The position numbers and the translations under genes are program-made. The notes beneath the pieces were generated by a model that saw only the letters and a program-made list of their open reading frames with translations, did no database searches and had not been told where the DNA came from. Shown here one piece after another: positions 1 to 50,340 of a stretch of 50,340 nt of DNA (position 1 is the first letter of the stretch; each line of letters opens with the position of its first letter). The stretch comes from a virus: IMG/VR virus record IMGVR_UViG_3300045413_000124, positions 1-50,340 of that record. One strand, given 5' to 3'.

Positions 1-20
1 TCAGTTATGATTACCACTAT

Positions 21-365
21 TTACGCCCCTGTACGAGGTTGAACGAAACCTTCTTCCAGAGCTTCAACTCTATCTTCAAGAGACGCTGCTGGTGCTTCTA
101 CGGCAGGAACAGGAGGTTCTGGTGGTGTCTCTACAACTACTTCCTCTCTGCGAGGTTCTTCTTTCTTTTCATCATCCTCTCCACCTTTTTTCATCGTATT
201 AATTCCAAAGGTAGCAGCAGATGCTGTAAAAACAGTAGCGATGAATGTTGGGTCCATCTTAGAGAGCATACCAGCGTAGCTAGCAGTCAAAAGAGCAGCG
301 GACCAACTCAAAATAGAAATACGAATAATTTGACTCATACATTTTTCTTTTTTGGTGTTTTCCAT
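21..365 (-). CDS. Small membrane protein, holin candidate
   Basis: 114 aa. Residues about 10-60 form two hydrophobic stretches separated by a short turn, followed by a highly charged Lys/Glu segment, a Pro/Glu-rich linker and a short helix. Last gene of the lysis cassette, just downstream of the lysozyme. AGGA lies 3 nt before the ATG. Two membrane segments plus a charged tail beside a lysozyme suggest a holin, but no family motif is recognised, so function is inferred from topology and position. A T4 gp t-like holin is not apparent. Confidence 0.6.
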   Translation of the reverse strand: MENTKKEKCMSQIIRISILSWSAALLTASYAGMLSKMDPTFIATVFTASAATFGINTMKKGGEDDEKKEEPRREEVVVETPPEPPVPAVEAPAASLEDRVEALEEGFVQPRTGA

Positions 366-383
366 TTGTCCTAAGTGTGAAGT

Positions 384-1055
384 TTAACCTTTTTTCCAAG
401 CTTCACCTTCTGCCTTTCTTCTACGTGCTAAACCTGCTTCCACATTAGAACCAGGATTACGGTAGAGATAAAGAGCATCGGGAACTAAGTCCCATTCTTT
501 ATTCTTCAAGCGTTTAGTAATAGTATTAAAGTTAGAGTCACCGTAAAAAGCGGCACCAAGATTATAAGCAAAGCTGAGCAGAGCTCCTCTTTTTCCATCT
601 GACATTTCACTCCAATGTAGGATTTTTCTGAGTTCTGGAAGAAACTCTCTTTTGCACTGGTCAATCAAAAGTTCATCTGCCTCTTGTTGAGTCAGAGTGT
701 CCCCCATCTTAAATGGTGATCCATCCTTCTTACGAGTTGAACCCCAACCAATAGTGATTGGTAGATTGCCAGTCAAAGGATCAGGATATGCTTTTAAATG
801 ACATCCCTCAAACTCTTTGATTAACTTGATGCCCATCATAGGAACATCGTCACCACCGACTACGGGAGCTGCATCATCTGGTTTAGATGCTGGTGCAGCA
901 CTAGTCTTTTTTCCTCTGAAAATCTCCGCCCAATCTACGTTATCTTCAAGATACTTAGCAGGAAGATTATCTTCTAACCATTGTACTGCTTTGACATGAT
1001 TGGGATTTCTTTCATCATAGAATTGAAAGAAGTTGTGTAAATCTACTTTTGCCAT
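384..1055 (-). CDS. Endolysin: GH24 phage lysozyme with N-terminal accessory module
   Basis: 223 aa; cleaves peptidoglycan glycan strands at lysis. Residues 1-50 (from MAKVDLHNFF) are a module also found at the N-terminus of the next upstream gene; residues about 50-75 are an Ala/Pro/Asp linker; the rest is a GH24 (muramidase) domain with the catalytic Glu in KEFEGC, then AYPDP and TIGWGST. The frame stays open 20 codons upstream, but this start has a strong ribosome site (AGGAGA, 8 nt upstream) and aligns with the start of the neighbour's module. Confidence 0.9.
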   Translation of the reverse strand: MAKVDLHNFFQFYDERNPNHVKAVQWLEDNLPAKYLEDNVDWAEIFRGKKTSAAPASKPDDAAPVVGGDDVPMMGIKLIKEFEGCHLKAYPDPLTGNLPITIGWGSTRKKDGSPFKMGDTLTQQEADELLIDQCKREFLPELRKILHWSEMSDGKRGALLSFAYNLGAAFYGDSNFNTITKRLKNKEWDLVPDALYLYRNPGSNVEAGLARRRKAEGEAWKKG

Positions 1056-1069
1056 TGTTGTGTCTCCTA

Positions 1070-1741
1070 TCAGTCGAAAATTCTGCCCCAACCGTCTTTG
1101 CCACCTGGGCACCAACGGTGTTTGAGCATTGCTTTTTGGTAAATGGTCTTCTTACCATTTGTTACTGGACCTGTGTAGTTATCATTACATGAACCATATG
1201 GATCGTTACAATAGTAACCCTTGCCATCTGGTGTCTTACCGATGACTACAACCATGTGCCCACCAGTAGGTGCAGATAAAGGACCCCTGTGAAGGATACC
1301 AATAACAACAGGTTTCCCAGCATCGAGACTTTTATCAATATCAGCAAAAGAAAGATTGTAACTAAAGTGTGACTTAACTCCATAGCTCTCCAGAACTTTT
1401 GTCTGGACCGCATGGTCAGTAGTATCGCCAATCGCAAATACTTTTTTGACATATTCATCGTCGCCTTTAATCGATCCTGGTTTGAGGAAAGCAAGGCACA
1501 TAGCGCACGATGAACTGTTACAAGTTCTGTGTGCATCTCTGTAATTATCTACTTGGTTGAAATATGGTACATCAAGAACCGCAGGAGTTGGTGGTTTTGT
1601 TCTGAAAATACCAACCCAATCAGTTTCTGCATCATCAAGAAATTCTGGTGGTAATTTATCTTCTAGCCACTGAACTGCTGCAACATGGTTGGAGTTCTTT
1701 TCATCATAAAATTTAAAAAAGTTATGAAGATCTAAGGTCAT
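1070..1741 (-). CDS. C39-like cysteine peptidase with the same N-terminal module
   Basis: About 223 aa. The first 45 residues (MTLDLHNFFKFYDE...) match the lysozyme N-terminus at about 30 of 45 positions by eye. The remainder resembles the C39-like papain-fold peptidase family: Cys in TCNSSSCAM, His in GGHMVVVIG and Asp in NDPYGS form a plausible Cys-His-Asp set. It probably cuts cell-wall peptides or a secreted/virion target; substrate unknown. A GTG start at 1762 is possible, but the ATG at 1741 places the shared module at the N-terminus. A CTAAATA late box lies at 1766-1772. Confidence 0.75.
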   Translation of the reverse strand: MTLDLHNFFKFYDEKNSNHVAAVQWLEDKLPPEFLDDAETDWVGIFRTKPPTPAVLDVPYFNQVDNYRDAHRTCNSSSCAMCLAFLKPGSIKGDDEYVKKVFAIGDTTDHAVQTKVLESYGVKSHFSYNLSFADIDKSLDAGKPVVIGILHRGPLSAPTGGHMVVVIGKTPDGKGYYCNDPYGSCNDNYTGPVTNGKKTIYQKAMLKHRWCPGGKDGWGRIFD

Positions 1742-1765
1742 TTTCTTATAACTGACAAACACCCT

Positions 1766-1773
1766 TATTTAGC
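1766..1773 (-). promoter_or_regulatory. Late promoter (CTAAATA type)
   Basis: Minus-strand CTAAATAA, 25 nt before the peptidase ATG; matches the T4/cyanophage sigma-gp55 -10 box. Would drive peptidase-lysozyme-holin. Confidence 0.6.
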
Positions 1774-1797
1774 AATAACTATATTTAAATCTTGCTT

Positions 1798-1850
1798 AAG
1801 GTAAAAAATATTTTCAATCATAAATAGTGATATAAGGTAGAAAATATTTT
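1798..1850. repeat. 17-bp direct repeat upstream of homing endonuclease
   Basis: AAGGTAAAAAATATTTT at 1798-1814 recurs with one mismatch at 1834-1850, period 36 bp. The second copy ends one base before the endonuclease ATG. Between the copies is ATAAATA (1820-1826), a possible plus-strand late promoter. Confidence 0.6.
1820..1826 (+). promoter_or_regulatory. Possible late promoter for the homing endonuclease
   Basis: ATAAATA preceded by C on the plus strand, 25 nt before the ATG at 1852; same form and spacing as the late boxes on the other strand. Only candidate promoter seen for this gene. Confidence 0.45.
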
Positions 1851-1851
1851 T

Positions 1852-2553
1852 ATGGAATGGAAATATAACGAAGAAGATTTTGTTGATGTTCCAAAAAATA
1901 TGGAAGGTTTTGTATATTTAATTACAAACCTAACAAACGAAAAAAAGTACGTTGGTAAAAAACACTTCTGGACTCGTCAAAAAGATAGAAAAACTGGAAG
2001 AAGAAAAAAGAAAGAAAGTGATTGGAGAAATTATTATGGTTCCTGCGATGAACTAAAAGAAGATATTAAACTACTTGGAAAAGAAAATTTTCTGAGAGAA
2101 ATACTTTATCTTTGTCCTCATAAAAAATCTATGTCTTATTATGAAACTTATGAACAATTTAAAAGAGATGTGTTAATGACCGATGAATACTATAACACAA
2201 ATATTGAAGGTAGATTTTTTGTAAGTGAAAGAACTGGAATATATGAGGTTGTTTTAAGAAACGATAGATTTCGTGAATCGCTAAGAGACCGTATGATTGG
2301 TGATAATAATCCCGCAAAAAGACCAGAAGTTAGACAAAAACTAAGTGAAATGTTTTCAGGTGAAGGAAATCCTATGTATGGAAAAACTCTTACAAAAAAA
2401 CATAAACAAATTTTAACAACTTCTAGAAATATTACCATTAGCGATGGTAATAAAATATGGGAAAGTGTAGTCTCCTATATGAAAGATAATAATATAGGAT
2501 TCCAAACATACAAGCAAAGATTACAAGATGGTATTATTTGGATAAAAGATTAA
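1852..2553 (+). CDS. GIY-YIG homing endonuclease (Seg-like, with NUMOD3 motifs)
   Basis: 233 aa and the only plus-strand gene in the window. N-terminal GIY-YIG-type core: GFVYLITN then KKYVGKK at residues about 18-38, with a conserved-looking Tyr/Gly/Ser patch (NYYGSC) after it. Two NUMOD3-type DNA-binding repeats follow (GDNNPAKRPEVRQKLSE and GEGNPMYGKTLTKKHK, residues about 148-185). Free-standing: neighbours nrdB and the peptidase are intact, so it is not intron-encoded. It likely cuts DNA of phages lacking it and spreads by recombination. A/T-rich codon use fits a mobile gene. Confidence 0.85.
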   Translation: MEWKYNEEDFVDVPKNMEGFVYLITNLTNEKKYVGKKHFWTRQKDRKTGRRKKKESDWRNYYGSCDELKEDIKLLGKENFLREILYLCPHKKSMSYYETYEQFKRDVLMTDEYYNTNIEGRFFVSERTGIYEVVLRNDRFRESLRDRMIGDNNPAKRPEVRQKLSEMFSGEGNPMYGKTLTKKHKQILTTSRNITISDGNKIWESVVSYMKDNNIGFQTYKQRLQDGIIWIKD

Positions 2554-2598
2554 TTTTATTTACTTAGATATACCTATCCTATCAACCCGAACAAACCT

Positions 2599-2627
2599 AG
2601 TCTACTCATGATTTGGATGTCTGTCAA
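2599..2627 (-). promoter_or_regulatory. Sigma70-like promoter TTGACA-17-TAGACT
   Basis: Minus-strand -35 TTGACA (2622-2627), 17-nt spacer, -10 TAGACT (2599-2604). It points through the antisense of the homing endonuclease toward the lysis cassette, and starts about 20 nt after the nrdB terminator. The last 11 nt (ATGAGTAGACT) recur at the same position in a plus-strand promoter-like site at 36293-36321. Confidence 0.45.
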
Positions 2628-2646
2628 GAGAATGTGCAGAGACATT

Positions 2647-2686
2647 AAAAAACCCCCAGAGGCACCTTGTAGGCGATCCTGGGGGT
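2647..2686 (-). terminator. Rho-independent terminator after nrdB
   Basis: Minus-strand stem ACCCCCAG / CTGGGGGT with a 19-nt loop region, followed by six T. Lies 20 nt after the nrdB stop codon. Confidence 0.8.
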
Positions 2687-2705
2687 GGGTGATGAGGAAT
2701 ATCAA

Positions 2706-3836
2706 TCAGAGTTTGAATCCACTAAAAGTATCCTTTTGGAGGTCTTGCTTAATTCCTCCAACAACATAGGACTCAACCTCCGTTTCCTGAGGAGCAACTT
2801 GCAATCCCTTAGAAGAGATCCAATGTTGTGTCCAAGGAAGTGGATTATTATTTGCAGAAATGTCATAGACTGGTTTTAGACCAATCGCTTTCAGTCTACG
2901 ATTAGCAATCCATTCAACATATTGTTGCAGCAATTTATCATTGAGTCCAATCATTGAACCATCTCTGAAAAGATAATCTGCCCAACGTTTTTCTTCATTA
3001 ACTGCACGATCAAACATTGCGTATGTCCACTCTTCTTCCTCTTGGGAAATCTTTTTCATATCTGGATCATCACCCTGCTTCCACTTATTCAGAATATTCT
3101 GAGTGATTGCAAGATGTTGATTTTCATCTCTTGCGATAAGAGAAATGATTTTTGCAGATCCTTCCATGAGTTTAAGTTCACCAAAAGCAAAGGAACATGC
3201 AAAGCTAACATAGAAACGAATTCCCTCTAAGATGTTGACATTTGCAATTGCTCGATATAACTTTCGTTTCAGTTCATATCTTTGCTCTTTAAAATTACCT
3301 GCACCTTCCTGGGCATGAATCCAATCATTACTGGTTCCATACTGTTGAGCAGATAAGATAAAGTCATCATATGATTCAGTAACACTAGAAGCACGTTCTA
3401 GAATTCTTTCGTCTGTAATAATTTTATCTAAAACCTCACTAGGATCTGAATAAACATTCTTGATAATATAAGTGTATGAGCGACTATGAATCATCTCCAT
3501 AAATCCCCATACTTCCATACATGCTTCAAGTTCTGGTAAAGAACAATATGGCATAAAAGACATACCAGGACCTCTACCTTGAACAGAGTCAAGCATGATT
3601 TGATATTTCAAATTGGAAGTGTAAATATGTTTTTGTTCTGGACGAAGTGTGTGATAATCTCCTCTGTCTTTTTGAAGTGAGACCTCTTCTGGTCTCCAAA
3701 AGTAACCTAATTGTTGCGTTGTAAGTTTTTCAAAAATTGGATACTTAAAAGAATCATATCTTTGAATACCCAATGGTTGTCCAAAAAACATTGGTTGTTT
3801 TTTGTAATCATGTTTCTCGGTGTTGAACACCGTCAT
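2706..3836 (-). CDS. nrdB: Ribonucleotide reductase class Ia, beta subunit
   Basis: 376 aa (T4 NrdB 388). Houses the di-iron/tyrosyl radical that starts reduction of ribonucleotides by NrdA. Visible residues in E. coli order: D83 (MLDSVQG), E114 and H117 (MEMIHSRSY) with radical Tyr121, E204 (LEGIRFY), E238 and H241 (DENQHL). The frame is open to a GTG at 3899 overlapping nrdA, but the ATG at 3836 gives MTVFNTEKH..QPMFFG, which lines up with the T4 start. Follows nrdA and ends at a strong terminator. Confidence 0.96.
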   Translation of the reverse strand: MTVFNTEKHDYKKQPMFFGQPLGIQRYDSFKYPIFEKLTTQQLGYFWRPEEVSLQKDRGDYHTLRPEQKHIYTSNLKYQIMLDSVQGRGPGMSFMPYCSLPELEACMEVWGFMEMIHSRSYTYIIKNVYSDPSEVLDKIITDERILERASSVTESYDDFILSAQQYGTSNDWIHAQEGAGNFKEQRYELKRKLYRAIANVNILEGIRFYVSFACSFAFGELKLMEGSAKIISLIARDENQHLAITQNILNKWKQGDDPDMKKISQEEEEWTYAMFDRAVNEEKRWADYLFRDGSMIGLNDKLLQQYVEWIANRRLKAIGLKPVYDISANNNPLPWTQHWISSKGLQVAPQETEVESYVVGGIKQDLQKDTFSGFKL

Positions 3837-3879
3837 TCCTTTTATTTTCTTTTCCACGTAAGGATTATTAAGAGATACT

Positions 3880-6183
3880 TTAAACAGCACAGGATTCACA
3901 CTCTCCCTCCTCTACTTGTGATAGTTCGTCAATAAGTGCATTAAGTTTTGATTTTGTTTCGGGTGCTTCAACTTCATCAGTTTTAGCATCATAGGTGTTT
4001 TGATAATAGGATGTTTTCCATCCGTATTTGTATGTAGTTAAAAAGTCATTTGCCATTACCGACACAGGAACTTCATTATCTTGATAGTTTTGTGGATTAT
4101 AAGACCAATTTCCAGAGATAGCTTGATCAAAAAACTTTTGCATCACAGCAACAACATTAATATAACCACGATTAGACTCCATGTCCCAAAGAAGAGTATA
4201 ATCGTTTTTAAGAGACGAATATTGAGGAACAACCTGTTTAAGGGGTCCTTTCTTTGACTTTTTAATGGACAGGTAGTCACGAGGTGGTTCGATGCCGTTT
4301 GTTGCGTTTGACACAACGGAACTGCTCTCCGAAGGCATCTGTGCGGACAGTGTGCTATGTCGTAAACCATGTGTTTGAATTTCGGCACGTAGACCTTCCC
4401 AATCATGCTGCAACTCCTGACTACTAACTTCATCTACATCTTTTTTATACGTATCAATGGGAAGAATACCATCAGCATATTTGGTTCTACCAAAATATTC
4501 ACAATGTCCTTTCTCTTTGGCAAGTTGGTTAGATGCTTTCAGAAGATAGTATTGGAATGATTCAGAAAGACCATGAACGGCATCCCATGCCCCCTGAGAG
4601 TCGTATTTGAATCCAAGTTTGGCAAGGTAATGTGCAAGACCAATGAAACCGATTCCAAGCGATCTCCGTGCCTTTGTACAGATCTCTGCTGCTTTGACAG
4701 GATATTCTTGGTAATCAATTAGTTCGTCAAGACTACGAACAGAAAGATCACAAAGACTTTCCAATTCATCATCAGATTTAATCTTGCCGACATTTACTGC
4801 TGACAGAATACACAGAGCAATTTCTCCATACTCATCATCAATATGCTGTAAAGGATAAGTTGGAAGAGTAATTTCTTGACACAGGTTGCTCATCTCAACT
4901 TTATCCTTAAAGGATGAGTGAGAATTGCAGTGGTCAATGTTCATGATATAGATTCTGCCCGTCTCAGCACGTTCTTTGAGAAGGTTAAGAATGAGTTCTT
5001 GCGCTTTAAGAGTCTTTTTTGGAATGGTCGGATTTTTTTCATACGAAACGTAGAGATCGTCAAAACTAGGGAGTCCGAAAGAATCATAAAGTCCAGGTAC
5101 ATCATGTGGAGAGAAAAGTGTGATCTCGCCGTCTCGAATAAACCTTTCATAAAACAACTTGCTAATTTGAATTGAGTAGTCAAGTTTACGGACACGATTA
5201 TCTTCCGTACCCTTGTTATTTTTGAGAACGATAATGTCTTCTATTTCTTGGTGCCAGATTGGGAAGTGGACAGTCGCTGATCCACCACGGATGCCATTTT
5301 GAGTGCAGCATCGGACAGTTGCTTCAAACTTTTTGAGGAATGGAATAACGCCTGTGTGCTGAACTTCTCCACCTCTGATTTTACTGTTGATGCCCCTGAT
5401 GCGACCTGCGTTGATACCAATTCCTGCTCTTTGTGCAACATACCTACCAATTGCCATATCAGAGCTGAAGATACTATCAAGGGTGTCATCAACATCAACA
5501 AGAACGCAACTTGCAAATTGGCGAAGTGGGGTTCTAACACCTGCCATGATTGGCGTAGGAATGTTGAGTTTATGTTTGGAGATTGCGTTGTAGTATCGTT
5601 TGACATAATCGATCCTCGTTTCTTTCGGGTAATCTCTAAAAATAGTCAAAGCGATCATAATGTACATGAACTGTGGAATTTCGTACAACTTACCCGTGCT
5701 TCTATCTTGCACAAGGTACTTATCAACCACCTGGCGCAAGCCTGCATAAGTAAACAAAAAATCGCGATCATGATCAACATAGGTGTTGACCCTTTCAATT
5801 TCCTCTAAGGAATACTTAGTAAAAATTTCAGCGTCGTAAACTTTTTGATGAACACAATTAACAATATGAGATTTCAGATCGGGAACTTCCCACATCTTTC
5901 CATAGAGACCTTTTCTCAAAGAAAAAAGAAGAAGTCTGGCTGCAACAAATTGATAGTTAGGATGATCTAAATCAATCAAGTCAGAAGCAGAACGAATCAA
6001 AATTTCTTGAATCTGATCTGTTGTAATACCATCGTAAAATTGAATTCCAGAGTTGATCTCTACTTGGGAAGCAGAGACGCCTGAGAGACCTTCACATGCC
6101 TCTTCAACCATCTTGTGCATCTTTTCAAGGTCAAGAGGTTCAACGCGACCATCTCTCTTTTTAACTTTGATTCCGTTACTCAT
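3880..6183 (-). CDS. nrdA: Ribonucleotide reductase class Ia, alpha subunit
   Basis: 767 aa (T4 NrdA 754). Reduces NDPs to dNDPs to supply phage replication. Residues 1-90 form an ATP-cone-like regulatory domain (VKKRDGRVEPL). Active site: N433, C435, E437 (SNLCQEI), redox pair C226 and C458, radical-path Tyr pair in SYYQN, and a C-terminal CxxC (CESCAV, last six residues) for thioredoxin/glutaredoxin reduction. Start overlaps the primase stop as ATGA. Confidence 0.97.
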   Translation of the reverse strand: MSNGIKVKKRDGRVEPLDLEKMHKMVEEACEGLSGVSASQVEINSGIQFYDGITTDQIQEILIRSASDLIDLDHPNYQFVAARLLLFSLRKGLYGKMWEVPDLKSHIVNCVHQKVYDAEIFTKYSLEEIERVNTYVDHDRDFLFTYAGLRQVVDKYLVQDRSTGKLYEIPQFMYIMIALTIFRDYPKETRIDYVKRYYNAISKHKLNIPTPIMAGVRTPLRQFASCVLVDVDDTLDSIFSSDMAIGRYVAQRAGIGINAGRIRGINSKIRGGEVQHTGVIPFLKKFEATVRCCTQNGIRGGSATVHFPIWHQEIEDIIVLKNNKGTEDNRVRKLDYSIQISKLFYERFIRDGEITLFSPHDVPGLYDSFGLPSFDDLYVSYEKNPTIPKKTLKAQELILNLLKERAETGRIYIMNIDHCNSHSSFKDKVEMSNLCQEITLPTYPLQHIDDEYGEIALCILSAVNVGKIKSDDELESLCDLSVRSLDELIDYQEYPVKAAEICTKARRSLGIGFIGLAHYLAKLGFKYDSQGAWDAVHGLSESFQYYLLKASNQLAKEKGHCEYFGRTKYADGILPIDTYKKDVDEVSSQELQHDWEGLRAEIQTHGLRHSTLSAQMPSESSSVVSNATNGIEPPRDYLSIKKSKKGPLKQVVPQYSSLKNDYTLLWDMESNRGYINVVAVMQKFFDQAISGNWSYNPQNYQDNEVPVSVMANDFLTTYKYGWKTSYYQNTYDAKTDEVEAPETKSKLNALIDELSQVEEGECESCAV

Positions 6184-7172
6184 ATTTTCTTCCAGATTGT
6201 AAACTTTACTTTTGCTTCTAAACCAGAGTAGACATTTGATTCTACTATATTTTGAACATTGTGTCCAGACAAAACCATATCATTGATGTCTTTTTCTTTT
6301 ACTGATGAAGGCCAGATGACAACTTTTTGTCCCATTTCGATAATACGGGATATTCTTGATACAATTTGTTGATTGCGTGGTTCGTTATCGTATATCCACA
6401 CAGGATCACCAATCCCCCACTTACTAATATCAGCATCAGCTCCACACATAGCAATCGAGTTGCATATGAAGAGAGAATCGAAAGGGCCTTCTGTGATGAA
6501 AACTGGAAGTTTCTTGTCGATGCTATCGAGTCCATAAATTTTTGGTTCATCTTCACTCAACATTATGGTGATATATTTATTGATAGAATGATCAATTGAT
6601 CTTCCTTGTAAACCGATTAGTTGATCATTTCGATACAAAGGAATAATAATACGGTCATCATCCCAGTTTGTATCGGAAAAGGTTGGTTTTATTTGATTCA
6701 CAAATTCCTTAAATCTTTTCACATAGAAGAAGATGGAAGGATCAATCTTTCTTTTAACCAAATAATCTCTTGCTCTTGGTATGTCAGATGCTTTTTGTAA
6801 AAGTTGTTTGATTGGATCTTTATCAAATTTTGGTGTAGATGTTTTAACAACTTCTTCCACAACCAATGGAGTATTTGTTGTAAAATTCTTCCCAGTGAAT
6901 CCATTTTTGAATTTCTCTAATGTGAACTGCTTATGCAACTCAACATCAATTTGTTTGAGAAAATTATTAAATGATAAAGAAATGCCACAATTGTGGCACT
7001 TGAAGTTTGTGTTGTTTTTTACTACGTAGAAATAACCCCGTGCTTTGTTTCTATTTCTTTGGGAGTCTCCACAAATAGGGCATCGAAAGTTATATAGATT
7101 TGACTTTACCCTTTTAAACTTTGCAAGACGCGATGATAAAAGTCCAATATATTTGCTATCGATTTGATTCAT
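6180..7172 (-). CDS. gp61: DNA primase (T4 gp61-like)
   Basis: 330 aa (T4 gp61 342). Makes RNA primers for the lagging strand with the gp41 helicase. N-terminal zinc ribbon C31-x2-C34 ... C59-x2-C62, then a TOPRIM core with FITEGPFDS (metal-binding Glu) and an aspartate-rich GADADIS. Coupled to nrdA downstream (ATGA) and overlapping the upstream 137-aa gene by 17 nt. Confidence 0.93.
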   Translation of the reverse strand: MNQIDSKYIGLLSSRLAKFKRVKSNLYNFRCPICGDSQRNRNKARGYFYVVKNNTNFKCHNCGISLSFNNFLKQIDVELHKQFTLEKFKNGFTGKNFTTNTPLVVEEVVKTSTPKFDKDPIKQLLQKASDIPRARDYLVKRKIDPSIFFYVKRFKEFVNQIKPTFSDTNWDDDRIIIPLYRNDQLIGLQGRSIDHSINKYITIMLSEDEPKIYGLDSIDKKLPVFITEGPFDSLFICNSIAMCGADADISKWGIGDPVWIYDNEPRNQQIVSRISRIIEMGQKVVIWPSSVKEKDINDMVLSGHNVQNIVESNVYSGLEAKVKFTIWKKI

Positions 7173-7569
7173 TTATAACAGTCGCTACTGGTCTCAGTAT
7201 AGCACCAGAATCGATTGATATCAATGGTTTAATTGTCTCTAATGTTTTTGGGCTTGTAGATACTAAAAGTATTCCGATTGCTGAGATGGCTGTCCATAAT
7301 TTTTTTTCGAGCAATTGAATTCTTGAAGTAACCAAGTTGTGGTCGAGGTCCATTTTATCACGGAGTTTGTCAATTTTATCAAATAATATTGAGTCAATTT
7401 CCTCTTGTTTCGATATTCTTTCTTCATGGACGGCAAGCATCCTTGACACATTACTATTTACTTCACTTAATTTTTCAATAGCAGCATCTAACTTTGTAAC
7501 TACTGTTGAAAAATTATCAACTCTTTGTTCTAGCACAGCGACTTTAATTTGGTTGTTATTTGTTTCCAT
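7156..7569 (-). CDS. Coiled-coil protein with C-terminal membrane segment
   Basis: 137 aa. Residues about 5-90 are strongly helical with heptad-like Leu/Ile/Val spacing (VLEQRVDNFSTVV.. onwards), then one hydrophobic segment at about 92-108 (WTAISAIGILLVSTS). Architecture recalls small phage coiled-coil/TM proteins of the XhlA type, but no family is assigned. Sits in an overlapping run with the 91-aa gene and gp61. Confidence 0.75.
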   Translation of the reverse strand: METNNNQIKVAVLEQRVDNFSTVVTKLDAAIEKLSEVNSNVSRMLAVHEERISKQEEIDSILFDKIDKLRDKMDLDHNLVTSRIQLLEKKLWTAISAIGILLVSTSPKTLETIKPLISIDSGAILRPVATVINESNR

Positions 7570-7831
7570 TTCCGAAGTAAGGGTTAAAGTTCATCACCTT
7601 ACGCATGACTTTTTTTTCCTCCCGCTTCTTTCTTTTTTGCATCAAATGGTCAAGATACTTTTTAACATACTTTTTTCTTCCATCCAATTTTACAGGAGGT
7701 TCATCTGGGGGAAGACCAGCAATTTTTCCACCTGATACTGAATTTGTGGGAACTTCCTCAGAAACAGAAAACTCTTGATATAATGCACTTCTAAATGCAT
7801 CAATAACTCTGTCGATTTTATCCTTTTCCAT
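7556..7831 (-). CDS. Conserved-looking hypothetical protein, basic C-terminus
   Basis: 91 aa from MEKDKIDR. N-terminal acidic helix, a central Gly/Pro segment (SGGKIAGLPPDEPP) and a very basic C-terminus (KKYVKKYL, QKRKKREEKK). The start at 7831 has a good ribosome site (AAGGAT), preferred over the open frame to 7882. Overlaps both neighbours; resembles small structural/assembly proteins of T4-like cyanophages but function unknown. Confidence 0.75.
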   Translation of the reverse strand: MEKDKIDRVIDAFRSALYQEFSVSEEVPTNSVSGGKIAGLPPDEPPVKLDGRKKYVKKYLDHLMQKRKKREEKKVMRKVMNFNPYFGNGNK

Positions 7832-8207
7832 GATAGATCCTTTGAAGTTCCGAAAGACACTGAATGTCAACCTGTATATCATGAAGACCTGTTCTCTTAG
7901 GATACTCAGGTATTCTATTTAAAAATAGAATAAAAGTTTTAACAGTATCCCAAAGGTCTGGTTCTATTTTATAGAACAACATTGGTGTTGCAGCTTCACC
8001 AAAAATATTGTAGATGATTATAAAATGATTTAGCAAAAGATGCGTTTTTAATTCCCCAGTCTTTTTATATTTTTTAATCAATCTTTTAATATATTTAAAG
8101 TGATTCATGTCTTTATCAAAGTCATCCTTTGATACAGCCTGAGGATTATTATAGTTTTGAATCGCAAAAATCAAAAAGTTTTTTTCATTCAGTTCATCAA
8201 AATTCAT
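7818..8207 (-). CDS. Hypothetical protein (MNFDELNEKN...)
   Basis: 129 aa, mostly helical, aromatic-rich (HLLLNHFIIIYNIFG; FYKIEPDLWDTVKTFILFLNRIP). The codon before the ATG is GTG, so the start could be 8210. I recognise the type as recurrent in T4-like cyanophages but cannot give a function. Overlaps the next gene by 14 nt, suggesting coupled translation. Confidence 0.75.
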   Translation of the reverse strand: MNFDELNEKNFLIFAIQNYNNPQAVSKDDFDKDMNHFKYIKRLIKKYKKTGELKTHLLLNHFIIIYNIFGEAATPMLFYKIEPDLWDTVKTFILFLNRIPEYPKRTGLHDIQVDIQCLSELQRIYHGKG

Positions 8208-8229
8208 CACGTCTTTTGCTAATTAATTA

Positions 8230-8757
8230 TTATTCAGGTGTTGGGTAATGGATGCTGTCGTCAGTTGTGATACCAGACATTGCAACAAGAGTTTCTTTCT
8301 TAACTCTTAGAGAACCAGAACTATCAACATAAGTGATGATTCCAACCCAACCTTCACTTTCTAAGCGATAACTTGTTGCAGAATCTGCCCAAACATCCGT
8401 TCTACCAATACCATAAACAAGAGAATCATAATTGGTATGAGTATGAGAATACTGCGAATCTTTGATTGTATATTTTGGAAGTTGACTTACATAAAACGAT
8501 GTTCCTGCAACCGCTGCGCCACTCAATCCAGCAGTAGATCCAATTGTCAGTTGGGTGGTGTTTGCGATACCAACGATTACAGCATCTCCAATGAAAATTC
8601 CACCGTTGCCGCGAATACCAAACCTAATGACATCACCAGTGCCAGCAGCACCAACTTGACCAAAAGTTGTTGCTGTACCAGTTACGGTTAGAGTTGTATA
8701 ATTCAGAGATACGGTTCCACCAGAACCAACGCTATCATTATTTCCCCAGAGTGCCAT
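8230..8757 (-). CDS. Probable virion structural protein
   Basis: 175 aa, beta-rich, Gly/Thr/Ser/Val-heavy with few Lys, starting MALWGNNDS. Composition and the late box TATAAATA (8792-8799) point to a structural protein, perhaps a decoration or fibre-associated subunit. The C-terminal third (EGWVGIITYVDSSG..RVKKETLVAMSG) is less repetitive. No fold assigned with certainty. Confidence 0.75.
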   Translation of the reverse strand: MALWGNNDSVGSGGTVSLNYTTLTVTGTATTFGQVGAAGTGDVIRFGIRGNGGIFIGDAVIVGIANTTQLTIGSTAGLSGAAVAGTSFYVSQLPKYTIKDSQYSHTHTNYDSLVYGIGRTDVWADSATSYRLESEGWVGIITYVDSSGSLRVKKETLVAMSGITTDDSIHYPTPE

Positions 8758-8791
8758 GTCTGTCTTCCGATAAAATTTATTTGCTATAAGA

Positions 8792-8799
8792 TATTTATA
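8792..8799 (-). promoter_or_regulatory. Late promoter TATAAATA, fused to terminator
   Basis: Exact T4 late consensus on the minus strand, 35 nt before the ATG at 8757. Its first T overlaps the end of the T-run of the terminator at 8799-8831. Confidence 0.8.
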
Positions 8800-8831
8800 A
8801 AAAAAGGAGACCTTTACTTTTTGTCTCCTTT
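8799..8831 (-). terminator. Rho-independent terminator after the 54-aa gene
   Basis: Perfect 9-bp stem AAAGGAGAC / GTCTCCTTT (8803-8811 and 8823-8831) with an 11-nt loop, then seven T on the minus strand. The stop codon of the 54-aa gene lies in the loop. Confidence 0.85.
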
Positions 8832-8978
8832 GCGTAAAATTAATCTTAAAAAGTTAGTTGTAAAATCTAACAACCCATTCTCTTCAAACCTTTTTGTTTT
8901 TGCTAACCACTCAGAAGCAGTCAACAATAAACCAAGGACAATGGTTATTCCCCAGTTAGATACAAAACAGGAAATCAT
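8814..8978 (-). CDS. 54-aa membrane protein
   Basis: MISCFVSNWGITIVLGLLLT... One hydrophobic segment at residues about 8-24, then a charged tail ending RKGDKK. The start overlaps the stop of the 57-aa gene (ATGA), so the two are probably co-translated. The stop is inside the terminator hairpin loop. Function unknown. Confidence 0.75.
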   Translation of the reverse strand: MISCFVSNWGITIVLGLLLTASEWLAKTKRFEENGLLDFTTNFLRLILRKGDKK

Positions 8979-9148
8979 ACTTGTGGAGTAAAGAGTTTAT
9001 CCTTTACTAATTCATAGACAACGTTATCAATGCTGTTATCTGTGCTATCAACATACTTTTTCAGTAAGTCTAAGACAAGATTCTTTACTGCTGAATTTGC
9101 AGCAAGTGAAAGAAGAAGTGGTTTTACCACCGCAACTACTGCGCCCAT
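8975..9148 (-). CDS. 57-aa small protein, amphipathic/hydrophobic N-terminus
   Basis: MGAVVAVVKPLLLSLAANSA... Hydrophobic first 28 residues and an acidic C-terminal half ending in FTPQV. Ribosome site GGAGGACATC before the ATG and a CTAAATA late box 30 nt upstream support it as real despite its size. Coupled to the 54-aa membrane protein. Confidence 0.75.
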   Translation of the reverse strand: MGAVVAVVKPLLLSLAANSAVKNLVLDLLKKYVDSTDNSIDNVVYELVKDKLFTPQV

Positions 9149-9178
9149 GATGTCCTCCGTGTAAAGAGTATTCCGACC

Positions 9179-9186
9179 TATTTAGG
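9179..9186 (-). promoter_or_regulatory. Late promoter (CTAAATA type)
   Basis: Minus-strand CTAAATAG begins 4 nt after the stop codon region of the 611-aa gene and serves the 57/54-aa gene pair. Confidence 0.65.
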
Positions 9187-9188
9187 AA

Positions 9189-11024
9189 TTAATCTCTTGG
9201 AGAATGCATCATGTCCTGCGCTCTCTGAGCAGCTGCGCGACGCATTGCTACTTTTTGTGCAGGTGATCTTTGTGCTCCATATTCACCAGCAGCAGGTGGT
9301 TTTTGTCCAGGAACTTTTTTCTCCCCTCTTGGTTTGACACCCATTCTACCAGAACCCATCATCTTAGAAACTGCTTTAAACGCAGGACTTGGCTCAGGAC
9401 CTCTTGGATTTCCTTTGTCCTCTCTTCTTCTTTCATCAATTTGTTCGATATCCTCTGCTACTTTCTTTGCCATTTTGGTGGCAGTAGCATACATGACTTC
9501 TTTACCACGTCCAGGATATCTCTTTTCAAAGTCACCAGCACTCTTCTTCATTGACTTTACAATCTCTTCCTTCTTTTTGGTTTCAACAGAAGTCAGAGTC
9601 TTTTCTTCAAGATCATACTCAACTTCCTCTGTGGTATGACCAACTGGAATTTGTCCTTGCTGTTGTGCTTGAAGCCTTTGACGATCAAGAGTTTGTTGCT
9701 TCATCATCATTTGCTTTTTTTTTGCAAGCATTTGTTTTCTTAAAGCATCGTCTTTTTGCTTCAATTGAATATCATCCTGCTTTGCAGTTGTTCCTGTTGG
9801 TGGAGTTGTCTCTCTACCAGGCATTTGAGTTACTGCCTCACCAACATCCATCAATCTTTGTGCTGCACCGTCTGCAACCTTAGAAATTCTTTTTGCAACC
9901 CTATAAAGTCCCTTTTTAATTTTCTTTCTGACTCTCTTTCCTTTTTCACTATCATAAGCAGTCTTGCCTTGTGTATAGGCTTTCTTTACTGCACTCTTCA
10001 TTCTTTCCATTTTGGTTTGCTTTAAACCTGTGGTATCAGTATCATGACCATAAGTAACTTTTGCTTCATTTAAAATTGCAATTTCAATGTCAATTTCTTC
10101 AATAATTGCTTTGCGAACTTCAAGAAGATCATACTCTCCTTTAATTTCTTCATAAAACTCTACAAGAGTTTGTTCAATTAATTCATCACTAATGTGATAA
10201 TAATCAACATCAACAACATCAGAGAAAACACCAACAAATTCTTCTGCTTCCAAAAGTTCACCACCAAGATTTTGAGCAGATTCACCCATTGTTGGATTTA
10301 TCTTAATTTTATTTTGAATTTTTTTCTCTTTAACTTTCTTTTTATTGTCATCGAGTTCATCGGCAACTTCATTTAAAGAATCTCTCCAAGAATAAAACTC
10401 TTCTTTTCTAGTGGCAATTGCTGCACCACGAACCTTACGACGATTTAAAAGATACTTATCTGTCTTATCGTGGTCTCCATCATTATCAATGTCTTTGTCT
10501 TCACGTCCAACTGGATCAAGTCCTTTTCCTGCCTTAACTTTTGAAGTATATTCTCCTCTTTCCTTTTCGCCCTCGTATGGTTTACCATACTTTGTCATTT
10601 CAACAGAAGAAATGTTTGGATTTGAACGAAGTTGTGTAATCTTTTCTCTGGTTGCATAACGAACATATGTCTTACCAGATTCTTTGTCTCTTACACGAAC
10701 CTGAAATTTTTGATCTCCTGCTTCTTGAATTTCTTCGACTTCCTCAGCAAGACCAAGTTTTTCTTTGACTGCTGTTTTTTCTTGACCAGTCATTGAACTC
10801 TTTCCAGTGTATTGACTGAAAGCCTGTTCCAGTTCAATGCCTTCTCTTCTTGCACGATAACGAATATCGTAAACTGCTTGACGAACTCTTTTTGCAGATG
10901 CCTCTTCTGAGGTTCCACCCTTTTGTACTTTTTTACCTTTTCCGTCACCACCTGCTTTGATTTTTGGTTCCAAAACTTCCGCAACATAAACGGCAGAGAT
11001 ATCATTAAGGATGTTATTTGACAT
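9189..11024 (-). CDS. Large charged late protein with EF-hand-like loop
   Basis: 611 aa, rich in Lys, Glu, Gln and Arg, mostly predicted helical, low in aromatic residues. Residues 178-189 (DIDNDGDHDKTD) fit a 12-residue Ca-binding EF-hand/dockerin-type loop. Further on: EEFYSWRDSLNEVADE and a Gln/Met/Lys-rich coil (about 425-460). Several L-x-E sites (e.g. GELLEAEE near 255) resemble T4 gp21 cleavage sites. Late box CATAAATA at 11055-11062. Probably a virion or core-associated protein; function unknown. Confidence 0.8.
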   Translation of the reverse strand: MSNNILNDISAVYVAEVLEPKIKAGGDGKGKKVQKGGTSEEASAKRVRQAVYDIRYRARREGIELEQAFSQYTGKSSMTGQEKTAVKEKLGLAEEVEEIQEAGDQKFQVRVRDKESGKTYVRYATREKITQLRSNPNISSVEMTKYGKPYEGEKERGEYTSKVKAGKGLDPVGREDKDIDNDGDHDKTDKYLLNRRKVRGAAIATRKEEFYSWRDSLNEVADELDDNKKKVKEKKIQNKIKINPTMGESAQNLGGELLEAEEFVGVFSDVVDVDYYHISDELIEQTLVEFYEEIKGEYDLLEVRKAIIEEIDIEIAILNEAKVTYGHDTDTTGLKQTKMERMKSAVKKAYTQGKTAYDSEKGKRVRKKIKKGLYRVAKRISKVADGAAQRLMDVGEAVTQMPGRETTPPTGTTAKQDDIQLKQKDDALRKQMLAKKKQMMMKQQTLDRQRLQAQQQGQIPVGHTTEEVEYDLEEKTLTSVETKKKEEIVKSMKKSAGDFEKRYPGRGKEVMYATATKMAKKVAEDIEQIDERRREDKGNPRGPEPSPAFKAVSKMMGSGRMGVKPRGEKKVPGQKPPAAGEYGAQRSPAQKVAMRRAAAQRAQDMMHSPRD

Positions 11025-11031
11025 TGTTCAA

Positions 11032-12291
11032 CTACGTAGTCTTTTTCTTATACTTATTTATGAATTCGCGAACATTGGTCTGTTTGTAACCACTATACGG
11101 TTTTGCACCAGGTTGAAGATTTGTTTTATCTCCCCTTTCAAAACCAGGAGTCATGTCTACCGCATACTTGAAATATCCACCAGTTCCCACAAGTGTATTT
11201 GGTTTTCCAGAAACTCTCATCTTTCTTTCCATTCTTTTTTCAGTATATTCCATAACGTCTCTAATCCAAGATTTGAACATGACATTATTTTCAGTCACAC
11301 AAATCAAATAATTTGCTCCACGACGAATAATTTTTCCAACCAAACCAGTGTTGAGATTTTCAACCATCTCACCAACTCTATAAATTTTCTCTTGAATATA
11401 ATTTTCTCTAAGGTTATTCCAATCAAACTTTGGAGCAATCTCCCAAAGATTCCACCCCTCATCAACTTTCATTGACTTACGAATAGTCATGTATAATTTT
11501 CTAGCGGCTTTATCATCAAGTGCTTTTGGAACACCAGTTCTAAAAGCAGCAAAATCACCTTCCGCTGCAACTTTACGAAGTTTTGATGCAGACATTCCTT
11601 CTACACCTTCTGCATCAGGATCTCTCCCACCAGCAGACACCACATTGATGTCTGCAAAATCATAAAGATCACCATTATATTTTGTTGCAAGTTTTTCAAA
11701 TTCTACTTGACGATCTGATCCAACAACAATATTAACAGATGAGTATCCATCAGCATGTGCTTGCTTCAAAACATCAAAGATAGTTTTTGATGCAGCATCG
11801 TTCACAATTCTCTCACCATGTTTTGGATACATTTGTCTCATGTACGAAATTTTTGTATCTGGGTCAAGAGGATTTTTTTTAGGATCCTCAGATCTTGATG
11901 GATATATTTTATATTCCCCCTTACCAGCAACGTCAGCAACTTTATCTAAAAGTTTTTCATGACCAACAGTTGGTGGATTAAATCGACCAAAAGCAATCGT
12001 AAGTGCTCCTTTATCTTCTACTTCTGCCTCTGGTTCTTGCTGTTGAGGAGGTTGTGTTTGAGTTGCAACAGGTTGTTGATTTGCATCTGTCCTTTGCTGT
12101 GGAGGATCCTGCTGACCAACTCTTTGATTTTGATTAAAGAATTTTAATTTACCAGCCTCAGTTTTTGCAACGAATTCTCCATTCTTATCGTACCATCCTC
12201 CATGACCATCACCAGTCAAACCAAGACGAGTCGCTTGCATAACAGCAAGAGACTTTGATGCCTCGGATAGAAATCGTGAAAAACTCTTCAT
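11032..12291 (-). CDS. Nucleotidyltransferase-domain protein with capsid-targeting-like N-terminus
   Basis: 419 aa. Residues 1-11 (MKSFSRFLSEA) closely match the T4 internal-protein capsid-targeting peptide (MKTYQEFIAEA as remembered), with a gp21-type cleavage site after Glu10. Residues 20-55 are a Gly/Lys-rich motif (GDGHGGWYDKNGEF), 56-95 a Gln/Pro linker. Residues 96-265 form a HIGH-type nucleotidyltransferase: GRFNPPTVGH (T108-x-G-H111), VVGSDRQ, and GMSASKLRK (232-240) as the ISSTxxR-like motif. The C-terminus (about 295-360) has an SH3-like beta segment. Substrate unknown (NMN/pantetheine/CDP-type possible). Late promoter upstream. Confidence 0.85.
   Translation of the reverse strand: MKSFSRFLSEASKSLAVMQATRLGLTGDGHGGWYDKNGEFVAKTEAGKLKFFNQNQRVGQQDPPQQRTDANQQPVATQTQPPQQQEPEAEVEDKGALTIAFGRFNPPTVGHEKLLDKVADVAGKGEYKIYPSRSEDPKKNPLDPDTKISYMRQMYPKHGERIVNDAASKTIFDVLKQAHADGYSSVNIVVGSDRQVEFEKLATKYNGDLYDFADINVVSAGGRDPDAEGVEGMSASKLRKVAAEGDFAAFRTGVPKALDDKAARKLYMTIRKSMKVDEGWNLWEIAPKFDWNNLRENYIQEKIYRVGEMVENLNTGLVGKIIRRGANYLICVTENNVMFKSWIRDVMEYTEKRMERKMRVSGKPNTLVGTGGYFKYAVDMTPGFERGDKTNLQPGAKPYSGYKQTNVREFINKYKKKTT
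11055..11062 (-). promoter_or_regulatory. Late promoter CATAAATA inside upstream gene end
   Basis: Minus-strand CATAAATA, 31 nt before the ATG of the 611-aa gene, embedded in the last codons of the nucleotidyltransferase gene. Confidence 0.6.
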
Positions 12292-12311
12292 ATTTTGTAT
12301 TGATATACTTT

Positions 12312-12319
12312 TATTTAGT
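12312..12319 (-). promoter_or_regulatory. Late promoter (CTAAATA type)
   Basis: Minus-strand CTAAATAA in the 37-nt gap before the nucleotidyltransferase gene, about 20 nt from its ATG. Confidence 0.65.
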
Positions 12320-12328
12320 GTTTAGTAT

Positions 12329-13666
12329 TTACCTATCAATAACACACTTTTGATACATCTGTTGTTTAAACTCGTCAGATAAAAATGCAAAAAATTGTGG
12401 TTGTGATTTAAAATCGCCTTTATATCTTAATTCCAAGTTTAAAATAGTAACTCCATCTTTTTTTAGTTTATAAAAACACTTAGCAGCCTTAGCATTTAAT
12501 TTTTTTTCTCTGTCAATTTCCATTACATATGGTTTACTATTTCCTGCCAGATCTGAAAGACCACATAGAATAGAATGTTGAGGAACAACAGCAGCTGCAA
12601 CTAATCTTGGTCCACTACTTTTTGAATAATCTGCATATCCAGTAACCAATGCAAACTCAAAATGATAATCACCAATTTCTTTTGCACGAAGACGAGTTTG
12701 CATTTTTGTTTTTAAAACAATGTCAATTAAACCCTCGGCAAAAATATTTACATTTTTTGAAAGAATTGTATTAAAATCTTTAAATAATTCACAGTCAGGA
12801 TCAGACAATTCATTGTTAATAAATGCACGTAATCCATCAGAGGTTTCTTCATCTAATGAACCTGTTCCAGTTCCTTTCAATTTTCCTTTGATATCGGATA
12901 ATTCAATTGGTTGAATAGAATTATTATTTCCTTTTAAATTAATAAGAGCTCTTGTTTTATTATTTACCTGTACTGTTGCGTTCCATATTTGCTCATAAGT
13001 CATCGTCTCCAATCCATCAACATAAATTATTCCCTGCTTTTGAGCCCTTCTCATGAGTTCTGCAAAATATCTAGCACGAACATCAACTAATTCTTGTTTT
13101 GTCTTATTGAATGCTGGACCATTCAAAAAAGTATCAAATGCTTTATTAATTAAAGTTGGATCTGCTCCCTTTGCATTTGATTTTTTCTTCAATGATATTC
13201 CATAAAATACATCTTCTTTAACTTGAATTACAAGATCAGAAGAGTTGTAATCGAAGTTGTCAGATTCATTTTGTAATCTAAATTTTTGTACGGTTGGGGG
13301 CCAAGTTGATCCCGTCATGAAAACTTTTTCAGCGATTGAGTCATTAAATCCATCCATGTCTTTGATGAATTTTTTAACTCCAATTGCAGCAGAAAATCCA
13401 GCCACTACGTTTTTGATCAAATCAGTTACATCCTTATCCTTCATTCCTCTTGGAAGATCAAACATACCACGATAAACTGCGGCGGAGGATCCATATTCAA
13501 CCTTTGATCCACTAGCAACTTTTTTACCCTCATTCAACCAAGCTAGAACAGATGCACTGTTACTACAAACTTGTTTCATTTCTATTTCATTCATTGTTAG
13601 ACCAACTGCACAAAATATTTCAGATGGTTCTAACTTAGTTTTTTTTTCAGTAGATGAAATTGGCAT
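12329..13666 (-). CDS. Unknown 445-aa protein, possible PD-(D/E)xK-like nuclease core
   Basis: No clear family. A stretch at residues 141-162 (SSDLVI then FYGISLKKKS) resembles the D...(E/S)xK active-site hairpin of restriction-endonuclease-like folds: D144 and K160 with a Ser in place of the usual acid. The C-terminal half has mixed alpha/beta character (FEFALVTGYADYS; VTILNLELRY). Late box CTAAATAG lies at 13693-13700. Alternative: a structural protein. The nuclease call is weak. Confidence 0.65.
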   Translation of the reverse strand: MPISSTEKKTKLEPSEIFCAVGLTMNEIEMKQVCSNSASVLAWLNEGKKVASGSKVEYGSSAAVYRGMFDLPRGMKDKDVTDLIKNVVAGFSAAIGVKKFIKDMDGFNDSIAEKVFMTGSTWPPTVQKFRLQNESDNFDYNSSDLVIQVKEDVFYGISLKKKSNAKGADPTLINKAFDTFLNGPAFNKTKQELVDVRARYFAELMRRAQKQGIIYVDGLETMTYEQIWNATVQVNNKTRALINLKGNNNSIQPIELSDIKGKLKGTGTGSLDEETSDGLRAFINNELSDPDCELFKDFNTILSKNVNIFAEGLIDIVLKTKMQTRLRAKEIGDYHFEFALVTGYADYSKSSGPRLVAAAVVPQHSILCGLSDLAGNSKPYVMEIDREKKLNAKAAKCFYKLKKDGVTILNLELRYKGDFKSQPQFFAFLSDEFKQQMYQKCVIDR

Positions 13667-13692
13667 CGTTAAAGCATTGTTATCGACTCCAA

Positions 13693-13700
13693 CTATTTAG
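13693..13700 (-). promoter_or_regulatory. Late promoter (CTAAATAG), 3 nt after tRNA
   Basis: Minus-strand CTAAATAG separated by 3 nt from the tRNA-Ala 3' end; 27 nt before the ATG of the 445-aa gene. Confidence 0.65.
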
Positions 13701-13703
13701 AAG

Positions 13704-13777
13704 TGGAGGATATCGGACTCGAACCGATGACTTCATCCTTGCAAAGGATGCGCTACTACCAACTGAGCTAATCCCCC
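13704..13777 (-). tRNA. tRNA-Ala (anticodon TGC)
   Basis: 74 nt including the discriminator A. Acceptor GGGGGAT pairs with ATCCTCC, giving the alanine identity wobble G3:U70. Anticodon arm CATCC-TTTGCAA-GGATG, T arm with GGTTCGAGTCC. 3' CCA is not encoded. The D arm is irregular: GCTC faces AGTAGC, so only three pairs form. The only tRNA seen in the window. Confidence 0.93.
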
Positions 13778-13846
13778 AATCAAAACATTATAAAACCCAC
13801 TCAACTAAAAGTCAAGTGGGTTAGAGCAACCTTTCGTGGTTATTTA

Positions 13847-14725
13847 TCAGCGAACGTTCTTAGCATACCACTTCTCAAAGTCCTCTCTACGCTTATCACC
13901 TCTTGGGGGCATAGGAGTTTTCTCTCCACGAACAGGAGCATATTTCTTTGCCTGCTCTCTTTCATACTTCTCTGGGTTCTCACGAGCGTATTGTGCTTCA
14001 CCAATAACAATCTCAATCGCTTCCTCATCAATCACATTTGCCATCATCCACTCTGCTTCTTCCAGAGTTTCTGCGTATCCTTCTACTTGAAGGAACTCAA
14101 GAACAATATCAAAGATATCAAGTTCTTCTTTCTTTAGATTTGCTTTGCGGTATTGTAGTTCTGTGCGTTGTCCGCTAGTCATACGACCTTGACCTTGAGG
14201 TTTCTGAGAACCACCAGCAGGATTAGGACCAGTATTTACTACACCACGATAAGAATATGCAGCACCACTCAACTTAGAGGTTCCAGAAACCATCTTACCA
14301 GCATTAGAACGCGAGTCCTGATACTCAGTTTCCGACTGTCCGTGCTTACCTTTGTAGAGTTCATCAACGTTCTCTACTTCTTCTCTATTCAACCTTTTTG
14401 CTGCTTGCTTATCATAAAGTCTTTTTGCTTGTGCTGCTTTTCCTGCAGCACCTTCTCTATCACCAGCAGCAGCAAGTTTGCCACGCTTAATGTCCGCTGC
14501 CTTTGATGCTCTAAGAGCAAGGTCAGCAGAGACTTCATTAATCTGCTCAACTTCTTCATCCATTTCTTCTACATCTTCTTCGTCTTCCTCATCTTCTTTT
14601 TTGGAAGACTTTTTCTTAGTATCTTCTTCCTCTTCTTCTTTTTCGTGCTTTGCTTCTAAAATTTCCTCGGGAGAATAAACTCCCATATAGGCTTCGAAAA
14701 GTTCTCTGTAAAGTTTACTGTTCAT
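13847..14725 (-). CDS. Acidic/basic late protein, possible internal or core head protein
   Basis: 292 aa. N-terminus MNSKLYRELFEAY then EEILEAKH gives two gp21-type sites (L-x-E-A) near residues 9-12 and 22-25. A long Glu/Lys/Asp tract (about 26-60) precedes an Ala/Lys helical segment and a Gly/Ser/Arg-rich middle; the C-terminus is basic with YAKN. Late box AATAAATA at 14751-14758. An AGGAAA site upstream actually positions a two-codon ORF (ATG ATT TAA) just before the true ATG. Function unknown; composition fits a DNA-associated head protein. Confidence 0.75.
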   Translation of the reverse strand: MNSKLYRELFEAYMGVYSPEEILEAKHEKEEEEEDTKKKSSKKEDEEDEEDVEEMDEEVEQINEVSADLALRASKAADIKRGKLAAAGDREGAAGKAAQAKRLYDKQAAKRLNREEVENVDELYKGKHGQSETEYQDSRSNAGKMVSGTSKLSGAAYSYRGVVNTGPNPAGGSQKPQGQGRMTSGQRTELQYRKANLKKEELDIFDIVLEFLQVEGYAETLEEAEWMMANVIDEEAIEIVIGEAQYARENPEKYEREQAKKYAPVRGEKTPMPPRGDKRREDFEKWYAKNVR

Positions 14726-14750
14726 TTTAAATCATTTTAGTTTCCTAAAA

Positions 14751-14758
14751 TGTATTTA
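14751..14758 (-). promoter_or_regulatory. Late promoter AATAAATA
   Basis: Minus-strand AATAAATA, 26 nt before the 292-aa gene, directly adjoining the stop of the 73-aa gene. Confidence 0.6.
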
Positions 14759-14980
14759 TTAATTTTCAATTTCTTCGTTTACTTTTTCTTTATTAAATCC
14801 AAGAGTAACTTTCTTTTTTTCAGATCTTTTTTTCATCACAAGACCAGCAAGAGATTCCATGACTTTTAAAACATCTTCGGTTTTGCAACCTTCACCCAAC
14901 TCAGAGGCAACAAAGTGAAACTTTGGAAAAAATTCCTCTGCTACCTCTTTATATTCTTCAAGAGTAATTGGTTTATCCAT
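14759..14980 (-). CDS. Hypothetical 73-aa protein
   Basis: Helical, acidic N-terminal half (LEEYKEVAEEFFPKF) and basic C-terminal half (KKRSEKKK). Ribosome site GGGGAAG before the ATG. Overlaps the preceding gene by 8 nt; end of the uvsX-41-mazG operon. Function unknown. Confidence 0.7.
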   Translation of the reverse strand: MDKPITLEEYKEVAEEFFPKFHFVASELGEGCKTEDVLKVMESLAGLVMKKRSEKKKVTLGFNKEKVNEEIEN

Positions 14981-15158
14981 TTACTACTTCCCCAATTGAT
15001 TGATCAAGATTAGTGATAACTTCTCGAATTTCAATAATACGTTCAGGAACAATTGCTGTATCTATTGTATAACCTTTTTGGCAATCAAAAAGAACCTGAC
15101 GAACAGCGGCGGCGGAACGTACATCCATTTTAATTGTTACTTTCTTTTCCTTAGTCAT
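14973..15158 (-). CDS. Hypothetical 61-aa protein
   Basis: KKVTIKMDVRSAAAVRQVLFDCQKG..., an alternating beta start and a helix. AAAGGGAG lies 5 nt before the ATG, which overlaps the MazG stop. No family recognised. Confidence 0.72.
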   Translation of the reverse strand: MTKEKKVTIKMDVRSAAAVRQVLFDCQKGYTIDTAIVPERIIEIREVITNLDQSIGEVVNG

Positions 15159-15568
15159 AGATCTCCCTTTACACGATTTTCAGAACGATAAACATCAAAT
15201 GCACCCTCAGGATAACGAGCACTCAGTTTCTCATAATTCATTTGAAGAATTTCATCAAAGTTGGTATCAAGAGCCATACATGCCTGAGCAAGATACCAAC
15301 AGATGTCTCCGAGTTCACGCTTTAAATGAAAAGCATTTTCTTCATTGTATGGTTTACCTTGAAGGAAAACTTTCTTAATCACTTCTGTAAACTCACCTGC
15401 TTCGGCTGACATTCCAAGAGCAGCAGTTAGAAGACGAGGAACATCTGCGTCTGCTTCAACATCAAGTTGAGTCATGCGAGAAAGAAGTTGTGCCAAATCA
15501 GTGCTTGCTGGACTTGTGGTCTGGCGAACAAATTCAATATATTTTTGAGTATCAATTGCTTTTGTCAT
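15155..15568 (-). CDS. mazG: MazG-like nucleoside triphosphate pyrophosphohydrolase
   Basis: 137 aa. All-alpha NTP pyrophosphatase: metal-binding E56-x2-E59 (SAEAGE) and E85-x2-D88 (RELGDICWYLA). MazG-type enzymes hydrolyse NTPs or dNTPs to NMPs; in cyanophages they are proposed to modulate host (p)ppGpp or to recycle host nucleotides. Coupled to the upstream TTG-start gene by an ATGA overlap. Confidence 0.88.
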   Translation of the reverse strand: MTKAIDTQKYIEFVRQTTSPASTDLAQLLSRMTQLDVEADADVPRLLTAALGMSAEAGEFTEVIKKVFLQGKPYNEENAFHLKRELGDICWYLAQACMALDTNFDEILQMNYEKLSARYPEGAFDVYRSENRVKGDL

Positions 15569-15858
15569 ACTTTTATAAGTTGTAGTTCACTTTCTTGTAG
15601 TTTATTTTGATGCCGTTTAAGTCTTTGGGGTTCTTTCGGTTTATCTTTTTCAACGGGAACAATCTCATTTGTAGGTAATGCTTTTGGAATTTGAATATCT
15701 ACAACTTGTCCCATCAAAAATTGATTTCTCGTAATTGTTCTATTTTGTGGATCAAAAGATACCATCATTAAAGCATCAATTTCATCAGCACAATCACAGA
15801 TTTTTCTGCCAGATCTTTTGTCAATTACGGAAAAATAATCTTCCGAGTTATATTTCAA
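15565..15858 (-). CDS. Hypothetical 97-aa protein with TTG start
   Basis: Starts at TTG overlapping the gp41 stop (TTGA), with GGGGGA 8 nt upstream; the next ATG is about 30 codons in and would lose the KYNSEDYFSVIDKRSG start. Beta-rich N-terminal half, Pro/Lys linker, Gln/Glu-rich end. No family recognised. Confidence 0.7.
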   Translation of the reverse strand: MKYNSEDYFSVIDKRSGRKICDCADEIDALMMVSFDPQNRTITRNQFLMGQVVDIQIPKALPTNEIVPVEKDKPKEPQRLKRHQNKLQESELQLIKV

Positions 15859-17234
15859 AACTTGAATCCCCCAAACTTATCTTTTAATGTGGTTTTCTCT
15901 TCGTCATCATAGTCGGAGTTACCCATGTTGTCAATCATATCATTTTGTGCAACTTGTTCACAATCAAAAAGACGCATCTTGGCACGATCAATACCAACCA
16001 CAAATCGTTTGTTAACTGTTGGATCATTGTAACGATTTTTCAACTGCTTCACCATAATCTGCCCCAACTGTTCCAGTTCTTCTGTACTAATAAGGGCAAA
16101 CATAAGATCAGCAGTAGCAGGGAGACCAAAGGACTCGCTAGTATCAGTGATATCAACATCACTGTTACCATAACCTGAACGAGTGGTTTGTGTGGCAGAA
16201 ACGATTGGTACATTTGCTTCAACTGCCAATCCTCGTAGCTCTTCTGCAATCGCCTTAATATACGAATATGAATTAACAGTGCCGTTTCCGCGATACCGTG
16301 AGGAAGCACATATATTAAGGTAATCAATGAAAATAATATCAGGTCTAAATGACTTTTTGATAGATAACTCATTTAGTAGTGCCCGAAAGTGTCCGACATG
16401 TGCAGAAGCAGTCGGATATTCTTTAATGATTAAAGAACCCTGAGTCTTCTTAGCAATGCTATTTACTTTATTTTCAAACATTGATTTTGGAAGTTCTCCA
16501 ATCTTTTGAATATTAAGATTTAAAAGATTGGCATCAATTCTCTCAGCAATTTTTTCTTCTGCCATTTCACAAGTAATGTATAAGACATTCTTACTTTGAG
16601 ATAGAGCAGCTGCGGCAACGTGACACATAAACAAAGATTTACCAACGCCAGTGCCAGCAAGGGCAATGTTTAGAGTTTTATTCGGAAGGCCACCCTTCGT
16701 AATCTTATTAAAAAATTCTAGATCGAAAGGAATTTTATCTTCTTTGCGATGATAGTATTCATATCGACTTTCATAGTCTTCAAGATAATCGTGACCAACC
16801 TGACTATTAAAACTTACAGAGAGGGCATCAGAGAGAATTGAAGGAATTGCATTCCTTCCTCGTTTCTCATCTTTACCGTCAGCAATTTGAATTGCATTCA
16901 TCAGAGCAATATAAATTGCCCGATCACGACACCATTTTTCAGTAGTGTCAACCAACCACTCATCATTAGATTCAACTTCTTCAAATGAAGAAACACATTC
17001 AACTATCTCTCTATATGAGCTTTCGTTAATGTCAGTTCTATTCTCAATCTCAATCAAAAGAGACTCTTTATTTGGAATCTGATTATACTTTTCTACAAAA
17101 GAAAAAATTTCTTGAAAGATGACTTTTTCTTTTAGTTCTTGAAAATATTCTTCTTTGATAAACGGTATAACTTTTCTTGTATACTTTTCTTTTTGTAGAA
17201 GATTATTGAGAACTAAAAGTTCAACTTTCTCCAT
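15855..17234 (-). CDS. gp41: Replicative DNA helicase (T4 gp41, DnaB family)
   Basis: 459 aa (T4 475). Hexameric 5'-3' helicase of the primosome with gp61. N-terminal helical domain (1-150), RecA-like core with Walker A 194-201 (GTGVGKS), YITCEMAEE, IIFIDYLN (Walker B) and SATQTTRSGYG. The start is chosen at MEKVELL because AAGGAA lies 7 nt upstream; the frame extends 10 codons further into uvsX. Confidence 0.95.
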   Translation of the reverse strand: MEKVELLVLNNLLQKEKYTRKVIPFIKEEYFQELKEKVIFQEIFSFVEKYNQIPNKESLLIEIENRTDINESSYREIVECVSSFEEVESNDEWLVDTTEKWCRDRAIYIALMNAIQIADGKDEKRGRNAIPSILSDALSVSFNSQVGHDYLEDYESRYEYYHRKEDKIPFDLEFFNKITKGGLPNKTLNIALAGTGVGKSLFMCHVAAAALSQSKNVLYITCEMAEEKIAERIDANLLNLNIQKIGELPKSMFENKVNSIAKKTQGSLIIKEYPTASAHVGHFRALLNELSIKKSFRPDIIFIDYLNICASSRYRGNGTVNSYSYIKAIAEELRGLAVEANVPIVSATQTTRSGYGNSDVDITDTSESFGLPATADLMFALISTEELEQLGQIMVKQLKNRYNDPTVNKRFVVGIDRAKMRLFDCEQVAQNDMIDNMGNSDYDDEEKTTLKDKFGGFKF

Positions 17235-18243
17235 AACTAAATTCCTTACGTGCGATTTGATCAAGTTGTTGCATTACTTCTTCGGTGAAGTATAGTTCAG
17301 GTTCTTTTAGAATCTGTTTGGCATAAATCTTCTTGCCTTCAATCTCATAACGTCCTGCTACATTCTTCCAGAGTCCACCAATCTCACCAAGTTCCAGAAG
17401 ACCATAATAACGATCAAGGCCGCGCTCATCATAATAAAGACGGATCTCAACATCTTTGTTCTCCTTACTCAAACGCGATTTAGCAGTCTTAGCCTTGATA
17501 ATATTGCCGACCACTTCTGTTCCATCCTTTTCTTTCTTTTTGCTGAGATAGATGATCGTAGATGCTGCGTATTTGAGTCCAGAACCTCCGCCCATTTCTT
17601 TCGTTGGTACGTAAGCTCCGATGACATCGTATGTATGATTTGTGACAATGAGGGGAACATTTGCTTGACCTAGTTTGAGTGTGAGCATTCGAAATGCACC
17701 TTTGACCAGTTGGGATTTGGTCATATCACGAACTTGTTTGTCGTTCAGTGCATCGGTAATTTCTTTCTCAGTAGAAAGCATACCCAAAGAGTCTAACACA
17801 AAAATACAAGGTTTGCGTTCTTCTACTGGTTTTTTAAGATAAATGTCTACTGTTTTAAGTGCCTTACTGCGAAACTCTTCTATGGTGACAACATTAACCA
17901 CGATAAGACGTGATGTGTCAATGCCCCGTGATTGCAAGAGAGATTTAGTAATGGCAGCCTCAGTATCAAAATATAGACAATAACCATCGGGGTGAGTATC
18001 AAGAAAATTCTTAACCACAGCGAGAGAGAAGAAAGTTTTTCCAGTAGAAGACTCACCAGCAATAGCAGTAATCTTATTCCCAGATACACCGCCAAATATG
18101 CTACCTGAAACCAATGCGTTAAAAATGTACGAACCTGTGTCCACATAAGTTTCAGTCTCGTCGATGTCTGCTGCAAGATGCGTATAATCATCTCCAATCT
18201 CTTTTACGATTTCTTTAAGGAATGTTAATCCAGAGTCAGTCAT
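17221..18243 (-). CDS. uvsX: RecA-like recombinase UvsX
   Basis: About 340 aa (T4 391). Strand-exchange ATPase for recombination-dependent replication. Walker A 63-70 (GESSTGKT), Walker B CIFVLDSLGM, loop-2-like TNHTYDV. Alternative starts are 18255 and 18294; 18243 (MTDSGL) is preferred because the sigma70-like promoter just upstream would place the transcript start near 18259 and a GCGGA sits before this ATG. Overlaps the gp41 start region by 14 nt. Confidence 0.94.
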   Translation of the reverse strand: MTDSGLTFLKEIVKEIGDDYTHLAADIDETETYVDTGSYIFNALVSGSIFGGVSGNKITAIAGESSTGKTFFSLAVVKNFLDTHPDGYCLYFDTEAAITKSLLQSRGIDTSRLIVVNVVTIEEFRSKALKTVDIYLKKPVEERKPCIFVLDSLGMLSTEKEITDALNDKQVRDMTKSQLVKGAFRMLTLKLGQANVPLIVTNHTYDVIGAYVPTKEMGGGSGLKYAASTIIYLSKKKEKDGTEVVGNIIKAKTAKSRLSKENKDVEIRLYYDERGLDRYYGLLELGEIGGLWKNVAGRYEIEGKKIYAKQILKEPELYFTEEVMQQLDQIARKEFSYGES

Positions 18244-18265
18244 TTTATCCGCCATTCTACAAAAG

Positions 18266-18294
18266 ATTATACTACAAAATTTTGGTGCCGTCAA
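18266..18294 (-). promoter_or_regulatory. Early promoter TTGACG-17-TATAAT for uvsX
   Basis: Minus-strand -35 TTGACG (18289-18294), 17-nt spacer, perfect -10 TATAAT (18266-18271). Near-consensus host sigma70 promoter for the uvsX-41-mazG operon. Confidence 0.8.
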
Positions 18295-18374
18295 ATATTT
18301 TGAGGAACGGCACGATATCCTTTATGTGACGTTATTCCTCTTTTATAATGGTGATAAAAAAAGAAGTGTCAACC

Positions 18375-18539
18375 CTATGCTACCATCCCATAATCTTCAC
18401 GAAGTATTTTTTTATAAGGTAAACCTTGGTCTTTAAGTTCTTTCACCAGTTTAAGTTTTTGAAATAATGCAGTGTCTCCACCCAGAGCCATAGCATTTAC
18501 AATCGTATTCAGTTCTTCATCAGTAATAGGTAAATCCAT
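18375..18539 (-). CDS. 54-aa hypothetical protein
   Basis: MDLPITDEELNTIVNAMALGG..., helical, with a basic middle (FQKLKLVKELKDQG) and an end YKKILREDYG. Start overlaps the stop of the upstream 65-aa gene (TGATG). Belongs to the tail of the gp43 operon. Function unknown. Confidence 0.72.
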   Translation of the reverse strand: MDLPITDEELNTIVNAMALGGDTALFQKLKLVKELKDQGLPYKKILREDYGMVA

Positions 18540-18736
18540 CAATTCCACCTCAGTGTATCCAGATATTTTAACACATTTTCTCGAACATCCATAAGCTCAT
18601 GAAAACATTTTTGATCATGTGCTGCTTGCCTAAGTTCATTATCTGGTTTAAGTACAGACTCCATAAACAAATCCACTCCCTTATTCCATTTTGTCTGTTT
18701 TGATTCTGCATCATATACTGTGTATTCATTATTCAT
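18539..18736 (-). CDS. 65-aa hypothetical protein
   Basis: From MNNEYTVYD; helical, charged. GGAGGA before the ATG, which overlaps the gp43 stop (ATGA); the open frame further upstream is inside gp43. Function unknown; co-expressed with DNA polymerase. Confidence 0.75.
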   Translation of the reverse strand: MNNEYTVYDAESKQTKWNKGVDLFMESVLKPDNELRQAAHDQKCFHELMDVRENVLKYLDTLRWN

Positions 18737-21228
18737 GAGAAAAAGTCCTCCAAAGAAATTTGTTTTTCGGATTTCCATCCAATTGCATCAAGTACAACTT
18801 TAAGTGGATCTAGAAAACCTTTGTCGAATTGCATGTCATAATTAACATACTTTTCTATGCCTAACTCCCTCGGAAACTCTTGAATAAAAGAGAATACATT
18901 TTCATATATTGGATTGGGAGTTTTTAAATAGCAAAACTTGATCTTTTCTCCATTTTGAATAAATGAATACTTGGTATCAAGATTCTTCATTTTTATATAG
19001 TGATTATACAACAAAGCTCCTCTGGCGTGAATAGGTGTTCCTTTGTTATAAATTATGCTAGTTGATCGATGCTTGTTTACATCACTAACTGTTCGAGGGA
19101 AAGAAATTTCTTCTGGTGTCATTTTTTTAAAATCAGATCTACACCTATCAATGAAATCAATCAGATCATCTTCGGTAGAAGACATGATTAACTTCAAAGC
19201 ATCTTTAATCATTTGACGACATGGAGCAGGTGTTGAAGACTTAACTGCTTCAATGCCCATAATTTTTAATTTTGGTTCTTCATAACGAACACCCTCACTA
19301 TCCCATACGTTGAGAATATAACGCTTCTTGGCAGTCCAAATGCCACGATCCGCGATGTTCTCTCGTTTCATTTGCATCTTTTGATCATATGCATTAACAT
19401 ATTGCGCCAAGGACTTATAAGCGTTTTCAATATAAGGTTCAAATTCCATCTCACAGATCTTATTAAGGAACGAGACAACGCTCTCAGTAGTTTTTTCTCT
19501 CCCGTTGTACACAGCATGTACGAGAGGACCAAGATTGAGGTAGATAGAGTCAGTATCCGAAGCAATAACATAATCAACATTTTCTGTTTTCAAAATTTTA
19601 TTGATGTGCTGATTCATCTGCATTTCAATCCATCTGATACTTACTTGACCAGATAGAGTAATCGCTTCTGCATTTGCTAGTTTGTAATACCTGAAATACT
19701 GATTGCCAATTGCACCATATGCAGAATTGAGAGAGATCTTCTTTGCCATCTGAATATTATTGCATCGAGCAATTTCCTTTTCTAACTCCTTTGTCTTTTT
19801 TTTCTCATATTCTTTTTTAGCAGTAATCATCTTCTTTTTGAAGATGACTCGCTCGTTATACATCTTTTCCATGAGTTCTGGAAGGAATCCACGCACATCT
19901 TTACGGAACATTGCTCCGTTCGCACAAACTGCCTTGTCCTTATACAGTTCAAAGGTAATCTCCTGGTTCAGGATCTTATCCACAGTCACAGTCGGGTGCC
20001 TCTCATCCAAAAGAGTTTCTGGTGAAATATTGTACTGCATAATAAGGTGTGGATACAGTGAGTTCAAGTCAAAACTCACCACCCAGTCATACTTACCAGG
20101 AATGGGTTCTTTTACATAAGCACCAGCATACTTCTCATTTTTCTCTGTTCTATCTTTCGGTGGAATGACGATATCTCTCTTTTTGAGATAGTTATAGATG
20201 ATATTATCCCACATGCGAACTTGATAGAACACATCACTATAATTAACTTTGGCATCATACGCCATCGTTAAAGCTAATTCAATCAACTTCATCTTGTCTT
20301 CCAAACGGTCAACAAGTTCCACGTCAACGATGTTGTACTCTACAAACTTATTCCAACCTTTCGTATAAAAATCTTTGAAGGTATCGAACTCAGAGTGATC
20401 CAGTTTTTTCTGTCCGAGTTCTACGTTGGCAATGTAATCCAATCGATATGATTCTTGTGCTTTGTACGTGAACTTTTTGTACAGATCTAGGTAATCAAGT
20501 TGAGTAACTCCACCAATATCGAAAGCAATATTCTTACGACCAGAAATCCACACCTCTTCCTGTGTTACCAATCCCCAAGGAGAAATCCGTTTGAGTACTT
20601 TTTCACCAAGAATGCGATTAATTCTTCCACAGATGTATGGAATATCATAAAGTTGGACATTCCAACCAGTGATTACTTCTGGTGTGTGAGTTGCCCACCA
20701 TTCCAAAAAGTTTTGCAAAAGAGATTGCTCACTTTCACACAAGATGTATTTGGCATTGGGGTTTGTTGATTTAAAAGGTTTTCTTCCCCAAGTAGTAATC
20801 TTTTTAGTTGAATAGTCTTGAATAGTAATCAAAAGCATCTCTTCTGAACAAGATTCCGTATTAGGGAATCCATATTCTGATTGAACTTCAATGTCAAGAG
20901 TAATTAGATTGATTTTGGTAATATCAAACTTAATTTCATCTTCTGGATATTTTTCAGAGATGTATTGGCATACGTATCTGTCATTTCCATAGATTTCAAA
21001 TCCTTCTACATTATCATATTTCTTATAGAATTCTCTACAATCTCGTACAAATCCTGGTTGAATTGCTTCAACATGCTCACCAGAAAGAGTCTTATGCTTT
21101 GTTTTCTTTTTTGACTTCACAAAGAGAGTTGGTTTAAACTCATCTGTGGTCATGAAACTTTTTCCATTTTCATAACCACGAACAAGAAATCGATTACCAA
21201 CCATCTGCACATTAGTATAAAATCGCAC
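18733..21228 (-). CDS. gp43: Family B DNA polymerase (T4 gp43)
   Basis: 831 aa (T4 898). Replicative polymerase with 3'-5' exonuclease. Exo I LDIEVQ (D112, E114), exo II GWNVQLYDIPYI, exo III YNIVDVELV; polymerase motif A FDLNSLYPH, motif B KKISLNSAYGAIG, motif C ASDTDSIYLNLG. GTG start overlapping the TAG of the upstream small gene by one base; MRFYTNVQ fits the expected N-terminus. No intron or inserted homing gene. Confidence 0.97.
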   Translation of the reverse strand: MRFYTNVQMVGNRFLVRGYENGKSFMTTDEFKPTLFVKSKKKTKHKTLSGEHVEAIQPGFVRDCREFYKKYDNVEGFEIYGNDRYVCQYISEKYPEDEIKFDITKINLITLDIEVQSEYGFPNTESCSEEMLLITIQDYSTKKITTWGRKPFKSTNPNAKYILCESEQSLLQNFLEWWATHTPEVITGWNVQLYDIPYICGRINRILGEKVLKRISPWGLVTQEEVWISGRKNIAFDIGGVTQLDYLDLYKKFTYKAQESYRLDYIANVELGQKKLDHSEFDTFKDFYTKGWNKFVEYNIVDVELVDRLEDKMKLIELALTMAYDAKVNYSDVFYQVRMWDNIIYNYLKKRDIVIPPKDRTEKNEKYAGAYVKEPIPGKYDWVVSFDLNSLYPHLIMQYNISPETLLDERHPTVTVDKILNQEITFELYKDKAVCANGAMFRKDVRGFLPELMEKMYNERVIFKKKMITAKKEYEKKKTKELEKEIARCNNIQMAKKISLNSAYGAIGNQYFRYYKLANAEAITLSGQVSIRWIEMQMNQHINKILKTENVDYVIASDTDSIYLNLGPLVHAVYNGREKTTESVVSFLNKICEMEFEPYIENAYKSLAQYVNAYDQKMQMKRENIADRGIWTAKKRYILNVWDSEGVRYEEPKLKIMGIEAVKSSTPAPCRQMIKDALKLIMSSTEDDLIDFIDRCRSDFKKMTPEEISFPRTVSDVNKHRSTSIIYNKGTPIHARGALLYNHYIKMKNLDTKYSFIQNGEKIKFCYLKTPNPIYENVFSFIQEFPRELGIEKYVNYDMQFDKGFLDPLKVVLDAIGWKSEKQISLEDFFS

Positions 21229-21476
21229 TAGTCAGTTACCTTCTGATATCGTTCAAGTAGTTTAGTATTTGGTTCCGCAATTGTCAAAATTTTATCAGAG
21301 TGAATCATAAACTCACTTTGAGATGTAAAATCTGACAACCAAGGAGTTAATGTGCCATCAATTAAATTGACACAAAATGGATTTATAAGTTTACAATCTG
21401 GTTCGCCCAACTCCGAACCAACTTCATCAATTTTAGAGATCAGCGTTTGATTCGCCAGAACTAATAGTTTTATCAT
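21228..21476 (-). CDS. Small protein, divergent member of the SGED paralogue family
   Basis: 82 aa. Pattern hydrophobic N-terminus, NPFCVN, TPWLSDFTS, then DKILTIAEPNTKLLERY matches, in order, the P..., PW and (M/I)(T/A)EP..L...Y positions of three other small proteins in the window (21433, 24410, 36349), but lacks SGE(D/E)I. Lies between the 112-aa paralogue and gp43, overlapping both. Function unknown; a small beta-barrel is guessed. Confidence 0.75.
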   Translation of the reverse strand: MIKLLVLANQTLISKIDEVGSELGEPDCKLINPFCVNLIDGTLTPWLSDFTSQSEFMIHSDKILTIAEPNTKLLERYQKVTD

Positions 21477-21771
21477 CTTTCAATACCTCATTAATGTACA
21501 TGTTGCGAAGCTTATCAACTGGTTCAGTCATCGTTACAACCCAGTCAACATTTACTGGAATTTTAACATTCTTAGAAAGTGGCATCCAGGGAAACATCTT
21601 AATTTTGAATCCCTTAGCTGCCTCATCCCGAGTAACTCCCTCAGTATCCATGAGTTTTACGATACAAGGTTTGGTTAAAAAATATCCAATAGTTCTTTCT
21701 TCAATAACCATTTCCTCAATATCTGCGATAATGTCTTCGCCAGACTTCATCAAAACCAATTTAACTGTCAT
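21433..21771 (-). CDS. Small protein of the SGED paralogue family
   Basis: 112 aa. VKLVLMKSGEDIIADIEE, then KPCIVKL, MFPWMPLS and VVTMTEPVDKLRNMY. This order of motifs is shared with genes at 24410 and 36349 and, weakly, 21228. First gene of the polymerase operon behind a TTGACT-17-TAAAAT promoter. Alternating strands suggest an Sm/SH3-like small barrel. Function unknown. Confidence 0.78.
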   Translation of the reverse strand: MTVKLVLMKSGEDIIADIEEMVIEERTIGYFLTKPCIVKLMDTEGVTRDEAAKGFKIKMFPWMPLSKNVKIPVNVDWVVTMTEPVDKLRNMYINEVLKDDKTISSGESNADL

Positions 21772-21793
21772 GATTTTTGTTATTTTCCATCAC

Positions 21794-21822
21794 ATTTTAG
21801 CAAGAAAAAAAGGAGGAGTCAA
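21794..21822 (-). promoter_or_regulatory. Early promoter TTGACT-17-TAAAAT for the polymerase operon
   Basis: -35 TTGACT at 21817-21822 and -10 TAAAAT at 21794-21799, 17-nt spacer, with an extended TGC before the -10. The -35 is inside the 3' arm of the hsp20 terminator. Confidence 0.65.
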
Positions 21823-21846
21823 CCTGGATTTTGCCAGGGACTCCTC
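21805..21846 (-). terminator. Rho-independent terminator after hsp20
   Basis: Minus-strand GAGGAGTC / GACTCCTC 8-bp stem (21839-21846 with 21813-21820) plus inner CCTGG/CCAGG pairs, then seven T (21805-21811). Confidence 0.85.
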
Positions 21847-21869
21847 GCGCCGACGATATTCAATTCTAT

Positions 21870-22304
21870 TTAGAGATAATCCTTTCGTTTATGATGATCA
21901 GGAACAATTCTACCAAGAGTAATACTCAAAAGACCATCCTCAAAATCAACTGATCTAACTTCCGTATCATCAGAGAGTGTCCACGAACGTGTAAAACTCC
22001 GTTGAGCCAAACCCTTATGGAGATAGTTGGACTCCGTTTCTTTGTCTTCTTTCTGACCTTCAACGAAGAGTTTACCGTCTTGGGTGTACACATAAACTTC
22101 TTTCTTTTTAAATCCAGCAAGAGCAAGTTCAAGTCGTGATTCTACGTTGCTGACTTGAACTAAATTATATGGTGGATAGTTAGTGGTTGTTTCGTGCAGA
22201 TGGAAAAGACGGTCAAAGTATTCATCCATTCCGATTGAGTTGCGAGTAATCTTCTCCATCAGGGCAGGAAGATCCGCAGCGGTATAACGCATGAGATTAG
22301 TCAT
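21870..22304 (-). CDS. hsp20: Small heat-shock protein, Hsp20/alpha-crystallin family
   Basis: 144 aa. ATP-independent holdase chaperone, common in cyanomyoviruses. Alpha-crystallin domain about residues 38-130: LELALAGFKKKEVYVYTQDGKLFVEG, then SFTRSWTLSDDTEVRSVDFEDGLLSI. The C-terminus lacks a clear IxI motif. AAGGAGC ribosome site; own extended -10 promoter and terminator, so expressed as a single gene. Confidence 0.93.
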   Translation of the reverse strand: MTNLMRYTAADLPALMEKITRNSIGMDEYFDRLFHLHETTTNYPPYNLVQVSNVESRLELALAGFKKKEVYVYTQDGKLFVEGQKEDKETESNYLHKGLAQRSFTRSWTLSDDTEVRSVDFEDGLLSITLGRIVPDHHKRKDYL

Positions 22305-22365
22305 TATGGTAGCTCCTTTTTAAAGCGAGTTTGTGTTTTGTGGACCCTTTCGGCATCCAATAATA

Positions 22366-22374
22366 ATTATAACA
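22366..22374 (-). promoter_or_regulatory. Extended -10 promoter for hsp20
   Basis: Minus-strand TGTTATAAT: consensus -10 with an extended TG. No good -35. Lies 9 nt after the T-run that ends the regA terminator; leaves a leader of about 55 nt. Confidence 0.55.
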
Positions 22375-22385
22375 CATCACAAAAA

Positions 22386-22412
22386 AAGACGGATATGAAA
22401 CCCGCCCGTAAA
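22386..22412 (-). terminator. Weak terminator after regA
   Basis: Minus-strand ACGGG / TCCGT short stem (one G:U pair) with a 12-nt loop, followed by seven T, 8 nt after the regA stop. The stem is short, the T-run good. Confidence 0.55.
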
Positions 22413-22419
22413 AGTGTGG

Positions 22420-22851
22420 TTATTCCTCCACCTTTTTAGTTTTTTTACCAATGTTGTATTTTTGTTCCAGAATCCACTCGTTCTTTTCTTTGTAAGAAAG
22501 AACTTTGATCTGATTGAGTGGTGCAATATCAAAAATTGCATCGGGTTTTACAATATCAAGTAAACCCCAATCAATTAGAAGTTTTGCGATTCTATTCCTT
22601 CTTTGAACATCATTGATGGTTAAGTTTGCATGTTTACCATCAAGAGCAAATAATTCTTTGAAATGTACAATGTAATACTTGCCTTGCTTATGAAGAATGT
22701 GGCAAGATTGATAGAGTTTTTTTTCCTTTCTTGACGCAACTCCAATACGAGTCAATGTCTCACGAACTTTCAGAAAATCATCAGGTTCTCTCAAATTCAC
22801 CTCAACCATTTGGTCTTGCGACCAGGTAACAGTGGGTTCCACAGTAGTCAT
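22420..22851 (-). CDS. regA: RegA translational repressor
   Basis: 143 aa (T4 122, slightly longer here). Binds ribosome sites of early mRNAs and represses their translation. Order 44-62-regA is as in T4. Recognisable: VEVNLREPDDFLKVRETLTRIGVAS, LYQSCHILHKQGKYYIVHFKELFALDGK, and RRNRIAKLLIDWGLL. Start overlaps the gp62 stop (ATGA); GGAGGAACA ribosome site. The extra C-terminal basic tail is KKTKKVEE. Confidence 0.92.
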   Translation of the reverse strand: MTTVEPTVTWSQDQMVEVNLREPDDFLKVRETLTRIGVASRKEKKLYQSCHILHKQGKYYIVHFKELFALDGKHANLTINDVQRRNRIAKLLIDWGLLDIVKPDAIFDIAPLNQIKVLSYKEKNEWILEQKYNIGKKTKKVEE

Positions 22852-23216
22852 CTTGTTCCTCCAACGTCAAGTTTTTTCTTAATAAAACTTATCTGTTCAT
22901 TATTTAGGATTTTTAGAGCCTGAGATGCTTTTTCATTACTATAACCATAATAACGCTTAACGCATTCTAAGTCATCAATCTTATCCTTACGGAGCCAAGG
23001 AGAAAATCTCTTCTGCTTCCTGATTGTATTTAGATAGAAATGATACTGCATATCTTTATCAAGTTGATGATGTAGATTCATTTCATTTGCAAACATGATA
23101 GTGTCAAGATATCCAGAAAGACAACGATTAATAATGTATGGGGGATATTCTTTAATATTTTCGGATAAATCTTCTTTTGTAAAATTAATTGAGTTGAGCC
23201 AATCTTTCAGTTCCAT
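22848..23216 (-). CDS. gp62: Clamp loader small subunit (T4 gp62)
   Basis: 122 aa (T4 187, so short). With gp44 loads the gp45 clamp. Recognised by position between gp44 and regA and by features such as LKDWLNSINF, PYIINRCLSGYLDTI, and RYYGYSNEKASQALKIL. The codon before is TTG, so 23219 is an alternative start. Overlaps the upstream stop as TGATG. Confidence 0.88.
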   Translation of the reverse strand: MELKDWLNSINFTKEDLSENIKEYPPYIINRCLSGYLDTIMFANEMNLHHQLDKDMQYHFYLNTIRKQKRFSPWLRKDKIDDLECVKRYYGYSNEKASQALKILNNEQISFIKKKLDVGGTR

Positions 23217-23392
23217 CAATAAAATTCTCTCATATATCTTTGTATATTCATGCCAAGTTTTTTTGACTGAAGTTCATAATAACTAATACAAATATTAACT
23301 TCTTCTTGAGTCCAACCTTTTGGATTTTGCCAGGCACACAATTGCACTTTATTATTAGAGGAATAACTAACTAATTTTGGTCCCGTGTTCAT
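23216..23392 (-). CDS. 58-aa hypothetical protein
   Basis: MNTGPKLVSYSSNNKVQLCAW...: a predicted strand then a helix with GWTQEEVNICISYYELQSKKLG. Begins inside the dam 3' end (26-nt overlap) with no strong ribosome site, ends overlapping gp62. Real but unassigned; coupling to gp62 suggests co-expression. Confidence 0.65.
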   Translation of the reverse strand: MNTGPKLVSYSSNNKVQLCAWQNPKGWTQEEVNICISYYELQSKKLGMNIQRYMREFY

Positions 23393-24209
23393 AGTTAAAT
23401 AACAACAATTCTTTTCGATCTTTTTGCTCACGCATATAGTCACCAACGGAACGCATCGTATATGTCAAATCAAACTCTGCAGCGTTCCAAGTTTTAAATC
23501 GGTCTTTGACAAGTTGGTCCGAGTTATAACTCACTAACTGGTCCATATGATTAGCGTCGCAGTCAGCAGCAAACTTATCGTGATCAAATCCTTTGTGCAT
23601 TGATCCCTTATTCCCATAGAGATTATCCTTAATATCATAAGGAGGATCGAGATACATAAAAGCACCTTTGTTTCCATCCATCAGATAATCGTATGAGTAA
23701 TTAGTTATACGCCAATTTTGGATTAATTCAGAATACGCAGGCAGTTTTTGGATCCCTCGCATAGAGAAGTTGGCGTTGGATGCCTGTGCTGAAAATGATG
23801 AACTCTCTGTAAGACCAGAGAAACTACACTTATTGACAACATAGAAAGCCACAGCACGATCAATGCTTGGCAAACTTTGGTCATTGACCTTCTCCTTACT
23901 TGCAAGGAATAATTCTTTTGCTGATGCTGGATTACTATGAGTAGATTTAAGTTCTACCAGACCATCTTTAAGATCATTTCCAAAGATTTGAAGTTGCTGC
24001 CAAAAGTTTACCAGAGGTTCATACAAATCATTCGCCCAAATATCTAGGTAGGGATATTTCTTAGTGACATAAATTGCAACACTTCCACCACCAAGAAATG
24101 GTTCACGAAATTCATCATAGTTGCGAAGATCTGGAAAATACAATCCCATCTTCTCACATGCGCGAGACTTGCCGCCAGGATACCTTAAAGGAGTTTTAAG
24201 AGATTTCAT
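23367..24209 (-). CDS. dam: DNA adenine methyltransferase (Dam family)
   Basis: 280 aa. N6-adenine methylase, class D12: motif X/I region RYPGGKSRA and EPFLGGGSVA (residues 9-45), motif IV DPPY at 188-191, KCSFSGLTESS, and a C-terminal LLFNYEHG. Could protect phage DNA from restriction or time replication; target probably GATC by family, not proven. Sits inside the 44-62-regA operon, where T4 has no gene. Confidence 0.92.
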   Translation of the reverse strand: MKSLKTPLRYPGGKSRACEKMGLYFPDLRNYDEFREPFLGGGSVAIYVTKKYPYLDIWANDLYEPLVNFWQQLQIFGNDLKDGLVELKSTHSNPASAKELFLASKEKVNDQSLPSIDRAVAFYVVNKCSFSGLTESSSFSAQASNANFSMRGIQKLPAYSELIQNWRITNYSYDYLMDGNKGAFMYLDPPYDIKDNLYGNKGSMHKGFDHDKFAADCDANHMDQLVSYNSDQLVKDRFKTWNAAEFDLTYTMRSVGDYMREQKDRKELLLFNYEHGTKIS

Positions 24210-24405
24210 AATCTACTGGATGATATTTTAAATATTCATAAAAGGTAAGTTTCATTTCCTTTTGTGTCATACCACAATGTTTTGCAGCATCAGGAAGAGT
24301 CATTTTAGCACGAAATAGACCCTCATTTGCTTCATTTACATTTTCAGGAGTGGTTTTGACTGGCACATCATAAAGAGATGCCTTATTGATTTTAAGTAGT
24401 ACCAT
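24196..24405 (-). CDS. 69-aa hypothetical protein, HTH-like
   Basis: A short N-terminal strand, then LPDAAKHCGMTQKEMKLTFYEYLKYHP, which looks like a small helix-turn-helix. Start is 4 nt from the stop of the paralogue upstream; end overlaps dam by 14 nt. Function unknown; possible regulator of the operon. Confidence 0.7.
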   Translation of the reverse strand: MVLLKINKASLYDVPVKTTPENVNEANEGLFRAKMTLPDAAKHCGMTQKEMKLTFYEYLKYHPVDYEIS

Positions 24406-24409
24406 AAGA

Positions 24410-24706
24410 TCAAAGAATCAATTTTTTCTTGTCTGGCGTTGCAATCGCAGAGGGATTTACCATACGCTCAAACTGTTGAGAAATTTCATCAGCAGGTTCA
24501 GTCATATACATGATAAAACCTTTTCCAATCTTAATTCCATCACCATTCTTTTTTTCAAGAGGACAGAAAGGAATGAATCCAATAGTTCCATTCTGATTTG
24601 GAATTGGAGTAATCCCGTTTTTGATTACCACATATTCATCAGTTTCTTCAACTACGTTACAAACAATATCCTCACCTGAGGATACTTTAATAAGTTTAAT
24701 ATTCAT
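24410..24706 (-). CDS. Small protein of the SGED paralogue family
   Basis: 98 aa. IKLIKVSSGEDIVCNVVEE at the N-terminus, then ITPIPN, IPFCPLEK and IMYMTEPADEISQQF, in the same order as 21433 and 36349. Start overlaps the gp44 stop (ATGA), so it is translated with the clamp loader. Function unknown. Confidence 0.78.
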   Translation of the reverse strand: MNIKLIKVSSGEDIVCNVVEETDEYVVIKNGITPIPNQNGTIGFIPFCPLEKKNGDGIKIGKGFIMYMTEPADEISQQFERMVNPSAIATPDKKKLIL

Positions 24707-25647
24707 TTGAAGTTACACTCCACCATAATTTCAGTTAACGCCGCCAGAAGATTGATTTCCTGATCGGCAACAAATGCGATTTGATACTGATACTTAGCAA
24801 TAATGAGCACAGCAGCAGCAAGAGAAGGACCATCGACGGCATTAGGAAGAGCATCGTAAACACGACGCAGTAGTACACCAGGATCATTGTCCAGGTTATT
24901 GACACACCATTTACGTACCGAAGGATAGTCTTTTTCTTTAAGACTTTTGAGAAGTTCATTTACAGAAACGTCCGAGAAAGATGCAAGAATTGCTGAGTCA
25001 ACCTTTCCCCCCACACTGTACCTTTGGCACTCATTAAGGACACGCCGCCAGTCTGGGAAGTGTTTGTTGATGAGTTCGACAAGAACTTTTTGATCATACT
25101 CAACACCTTCTTGCGTAAGAATAGTCCCGAGACGCTGGAAGAATTGTGATGCAACTTTTGGTTTGTCTTTTGACTTGATACCAAATTCAACCACAGCACA
25201 CCTTGAATGGAGCGGTTCGATAATTTTATTCTTATAATTGCAGGTGAAGATGAATCGGCAGTTGCCAGCAAACTCCTCAATAAAAGCCCGTAGGAGGAGC
25301 TGTACATCGTTCCCTGTGTTATCTGCTTCATCAATGATGACGACTTTGTGTTTAGCAGTTGACGAAAGCGAGACGGTCGAAGCGAAGTTTTTCGCATTGT
25401 TTCTGACAGTATCGAGGAATCTACCCTCGTCGGATCCATTAATGACATAAACATCTACTCCCAATTCATTACAGAGTGCCTTAGCAATTGTGGTCTTTCC
25501 AATACCAGGAGGACCAGCAAGAAGCATATTTGGTATTTCACCTTTATTTAGAAACTCCTGAAAGGTCTTTTTAGTGCTTTCAGGAAGAATACAATCTTCA
25601 ATAGTCTTGGGTCGATATTTTTCAACCCACAAAAATTCATCACGCAT
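24703..25647 (-). CDS. gp44: Clamp loader large subunit (T4 gp44, AAA+)
   Basis: 314 aa (T4 319). ATPase that opens the gp45 clamp. WVEKYRPKTIEDC start typical of RFC-like proteins, Walker A 45-52 (GPPGIGKT), Walker B VVIIDEADN, arginine-finger region LHSRCAVVEF. Placed right after speH in the gp45-led operon. Confidence 0.96.
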   Translation of the reverse strand: MRDEFLWVEKYRPKTIEDCILPESTKKTFQEFLNKGEIPNMLLAGPPGIGKTTIAKALCNELGVDVYVINGSDEGRFLDTVRNNAKNFASTVSLSSTAKHKVVIIDEADNTGNDVQLLLRAFIEEFAGNCRFIFTCNYKNKIIEPLHSRCAVVEFGIKSKDKPKVASQFFQRLGTILTQEGVEYDQKVLVELINKHFPDWRRVLNECQRYSVGGKVDSAILASFSDVSVNELLKSLKEKDYPSVRKWCVNNLDNDPGVLLRRVYDALPNAVDGPSLAAAVLIIAKYQYQIAFVADQEINLLAALTEIMVECNFK

Positions 25648-25649
25648 AG

Positions 25650-25985
25650 TTATTCCAGGGGTCTCACAAATTCATTACATATGATGGATCCTGCTTCCAG
25701 TTCCATCTTCACACGTTCTACACCTTTTTGAGGATCTGTATGATCTCCGCAGGTGAAAACATCACATACTGCTGTTCCTTTCTCTGGCCAAGTATGAATG
25801 CTGATATGACTTTCAGCAAGCATAGCAATAGCAGTTACACCTTGTGGTTGAAACTTATGAGAATGCAATGCCAACAAAGTGGAATTACAATCTTTTGATG
25901 CAGCATAAAGTGTATCTCGAATCCACCCCTCATCATTTAAAAGATCCGAAGGGCATTCTTTTAAAGTAAAAAGTATATGTTTCAA
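25650..25985 (-). CDS. speD/speH: S-adenosylmethionine decarboxylase proenzyme, TTG start
   Basis: 111 aa. Pyruvoyl enzyme of spermidine synthesis, a recurrent cyanophage metabolic gene. Self-cleavage site Glu58-Ser59 in AMLAESHISIHTWPE; catalytic His60/His62 and Cys in FTCGDHTDP. Starts at TTG immediately after the upstream stop, with AGGA just before; the MKHILFTLKECP N-terminus fits the family. Length is like the bacterial class. Confidence 0.93.
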   Translation of the reverse strand: MKHILFTLKECPSDLLNDEGWIRDTLYAASKDCNSTLLALHSHKFQPQGVTAIAMLAESHISIHTWPEKGTAVCDVFTCGDHTDPQKGVERVKMELEAGSIICNEFVRPLE

Positions 25986-26516
25986 CTATCCTATCCAATC
26001 AGGTTTACGATGGGGAAGACGAATATAATTATCGCATACCCAAGGCTTAGATGCAATATACATCTTATAAGCAGTAAATGTATCTATACTGGCATCAAAC
26101 TTGTATTCTTCTGGCATCGCCCGCACAAAGGGCGTAGGATCCCTCCCAGAGCGTCCCTGTGGGTCAGCAGTGGGAAAGATCTCACGAGCTGCTAGGAGGG
26201 TCTGGAAGCACGTATGAACTTTTCCATACCTAGCAGAGTATTCTTGACATAAAGCAAATCCATGAGCAATTAACCATTGCCAATTCATTACAAAACTACT
26301 TGCCCAAACAGTACAGGGGTGATTTCTAAAAGCACCCTTCTCTGTATTGTATGGAGTTCCATCTGCTTTTGGAAGAGTTCCAAAACCATGCCCCCAACGC
26401 TCTGAGGCAACGATAGAGAGCATTTGACAGGTCTCTAAGGGCATCTTGACTATATGCTTGTCTGGGAGCACCTGAGCGGATTTCCAGGGGTCTGGGTCAG
26501 TGACAAAAATGTTAAT
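25986..26516 (-). CDS. Conserved cyanophage hypothetical, probable ATT start
   Basis: 176 aa if begun at ATT (26516). The first ATG/GTG-like codon is a GTG at 26471 (VLPDKHIVKMPLE), but the frame upstream encodes NIFVTDPDPWKSAQ, which I recall as the conserved N-terminus of homologues, with Met at the ATT position; AGGA lies 7 nt before it. Conserved look: LETCQMLSIV, GAFRNHPCTVWA, FVRAMPEEYK, SKPWVCDNYIRLPHRKPDW. Found beside speH and gp45. Function unknown; Cys/His/Trp-rich, possibly a DNA-interacting enzyme. Confidence 0.75.
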   Translation of the reverse strand: MNIFVTDPDPWKSAQVLPDKHIVKMPLETCQMLSIVASERWGHGFGTLPKADGTPYNTEKGAFRNHPCTVWASSFVMNWQWLIAHGFALCQEYSARYGKVHTCFQTLLAAREIFPTADPQGRSGRDPTPFVRAMPEEYKFDASIDTFTAYKMYIASKPWVCDNYIRLPHRKPDWIG

Positions 26517-26542
26517 TGGAGGTTCCTCAACTCAGCGGTATT

Positions 26543-27208
26543 TTACGCGAACTTGGAATCTGGTTCAAGAGCAATGTAATATTTCAGATCACGATCTTTA
26601 CTGTTGAACTCTGATAGAAGTTTTTTGGAAATAGAAACTTCATAAGTTCCTGGAAGAATCTTAATATTCTCAACTTTAAAATTGAAAGAAAACTGATTAT
26701 CATTTTCACCCACAACGATAGAAAAATCGTTAGAGGTATCATTCTTCTTATCACGAACAACAAGTTTCACAACACCAGATTCACCAACAGCAGACAAATC
26801 AGGAAGTTGATAAACCGCAGCTGCTTTAAGCAGACGATCTAGTTGTTGAGTTTTCAATTCAAATTGAACATCAACACTTGGAATTGCAATATCTTTGTCG
26901 GGAGGAGTAATAATTACATTCGGATCAGAGAAGAAATACTTTGATCGCATCTTACCTTCACTAATTTTCACATAACTATCGTTGGAGAAATCAAGTTCAG
27001 GACTCTGGTGCAGGCTAAGACCGTTCAGAAACTGAGTCAGATCATAGATACCAAAATCCTTAGGCAGTTCTTCTTCAATTGTTGCTTCTGCCAAGATGTT
27101 TTTCATTACACTAATACTACGCAAGTGATTTCCTTTTTTAAATAGAATACTTTGATTAATAGAAGAAAAATTCTTCAGAAGCGTAAGTGTTTTGTCAGAG
27201 AATTTCAT
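26543..27208 (-). CDS. gp45: Sliding clamp (T4 gp45)
   Basis: 221 aa (T4 228). Trimeric processivity clamp; in T4 also needed for gp55-dependent late transcription. MKFSDKTLTLLKNFSSIN aligns with the T4 start MKLS...LLKNFATIN, so 27208 is preferred over 27253 or 27217. PCNA-like repeats: YVKISEG/FFSDPN and KLVVRDKK/SFNFKVENI. Confidence 0.94.
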   Translation of the reverse strand: MKFSDKTLTLLKNFSSINQSILFKKGNHLRSISVMKNILAEATIEEELPKDFGIYDLTQFLNGLSLHQSPELDFSNDSYVKISEGKMRSKYFFSDPNVIITPPDKDIAIPSVDVQFELKTQQLDRLLKAAAVYQLPDLSAVGESGVVKLVVRDKKNDTSNDFSIVVGENDNQFSFNFKVENIKILPGTYEVSISKKLLSEFNSKDRDLKYYIALEPDSKFA

Positions 27209-27253
27209 TTTTTCCATATTGTAAATTGATTTTTTGGCATTAATATTCTTCAA

Positions 27254-27290
27254 CTATTATTCTTTAAAAGAATATTATTTTTTATAATAG
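27254..27290 (-). repeat. A/T-rich nested inverted repeat between gp45 and the 169-aa gene
   Basis: ACTATTAT at the left pairs with ATAATAGT at the right; inside, TATTCTTT faces AAAGAATA. Could be a weak terminator or an mRNA-stability element ahead of gp45. No clean T-run, so terminator function is uncertain. Confidence 0.45.
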
Positions 27291-27800
27291 TCATCGAAAT
27301 TCAGAAAGACCATTATTCTTACGAGAATAGTGACCATCGAAGTGAAGAAGAAGCATAGCATAGTGAATCACTTTAAGCAAATCGCGCTTATTGCGTCCAT
27401 CCTTATCACCATAACGACTCCCATATTTCAGAATATTGGATTGACAGAAATGTGTTGCAAGATCTTTTGCTGCCATCAAGTCAATTGTTTGAGTATCTTT
27501 GTATGCTTCGTTATGACCACAGTAGTGACTTCCATAGGTGCTAGTCACATAATCTTGAACATCTTTGAGAATTTTATCCTCATTGTATTTCCAAAGATGA
27601 TTTTTAGTTTCACTCATAGTAGCAGGCGTTTTTTCTAGATTAATCATTCCAGTATCTTTATTCGTGGTCATGGTGAATTGATACGGATTTTTAGTTTTAT
27701 TTTCCCATTGATCAAACGGGCGATTACGATCTTTATCGTAGTATTCGACGGTATGTTTGGTCACGTCTCCAAAGTTCTCAGAAAAAGGATGTTCATCCAT
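27291..27800 (-). CDS. DUF3310-like protein
   Basis: 169 aa. C-terminal part QTIDLMAAKDLATHFCQSN...KYGSRYGDKDGRNKRDLLKVIHYAMLLLHFD resembles the DUF3310 (nucleotide-kinase-associated) pattern of a helix, a YGxR-like turn with Gly/Lys, and DLLK.I.YA. The N-terminal half is polar and unassigned. First gene after the TTGACC-17-TATAAT promoter, ahead of gp45. Confidence 0.65.
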   Translation of the reverse strand: MDEHPFSENFGDVTKHTVEYYDKDRNRPFDQWENKTKNPYQFTMTTNKDTGMINLEKTPATMSETKNHLWKYNEDKILKDVQDYVTSTYGSHYCGHNEAYKDTQTIDLMAAKDLATHFCQSNILKYGSRYGDKDGRNKRDLLKVIHYAMLLLHFDGHYSRKNNGLSEFR

Positions 27801-27834
27801 AATAATAAAGGGAAGTCATTATTAACCTCCCCCA

Positions 27835-27863
27835 ATTATATCAGAAAGGATTGTCTTGGTCAA
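27835..27863 (-). promoter_or_regulatory. Early promoter TTGACC-17-TATAAT for the clamp operon
   Basis: -35 TTGACC (27858-27863) lies inside the 3' end of the CobS-like gene, spacer 17 nt, -10 TATAAT (27835-27840) just past its stop. Near-consensus sigma70 promoter driving the DUF3310-like gene, gp45 and onward. Confidence 0.75.
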
Positions 27864-28974
27864 GGAGACCTTCAAATCGAATTTCTTCTTTGGGAAGTTG
27901 AAAGTCCACATCAATTTTGTCATAGAGTTCCAAGAATGCCTGTTTGGTTTCATCATCAAAGCGGTTCACACACACTTGGATTGCCTTTGCCTTGTCTTGG
28001 AAGATAGCATATGCACGAATGATATGAACCAAGCGGCGGGTGCTGATAATCTCTTCAATACCACCATCATAGAACGTCTTGCGGATTACGTCCGACCAAT
28101 CGCAAAGACGCTTACAGAAGTCACGATCTTCCACGCCAAGATCCAGAGCAACGCCTTCAAGGATCTTCTGCTCAGTAGCAGGGGCAGGATACTCTTGCTC
28201 AAAGGTCACAGGGAAACGTTCTAGGAAGGCTTCGTTGAGCACATTAGTTCCAATAAACCGACCATCGTCTGAACCTTTGCCCTTAGTGTTGGCGGTTGCG
28301 AAGACATTGAATCCTTTTGCTGGGTTGATAAACTTTCCAATCTTTTTAAGGAAAACTCCTTTTCCTTCCAAGACAGATTGGAGACAGAGAATTTTGTTAG
28401 AGGCAAGGTCAAGTTCGTCAAGGAGCAATATAGCACCTCGTTGGAGAGCTTCAATGACTGGTCCATTGTGCCAAACAGTTTCGCCGCCAACAAGACGGAA
28501 GCCGCCGATAAGATCATCCTCGTCAGTTTCTACTGTAATATTTACACGAATCAATTCGCGACCAAGTTGAGAGCAAGCTTGCTCAATCGAAAAGGTTTTA
28601 CCATTACCAGAAAGTCCTGTGACAAAAGTAGGATAAAACAAGCGAGATTTGATAATCTGTTTTACATCTTTAAAGTTCCCGAACGGGACAAAAGTAGTAT
28701 CTTTCTCAGGAATAAGGCACTGAATTTCCCGTTCGGGATCAATCGAGGGTGCTTGAAAACTACGTTCAATCTCTTGAACTTTTTCTTGGGTCACTTCCAA
28801 ATTCCAACGACCGCGAGCAGTCTTGTAATCTTCAAGGCGACGAGTCACAGTCTGATAGTTCAGGCCACGAGAGGCACAGAAACCTTTGAGGTCGCCAGAA
28901 GTAATTTCAGAACCGTAAAGTTCTTTAATACTTTCAATAAGTTGTTGGTCGTTCACAGAGGACTTGCGAGGCAT
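27841..28974 (-). CDS. cobS: CobS/MoxR-like AAA+ ATPase
   Basis: 377 aa. N-terminal small domain (1-70) with an HTH-like YQTVTRRLEDYK; AAA+ core: Walker A 120-127 (GLSGNGKT), Walker B ILLLDELD (182-189), sensor-1 FATANTKGKG, arginine-finger region ERFPVTFEQEY. Cyanophage relatives are annotated as cobaltochelatase CobS, but here no CobN is seen; a VWA-domain protein lies three genes upstream (29396), so a MoxR-VWA remodelling pair is more likely. Own extended -10 promoter. Confidence 0.88.
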   Translation of the reverse strand: MPRKSSVNDQQLIESIKELYGSEITSGDLKGFCASRGLNYQTVTRRLEDYKTARGRWNLEVTQEKVQEIERSFQAPSIDPEREIQCLIPEKDTTFVPFGNFKDVKQIIKSRLFYPTFVTGLSGNGKTFSIEQACSQLGRELIRVNITVETDEDDLIGGFRLVGGETVWHNGPVIEALQRGAILLLDELDLASNKILCLQSVLEGKGVFLKKIGKFINPAKGFNVFATANTKGKGSDDGRFIGTNVLNEAFLERFPVTFEQEYPAPATEQKILEGVALDLGVEDRDFCKRLCDWSDVIRKTFYDGGIEEIISTRRLVHIIRAYAIFQDKAKAIQVCVNRFDDETKQAFLELYDKIDVDFQLPKEEIRFEGLLDQDNPF

Positions 28975-29006
28975 AACAGGTTTGAATTGGTTTTTTCAAC
29001 ATAGTC

Positions 29007-29015
29007 ATTATAGCA
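29007..29015 (-). promoter_or_regulatory. Extended -10 promoter for the CobS-like gene
   Basis: Minus-strand TTGCTATAAT: TGC-extended consensus -10, six nt after the T-run of the preceding terminator. No clear -35. Confidence 0.55.
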
Positions 29016-29018
29016 ATT

Positions 29019-29044
29019 AAAAAAGGGTCTTACGACCCCTTTTG
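29019..29044 (-). terminator. Rho-independent terminator after the 58-aa Zn gene
   Basis: Stem GGGTC/GACCC extended by A:T pairs, loop GTAA on the minus strand, then six T. The stop codon of the 58-aa gene is in the loop. Confidence 0.78.
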
Positions 29045-29206
29045 TGACAGTTCCTCATCTAGCATAGGAGGATGTTTTTTCTTACAGGCAGCTCTGGCAT
29101 ATGCTCTTGCCATACTATTAACGAAAGTACAAGGTCTTCCAGATTGTTTACAGTATGGACACACTACTCCTTGCGGATCATTCCGAAAAAACTTGATCTT
29201 TTCCAT
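29030..29206 (-). CDS. 58-aa Cys-rich (Zn-binding-like) protein
   Basis: MEKIKFFRNDPQG, then Cys at 16, 19, 26 and 41 (CPYC-x6-C-x14-C) and a basic helix MARAYARAACKKK. A strong GAGGAGG ribosome site 8 nt upstream supports it. Overlaps the upstream 71-aa gene by 29 nt. Looks like a small zinc ribbon; perhaps nucleic-acid or protein binding. Confidence 0.75.
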   Translation of the reverse strand: MEKIKFFRNDPQGVVCPYCKQSGRPCTFVNSMARAYARAACKKKHPPMLDEELSQKGS

Positions 29207-29393
29207 CTATGATTTCCTCCTCGGTTGGGAATAAATCTAAATTTTCAGATGCTAGTAGCAAACCTTCTATTGCTCCTTGCACCTTTAATAGATGTTCTTT
29301 TAGTAAAGTTAGTTGTTCTTCACCTTCACGAATTGCTGCCTTAATTTGAATTTCTTGGGATTGAAAATTTTTAATCAATTCTTCAAGTTTCAT
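29178..29393 (-). CDS. 71-aa coiled-coil protein
   Basis: Almost all helix with heptads (LEELIKNFQSQEIQIKAAI, LTLLKEHLLKVQGAIEGLL), acidic C-terminus. Begins 2 nt after the VWA gene stop, so it is in the VWA operon. Perhaps an adaptor; no family. Confidence 0.72.
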   Translation of the reverse strand: MKLEELIKNFQSQEIQIKAAIREGEEQLTLLKEHLLKVQGAIEGLLLASENLDLFPTEEEIIDGKDQVFSE

Positions 29394-29395
29394 AA

Positions 29396-31618
29396 TTATA
29401 CAATCAAATCCATGAATTCAGACAGTACTTTCTTATTTAGTTTCTTTGCACCAAGAGACTTAACAAAAGCTTTTTTAATTTGTGCTTTTGTGGCATCTTC
29501 TTGGACTTCAAATTCAACACCATTCGATAAAGCAGAAGAAGAGAGTCCAAAGTAAGCATGGTAAGAAGAATTGCGAATCACAATGCTTCGGTTCTTCTTC
29601 CATTGTTGACGCAAATTGTCAATCTGCAAACAATCGGATTGATAACGTGAAATAAAATTAGTAAAATCACGACCTTCAAGAATTCGAATTCCTACAAAAT
29701 TTACATCCTCAAATTTATCACGAATATTTCGAAGAAGAGCTTCTGTCATTCCAGTAAACCCATTGCCAACATTATATGTTGTTCCAAGTTTGCGATCACG
29801 AAGATATGTCATACTCATACCATAACGAATAGAAACATGACCAAGATATTCAGAAACTTCATTGGAATAATAAGAAGTTCGTTTGATCTTTTTATGATAA
29901 GTAATTCCACAAGATTCACCATCGGTCAAAATAATGCACTGCACTTTTTGAACTTTGAATTCTTTTTTAAACTCAGGAATGATTGAAGATAGGGTAATAA
30001 TTGATTCATTTAGAGGAGTTCCAGACAAAGTAAGTCTGTCGGGAGTAGGACAAGTAGTGCGGTAACGATTTGCACAAGAGAGAGCAATTCTCCAAATGTG
30101 CTTCATTTGCTGATCTAAATCTTTTGCATTAGTCTTTGAAGTGAAAAGATTCATCAGTCGAAATTCTGGCGCAACACAAATTAGATTTTCTTTTTCCTCA
30201 TATGCTCGCTTATGAGGAACACGAGCATAATTCTCGTCTCGATCATAATATGCCCACTCATTAGTAAATGCATAAACTTCAAAGGGGATATTAACTTTTT
30301 TACAGAACCAAAGAAGATTATACATCTGTTTACAAGTATCCAGAAGAACATCACTCATTGATCCAGACCAATCCAAAACAAAAATCAATCCATGATTCTT
30401 ACCATCAGGAATTACTGTAACTTTTTTGAATAGATCTTCATTATACTTGTAAGTATGAAGTTTAGATGTATCCAGTACTCCACTTCGACTCACAGTAGAG
30501 CGAGCATAACTATCAGCAGATTTTCTGCACTCAAACTCTTTTACCAGATAGTTTACCTCTTTCTGAGCAGAACGTTTGAACTCAATAAATTTAGAATCGG
30601 CAATATGATAAGAATCAATGAAATGTTTGAAATGTTTTTCATATCCTCGTTCTTTCAAATCATTTTTCAAGTTATCTGCATAAGTCTGAAAATATTTGAA
30701 AATGTAATCATGAACTTCTTTGTTTTTAACTACTGCTTTTTTAGTATCAATTTTTGGAATTTCCACATAAACAGTGTCATCAAAAGAGGACTTGTCGGTG
30801 AGATTTTCAATCTTGTCACTTAGATTAGAATCAGTTTTGACTTCAAGATCTTCATCATTTTCCCCACCACCATTTTGAGAATCACTTTGAGATTGCTGTT
30901 GTTGCGGTTGAGGTTGTTGATTTTTAAGATCACTATCAGATTGTGAACCATTTTGATCATGATCAAGTGAATCAGAAGAATCGTTTTGACCTTGCTGTTC
31001 ATCACTAGATCCAGAAGAACCAGAATCTTGATTTTGATTTTGTGCCAAAGATTCTTTCTGCTTCTCCTCTTTTTCTTTCTTACAATATTTGTAAAGAATT
31101 TCAGCAGCTTTCAAAACCTCATCAAAGGTTTGAGTGTTTTCAATGATATTAAGAATTTCCAATTCTTCATTGGTAAAAGGAATAGCAACAAAGTTACCAA
31201 TTTTACAATGAAGATTTACACGATCTGCCAAATTCATTTCGTAAAGATTCTCATCTTCGATTGAGAAGAAGTCATCATCACTAAGTTCTTTATACCCTTT
31301 GAAAAAAGTTTTAGCCAATCCTGGATACTTTTTCTTCATCATCTTTTCAATGCGAACATCTTCAACGACATTCACAAACTGCTGAGGAACATCAATCTTT
31401 TCCCTCCAATCTTCATTTGGAGTAAAGAGAGCATGACCAACCTCATGACCCACCAGAAGGTCATATACGGTCCCAGAAGCACGATTCCATAGGGGGAGAG
31501 TCAAAACTCTACGCTCAACATCAAAAGACGCTGTGGGGACTTTACGGTGCTCCACAATGAGATCTTCGGTTGCCAGAAGTCTTGCAAGTTGTCCTTTGAT
31601 TTCAGCGTTGACGGTCAT
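29396..31618 (-). CDS. VWA-domain protein with N-terminal HExxH zinc-protease motif
   Basis: 740 aa. Residues 52-100: LLVGHEVGHALFT (HEVGH at 58-62) followed by VVEDVRIEKMM, fitting a zincin-type active site with a third ligand in VEDVRIE. Residues 180-270 are a Gln/Ser/Asp-rich linker. A VWA domain starts near 405, with MIDAS DWSGSMS at 416-422 and later LTLSGTPL and ILTDGES. The layout recalls CobT/CoxE-like and 'phage peptidase' VWA proteins that pair with MoxR-type ATPases, here the gene at 27841. Role unknown: host protein processing or complex remodelling are possible. GAGGAAA ribosome site. Confidence 0.85.
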   Translation of the reverse strand: MTVNAEIKGQLARLLATEDLIVEHRKVPTASFDVERRVLTLPLWNRASGTVYDLLVGHEVGHALFTPNEDWREKIDVPQQFVNVVEDVRIEKMMKKKYPGLAKTFFKGYKELSDDDFFSIEDENLYEMNLADRVNLHCKIGNFVAIPFTNEELEILNIIENTQTFDEVLKAAEILYKYCKKEKEEKQKESLAQNQNQDSGSSGSSDEQQGQNDSSDSLDHDQNGSQSDSDLKNQQPQPQQQQSQSDSQNGGGENDEDLEVKTDSNLSDKIENLTDKSSFDDTVYVEIPKIDTKKAVVKNKEVHDYIFKYFQTYADNLKNDLKERGYEKHFKHFIDSYHIADSKFIEFKRSAQKEVNYLVKEFECRKSADSYARSTVSRSGVLDTSKLHTYKYNEDLFKKVTVIPDGKNHGLIFVLDWSGSMSDVLLDTCKQMYNLLWFCKKVNIPFEVYAFTNEWAYYDRDENYARVPHKRAYEEKENLICVAPEFRLMNLFTSKTNAKDLDQQMKHIWRIALSCANRYRTTCPTPDRLTLSGTPLNESIITLSSIIPEFKKEFKVQKVQCIILTDGESCGITYHKKIKRTSYYSNEVSEYLGHVSIRYGMSMTYLRDRKLGTTYNVGNGFTGMTEALLRNIRDKFEDVNFVGIRILEGRDFTNFISRYQSDCLQIDNLRQQWKKNRSIVIRNSSYHAYFGLSSSALSNGVEFEVQEDATKAQIKKAFVKSLGAKKLNKKVLSEFMDLIV

Positions 31619-31647
31619 AGGGTTTCCTCGGTATTAACCTACAATAC

Positions 31648-31674
31648 AACAAGACCCCCACGTTTTGTGGAGGT
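31648..31674 (-). terminator. Possible terminator after the sulfotransferase
   Basis: Minus-strand GACC-T-CCAC / GTGG-G-GGTC hairpin with one mismatch, followed by a T-rich but interrupted tail. Lies between the sulfotransferase and the VWA gene. Confidence 0.45.
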
Positions 31675-31687
31675 CATGTGCCGCTTT

Positions 31688-32374
31688 TTAAAGTGGCTCA
31701 GTCGTGCTTTTGCTTGCCGGAGTGCTTGCGGTTTCAATTTCCGCTTCTGCTCCTTCTTGCTGTGGTGTTGCCAGTTCGGGGTAGAGTTGCTCAATGTCCC
31801 TCCTGTAAAATCTCCTAAGATTATCTATGATTTTAGCAGACCCCACAACCTTATTGTCCTCATCAGTGTTTAGTTTTTGATATGGCACATCATGAATTTT
31901 AAAAGGAATACTAATGATTTCAGATAACCAATTCTCAAAATCTTTACCAAATTTATTTTCAAACTTCCAAATATTTGTTTTATCTGAAATAAAGTCTACT
32001 TGATTTCTAAACCAATTTACGGACTCCGTTAAAGGAAAATTTTGAAGTAGGGAATGAAAATACATCTCATCTTCTAACAGATGATCAACATCATTTCCGT
32101 GCATTCTTCGAATAAAGATTGAAGAAGAAAAGAATCTATTGATTGGATTTCTAACGATTGTAATATGAGGGATATCTTTTACATCGAAATATTTTTCATA
32201 CAATTCCCTGTGAAAATGGAGTACTTCTATTCCTTCAACTGATTTCCCAATATTAGTTTGCTCAACTTCAAAGTCATTGAGTCTCAAATTTTCATCAAAG
32301 AATCTTCCAGCAGTTCTTGGAATATGAACAAAAAGAATTCTCTTACCTGTTGGTTTATGTCTATAAGTTGGCAT
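31688..32374 (-). CDS. Sulfotransferase family protein
   Basis: 228 aa. PAPS-dependent sulfotransferase fold: 5'-phosphosulfate loop at 18-25 (IPRTAGRF), 3'-phosphate site VRNPINRFFSSS (R75, S83-85), and later WFRNQVDFIS as in carbohydrate-type sulfotransferases (Sulfotransfer_2-like). The C-terminus is a low-complexity Glu/Ala/Thr/Ser tail. Acceptor unknown: host surface glycan or phage glycan are options. Start overlaps the previous stop by one base (TAATG). Confidence 0.83.
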   Translation of the reverse strand: MPTYRHKPTGKRILFVHIPRTAGRFFDENLRLNDFEVEQTNIGKSVEGIEVLHFHRELYEKYFDVKDIPHITIVRNPINRFFSSSIFIRRMHGNDVDHLLEDEMYFHSLLQNFPLTESVNWFRNQVDFISDKTNIWKFENKFGKDFENWLSEIISIPFKIHDVPYQKLNTDEDNKVVGSAKIIDNLRRFYRRDIEQLYPELATPQQEGAEAEIETASTPASKSTTEPL

Positions 32375-32673
32375 TATGCAACCAGATCATTATCATAAAA
32401 ATATTTAACTCTTGCTCGACGGACCATCAAAAGATCTTCATAGTGCCCTCGATGTTCTTTATCAATAATTCCATTCTTTTTCATATCTAACATTCTAACC
32501 AAAGCTTCATGACCATCAATACTAAACTTTGATTCTTTATTGGCAAGAAAATCCAAACGCTTAGATTCAAGTTCTTGACGTTTTTGAATTAGGTCATCAA
32601 CATCAACAAAGGCACGATCTTTCATTTGAAGATAAACTTCACGAAATGCTTTATTAAGTTCAGTAGCGTTCAT
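32374..32673 (-). CDS. Hypothetical helical 99-aa protein
   Basis: MNATELNKAFREVYLQMKDRAFVDVDD..., helical and charged, with YEDLLMVRRARVKYFYDND at the end. The frame is open into gp46, but 32673 gives a start clear of most of it; no strong ribosome site. Function unknown; part of the 55-47-46 operon. Confidence 0.7.
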   Translation of the reverse strand: MNATELNKAFREVYLQMKDRAFVDVDDLIQKRQELESKRLDFLANKESKFSIDGHEALVRMLDMKKNGIIDKEHRGHYEDLLMVRRARVKYFYDNDLVA

Positions 32674-32720
32674 AGTTTTTGGTGACAATAATCTGAGTTT
32701 AGTTGAAGGATTTAAAGTCG

Positions 32721-34436
32721 TCAAGTAGAAGAGATGCGACTAAATCCTTTGATTTTTTCAAACTTAATTACTGATTCAAACTTATCAGCAATTTCTCCTT
32801 TATGCGAAATCACAAAGATATTAGCATCTTTAATTACAAAACGAATGATCTTTAAAAATTCCTCTGTTCCCACAGTATCCAGTGAGGAATCAAATACTTC
32901 ATCAAAAATCATGATATTTGTATTTGCCGAATTTTTTATTTTTGCAATCTCTCTCCAAGTAAACAAGAGAGCCAGATCTATTCTTTGTTTTTCTCCCTCG
33001 GAGAAGGATGAATATGTAAAGTCTTCATGAATAGGAGATTGAACTACCTCATTAAATTCTTCATCAAGTTGCAGATTAATATAGAAATCCATCATTTGTA
33101 GGTACTTATTAACCGACTGATTAATAAGGGGTAGATACTTCTTGATAATGTTGGATTTTACACCACTGTCTTTTAGAAGAGAATATGTATAATCGAGGTA
33201 GTCAATCTCATCTCTTTGTTCAGAGAGTAATTTAAATGTGTTATTCAGTTGTTCTTTGAAAGTTTCTAACTTCTCATGCTCAGAACCTCTATTTGCAAGT
33301 TTCTCGGTAATTTCTTGAATTTCCGATTCCAAATCTCGTGACTGTTTTCTAAGTCCAAAAATTTGAACGTTGCTTTGAGAAATGCCATTAGTTAGTTTTG
33401 TTACCTCTTTCGACAAGTTAAGAAATTGAAGTTCTCGTGTCTCTTCCTCTTCTATTTTAGTTTCCAATTCGGAAAGACCTTCATCTAACTCCCTTATCGA
33501 AGAGCTGAGAACTTCAATTCTATTTAACCGAAAATCTTCCTCAATATTTTGAGTGCAAGTTGGGCAAACTGCATTTTGGTTAAAAAAGATACCTTCCTTA
33601 TCAATATTGTCCTTTTTCTGTTCAATCTTTGCTCGAAGATTTGTGAGTTTCCTAACTTTTGCGGAAGCATCAATATAGTCTTCGAGTTGTTTTTGCTTCT
33701 TTTCAATATTAACAACAATCTTTTGAGTGTTACTTTCTACTTCATTTATTTCATTTGAAATAGAATCGATTTTAGTTTTTCTTTGATCGATTCCCTTTTG
33801 ACCACTTTCTTCAATCTGTTTGATAAAGTCTTTCTGCATATCGACTTTATCTTTTAGAGAATCTTTTTTCAGTTCAAGTGTTTTAATAGAATCTTTTGCA
33901 CTGCGAATATTCTCTTTGATAAGAACATTCATGGAAGAGAAAATTTTAAGATCAAGAAGATCCTCAATAACTTCTCTACGATGAGCCACAGAAAGTTGCA
34001 TAAACGGAATAAATGAGGCACTCCCCAGAATTACAATCTGAGTGAAAGATTTATAATTCATCTTTAAAACAGATTGCTCAAACCACTTCTGCTGATCATT
34101 TGCAGATGCGTGTTGATCTAATACTTTTCCGTTTTTATGAATCTCAAAAATGTTAGGTTTGATTCCACGACGAATTTTCCATCGAGTATTTCCCACAGAA
34201 AACTCAATTTCTACAAGACAATCTTTATCGTTTACGCTATTAAGAAGTTGTGGTTTGTTGATCTTACGATATGGTTTACCAAACAGAGAAAAAGTCAGAG
34301 CATCTAAAATAGTGCTCTTACCTGCCCCATTAACTCCAATAATCAAAGTAGTGGAAGAGATTTGAAAATCTACCTCAGTAAATTGATTGCCAGTTGAAAG
34401 AAAATTCTTCCATCTAATTTTTTCAAATAAAATCAT
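32721..34436 (-). CDS. gp46: Recombination endonuclease ATPase subunit (T4 gp46, Rad50/SbcC)
   Basis: 571 aa (T4 560). With gp47 resects DNA ends for recombination-dependent replication and host DNA breakdown. Walker A 34-42 (GVNGAGKST), long coiled coil with a zinc hook CPTCTQ in the middle, signature FSEGEKQRIDLAL, Walker B IMIFDEVFDSSLD. Overlaps the DUF3110-like gene by 14 nt. Confidence 0.95.
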   Translation of the reverse strand: MILFEKIRWKNFLSTGNQFTEVDFQISSTTLIIGVNGAGKSTILDALTFSLFGKPYRKINKPQLLNSVNDKDCLVEIEFSVGNTRWKIRRGIKPNIFEIHKNGKVLDQHASANDQQKWFEQSVLKMNYKSFTQIVILGSASFIPFMQLSVAHRREVIEDLLDLKIFSSMNVLIKENIRSAKDSIKTLELKKDSLKDKVDMQKDFIKQIEESGQKGIDQRKTKIDSISNEINEVESNTQKIVVNIEKKQKQLEDYIDASAKVRKLTNLRAKIEQKKDNIDKEGIFFNQNAVCPTCTQNIEEDFRLNRIEVLSSSIRELDEGLSELETKIEEEETRELQFLNLSKEVTKLTNGISQSNVQIFGLRKQSRDLESEIQEITEKLANRGSEHEKLETFKEQLNNTFKLLSEQRDEIDYLDYTYSLLKDSGVKSNIIKKYLPLINQSVNKYLQMMDFYINLQLDEEFNEVVQSPIHEDFTYSSFSEGEKQRIDLALLFTWREIAKIKNSANTNIMIFDEVFDSSLDTVGTEEFLKIIRFVIKDANIFVISHKGEIADKFESVIKFEKIKGFSRISST

Positions 34437-34698
34437 AATCTTTTTTTATGGGGGGCACAACGATGTCGTTGGGAGTAATAACAGTATACTTATGTTCATT
34501 TATTTCGCAAACATGAAATAAAAGTTCATCATCGATTTCCATTACATTAAGATCTGGATATCCATCTTCTTCCAAAAGCATAGCATATCTTGATGCATCA
34601 TCTTCTTCTTCAAACATGTAGAGAACTTTATCACCATCGTCATCGGCAACAGAAAACGCTCCTTGTTCTTCTCTCCCTTCGATAGTGAGAATATACAT
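34423..34698 (-). CDS. DUF3110-like protein
   Basis: 91 aa. EREEQGAFSVADDDG, VLYMFEEEDDASRYAMLLEEDGYPDLNVMEID fits, as remembered, the cyanobacterial DUF3110 pattern (VLMFEDEDDA.R.A.LLEAQDFP.P.VE.ID). Lies precisely between gp46 and gp47, overlapping gp46. Function unknown in cyanobacteria; presence ties the phage to a cyanobacterial host. Confidence 0.78.
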   Translation of the reverse strand: MYILTIEGREEQGAFSVADDDGDKVLYMFEEEDDASRYAMLLEEDGYPDLNVMEIDDELLFHVCEINEHKYTVITPNDIVVPPIKKDYDFI

Positions 34699-34699
34699 T

Positions 34700-35743
34700 C
34701 TAGACTAACTCACACGCCTCTTGGTATATAGATGATATTATACTCTGCAATTTGGATTTGTCTAAGGTAGTATCCGACTCTTCAACATGACGATTAAGAA
34801 TTGACAAGGTATCTTCGGATTCATATGCTTCCAAATCTACTTTATCATACCATCCAGTAAAATCGTGATTCTCCACGATTTTCATATCAGCAACACCAGA
34901 ATTGTATAACTTATCAATGAATTTTTCAAAGTTCTTACTATCTGTCTTTTTACGAACAATAACTTTTACAATTTTATTCTGATACTCAGAGGTATTAAAC
35001 AACTTGTAATTAGTGTCCTCGTAATAAATGCTGGAAAACATTTTATGTGGATTTTGAATGTGCTCATGCTCATAGGTTTCGGTATCAAAGATTGTAAACC
35101 CTCGAACATCATTCACATCGTTCCAAAACATTTCATATGGATTTCCCACATAGAAAATTTTTCCATTATCAGATCTAGTATGATAGTGTCCAGAAAAAAC
35201 CTTTTTAAATTTTTTGAATGGCTCAATATCAATACCTTCTTCCATGACGTGACCTCTATGTGCATAGAATCCATTTAATTCTAAATGCCCAAGAGCAACT
35301 TCTGCTTTGGTGGACTTTATGAGTGAAATAGTTTTATCGTAATTTTCGCAATTGATCCAAGGAAGCAAAAGAAAAATTTTACCATTCAGTTCAATTTCAT
35401 CACACTCATCGTAGACTTTAATGTTGTTATAACCAGTCAATAGAAGAGCAGGAGAATTTACAGAATTCGTATTTTTGTAATACGAATCATGATTTCCAGT
35501 GATTAAATAAACATTATACTTAGAAAGAGGATCAAGAACTACTTTCTTAGTCCATTCAAGACTTTGATAATCAATTGATTTACGACTATCAAAAGCATCA
35601 CCCATGTGAATCACCGTAGTGATCCCCTCCTTCTTTAAGATTGGAAAGAACACATCCTTATAAAATAATTCAAAGTAATCTTGAAATAATTTAGATCCTC
35701 GTCTGGCTCCCCAGTGAGTATCTGTAAGAATGGCAACTTTCAT
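34700..35743 (-). CDS. gp47: Recombination endonuclease nuclease subunit (T4 gp47, Mre11/SbcD)
   Basis: 347 aa (T4 339). Calcineurin-like phosphoesterase motifs: DTHWG (D8, H10), HMGDAFDSR, TGNHDSYY, ALGHLE, FSGHYHTR. Nuclease partner of gp46. Start overlaps the gp55 stop (TGATG). Confidence 0.95.
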   Translation of the reverse strand: MKVAILTDTHWGARRGSKLFQDYFELFYKDVFFPILKKEGITTVIHMGDAFDSRKSIDYQSLEWTKKVVLDPLSKYNVYLITGNHDSYYKNTNSVNSPALLLTGYNNIKVYDECDEIELNGKIFLLLPWINCENYDKTISLIKSTKAEVALGHLELNGFYAHRGHVMEEGIDIEPFKKFKKVFSGHYHTRSDNGKIFYVGNPYEMFWNDVNDVRGFTIFDTETYEHEHIQNPHKMFSSIYYEDTNYKLFNTSEYQNKIVKVIVRKKTDSKNFEKFIDKLYNSGVADMKIVENHDFTGWYDKVDLEAYESEDTLSILNRHVEESDTTLDKSKLQSIISSIYQEACELV

Positions 35744-36222
35744 CAGTTTCTGAGTTTTGAAGATATAGACTCCTTAATTGAATTATACTCTGATGAGGTG
35801 TATCCGTCAACATCTCCGTCCTCAGAAAACACGACTTCGTATCCACCACGTTCGATCATCTTTGCTTTGATCTCCATTTGCTTTTTTTCTTTTTGAATTC
35901 TTCTCAAAAATGCGTAGTTAATAATTTGAGTAAAATAAGCAAATGGATTATTAGATTTTTCTGGATCAAAATTGTAAATGTACTGAACACAGTTTTCAAT
36001 TCCATCACTAATCATGTCCTCTTTGAACATGTAGTTTACAAAATTTGGTTTATATGATAAATGAGTTGCAATTTTTAAAAAGCATTCTCCAATATACCTT
36101 GGAATTTGTGGACGGATTGTACCGTTCTCTCGCGACTCAGTAACTTTTTTGCGATACTCAATCAGGGCAACAAGAAATTCTTTGTTGTTAACGTAGTGCT
36201 CTGATCTTTTTCTCTTTGTCAT
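35743..36222 (-). CDS. gp55: Late sigma factor (T4 gp55)
   Basis: 159 aa (T4 185). Directs host RNA polymerase to late boxes of the nATAAATA type, numerous in this window. Conserved sigma-2-like region: EDMISDGIENCVQYIYNFDPEKSNNPFAYFTQIINYAFLRRIQKEKK. N-terminus taken at MTKRKRSEHYVNN; 36234 is an alternative start. First gene after a perfect sigma70 promoter. Confidence 0.93.
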   Translation of the reverse strand: MTKRKRSEHYVNNKEFLVALIEYRKKVTESRENGTIRPQIPRYIGECFLKIATHLSYKPNFVNYMFKEDMISDGIENCVQYIYNFDPEKSNNPFAYFTQIINYAFLRRIQKEKKQMEIKAKMIERGGYEVVFSEDGDVDGYTSSEYNSIKESISSKLRN

Positions 36223-36259
36223 TACGCTGTACATATTAGATTAACTAAACTATGTAGAT

Positions 36260-36287
36260 ATTATAACATTTAATAATCTAATGTCAA
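36260..36287 (-). promoter_or_regulatory. Early promoter TTGACA-16-TATAAT for gp55-47-46
   Basis: Both hexamers match sigma70 consensus exactly on the minus strand: -35 at 36282-36287, -10 at 36260-36265, spacer 16 nt. Leader about 30 nt. Confidence 0.85.
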
Positions 36288-36292
36288 TTTTC

Positions 36293-36321
36293 TTGACACT
36301 TTCGAAATATATGAGTAGACT
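36293..36321 (+). promoter_or_regulatory. Plus-strand sigma70-like site TTGACA-17-TAGACT
   Basis: -35 at 36293-36298, -10 at 36316-36321. Back-to-back with the gp55 promoter (6 bp apart), facing the antisense of the small paralogue and uvsW. No plus-strand gene follows. Shares ATGAGTAGACT with the site at 2599-2627. Confidence 0.4.
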
Positions 36322-36348
36322 CTCTTTGTTGGGTTTGATAGAAAAGGT

Positions 36349-36744
36349 TTAGCTCTTCTTAAAGATCTTTTCTAGTAAGTCTTTTGCATCACCAACAGTA
36401 GAAATATATCCCATTTTACGATCAATCTTTGGTTGTCTTGCTTTTTTCATTTTGTTAAATTGTCTAACAAAATTTTGATATAGAGAAATAATTTCAATGT
36501 CTGTTGATTCCGTCATAGTCATAACATGACGCATATCCAGTAAAAACATATCTTCTGTTGTAGTTTTTAACCAGGGTTCTAATTTATATCCAACAACATT
36601 TCCGTTTCTCTCTACACTTTCAATTGTAACTGGATGATCTAAAATCAACATCGTGCGATCATCTTCATCAGACGCAGCTACTTTTGCGAATATTTCTTCA
36701 CCAGATGTAAGTTTTATTGTAGAGTAAAAATCGTCTTCTATCAT
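36349..36744 (-). CDS. Small protein of the SGED paralogue family
   Basis: 131 aa. STIKLTSGEEIFAKVAAS, HPVTIE, KLEPWLKTT and HVMTMTESTDIEIISLY keep the motif order of 21433 and 24410, with a longer basic C-terminus (KKARQPKIDRK). Start overlaps the uvsW stop (ATGA). Function unknown. Confidence 0.78.
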   Translation of the reverse strand: MIEDDFYSTIKLTSGEEIFAKVAASDEDDRTMLILDHPVTIESVERNGNVVGYKLEPWLKTTTEDMFLLDMRHVMTMTESTDIEIISLYQNFVRQFNKMKKARQPKIDRKMGYISTVGDAKDLLEKIFKKS

Positions 36745-38204
36745 GTCTTTAAATTAATTGAAAGTATGTCATAATTAAAATTTTCTTCATTGTATATCTT
36801 AACTCTCTCAATAAAGTGATTTAATGTATAATTTTTTCTTGAATTCTTAGTACAATCATCAGCAACATCATAAAGCATTGCTTTTACTTTGTCTTTTCCC
36901 TTTCTAAGAACTCGTCCAATACTTTGAAGATTTCTAATTCTGGATTTACTGGGTGAAGCGAAGATAACGTTATGGAGATTTTTAATATTGATACCAGTAG
37001 AAAAAGTTCCATAAGAGGCAACGATAATCGCGTTGTTTTCTCTTTCAGTTATTTCTCTCACCAATTCCCTTTCGTCTGCACTTACTCCCCCATGGACAAA
37101 AAAAACTTTTCTAGTTTCATCCACAATATTATTTAGTATTTGATATAAAATCTCTCCATGAGTTGCAACTCTACTGTATAATATTAGAGTGTTCCCAGTT
37201 AAATCTTTTGCTAAATTTGTAATAAATTTATTTCTTTGTTGATGAGATATAAGATATTTTATTTCATCTTCATAGGTTTCAAAGTTTTGTGGAGTATGTT
37301 TTAAAACTAAACAAGTAATATCTAATTTTGAAACATGACCCTTCTCCATCAACTCAGATGTTCTGGTAATCTTGTATGCTGGTCCAAACAATCCTTCTAA
37401 GACCCATTTATGCGTCTGTGTGCCGTCTAAGGTGCCAGTGAACCCAAATCTATACTTAGCATGGTGTAAGTTGGTCATAATGGACACCAGAGACTTGCTT
37501 TTAAACAAGTGAGCCTCATCTCCAATAACTACATTATACTTTTCAAAAAATGTCCTGGGAAGTTTATAGACAGATTGCCATGTTGTGATTGTAACCGGCA
37601 TGTCTGTATCTTTTTCTCTTCCCGAATAAATTCGGTGACAATATGTTTCTACATCCCAACCATAATATAGAAAGTCTTTATACATCTGTTCTACAAGACT
37701 TGTCGTCGGAACAACTATCAGGATATTTTGTTTCTTCGCTGTATAGTACCTTACGAGTGAATAAATCATCAGAGATTTGCCTGATGCAGTCGGAGATATT
37801 AATAATCTTCTATTATGTTTTAGAGCATCGTATACTCCGTCAATTTGATAATCCCTTGGATCAAATCGACAGATAGATTTCATGTAGTCTTTAACTCCAT
37901 CACGAGATATCATCTCGTTAATTTCGAATGGAAGACCGTAATATTTGTTTTCTACAAACTCGTAAGAGTAGTTGTGGTTATTACAGAAACTTACAAGTTT
38001 GTCTAAAAGACCAACATAGATTTGTTTTGTATTTGTGTTATATAAATGTATTTCTCCATTCCAATGCCGATTACGATACTGCGGCATGAACTTTGCACTT
38101 TCTAGTTCAAAAGTGAAATGATCTCTAAGTTCATAGTCGATGTGAGGTTCTGCTTTTATCTTTAAAAAAACCTCATTCGACTTGGAAATGATTAAATCCG
38201 ACAT
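36741..38204 (-). CDS. uvsW: RNA-DNA/DNA helicase UvsW
   Basis: 487 aa (T4 503). SF2 helicase that unwinds branched DNA and R-loops and ends origin-dependent initiation. Motif I SPTASGKS, motif II VIGDEAH, motif III FGFTGT, motif VI QSIGRVLRKGK; a small N-terminal DNA-binding domain (1-100). Late box AATAAATA upstream. Confidence 0.95.
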   Translation of the reverse strand: MSDLIISKSNEVFLKIKAEPHIDYELRDHFTFELESAKFMPQYRNRHWNGEIHLYNTNTKQIYVGLLDKLVSFCNNHNYSYEFVENKYYGLPFEINEMISRDGVKDYMKSICRFDPRDYQIDGVYDALKHNRRLLISPTASGKSLMIYSLVRYYTAKKQNILIVVPTTSLVEQMYKDFLYYGWDVETYCHRIYSGREKDTDMPVTITTWQSVYKLPRTFFEKYNVVIGDEAHLFKSKSLVSIMTNLHHAKYRFGFTGTLDGTQTHKWVLEGLFGPAYKITRTSELMEKGHVSKLDITCLVLKHTPQNFETYEDEIKYLISHQQRNKFITNLAKDLTGNTLILYSRVATHGEILYQILNNIVDETRKVFFVHGGVSADERELVREITERENNAIIVASYGTFSTGINIKNLHNVIFASPSKSRIRNLQSIGRVLRKGKDKVKAMLYDVADDCTKNSRKNYTLNHFIERVKIYNEENFNYDILSINLKT

Positions 38205-38224
38205 TTACATAATCTATGCTATGA

Positions 38225-38232
38225 ATATTTAT
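38225..38232 (-). promoter_or_regulatory. Late promoter AATAAATA for uvsW
   Basis: Minus-strand AATAAATA in the 35-nt uvsY-uvsW gap, 21 nt before the ATG. Confidence 0.55.
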
Positions 38233-38239
38233 TCAACCA

Positions 38240-38677
38240 CTATCCAAGCCCAGCAGTGAATCTCATGAATTCAATAGCATTTTTGATTTGATAATTTCGT
38301 TGATGAATTTGTTTGAGAATGTCCTCAATATAATTAATCATCGTATCATAGTAATCTAATTTAAGAGATACTGCCGATAATTTTTCATCAGCATCAAGAT
38401 ACTTTTGCATCGTATCCTTATCACGAATTTTTTTAGGAAAAGGATTTTCTACATACACATCTGGATCTGCTTTTCCTGAAAAATATTCATAACGTTCATG
38501 ACGAATATTTTTTCTTTGTTGTTCTGCTTTTTTCTTTAACAGAATTATATTATTATAAAGTTCATGATATTTTGCATGAAGAGCTGGAATTTTTAAAGAT
38601 TCGTCATGCAAATTATCAGGATCCATGATGGAATCTTTAACCCACATCTCTTGAATCTTTTCAAGATCAAAAGTCAT
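38240..38677 (-). CDS. uvsY: Recombination mediator UvsY
   Basis: 145 aa (T4 137). Loads UvsX onto gp32-covered ssDNA. Matches T4 in pattern: LEKIQEMWVKDSIMD..L, RHERYEYFSGKADPDVY, DADEKLSAVSLKLDYYDTMI, and HQRNYQIKNAIEFMRFTAG. Start overlaps the gp3 stop (ATGA). Confidence 0.9.
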   Translation of the reverse strand: MTFDLEKIQEMWVKDSIMDPDNLHDESLKIPALHAKYHELYNNIILLKKKAEQQRKNIRHERYEYFSGKADPDVYVENPFPKKIRDKDTMQKYLDADEKLSAVSLKLDYYDTMINYIEDILKQIHQRNYQIKNAIEFMRFTAGLG

Positions 38678-39243
38678 AATTTTTTATTCTTCATATCATA
38701 GATGTCGTATATAGTATACTTGAAAGAAACTTCTGCTGTAAAGTAGGAGTAGTCCTCTACTGTTGCATCCATCTGCATAGCACTTAATGCGTATGGAAAA
38801 ATATTTTCAAATTTTACTTGAAACTGTGGCAATTGCTTACTATTCAGTACAACCATTGTTGCATCTGAATAAAGATTTTTTTGATCAGTAAATCCAGTAA
38901 ATTGTTCTTTTTGTTTTTGAAAGTTATAAATTTCACTTAGACTTTCTGGGTAATTAATACCTCTTATCCACCTTTGTATTTCCATATAGTTGAGAAGTTC
39001 TTCATCAATAAGAAATCTAACGTTAAGATCTTCAAAGACTGGTTTATCCCCAGGAATTGGGATATTCTTTAAATAAGTTGGTTGCTCAGCAAATCCACAT
39101 GATAGTCCTGGTATATTAACTTGATTACCCGTGAATGATACGTATGGAGCTCTGGCAATTGTGAAATTAAATCCAACACCAGAAAGATAGTTTCTGTTTT
39201 TGAGTTGTTGATTATCTACACTTCTGGCGGGAGTAATTGACAT
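38674..39243 (-). CDS. gp3: Tail completion and sheath stabiliser (gp3-like)
   Basis: 189 aa (T4 gp3 176). Assigned mainly by position between gp23 and uvsY, as in other cyanomyoviruses, and by tail-tube-like features (VSFTGNQVNIPGL; VFEDLNVRFLIDEELLNYMEIQRWIRGI; ISLKYTIY-like C-terminus). In T4 gp3 caps the tube to set tail length. An alternative is a tube-related protein such as gp54. Confidence 0.72.
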   Translation of the reverse strand: MSITPARSVDNQQLKNRNYLSGVGFNFTIARAPYVSFTGNQVNIPGLSCGFAEQPTYLKNIPIPGDKPVFEDLNVRFLIDEELLNYMEIQRWIRGINYPESLSEIYNFQKQKEQFTGFTDQKNLYSDATMVVLNSKQLPQFQVKFENIFPYALSAMQMDATVEDYSYFTAEVSFKYTIYDIYDMKNKKL

Positions 39244-39254
39244 CTTTTTTGAAC

Positions 39255-39262
39255 TATTTAGA
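39255..39262 (-). promoter_or_regulatory. Late promoter (CTAAATA), fused to terminator
   Basis: Minus-strand CTAAATAG directly abuts the T-run of the terminator at 39262-39290; 12 nt before the gp3 ATG. Confidence 0.7.
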
Positions 39263-39290
39263 AAAAAACCACCCCCTTTTGGAGGTGGTT
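39262..39290 (-). terminator. Rho-independent terminator after the porin-like gene
   Basis: Minus-strand AACCACC / GGTGGTT stem with extra C:G pairing, followed by seven T. Confidence 0.85.
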
Positions 39291-39312
39291 GAGATATTAT
39301 CGCGAATGATTA

Positions 39313-39684
39313 TCAGAAAGCGTAACGAACTTTCAGTTCACCACCCATATCAAATACTTTGGAAAGACCGCCGTACTCGCCAGTCACTTTGGCGTTTACA
39401 GAAACGTTCTTAGCAACTTTGGTTTTTACACCAACTTCACCAACGGTCACGTATTCGTTGCGGGTAGAACCAGTATTCCACTCATAACCAGGACCAATTT
39501 CACCAAAAACAACAACATTCTTGGCAACATTATCCTCGTAACCGATACGCAGTTCAGTCTGTGCAGACTTATAGTTACCATCAGAAAGAGCGGTTGTAGT
39601 CTTGCTTTCTACATAGGGGCCAGCAAAAGCAGCCGAAGCAAGAAAAGGAGTAGCAGCAGCAGCTGCAATAGCGGGTTTAAACAT
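39313..39684 (-). CDS. Secreted porin-like beta-barrel protein
   Basis: 123 aa. Signal peptide MFKPAIAAAAATPFLASAAFA with likely cleavage before GPYV. The mature part has alternating strands (TELRIGYEDN, VVVFGEIGPGYEW, EVGVKTKVAKNVSVNAKVTGEYG) and ends in YAF, as outer-membrane barrels do. Found next to gp23 in many cyanomyoviruses. Role unclear: superinfection exclusion or envelope change at lysis. It has a sigma70-like promoter and a structured leader, unlike its late neighbours. GAGG ribosome site. Confidence 0.78.
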   Translation of the reverse strand: MFKPAIAAAAATPFLASAAFAGPYVESKTTTALSDGNYKSAQTELRIGYEDNVAKNVVVFGEIGPGYEWNTGSTRNEYVTVGEVGVKTKVAKNVSVNAKVTGEYGGLSKVFDMGGELKVRYAF

Positions 39685-39730
39685 AAGAGTGCCTCTATAT
39701 TTTCTCGCAGAGTTGTACCTGCGGATGTAA

Positions 39731-39782
39731 GGAGTTTCGACTAACTCCGTTTTTTATCTGAGCGAGTAATTGAGGCTCAGAT
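39731..39782 (-). promoter_or_regulatory. Two hairpins in the leader of the porin-like gene
   Basis: GGAGTT/AACTCC (39731-39748) and an 8-bp perfect repeat ATCTGAGC/GCTCAGAT (39756-39782) in the roughly 100-nt leader. Run of A on the minus strand between them (T on the plus). Not a minus-strand terminator; may control translation or stability. Confidence 0.5.
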
Positions 39783-39795
39783 ATTTAACTTGTAT

Positions 39796-39825
39796 AGTCT
39801 AACACTCTTTATGAAATTGTGTCAA
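39796..39825 (-). promoter_or_regulatory. Sigma70-like promoter TTGACA-18-TAGACT
   Basis: -35 TTGACA (39820-39825), -10 TAGACT (39796-39801), spacer 18 nt, 22 nt after the gp23 terminator T-run. Drives the porin-like gene. Confidence 0.6.
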
Positions 39826-39847
39826 GTTTATTAATGTTCGCGAAGGC

Positions 39848-39875
39848 AAAAAAAGAGGGTCCGTGTGGACCCTCT
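39848..39875 (-). terminator. Rho-independent terminator after gp23
   Basis: Perfect 9-bp stem AGAGGGTCC/GGACCCTCT with loop ACAC and seven T on the minus strand. 21 nt after the capsid gene stop. Confidence 0.92.
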
Positions 39876-39896
39876 GATAAATCTTTGTGATTTAGA

Positions 39897-41306
39897 TCAC
39901 ATGAGGTTCTTAACAAGTACGCGACGATAGTAGCGGTTTGCGTTGACCAGAAGTCTGCCTGAACCCTGAGTGGTTCCTTCCGCAAATGGGTTAGCAACAA
40001 TACCGTAGCGGGTCTTGAAGCCAATCTTTGGTTGGAAGGAGTTCTCACCAACGGCACGAACCATTTGGAGAGGAACATATGGGCAATAGAACAGACCAGC
40101 GTCATAAGGAGAAGTGCCCTTATAACCAACAACGTAGTACTGGTTAGCAGCAACGTTTGCTGAATATGGGTCAATGTAGACGCGATACTTACCGTTCAGA
40201 GTACCAGCAAAAGTATTGCCAGTGTCATCAACGTTCAGATTAGCGTTGAGTGCAGGGGTGTAATCGAGAACGCCTGCCATGGTGAGTGCAGAAGCAACGT
40301 CAGCAGAACAAAGGATGACGTTACCCTTCCCTCTACGAGTTCTTTGTGCAATTGCGTTAGCATCACGCTCGATTTGGAAGATCAGACCCTTGAACTTTTC
40401 AACTGACCAACGACCGTTGGAGTCGATGTCTAGGTCAAACTGACCAGCGGTAGCGGTGTTTACAGCAGCACCTTGCTCAGCAACCTTGTAGATGGTTCTG
40501 ATGATTTCGCGGTTGATCTCGGCAAGAATCTCGGTTGAGAGAATATTTGCGAGTTCAGCCTCAGCATTCAGACCATGAATTGCTTTCAGGTCCTGAGCGA
40601 GTTCAAGTGAGTACTCAGCTTTCAGTGCTCTTGACTTAGCGGTAACAGTGACTTTCTCGATTGAGAATGCCATCTGGTTGAACGCATCATTACCTGTATT
40701 CAGGTTTTCTGCGTCACCCGTTGCCATGCCCTGACCTACATCATATCCTGTGGAAGATGCAGTTGAAACTGGGTTGAGAACTGATGGGTTGTTACCTGAC
40801 TGAGCAGTAGTACCCATACCAGCAGCGACGTCGCTGAAACCAGCGGTCTCATCGAATCCTGCATCCTGACCAGAGAATGCGGAATCTGCCTCATCGAAAA
40901 ATGCCTCAGTACCAGACTGAGTATTGTAGCGTGAGCGCATTGCGAAGATAAGTCCAGTAGGACCACTCATTGGTTGAACACCAGCCAGATCATAAGCGAT
41001 CAGGTTTGGCATTGAACGTCTGATGAGTGAAATCAGAACTGGGTCAAAACCTGCAACTGGACCAGTTGCGGTTGCACTGCCACCAAAACCGCCAGAAGCG
41101 CCAGCGGCGTTAGCGGCGTTGGTAGGAACAGCTTCTGCTAAGTATCCAGAACCTGTTTCGAAAGCATGTTGCTCTTTTAAAAATTTTTCTTGGTTTTCCA
41201 GCAGGACAGCGGTGACTGCTCTTCTATGCGAATCTTTGATTTGGTCAAGACCTTGATAGTCTAGAAGAGGTGCCCACTTTTCCTGCAACTGTTCGGAATA
41301 GAACAT
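39897..41306 (-). CDS. gp23: Major capsid protein (T4 gp23)
   Basis: 469 aa (T4 521). HK97-fold shell protein. N-terminal delta domain 1-58 with gp21 cleavage site YLAE|AVPT (after Glu58); then VLISLIRRSMPNLIAYDLAGVQPMSGPTGLIFAM, typical of gp23. C-terminus FKTRYGIVANPF...NRYYRRVLVKNL. Strong ribosome site GGAGACA and strong terminator, fitting high late expression. Confidence 0.97.
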   Translation of the reverse strand: MFYSEQLQEKWAPLLDYQGLDQIKDSHRRAVTAVLLENQEKFLKEQHAFETGSGYLAEAVPTNAANAAGASGGFGGSATATGPVAGFDPVLISLIRRSMPNLIAYDLAGVQPMSGPTGLIFAMRSRYNTQSGTEAFFDEADSAFSGQDAGFDETAGFSDVAAGMGTTAQSGNNPSVLNPVSTASSTGYDVGQGMATGDAENLNTGNDAFNQMAFSIEKVTVTAKSRALKAEYSLELAQDLKAIHGLNAEAELANILSTEILAEINREIIRTIYKVAEQGAAVNTATAGQFDLDIDSNGRWSVEKFKGLIFQIERDANAIAQRTRRGKGNVILCSADVASALTMAGVLDYTPALNANLNVDDTGNTFAGTLNGKYRVYIDPYSANVAANQYYVVGYKGTSPYDAGLFYCPYVPLQMVRAVGENSFQPKIGFKTRYGIVANPFAEGTTQGSGRLLVNANRYYRRVLVKNLM

Positions 41307-41345
41307 TTGCGTGTCTCCTAAATGTTTAGTTTGTTAATGTTAAAT

Positions 41346-42476
41346 TCAGACTTTTTTAGCAACTGTTGAAAGCACTTTCAGGTATGAATTCATATCAGTA
41401 GAGTAAATAATCTCTGCTGGTACTGACTCAACACCCTCAGACAGTGTTTCAGTCTTTGCTGTTGCCGAAGGCACTGTTCTGGTTGGGAAATATGACTCCC
41501 TCAGTGTCTTCATTTTCTCACGATATGCAGTTTCGCTTTCAAACTCTACACTTTCAGCAAGTGAGGCGAGCTTCTCTTTCTGAGTGTCTGCGAGACCCTC
41601 AGAAATTGCTTCAAAGATTCCATCAGCAACCGCCTCTGCGAGACGCTTGTTGAGTGAGATGTTCTTCTGGATTTGCTCGTTGAGTTTTGTTTCCATCTCA
41701 TCAAGTTTGTCTACCATATTATGGAGTACATCATATTTTTCCTCAGGGATTGTTACATAATGTTCTTCAAAAAGACCCTTCATTCCAGCAAGGAATGATT
41801 CGGTCATCTCAGATTTAATGCCATTTTCAATGGCAAGTTGATTCTCAGATACCCATTCATCGGAAACGTATTCCAGATAGGAATCAACACGTTCGATGAG
41901 GGTATCCTTCATCGCTTCAACTTCTTCGATAAGTTGTCTCTCATATCTTGCTTCAAGAGCTTCTCTGATTTCAACAACTTTTGATCTCAGAGCAGCTTCG
42001 AAAATTGTTTTTGCTTTCTCTCTAAACTCCTCGGAGAGTTCTTCACCACCAAGAAGAGCGTTAACATCTTCCTCGACATTAACTTCATCGCTGATCTCGA
42101 TTTCTTCTTCGACCAGATCTTCATCTACTTCTTCTTCAACAACTTCATCAACAATTTCTGGCGATTCTTCAATAACCTCTTCCTCATCTACCTCAGATTC
42201 TTCTTTGTTCATCTTTGGCATTGGGTCAGCAGGTTTTGCGCCCTTGTTTACGATGTCCTTGACGGTTTTGAGTGAAGGTTCTCTCAATTTTGCAGAATCA
42301 TCATCTGGCTTATAATTCTCAGGTGTTGGGCCGCCGAGATCTTCGACGCTACCTAACTGAGAACCATCATTTTGCAGTTTTGGCATGGAATCACCAGCTT
42401 TCGCGCCAGCATTTACTGATGTTTTTGATTGCTTGCCCACTGCTGTCTCCATCTCTTGTAAGTTACCACCAGACAT
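41346..42476 (-). CDS. gp22: Prohead core scaffold (T4 gp22)
   Basis: 376 aa (T4 269, longer here). Very acidic helical scaffold removed by gp21. The extra N-terminal 110 residues are Gly/Ser/Pro/Lys-rich with two repeats (GAKAGDSMPKLQNDGS.. and GAKPADPMPKMNKEES..). Then Glu/Val-rich (EEVIEESPEIVDEVVEEEV) and a coiled coil. Positions between gp21 and gp23 settle the call. Confidence 0.9.
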   Translation of the reverse strand: MSGGNLQEMETAVGKQSKTSVNAGAKAGDSMPKLQNDGSQLGSVEDLGGPTPENYKPDDDSAKLREPSLKTVKDIVNKGAKPADPMPKMNKEESEVDEEEVIEESPEIVDEVVEEEVDEDLVEEEIEISDEVNVEEDVNALLGGEELSEEFREKAKTIFEAALRSKVVEIREALEARYERQLIEEVEAMKDTLIERVDSYLEYVSDEWVSENQLAIENGIKSEMTESFLAGMKGLFEEHYVTIPEEKYDVLHNMVDKLDEMETKLNEQIQKNISLNKRLAEAVADGIFEAISEGLADTQKEKLASLAESVEFESETAYREKMKTLRESYFPTRTVPSATAKTETLSEGVESVPAEIIYSTDMNSYLKVLSTVAKKV

Positions 42477-42512
42477 TTGAAACTCTCCGATTTACCTGTT
42501 TATAACTATATT

Positions 42513-42520
42513 TATTTATA
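42513..42520 (-). promoter_or_regulatory. Late promoter TATAAATA for gp22
   Basis: Exact T4 late consensus on the minus strand, 37 nt before the gp22 ATG, in the gap after gp21. Confidence 0.8.
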
Positions 42521-42522
42521 AA

Positions 42523-43173
42523 TTAAAGATTTGCGAGAAAATCGTTGAAAAGATCCAACTTTTTCTCATCTAATTGTTTTTGTGCAACCAAGGTATTTAT
42601 TGTGTTTTTCGTTGATACCATTCTCTTTTCGCGGAGAATGCCACCATCCCAAACCCATTCTTTACCTTCCATAATGCCTTCAATAAAAGCATCTGGGGCA
42701 GATGGATCTGCAACAATATCTGCTGCTGTTGCTAACATAAAGTCATCAGAAACAATATTAACTCCCTCTCTATTGACAGAAAGAGAACCAATTCCTCGGG
42801 AAGAAACACCAAGTTTTACTCCTTCCGAAAGAAGTGACTCTGCAATTTTTCCCATTGGAGTTGATAAAATTTTTGCCTTACCAATATAATTACTTCCACT
42901 TTCTCTAAGGGAAACAATTTTATGAGAAACTCTATCTAGATTAACAGTTGGTCCATCTGGATGACCAAGTTCACCAAGAGCTCTTCCTTTTTCAATATAA
43001 GTTTCGTTGTATCTACCAACTTCACGGCGGAGCGTTTCCATTGGATACATACGTCCATTACGGTTTTTAATATCACCTTGAAGGAATACACCTTCTATGT
43101 AAAGTGATTTTTTACCGTTACGGGATTCTACGATAACTTCTACGTTTTCGATTTCTTCTCTGATGAGTTTCAT
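42523..43173 (-). CDS. gp21: Prohead protease (T4 gp21)
   Basis: 216 aa (T4 212). Serine protease of the herpes-assemblin fold; processes capsid and core proteins at L/I-x-E sites. Catalytic His in ALGELGHPDGP and Ser in GVSSRG, with RNGRMYP near the N-terminus. Starts 1 nt after the preceding gene stop. Confidence 0.95.
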   Translation of the reverse strand: MKLIREEIENVEVIVESRNGKKSLYIEGVFLQGDIKNRNGRMYPMETLRREVGRYNETYIEKGRALGELGHPDGPTVNLDRVSHKIVSLRESGSNYIGKAKILSTPMGKIAESLLSEGVKLGVSSRGIGSLSVNREGVNIVSDDFMLATAADIVADPSAPDAFIEGIMEGKEWVWDGGILREKRMVSTKNTINTLVAQKQLDEKKLDLFNDFLANL

Positions 43174-43174
43174 T

Positions 43175-43726
43175 TTAGGCTTGTCCTGAAATTTGAACTT
43201 GGTGAATGTAAAGAACTCCTGTTCCAGAAGCAGTTCTTGCTGCTACTTTAATGGACTTTCTTGCAACGCAATCTTTATCAGTAAACGCCGCAGTAACAGC
43301 ACTTGAATCGTGATCAACAGTAATTCTTGTTGAATAAAACCCACCAACATTAGAAGTAGTATTCACCGAAATTACACCTTTATGTGTAAAATTAAAATCA
43401 CTCTGAGTTCCACCAGTTAAAGATAAGTAATCTCCAACATCAAATGGTGATCCAGTCCCCTCAGGAAAATGTAAAATAGTTGTTGCACCAGTAGTAATAC
43501 CAACAACTCTTTGAGAAGCTGGTGACAGTGCCAGAGTTTCAGAAGATCCTGCTGGAATAAAAAAGTCAATAACATCTGCTGTTGGTTCAGTTCCAATTGC
43601 AACATTTGCACCAGAAGTTACAGCAGTTAATCTGAGAGTATCAGATTGAACGGAAATTGCGGTAGACTTTGCGCTTGTTACTGTTATTGCAAATGATGTG
43701 CCAATACCTACTGGTTTAAGTGCCAT
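43175..43726 (-). CDS. Beta-rich head-region protein
   Basis: 183 aa, Thr/Ser/Val/Gly-rich (TVTSAKSTAISVQSDTLRLTAVTSGANV), MALKPVGIG start, no long helices; similar in style to the gene at 8230. In T4 this place holds gp68 (core), but the composition is not core-like; a decoration or structural protein is more plausible. Late box GATAAATA upstream. Confidence 0.75.
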   Translation of the reverse strand: MALKPVGIGTSFAITVTSAKSTAISVQSDTLRLTAVTSGANVAIGTEPTADVIDFFIPAGSSETLALSPASQRVVGITTGATTILHFPEGTGSPFDVGDYLSLTGGTQSDFNFTHKGVISVNTTSNVGGFYSTRITVDHDSSAVTAAFTDKDCVARKSIKVAARTASGTGVLYIHQVQISGQA

Positions 43727-43751
43727 TATTCTTTGTACTCAAATATATTAT

Positions 43752-43759
43752 CTATTTAT
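43752..43759 (-). promoter_or_regulatory. Late promoter GATAAATA
   Basis: Minus-strand GATAAATA overlapping the last codon and stop of the gp67-like gene, about 25 nt before the 183-aa gene ATG. Confidence 0.6.
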
Positions 43760-43920
43760 CCTTCTGTGTCTTCTGCATCAAACTCAAACATTTTAGTGGC
43801 AACCTCTGGTTTGAGTGCTTCGATTTTATCTGCGCTCTTTGCAAATAAAACGTCCTTAATATAGTCACTAATTTGTGATGGACTTTCGTCCGCAATAATT
43901 AAATTCATTAAATCATCCAT
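43756..43920 (-). CDS. gp67: Prohead core protein gp67-like
   Basis: 54 aa: MDDLMNLIIADESPSQISDY..., then IKDVLFAKSADKIEALKPEVA and an acidic end. Position directly after the portal gene and the LIxxI...AxKxxEALKPxVA pattern match T4 gp67 loosely (T4 80 aa). Below common ORF size limits. Core assembly role by homology. Confidence 0.75.
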   Translation of the reverse strand: MDDLMNLIIADESPSQISDYIKDVLFAKSADKIEALKPEVATKMFEFDAEDTEG

Positions 43921-43947
43921 TGTGTTGCTCTAAGTTTTCGTTTTTAT

Positions 43948-45621
43948 TTATATCTTGCCACCTTTCGGCATTTCAACTTGCTTTCCGCTGGCTTCTGTTG
44001 CAGAACCATCCATTTCTGGTTCCATCACAGGTGCTCCAAGATCTCCAAGTGGAGCACCTGTTGCAGGATCAACTGGTGCATTAGGATCTGGAAGAATACC
44101 ATCTTTGATTTCTTTCTTAATTAATTGATCCTGCTCAATAATTTGTTGATCAGTTTGTCTGAGAATTTGACGGCGAACATAATCTTGGGAATAATATTTG
44201 CCGACATATGGTTCAGCAGTTGCGACAAGATTAAGTCTCTCAGTCATCAACTCTGCTTCTTTTAGTTCAGCAAAATGATTATCATATAAGAAGTCATATT
44301 GTACATGTTCTTGCATCAAATCCCAATCTTCGGGAGTTACAATATTTTTTAAGATTAGTTGAGTTTTCAGCATGTCATTAAACATTGCAGAAAACCTTTT
44401 TCTTAGTCTTCCAACAAACTTACTAAATTTGACTTCATCTCTTAAAATTTCTGATGATCGACCAAGATTAAATCCACCTTCTCCACCAATTCTAGATGTG
44501 GGAACATTCAATGATCTATAAAGCTTTTCTTGAAAATACTTAATATCGGTAATTTCTCCAAGATTTTGACCACCAGGAAGAGTTGAAATTTCTGTTCCTC
44601 TACCACCTTCACGACGAGGAAGCCAAAAGTCTTCCATCATACTCATGAACTTTTTGTCGTCACGCATTTCTCCTGTATTCGCATCATAAACAAGTTTATT
44701 GCGATAACGCATCATAACATCCCGAAGATATTGTTCTGCTTTAATTTTAGGAAGATTGCCAACGTCAATATAGAAAATACGACGTTCTGGTGCTCTTGAT
44801 AATCTATAAATGACCAAAGAATCTTCAATCATTCTAAGTTGATTGAGTGCTTTAATGGCTTTATGTAAGTAAGAAAGAACCAAACCTTTATTTCTATCTA
44901 CAAGTCCAGACGTGCAATATGTAATTGAATCTTTTGTAATAGTAATATTTTTTTGTGGTCCATTGTAAAGAGTATTGCTAACAGAAGCAATTGGATCTGG
45001 TGTATAAATGAAAAATTCATCAATATCAGGAAACTCATATTTTAAAGGAGAATCTGGATGACTTGCCATCAAAATAGGAGTATTTGATTGAACAGTAGCA
45101 TTCTTCTTTAATTTTCTTACATAACGCATTTTCATTGCGTCAATGTATCTGAGTTCTTTAATTCCTTCCTGAGGGTTTTTTAAATCAATAACTTTATGAT
45201 AAAAAAGTTTACCATCGACATACCAGTTTCGATAGATTTCATGCGCCTTTCTATCAAAATCTAAAAGTTCTAGAATATATTTAAATTCTTCTCTGATTTT
45301 TCTTTTTATGCCATCACTAGCTTTTAAATTTGATAATTCTATTTGAATAGGACTATCATTTGTATCTGATACGATTGCTTCATTTACGATATCTTCAATA
45401 GCACTATCGACTTCTGGATGGAGCGCCATTTCGCGGTATCTTCTTAGAAGATCATTCTCATTTTTATAAACTCCTTCAAGATCTAAGTAAGAACCATAAA
45501 ATCCAGCTCCCGATGTCGCATAATAGTCAACCCCGTCCGCATCATTTTGCGGAACGGGGGACTGTATATTTTTGGATGACTTGTTATCATCCTCAATTGA
45601 AAAACCAAATAATCTAGCCAT
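43948..45621 (-). CDS. gp20: Portal protein (T4 gp20)
   Basis: 557 aa (T4 524). Dodecameric head vertex for DNA entry. Typical features: VDSAIEDIVNEAIV, RNWYVDGKLFYHKVID, RAPERRIFYIDVGNLPK, DFWLPRREGGRGTEISTLPGGQNLGEI, GRSSEILRDEVKFSKFV. The C-terminal tail is Pro/Gly-rich. Late box upstream at 45652-45659. Confidence 0.97.
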   Translation of the reverse strand: MARLFGFSIEDDNKSSKNIQSPVPQNDADGVDYYATSGAGFYGSYLDLEGVYKNENDLLRRYREMALHPEVDSAIEDIVNEAIVSDTNDSPIQIELSNLKASDGIKRKIREEFKYILELLDFDRKAHEIYRNWYVDGKLFYHKVIDLKNPQEGIKELRYIDAMKMRYVRKLKKNATVQSNTPILMASHPDSPLKYEFPDIDEFFIYTPDPIASVSNTLYNGPQKNITITKDSITYCTSGLVDRNKGLVLSYLHKAIKALNQLRMIEDSLVIYRLSRAPERRIFYIDVGNLPKIKAEQYLRDVMMRYRNKLVYDANTGEMRDDKKFMSMMEDFWLPRREGGRGTEISTLPGGQNLGEITDIKYFQEKLYRSLNVPTSRIGGEGGFNLGRSSEILRDEVKFSKFVGRLRKRFSAMFNDMLKTQLILKNIVTPEDWDLMQEHVQYDFLYDNHFAELKEAELMTERLNLVATAEPYVGKYYSQDYVRRQILRQTDQQIIEQDQLIKKEIKDGILPDPNAPVDPATGAPLGDLGAPVMEPEMDGSATEASGKQVEMPKGGKI

Positions 45622-45651
45622 TTATAGAACCGAACAGTATTCTTACTGCTC

Positions 45652-45659
45652 TATTTATC
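45652..45659 (-). promoter_or_regulatory. Late promoter GATAAATA for gp20
   Basis: Minus-strand GATAAATA in the 46-nt gp19-gp20 gap, about 30 nt before the portal ATG. Confidence 0.65.
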
Positions 45660-45667
45660 CAATTAGA

Positions 45668-46321
45668 TCAGGCGACCACATCATTAGCAAGATCAGTTGG
45701 TGTTCCTGCTGTCCAGTACTGAACTTGGAACTCAACTGTGAACTCTTCGATTGTATCACCAGTATCGTAGGAAAGATCAATCTGCGATACGTTGGTTGGG
45801 AAGATATCGTAGAAGCGATATGATCTCAGTTTTGGAGAAGCAACGTTTCCCCCAGCGCCAGCAGCATCCGAACCATCAGTGGTGGTTGAGAATCTTCCAG
45901 CGTTGTAACCACGACCCAACTGATAAACATATGCATCAGTCATGTATGAAGATGGATTTGTTGCACCAGAAGCGTTGTCAAGTTTGCTGATTGCATTCAT
46001 CCATGCTTCAAACTGAGTTCTGAGAAGGAAATCTTCATCATTGATAACTGTAACGGTCCAAGTATCAAAAGTACGATCTCCTGCAACTTTCAGAATACGA
46101 CCTCTGAAAGGAACATCGATAGGAGCAATGTTTGATGCTGGGAGAGCAGCTGCTTTGCAAAGAAATCTAAATGTTTCTTGTTCAGTCGATCCCCAGGTTG
46201 CACCATTTTCAGAACTAAGTGCTGCGGTGGGGAAAGTAGGGATGTCAACTTCGAATAAATTAGGACGAGCGCCACCCCCTTGAAGTCTTGATTTGAAGTT
46301 TGAGATTGTTCTGAGAGCCAT
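45668..46321 (-). CDS. gp19: Tail tube protein (T4 gp19)
   Basis: 217 aa (T4 163, longer as in cyanophages). Inner tail tube. MALRTISNFKSRLQGGGARPNLFEVDIPTFP start, FRGRILKVAGDRTFDTWTVTVINDEDF core, and VEFQVQYW at the end. GGAGGAACC ribosome site. Confidence 0.93.
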   Translation of the reverse strand: MALRTISNFKSRLQGGGARPNLFEVDIPTFPTAALSSENGATWGSTEQETFRFLCKAAALPASNIAPIDVPFRGRILKVAGDRTFDTWTVTVINDEDFLLRTQFEAWMNAISKLDNASGATNPSSYMTDAYVYQLGRGYNAGRFSTTTDGSDAAGAGGNVASPKLRSYRFYDIFPTNVSQIDLSYDTGDTIEEFTVEFQVQYWTAGTPTDLANDVVA

Positions 46322-46361
46322 TTTTAGGTTCCTCCGTAGTTGGTTTTATTTGTTAATTGTC

Positions 46362-48584
46362 TCAGACGCGACCAGCGACTTCATTGAAGCTGACGCCAGT
46401 TCTTGTTGCTATGAAAGTCAATTCAACGAAGTTGATAGACTTGGTTGGCTTCAAGAAAATGTCTGCACGGAACTCATTATTGTCAATGATGTCGGGGGTG
46501 TTATTCGTCTCATCACAAATAACCAGGAAGTCATAAAGACCTCTCTTCGATTGAATATCTCTAAGGAATGGTTCGACAATGTTGACGAAGTTTGCTCTTG
46601 TGATTTCGTCGTTGAATTCAAAGAGTTGAGCATCTGCTGCTCTTTGAAGTGCTTGCTCAACATAGAGGAACAGGCGACGAACGTTAATTCTATCAAATGC
46701 TGATGCATAACCTAGACCAGTCTTATCACCAAAGAGTAGAACTCCAATACCTGGCTTGTTCAGAACTGGGTTAATTCTTCTTGGATACAGAAGATCTCTT
46801 TGTGCCTTAGTTGGGTTGTATGCAAGTTTAACCGCATTCAACAGAACTCCTCTTTGTTGACCAGCAGGCGAGAACCATGGGAATGAATCTCTTGTGGTTC
46901 TTGCCATCAATCCAGCGATGTCACCATTACATGGAATGTAACGGAACTCATCATTGAATCTGTCATACACGTACTTGTATCCAGAATCAAAGACTGCGTA
47001 TGAAGAAGATGTAATTGCAGAGAAGAAGTCAATTACATTATCAGTTTGTGTATCTGCATTTGTAATATTAACAACAGATGTTCTATATGGCGAGATAACT
47101 GCAATACAATCTTTTCTAGTATCAGCAACCGCAATTAGTTTATTTGCTTTTGCCTGGGATTCCTCTTTTGTTCCAAGTCCAGGACCCATGATAAGGAAGT
47201 CAATATCAACTTCACTATCATCGAGGAACTTATCATAAGCAGTTGAAAGTTTTCCGAGAGTTGCAGTTAATGCTCCTGTCGAAGTTAGACTTTCTGTACC
47301 TGAGTAGTTCTTACCACCCACGAGTGAATAAGTAACGTTTCCTACTGAGGAGAATGTAATGCTTTGTGCGTTTTGACCCCAAGTTCCAACAGCTACTGTA
47401 TATGGAGTAAAGTTGGTGGAGAATCCTGTTGCAGCAGGGATAGTTCCGTGGAATGCGTCAACTGCACTTGAAGGGTTATTTCCTGCAAAGACGTATGCAG
47501 AATTTTCTGCAAGATAGTTCTTGTAGTAAGTTCTCTGTGGAGAATTTACGCTAGAAATAGCATCTTTTGCTTTTGATAAGAAGAGGTGCTTTTCAAGAAG
47601 TGTTGCTTGATTTCCTGTGATGGAACCATTATCGTCTACAACGACAACGTGAACTGCATCGTTCTTTCCGTTTCTATCTAATGAGTATGCGTTTGATACT
47701 GGTTTTGGTGCAATCGTTTTCCAGTAAACCGTTGCATTAGAAAGACCAAGAGTTTGTTGATCATACCAATCAACCGCAGTTTGAACTGAAAGAACTCCAA
47801 CTCCCTTTCCAGTTCCCCCATCAGTTCCAACACCCGATGAATTCATAAATGTAAGAGTTTTTCCAACAACATATGCGGAAGTTTCATTTCCTTCTGCATA
47901 AGTAATTTGAGTTTCTGTTCCTGCGGTAGAAACTCTACTTATAATCTTAATATCAATTGTGCTATTGCTATTGGTCGAATCAGTAGATACACCAGTAACA
48001 ATTGCTTTTACATATCCGCTGAACACACTGGTTGAACCACCACCAGCCAATACAGTTGAAATTCCAACAGTAACACCAAAACCAATTCTTGCACCAATTG
48101 CGCCCAAATTGGTTGTTGCAATACCAACTCTTTGATCTGCAAGATCGTCAATCTGACAAACTTTTAGACCATTTGCCCAAGAACCTGGATCCTTAGCAGC
48201 ATATACGAAGTTAGTGGCTTCTGAATAATTTTCAGAGTAATCATCGTAACTCTTGATTTTCAGAGTAGTTGTAGATGCGATACCAACGCCAGCATTTGCG
48301 TTTTTGAGATCGTCATCGTCTGTACGAACGACTCTCAGATTGCCACCATACGCAAGATATGATGATGCACTCATCCAATATTCGTAGTGTGAATCCGTGC
48401 TGTATGGTTCACCAAAAGTATCGAGAAGATCTGCTTCGTTTTCGATAAGAGTAGGAACCTCTATTGGACCTCTCTCAAAAGGAGCTGCAATACCACCAGT
48501 AGTAGGATTTACATTATCAGCTCTCCCTACTGTTAAATCAACCTCTCTAATTCTTACACCAGGAGACAATTGTGGAGTAGCCAT
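46362..48584 (-). CDS. gp18: Tail sheath protein (T4 gp18)
   Basis: 740 aa (T4 659). Contractile sheath. LSPGVRIREVDLT start, VRTDDDDLKNANAG, FPWFSPAGQQRGVLLNAVKLAYNPTKAQRDLLYPRRINPV, and C-terminal RRLFLYVEQALQRAA..FVELTFIATRTGVSF, all typical. Middle residues about 170-430 are Ser/Thr/Gly-rich surface insertions. Confidence 0.97.
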   Translation of the reverse strand: MATPQLSPGVRIREVDLTVGRADNVNPTTGGIAAPFERGPIEVPTLIENEADLLDTFGEPYSTDSHYEYWMSASSYLAYGGNLRVVRTDDDDLKNANAGVGIASTTTLKIKSYDDYSENYSEATNFVYAAKDPGSWANGLKVCQIDDLADQRVGIATTNLGAIGARIGFGVTVGISTVLAGGGSTSVFSGYVKAIVTGVSTDSTNSNSTIDIKIISRVSTAGTETQITYAEGNETSAYVVGKTLTFMNSSGVGTDGGTGKGVGVLSVQTAVDWYDQQTLGLSNATVYWKTIAPKPVSNAYSLDRNGKNDAVHVVVVDDNGSITGNQATLLEKHLFLSKAKDAISSVNSPQRTYYKNYLAENSAYVFAGNNPSSAVDAFHGTIPAATGFSTNFTPYTVAVGTWGQNAQSITFSSVGNVTYSLVGGKNYSGTESLTSTGALTATLGKLSTAYDKFLDDSEVDIDFLIMGPGLGTKEESQAKANKLIAVADTRKDCIAVISPYRTSVVNITNADTQTDNVIDFFSAITSSSYAVFDSGYKYVYDRFNDEFRYIPCNGDIAGLMARTTRDSFPWFSPAGQQRGVLLNAVKLAYNPTKAQRDLLYPRRINPVLNKPGIGVLLFGDKTGLGYASAFDRINVRRLFLYVEQALQRAADAQLFEFNDEITRANFVNIVEPFLRDIQSKRGLYDFLVICDETNNTPDIIDNNEFRADIFLKPTKSINFVELTFIATRTGVSFNEVAGRV

Positions 48585-48620
48585 TCGTTTTTTCTCCGAG
48601 ACCTTAAAATTAACTAAAAC

Positions 48621-48628
48621 TATTTATT
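48621..48628 (-). promoter_or_regulatory. Late promoter AATAAATA for gp18
   Basis: Minus-strand AATAAATA in the 80-nt gap, 37 nt before the sheath ATG; GGAGAAAA ribosome site follows. Confidence 0.65.
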
Positions 48629-48665
48629 ATTTCCTCTTTTTCACAGGGGAAATCCTGGGTGAACA

Positions 48666-48923
48666 CTACCAATCTGGATATTCCCATTCACTGTTTAGTT
48701 TTTTCTTAGGTCTCTTTAATTTTTTTCTAGATTTTGTGACTCTTTCAACTGTACACAACTTACATTCATAAGAATAAGAAGAAGCAACTGCACCTCTGTC
48801 TTTATGAGTTCTATAAAATCCATCTGTTAAACTTTTAATTTCTCCACATATTCTACACTTTCGTTCATTAAGTAATAGATGTCCAAATTTAAATTGATCA
48901 TCTAATTCTAATTCTAGTTCCAT
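48666..48923 (-). CDS. Small Zn-ribbon protein between terminase and sheath
   Basis: 85 aa. C23-x2-C26 and C54-x2-C57 (KCRICGEIKSLTDGFY ... YECKLCTVERV) form a treble-clef/zinc-ribbon pattern, followed by a basic helix (KSRKKLKRPKKKLN). Resembles the N-terminal zinc ribbon seen in HNH nucleases but has no HNH motif. Begins directly after the gp17 stop. Probably nucleic-acid binding. Confidence 0.77.
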   Translation of the reverse strand: MELELELDDQFKFGHLLLNERKCRICGEIKSLTDGFYRTHKDRGAVASSYSYECKLCTVERVTKSRKKLKRPKKKLNSEWEYPDW

Positions 48924-50340
48924 TTACATGTACTCCCACATATAAGAACGGTCACCATACTCATCACTATACCATCTATCACCATCCGCATCAACAAATG
49001 TTGTATTACTATCTAGACCGTCAGAAATAAATCCAAATGGTGCCATGTCTTGTTCAATTTGATTTTTCTGCTCATCATAAAGTCTTTTTCTCACATCCTG
49101 ATCAGTAAGTTCTTTAAAATAATCCTGAGCAACTAACCAAGAATAGATTACCAGACACATTGCTAAGTCGTCATTACACCCCTCTTCTGCTTCAAATGAA
49201 TTATTCTTTTGAATAAATGTTGTAAGTTCAGAAATAATATCATAGTCATTGATAAAAAGTTTGTCCTCTTCAATCATTGTTTTGAGATTAAGAGAACCGA
49301 TCTTTTTAACTGTCTTTGACATTTTCACACCAAGTTGAGTTTTCTTTCCTGAAAATCCTTGTCCGACTATTTGACCCGCTCTCCCTCTCATAGAACACAT
49401 GAGAAGATTTTGATATTCCAAATCATATTGAAGAATCGATGCAACCTGATCACCAACATCGTTTACCTCACATAAAATAAAAGCGTTGTTATAACTTTTT
49501 GCTATCTCATAAATTACCGATGGAAAAAGCATCGGTTTAATTTCATTATCTCTATATTTTGCTACTACCTTATGAGGAAATGTTGTAATGTCAATAACTA
49601 CAAAAGCAGAATAATCATTACCAACTCCTCTTGCAACGTCAACTGTTACAATGTAATCATTCTCTTTTACCGGTTCATGATATACATCCAACCCAGCATT
49701 TTTCTTGATGGGGTTTTCATATACAAGAGATCGTAGCTTACTTGGAGCAATAAGAGTATCAACAGATCCAAGGAATTCGCACTCAAATTCAACTTTAAAT
49801 TGAGATTCGGAAGTGTTTGCAATTGTTTGTCTTTTCCACTCAGAGTCTCTTCCAGGAACTTCTGTCCAATGAACTTCTGTTGGAATATATTCATTATCAC
49901 CCCGTTCTGCGTCATGCCACATGCGGTAGAAATGATTCATACCGTGTGGTGTTGAAACGACTATGACTTTTGTGCTTTTACCAGAAGAAATAGTAGGATA
50001 AACAGATGCAAAGAATTGGTCTGCAATATGGTTTGGAATAAACGCGAATTCGTCGAGGAAGATGACATTGTACGAACCGCCTCGGACAGCACTTGCAGAT
50101 GTAGAAGCTGCCAATATCTTACTGCCATTTTCAAGCTCTAAACTACCTTTGTTCCAGGATATGATACCTTGCTGCAACCATTTTGGTAGGTTTTCATAAG
50201 CAAGTTGTAATCTTTGAAGGAGATCTCTTGCTGTTGATGCTTTGTTTGCAAGAATTGCAATATTTACATTATCATTGAAAACCGCATAATGAAGTAAGTA
50301 TGAAACAACAGTGGTAGATTTACCAGTCTGCCTTGGCATC
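48924..50340 (-). CDS. gp17: Large terminase subunit (T4 gp17), 5' end outside window
   Basis: At least 471 codons; the N-terminus is cut by the window edge (T4 610 aa). Packaging ATPase/nuclease. Walker A PRQTGKST at the very start of the visible part, Walker B VIFLDEFAFI, motif III VVSTPHG; nuclease domain acid residues in TVDVARGVGNDYSAF, CEVNDVGDQ and EEGCNDDLAM. Confidence 0.96.
   Translation of the reverse strand, partial: MPRQTGKSTTVVSYLLHYAVFNDNVNIAILANKASTARDLLQRLQLAYENLPKWLQQGIISWNKGSLELENGSKILAASTSASAVRGGSYNVIFLDEFAFIPNHIADQFFASVYPTISSGKSTKVIVVSTPHGMNHFYRMWHDAERGDNEYIPTEVHWTEVPGRDSEWKRQTIANTSESQFKVEFECEFLGSVDTLIAPSKLRSLVYENPIKKNAGLDVYHEPVKENDYIVTVDVARGVGNDYSAFVVIDITTFPHKVVAKYRDNEIKPMLFPSVIYEIAKSYNNAFILCEVNDVGDQVASILQYDLEYQNLLMCSMRGRAGQIVGQGFSGKKTQLGVKMSKTVKKIGSLNLKTMIEEDKLFINDYDIISELTTFIQKNNSFEAEEGCNDDLAMCLVIYSWLVAQDYFKELTDQDVRKRLYDEQKNQIEQDMAPFGFISDGLDSNTTFVDADGDRWYSDEYGDRSYMWEYM

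Follow-up and report, generated by a model that had tools for sequence, protein, structure and literature searches.

What is a small secreted protein with the look of a porin doing between the capsid and tail genes of a phage, and why should its message begin with a stable RNA structure? The question arises from a 50,340-nt stretch of a virus record (IMG/VR IMGVR_UViG_3300045413_000124, positions 1 to 50,340; hereafter the window), in which a gene for such a protein lies between gp23 and a gp3-like tail gene. The first-pass annotation of this locus had described a host-sigma promoter and a leader with two stable hairpins, and had proposed an envelope-modifying function such as the blocking of superinfection. 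On balance, we favour another reading, namely a portable cassette for an outer-membrane protein, headed by a cis-regulatory RNA of a new family. Its parts would be a promoter for the host sigma, a 5' leader RNA with three hairpins, a small outer-membrane beta-barrel and a terminator. The features of the locus are as follows.

38674-39243 (-): gp3-like open reading frame, with a phrog_45 'tail tube' match
39267..39290 (-): terminator-like hairpin 3' of the outer-membrane protein (OMP) gene
39313..39684 (-): Phage_OMP open reading frame, 123 aa, PF24653 / phrog_417
in 39313..39684 (-): signal peptide (about residues 1-21, AFA motif), six predicted beta strands and C-terminal Phe
39422..39819 (-): 398-bp segment missing in the related locus L077 (cassette deletion)
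39691..39695 (-): Shine-Dalgarno-like GAGGC, from sequence
39706..39723 (-): hairpin III, CGCAG...CUGCG, after a conserved CAUC
39731..39748 (-): hairpin II, GGAGUU-AGUCGA-AACUCC, with a conserved GUCG loop
39756..39782 (-): hairpin I, its loop with the conserved CUCAANUACUY
39796..39825 (-): sigma-70-type promoter, TTGACA-18-TAGACT
39854..39875 (-): terminator-like hairpin after gp23, just upstream of the cassette
39897-41306: gp23, the major capsid gene, PF07068

The 123-aa reading frame is present as first called. Its downstream neighbour (38674-39243, minus strand) matched no Pfam family; in relatives such as S-SM2 it is gp3 by name. Terminator-like sites flank the OMP gene on both sides, which suggests that it is transcribed as a unit of its own.

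The protein belongs to a family that is already known: PF24653 (Phage_OMP), which is equivalent to phrog_417, T4-GC 241, cyanophage DUF680 and PhCOG173. The window protein matches the Pfam profile at 87.8 bits (cut-off 27), with residues 1-123 aligned to profile positions 1-122, and also matches phrog_417. It has the signal peptide, barrel strands and terminal Phe in common with the family and differs in belonging to a diverged subclade (ESKTT type) and in its site between gp23 and gp3. A tblastn search with the window copy returned 4 phage records (E limit 1e-3), and one with the S-SCSM1 member returned 467 of 50,697 (E limit 1e-2), labelled Synechococcus (360), Cyanophage (72), Prochlorococcus (24), Marine (8) and uncultured (3). 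In the excerpt of an earlier paper, DUF680 is present in 15 of 16 cyanophages, by the row label of a table as we interpret it (PMC3037559). Among 299 genomes of the host order, 23 had a PF24653 match at E <= 0.001 and 16 passed the cut-off, mostly in longer frames; the strongest of these matches lay on a phage contig. Host frames of about 320-335 aa (L305-L309) match the profile over about 90 residues at 32-38 bits, and may be cellular relatives of the phage barrel.

In an alignment of 63 sequences, A19 and A21 before PYV are invariant, which by the AxA motif marks a signal peptide, and at the C-terminus F123 is invariant and Y121 conserved in at least 90%, as an aromatic beta-signal. AlphaFold2, run with the same 63 sequences, gave six strands with a mean pLDDT of 81.7; ten-residue blocks of the mature part reached 83-94, and the signal peptide was modelled at low confidence. 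No fold matched the model in Foldseek at E 0.001; the best solved structures were OmpX, Ail, OmpW, OmpA and OprF, all at E > 0.01, in a list that also holds a few unrelated non-membrane proteins. The AxA motif and the predicted strands agree with the first-pass description of a signal peptide and barrel-like strands, and the model supports a secreted, outer-membrane-barrel-like protein. To our knowledge, monomeric outer-membrane barrels have 8 or more strands; the six modelled here are few for a lone barrel, and oligomers are possible.

The promoter TTGACA-18-TAGACT is present at 39825-39796 on the minus strand. As a single site it proves nothing, since the 5.5-kb region holds 12 promoter-like sites against 12.7 expected; its weight derives from the sigma-70 sites in related leaders. 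Among the matches listed, 67 of 94 related leaders carry a sigma-70-like site of at least 10/12 (3.2% in mononucleotide shuffles), 76 carry the NATAAATA motif (3.7% in shuffles), 59 carry both and 10 neither, counts that are not independent because the 94 leaders are related by descent. The late motif of cyanomyoviruses is ATAAATA. The window leader has the sigma-70 site without the late motif, and a syntenic relative (L131) has, by eye, both. Of the early expression by the host sigma first proposed, the host-type promoter is supported, being conserved among relatives; expression confined to the early phase is not supported, given the 59 of 94 leaders with both signals, and a purely early promoter was set aside because the late motif has been added in many relatives. 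The companion claim that gp23 and gp3 both have late signals held in part: an exact NATAAATA scan found none directly before either gene, and the nearest copy on the same strand is at 42520/42516, before gp22.

The 111 nt from 39790 to 39680, which cover the leader, fold at -31.4 kcal/mol (z -4.26), and 0 of 200 shuffles fold as low, so that the stable, structured leader of about 100 nt described at first is borne out. The number of hairpins had to be corrected from two to three (I, II and III), based on both fold and sequence. The 3' end of the RNA lies about 10 nt upstream of the Shine-Dalgarno site. The first hint of conservation was the homologue in S-SZBM1, which is located elsewhere in its genome and has the same middle loop with other stem letters. 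Leaders were collected by protein similarity (71 IMG/VR loci) and by DNA pattern in IMG/VR (at least 119 stretches); of these, 93 distinct leaders passed a scripted filter that required GTCG...CATCYGC, an ATG close by and an AxA motif, and one S-SM2 leader was added by hand, giving 94 in total.

Without any alignment, the arms of hairpin II around GUCG formed 16 distinct pairs; pairing was 94%, where shuffles averaged 71% and reached 83% at most. The arm offset (1-3 nt) had been picked to maximise pairing, which biases the observed figure upwards. In the covariance-model set (59 matches, 43 distinct rows, in an alignment fitted to the model), 99.1% of cells in hairpins II and III were paired against 81.0% in shuffles, and two-sided changes occurred in 9 of 11 pairs, with a score of 0.570 against 0.213 that 0 of 500 shuffles reached; these changes fell in 6 of 6 pairs of hairpin II and 3 of 5 pairs of hairpin III, where 100% of cells were paired. 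For the stem of hairpin I, in the 25 of 49 representative leaders chosen for holding its loop motif, pairing was 89.3% against 73.4% in shuffles and covariation 0.531 against 0.242 (0 of 500 on both), and two other measures were weaker (11 and 225 of 500 shuffles). When the partner was slid by one column, the pairing results dropped sharply, for hairpins II and III and for hairpin I alike. The loop cores stay constant while the stems vary, with CUCAANUACUY in I, GUCG in II and CAUC before III; in the pattern-derived set this constancy is partly selection, because the DNA pattern fixed part of the loops. The fixed loops are also found in the loci collected by protein similarity and in the named phages, with exceptions such as S-RSM4, which lacks GUCG. 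On this comparative evidence, drawn from sequence alone, the leader is a structured RNA kept by compensatory mutation.

By eye, hairpin I (GTGCCTCAAYTAMTCGCAC) lies upstream of the sigma-70-like site in S-RSM4 (L314) and S-MbCM7 (L321). Hairpin I is therefore separable, and there a transcript would include it only if it began at another promoter, farther upstream; this layout speaks against its being fixed in every transcript.

A core model of the leader matched 15 of the 19 named phages examined: Syn19, S-SKS1, syn9, S-MbCM7, S-RIM2, S-SSM7, S-ShM2, S-SZBM1, S-SM2, S-SCSM1, Bellamy and S-TIM4, S-RSM4 in part and, weakly, P-SSM2 (23.5 bits) and P-HM1 (19.1 bits). It matched nothing before the OMP gene in DSL-LC02 and DSL-LC03, nor in the podoviruses NATL1A-7 and S-TIP37 (about 3.3 kb searched in each). 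The leader was present in 44 of the 69 IMG/VR protein relatives scanned (L007-L075), among which L021, L035 and L073 carry it before a neighbouring second family member, and absent from 25, at least one of them (L029) cut at the contig edge. These 25 loci and four named phages show that the leader is not always attached to the PF24653 family. When phage records were searched whole, 10 of 14 gave one strong match each. OMP genes with and without the leader often stand directly after tRNA genes, as judged by eye; examples without it are L003, L005, L046, L051, L056, L064 and L065, and examples with it are L007, L013, L031, L042 and S-SKS1 (L319), where the gene follows ten annotated tRNAs.

The leader was found in none of 5 host genomes, where scoring took in 150 of the 182-293 first-look candidates per genome, and at none of 79 host porin loci, some of them short on upstream sequence. 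At E <= 0.01, 2 of 299 host-order genomes had a match (16 candidates scored in each listed). One of them, G207, holds two matches on one 189-kb contig with gp23, and this contig is therefore viral; the other, G062, has a single weak match of 21.2 bits. A host origin was rejected because, among the candidates scored, host genomes and porin loci gave no match to the leader save for this weak one; the RNA occurs in phages, and for hosts there is no convincing case.

Which genes does the leader precede? Of at least 119 pattern loci, 98 were scanned, which gave 93 strong matches (39 bits or more) and another 5 that were weak (E 0.07 to 0.8), and the gene next to each strong match was classed by N-terminal motifs. 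Among the matches listed, it was PF24653-like in 76, a porin in 11, a truncated porin in 1 and a truncated signal-peptide reading frame in 1, and 4 ran into the contig edge, so that an outer-membrane protein gene comes next in 88 of the 89 strong matches with a readable next gene. The core pattern of hairpin I, searched without II and III, also stood before an OMP-like gene in 57 of 74 new loci examined.

The porins found in cyanophage contigs under the same leader include a SomB-type 'iron uptake porin' on L187 (NF033921, 293 bits), which differs from the window protein in its length of about 490 aa and its SLH and OprB domains, and matches PF24653 below the cut-off, mainly over the signal peptide. 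Cyanophage contigs with a probable SomB-type porin under the leader include L081, L110, L128, L136, L154, L155, L171, L173 and L187. No PF24653 match passed the cut-off in ten porin contigs (including that of L092), and 6 of the 10 had matches below it, mainly to the signal peptide; as these contigs are fragments, absence of PF24653 from the whole phage is not established. The neighbour of a family member is pstS in four of the named phages (S-SM2, S-SCSM1, P-SSM2 and S-SKS1) and a glutaredoxin gene in six (syn9, S-ShM2, Syn19, S-RIM2, S-TIM4 and S-SZBM1); the window copy has no pstS beside it. Upstream of a further OMP paralogue, the one that adjoins pstS in S-SCSM1, lies another conserved stretch, CTTAACGACAAAATCTGAAGACnCTGTTA, found at L197:3560-3650 and upstream of L021 and L073, with a variant in L035; it is perhaps a putative Pho-box-like promoter.

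The cassette can also be lost. A close relative of the window (L077, positions 2999-3105), 97-98% identical to it on either side of the deletion and with a gp23 protein 99.4% identical, lacks the 398-bp segment, which takes with it the -10 element, the whole leader and about 88 codons and leaves TTGACA in place. As read from the two DNAs, L077 is a natural loss of the OMP cassette. L076 has the same layout and residual match, with letters not identical over the whole stretch compared, and would be a further natural loss as judged from match and layout only. Published work on S-TIM4 touches the same gene: its ORF224 (DUF680) matches PF24653 at 109 bits and carries the leader at 64 bits. According to the excerpt of that report, ORF224 gained 13 mutations in experimental evolution, many of them expected to be disabling, with a summed frequency near 100% per population and only on Synechococcus WH8102, and the authors speculate that its expression lowers fitness on this host (PMC6224464). 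These mutations could be re-read as the loss of an RNA-controlled envelope protein.

What the barrel does can be weighed against this background. A role in permeability or nutrient uptake would be likelier than superinfection exclusion, since a porin occurs under the same leader and pstS is a neighbour in four phages. That the barrel blocks further phage adsorption, with a leader that just ensures early and stable expression, would suit the host-type promoter conserved among relatives and the small predicted fold, and finds a parallel in ipeX of Escherichia coli, where a phage porin transcript gives rise to an RNA acting on a host porin (PMC12197685). We nevertheless hold this quite unlikely: many relatives also carry the late motif (59 of 94 with both signals, among the matches listed), in other phages the leader heads a nutrient-type porin, pstS neighbours a family member in the four phages named, and disabling mutations on one host (PMC6224464) fit a role in permeability or nutrient supply equally well or better. 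A tentative but real possibility is an auxiliary metabolic gene that lets phosphate or iron across the outer membrane, with the RNA tuning it to the state of the host. The SomB-type porin and the pstS neighbours point to it, as does the link between PhCOG173/DUF680 and phosphate limitation made in the same excerpt (PMC6224464); the window copy without pstS and the glutaredoxin neighbour in six phages speak against it, and an open pore may need more than six strands.

Two further explanations leave regulation out of account. A minor virion component, whose mRNA would be a late structural message with a stable leader, is improbable. The late motif in 76 of 94 leaders (among the matches listed) would fit it, and an excerpt on S-SZBM1 lists the homologue SSZBM1_90, a gene with the leader, in virion LC-MS at 25.4% coverage, apparently from 2 peptides (PMC9146016); the S-TIM4 protein, by contrast, was not particle-associated (PMC6224464), so that the question of a virion component, raised with the first annotation, receives opposite answers from print. 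The signal peptide and terminal Phe also argue against a virion role, and outer-membrane fragments may co-purify with virions. That the hairpins simply shield the message from RNase E during infection would agree with their 5' position and stability and with RNase E being among the genes raised in infected Prochlorococcus, as an extract of PMC2518516 states. We consider it unlikely, because mere protection would need neither the fixed GUCG, CAUC and CUCAANUACU loops and linkers nor the conserved location beside the ribosome site.

The cassette under a cis-regulatory RNA thus remains the reading we prefer. The RNA most likely acts in cis on the translation or stability of the envelope protein, since its 3' end is some 10 nt from the Shine-Dalgarno site and an OMP gene follows in 88 of the 89 readable matches among those listed. 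Close to the ribosome site, it would set how much envelope protein is made or how long its message lasts; the protein may harm the phage if its amount is wrong or the host unsuitable, and the barrel would alter the permeability or composition of the host outer membrane during infection. The position next to the Shine-Dalgarno site is compatible with a riboswitch. Sequestration of that site by loop I (GCCUC; CCUC/GAGG) was not supported, pairing being 93.6% and the same in shuffles; in S-TIM4 the loop I site for this pairing reads GGCUC. An upstream reading frame or attenuation peptide was set aside as well, because, on inspection by eye, codons are not preserved where the stems differ. In the window, also by eye, the reading frame that crosses the loop contains a stop with no ATG from there to the loop; in some relatives this frame includes an ATG. 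A bolder version, which we regard as doubtful, is a dedicated, ligand- or protein-sensing class of cyanophage RNA, with three hairpins and fixed loops, that meters the insertion of outer-membrane proteins, serves interchangeable barrels and may act in trans on host porins like ipeX. If this were true, one RNA would serve both the small PF24653 barrel and a SomB porin that phages have captured.

T4-like cyanophages are abundant in the ocean, and the PF24653 family, present in 467 of 50,697 phage records, has no agreed function in the literature examined. The conserved RNA offers a direct handle on it, because the element, its loops and the separable hairpin I can be mutated in reporters. The locus would be a case of viruses keeping one regulatory RNA and swapping the outer-membrane protein below it.

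How does the leader relate to known regulatory RNAs? No family in Rfam (Rfam 15) matched the leader; the searches returned tRNAs and sub-threshold matches, all of them outside it, so that identity with a known Rfam cis-regulatory RNA was rejected; nor was the leader described in the literature searched (by title or abstract start, among the matches listed). As far as Rfam 15 and this literature show, it appears to be an undescribed RNA family. The wcaG, manA, glnA and PhotoRC-II elements, as presented in excerpts of PMC2864571 and PMC9964418, are likewise structured RNAs before genes of T4-like cyanophages, and they precede sugar, glutamine or photosynthesis genes, whereas the leader precedes outer-membrane proteins. 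Yfr1 resembles the leader as proposed here in the control of cyanobacterial outer-membrane proteins by RNA at the 5' UTR; it is a host sRNA that acts on porin mRNAs in trans (PMC6974561), whereas the leader would act in cis. The leader as a target or mimic of Yfr1 has weak support at best and was set aside, since the duplex is weak on average over 49 leaders (mean z -0.87; window -0.85; best -3.15, in marine-type leaders); the leader stem that the Yfr1 unadecamer would bind is variable. In ipeX of E. coli, a phage-borne porin gene also has a transcript that includes a regulatory RNA; there, as the excerpt of PMC12197685 has it, the RNA is processed and acts on ompC in trans, whereas the RNA of the cyanophage cassette would act in cis on the outer-membrane protein encoded directly below it.
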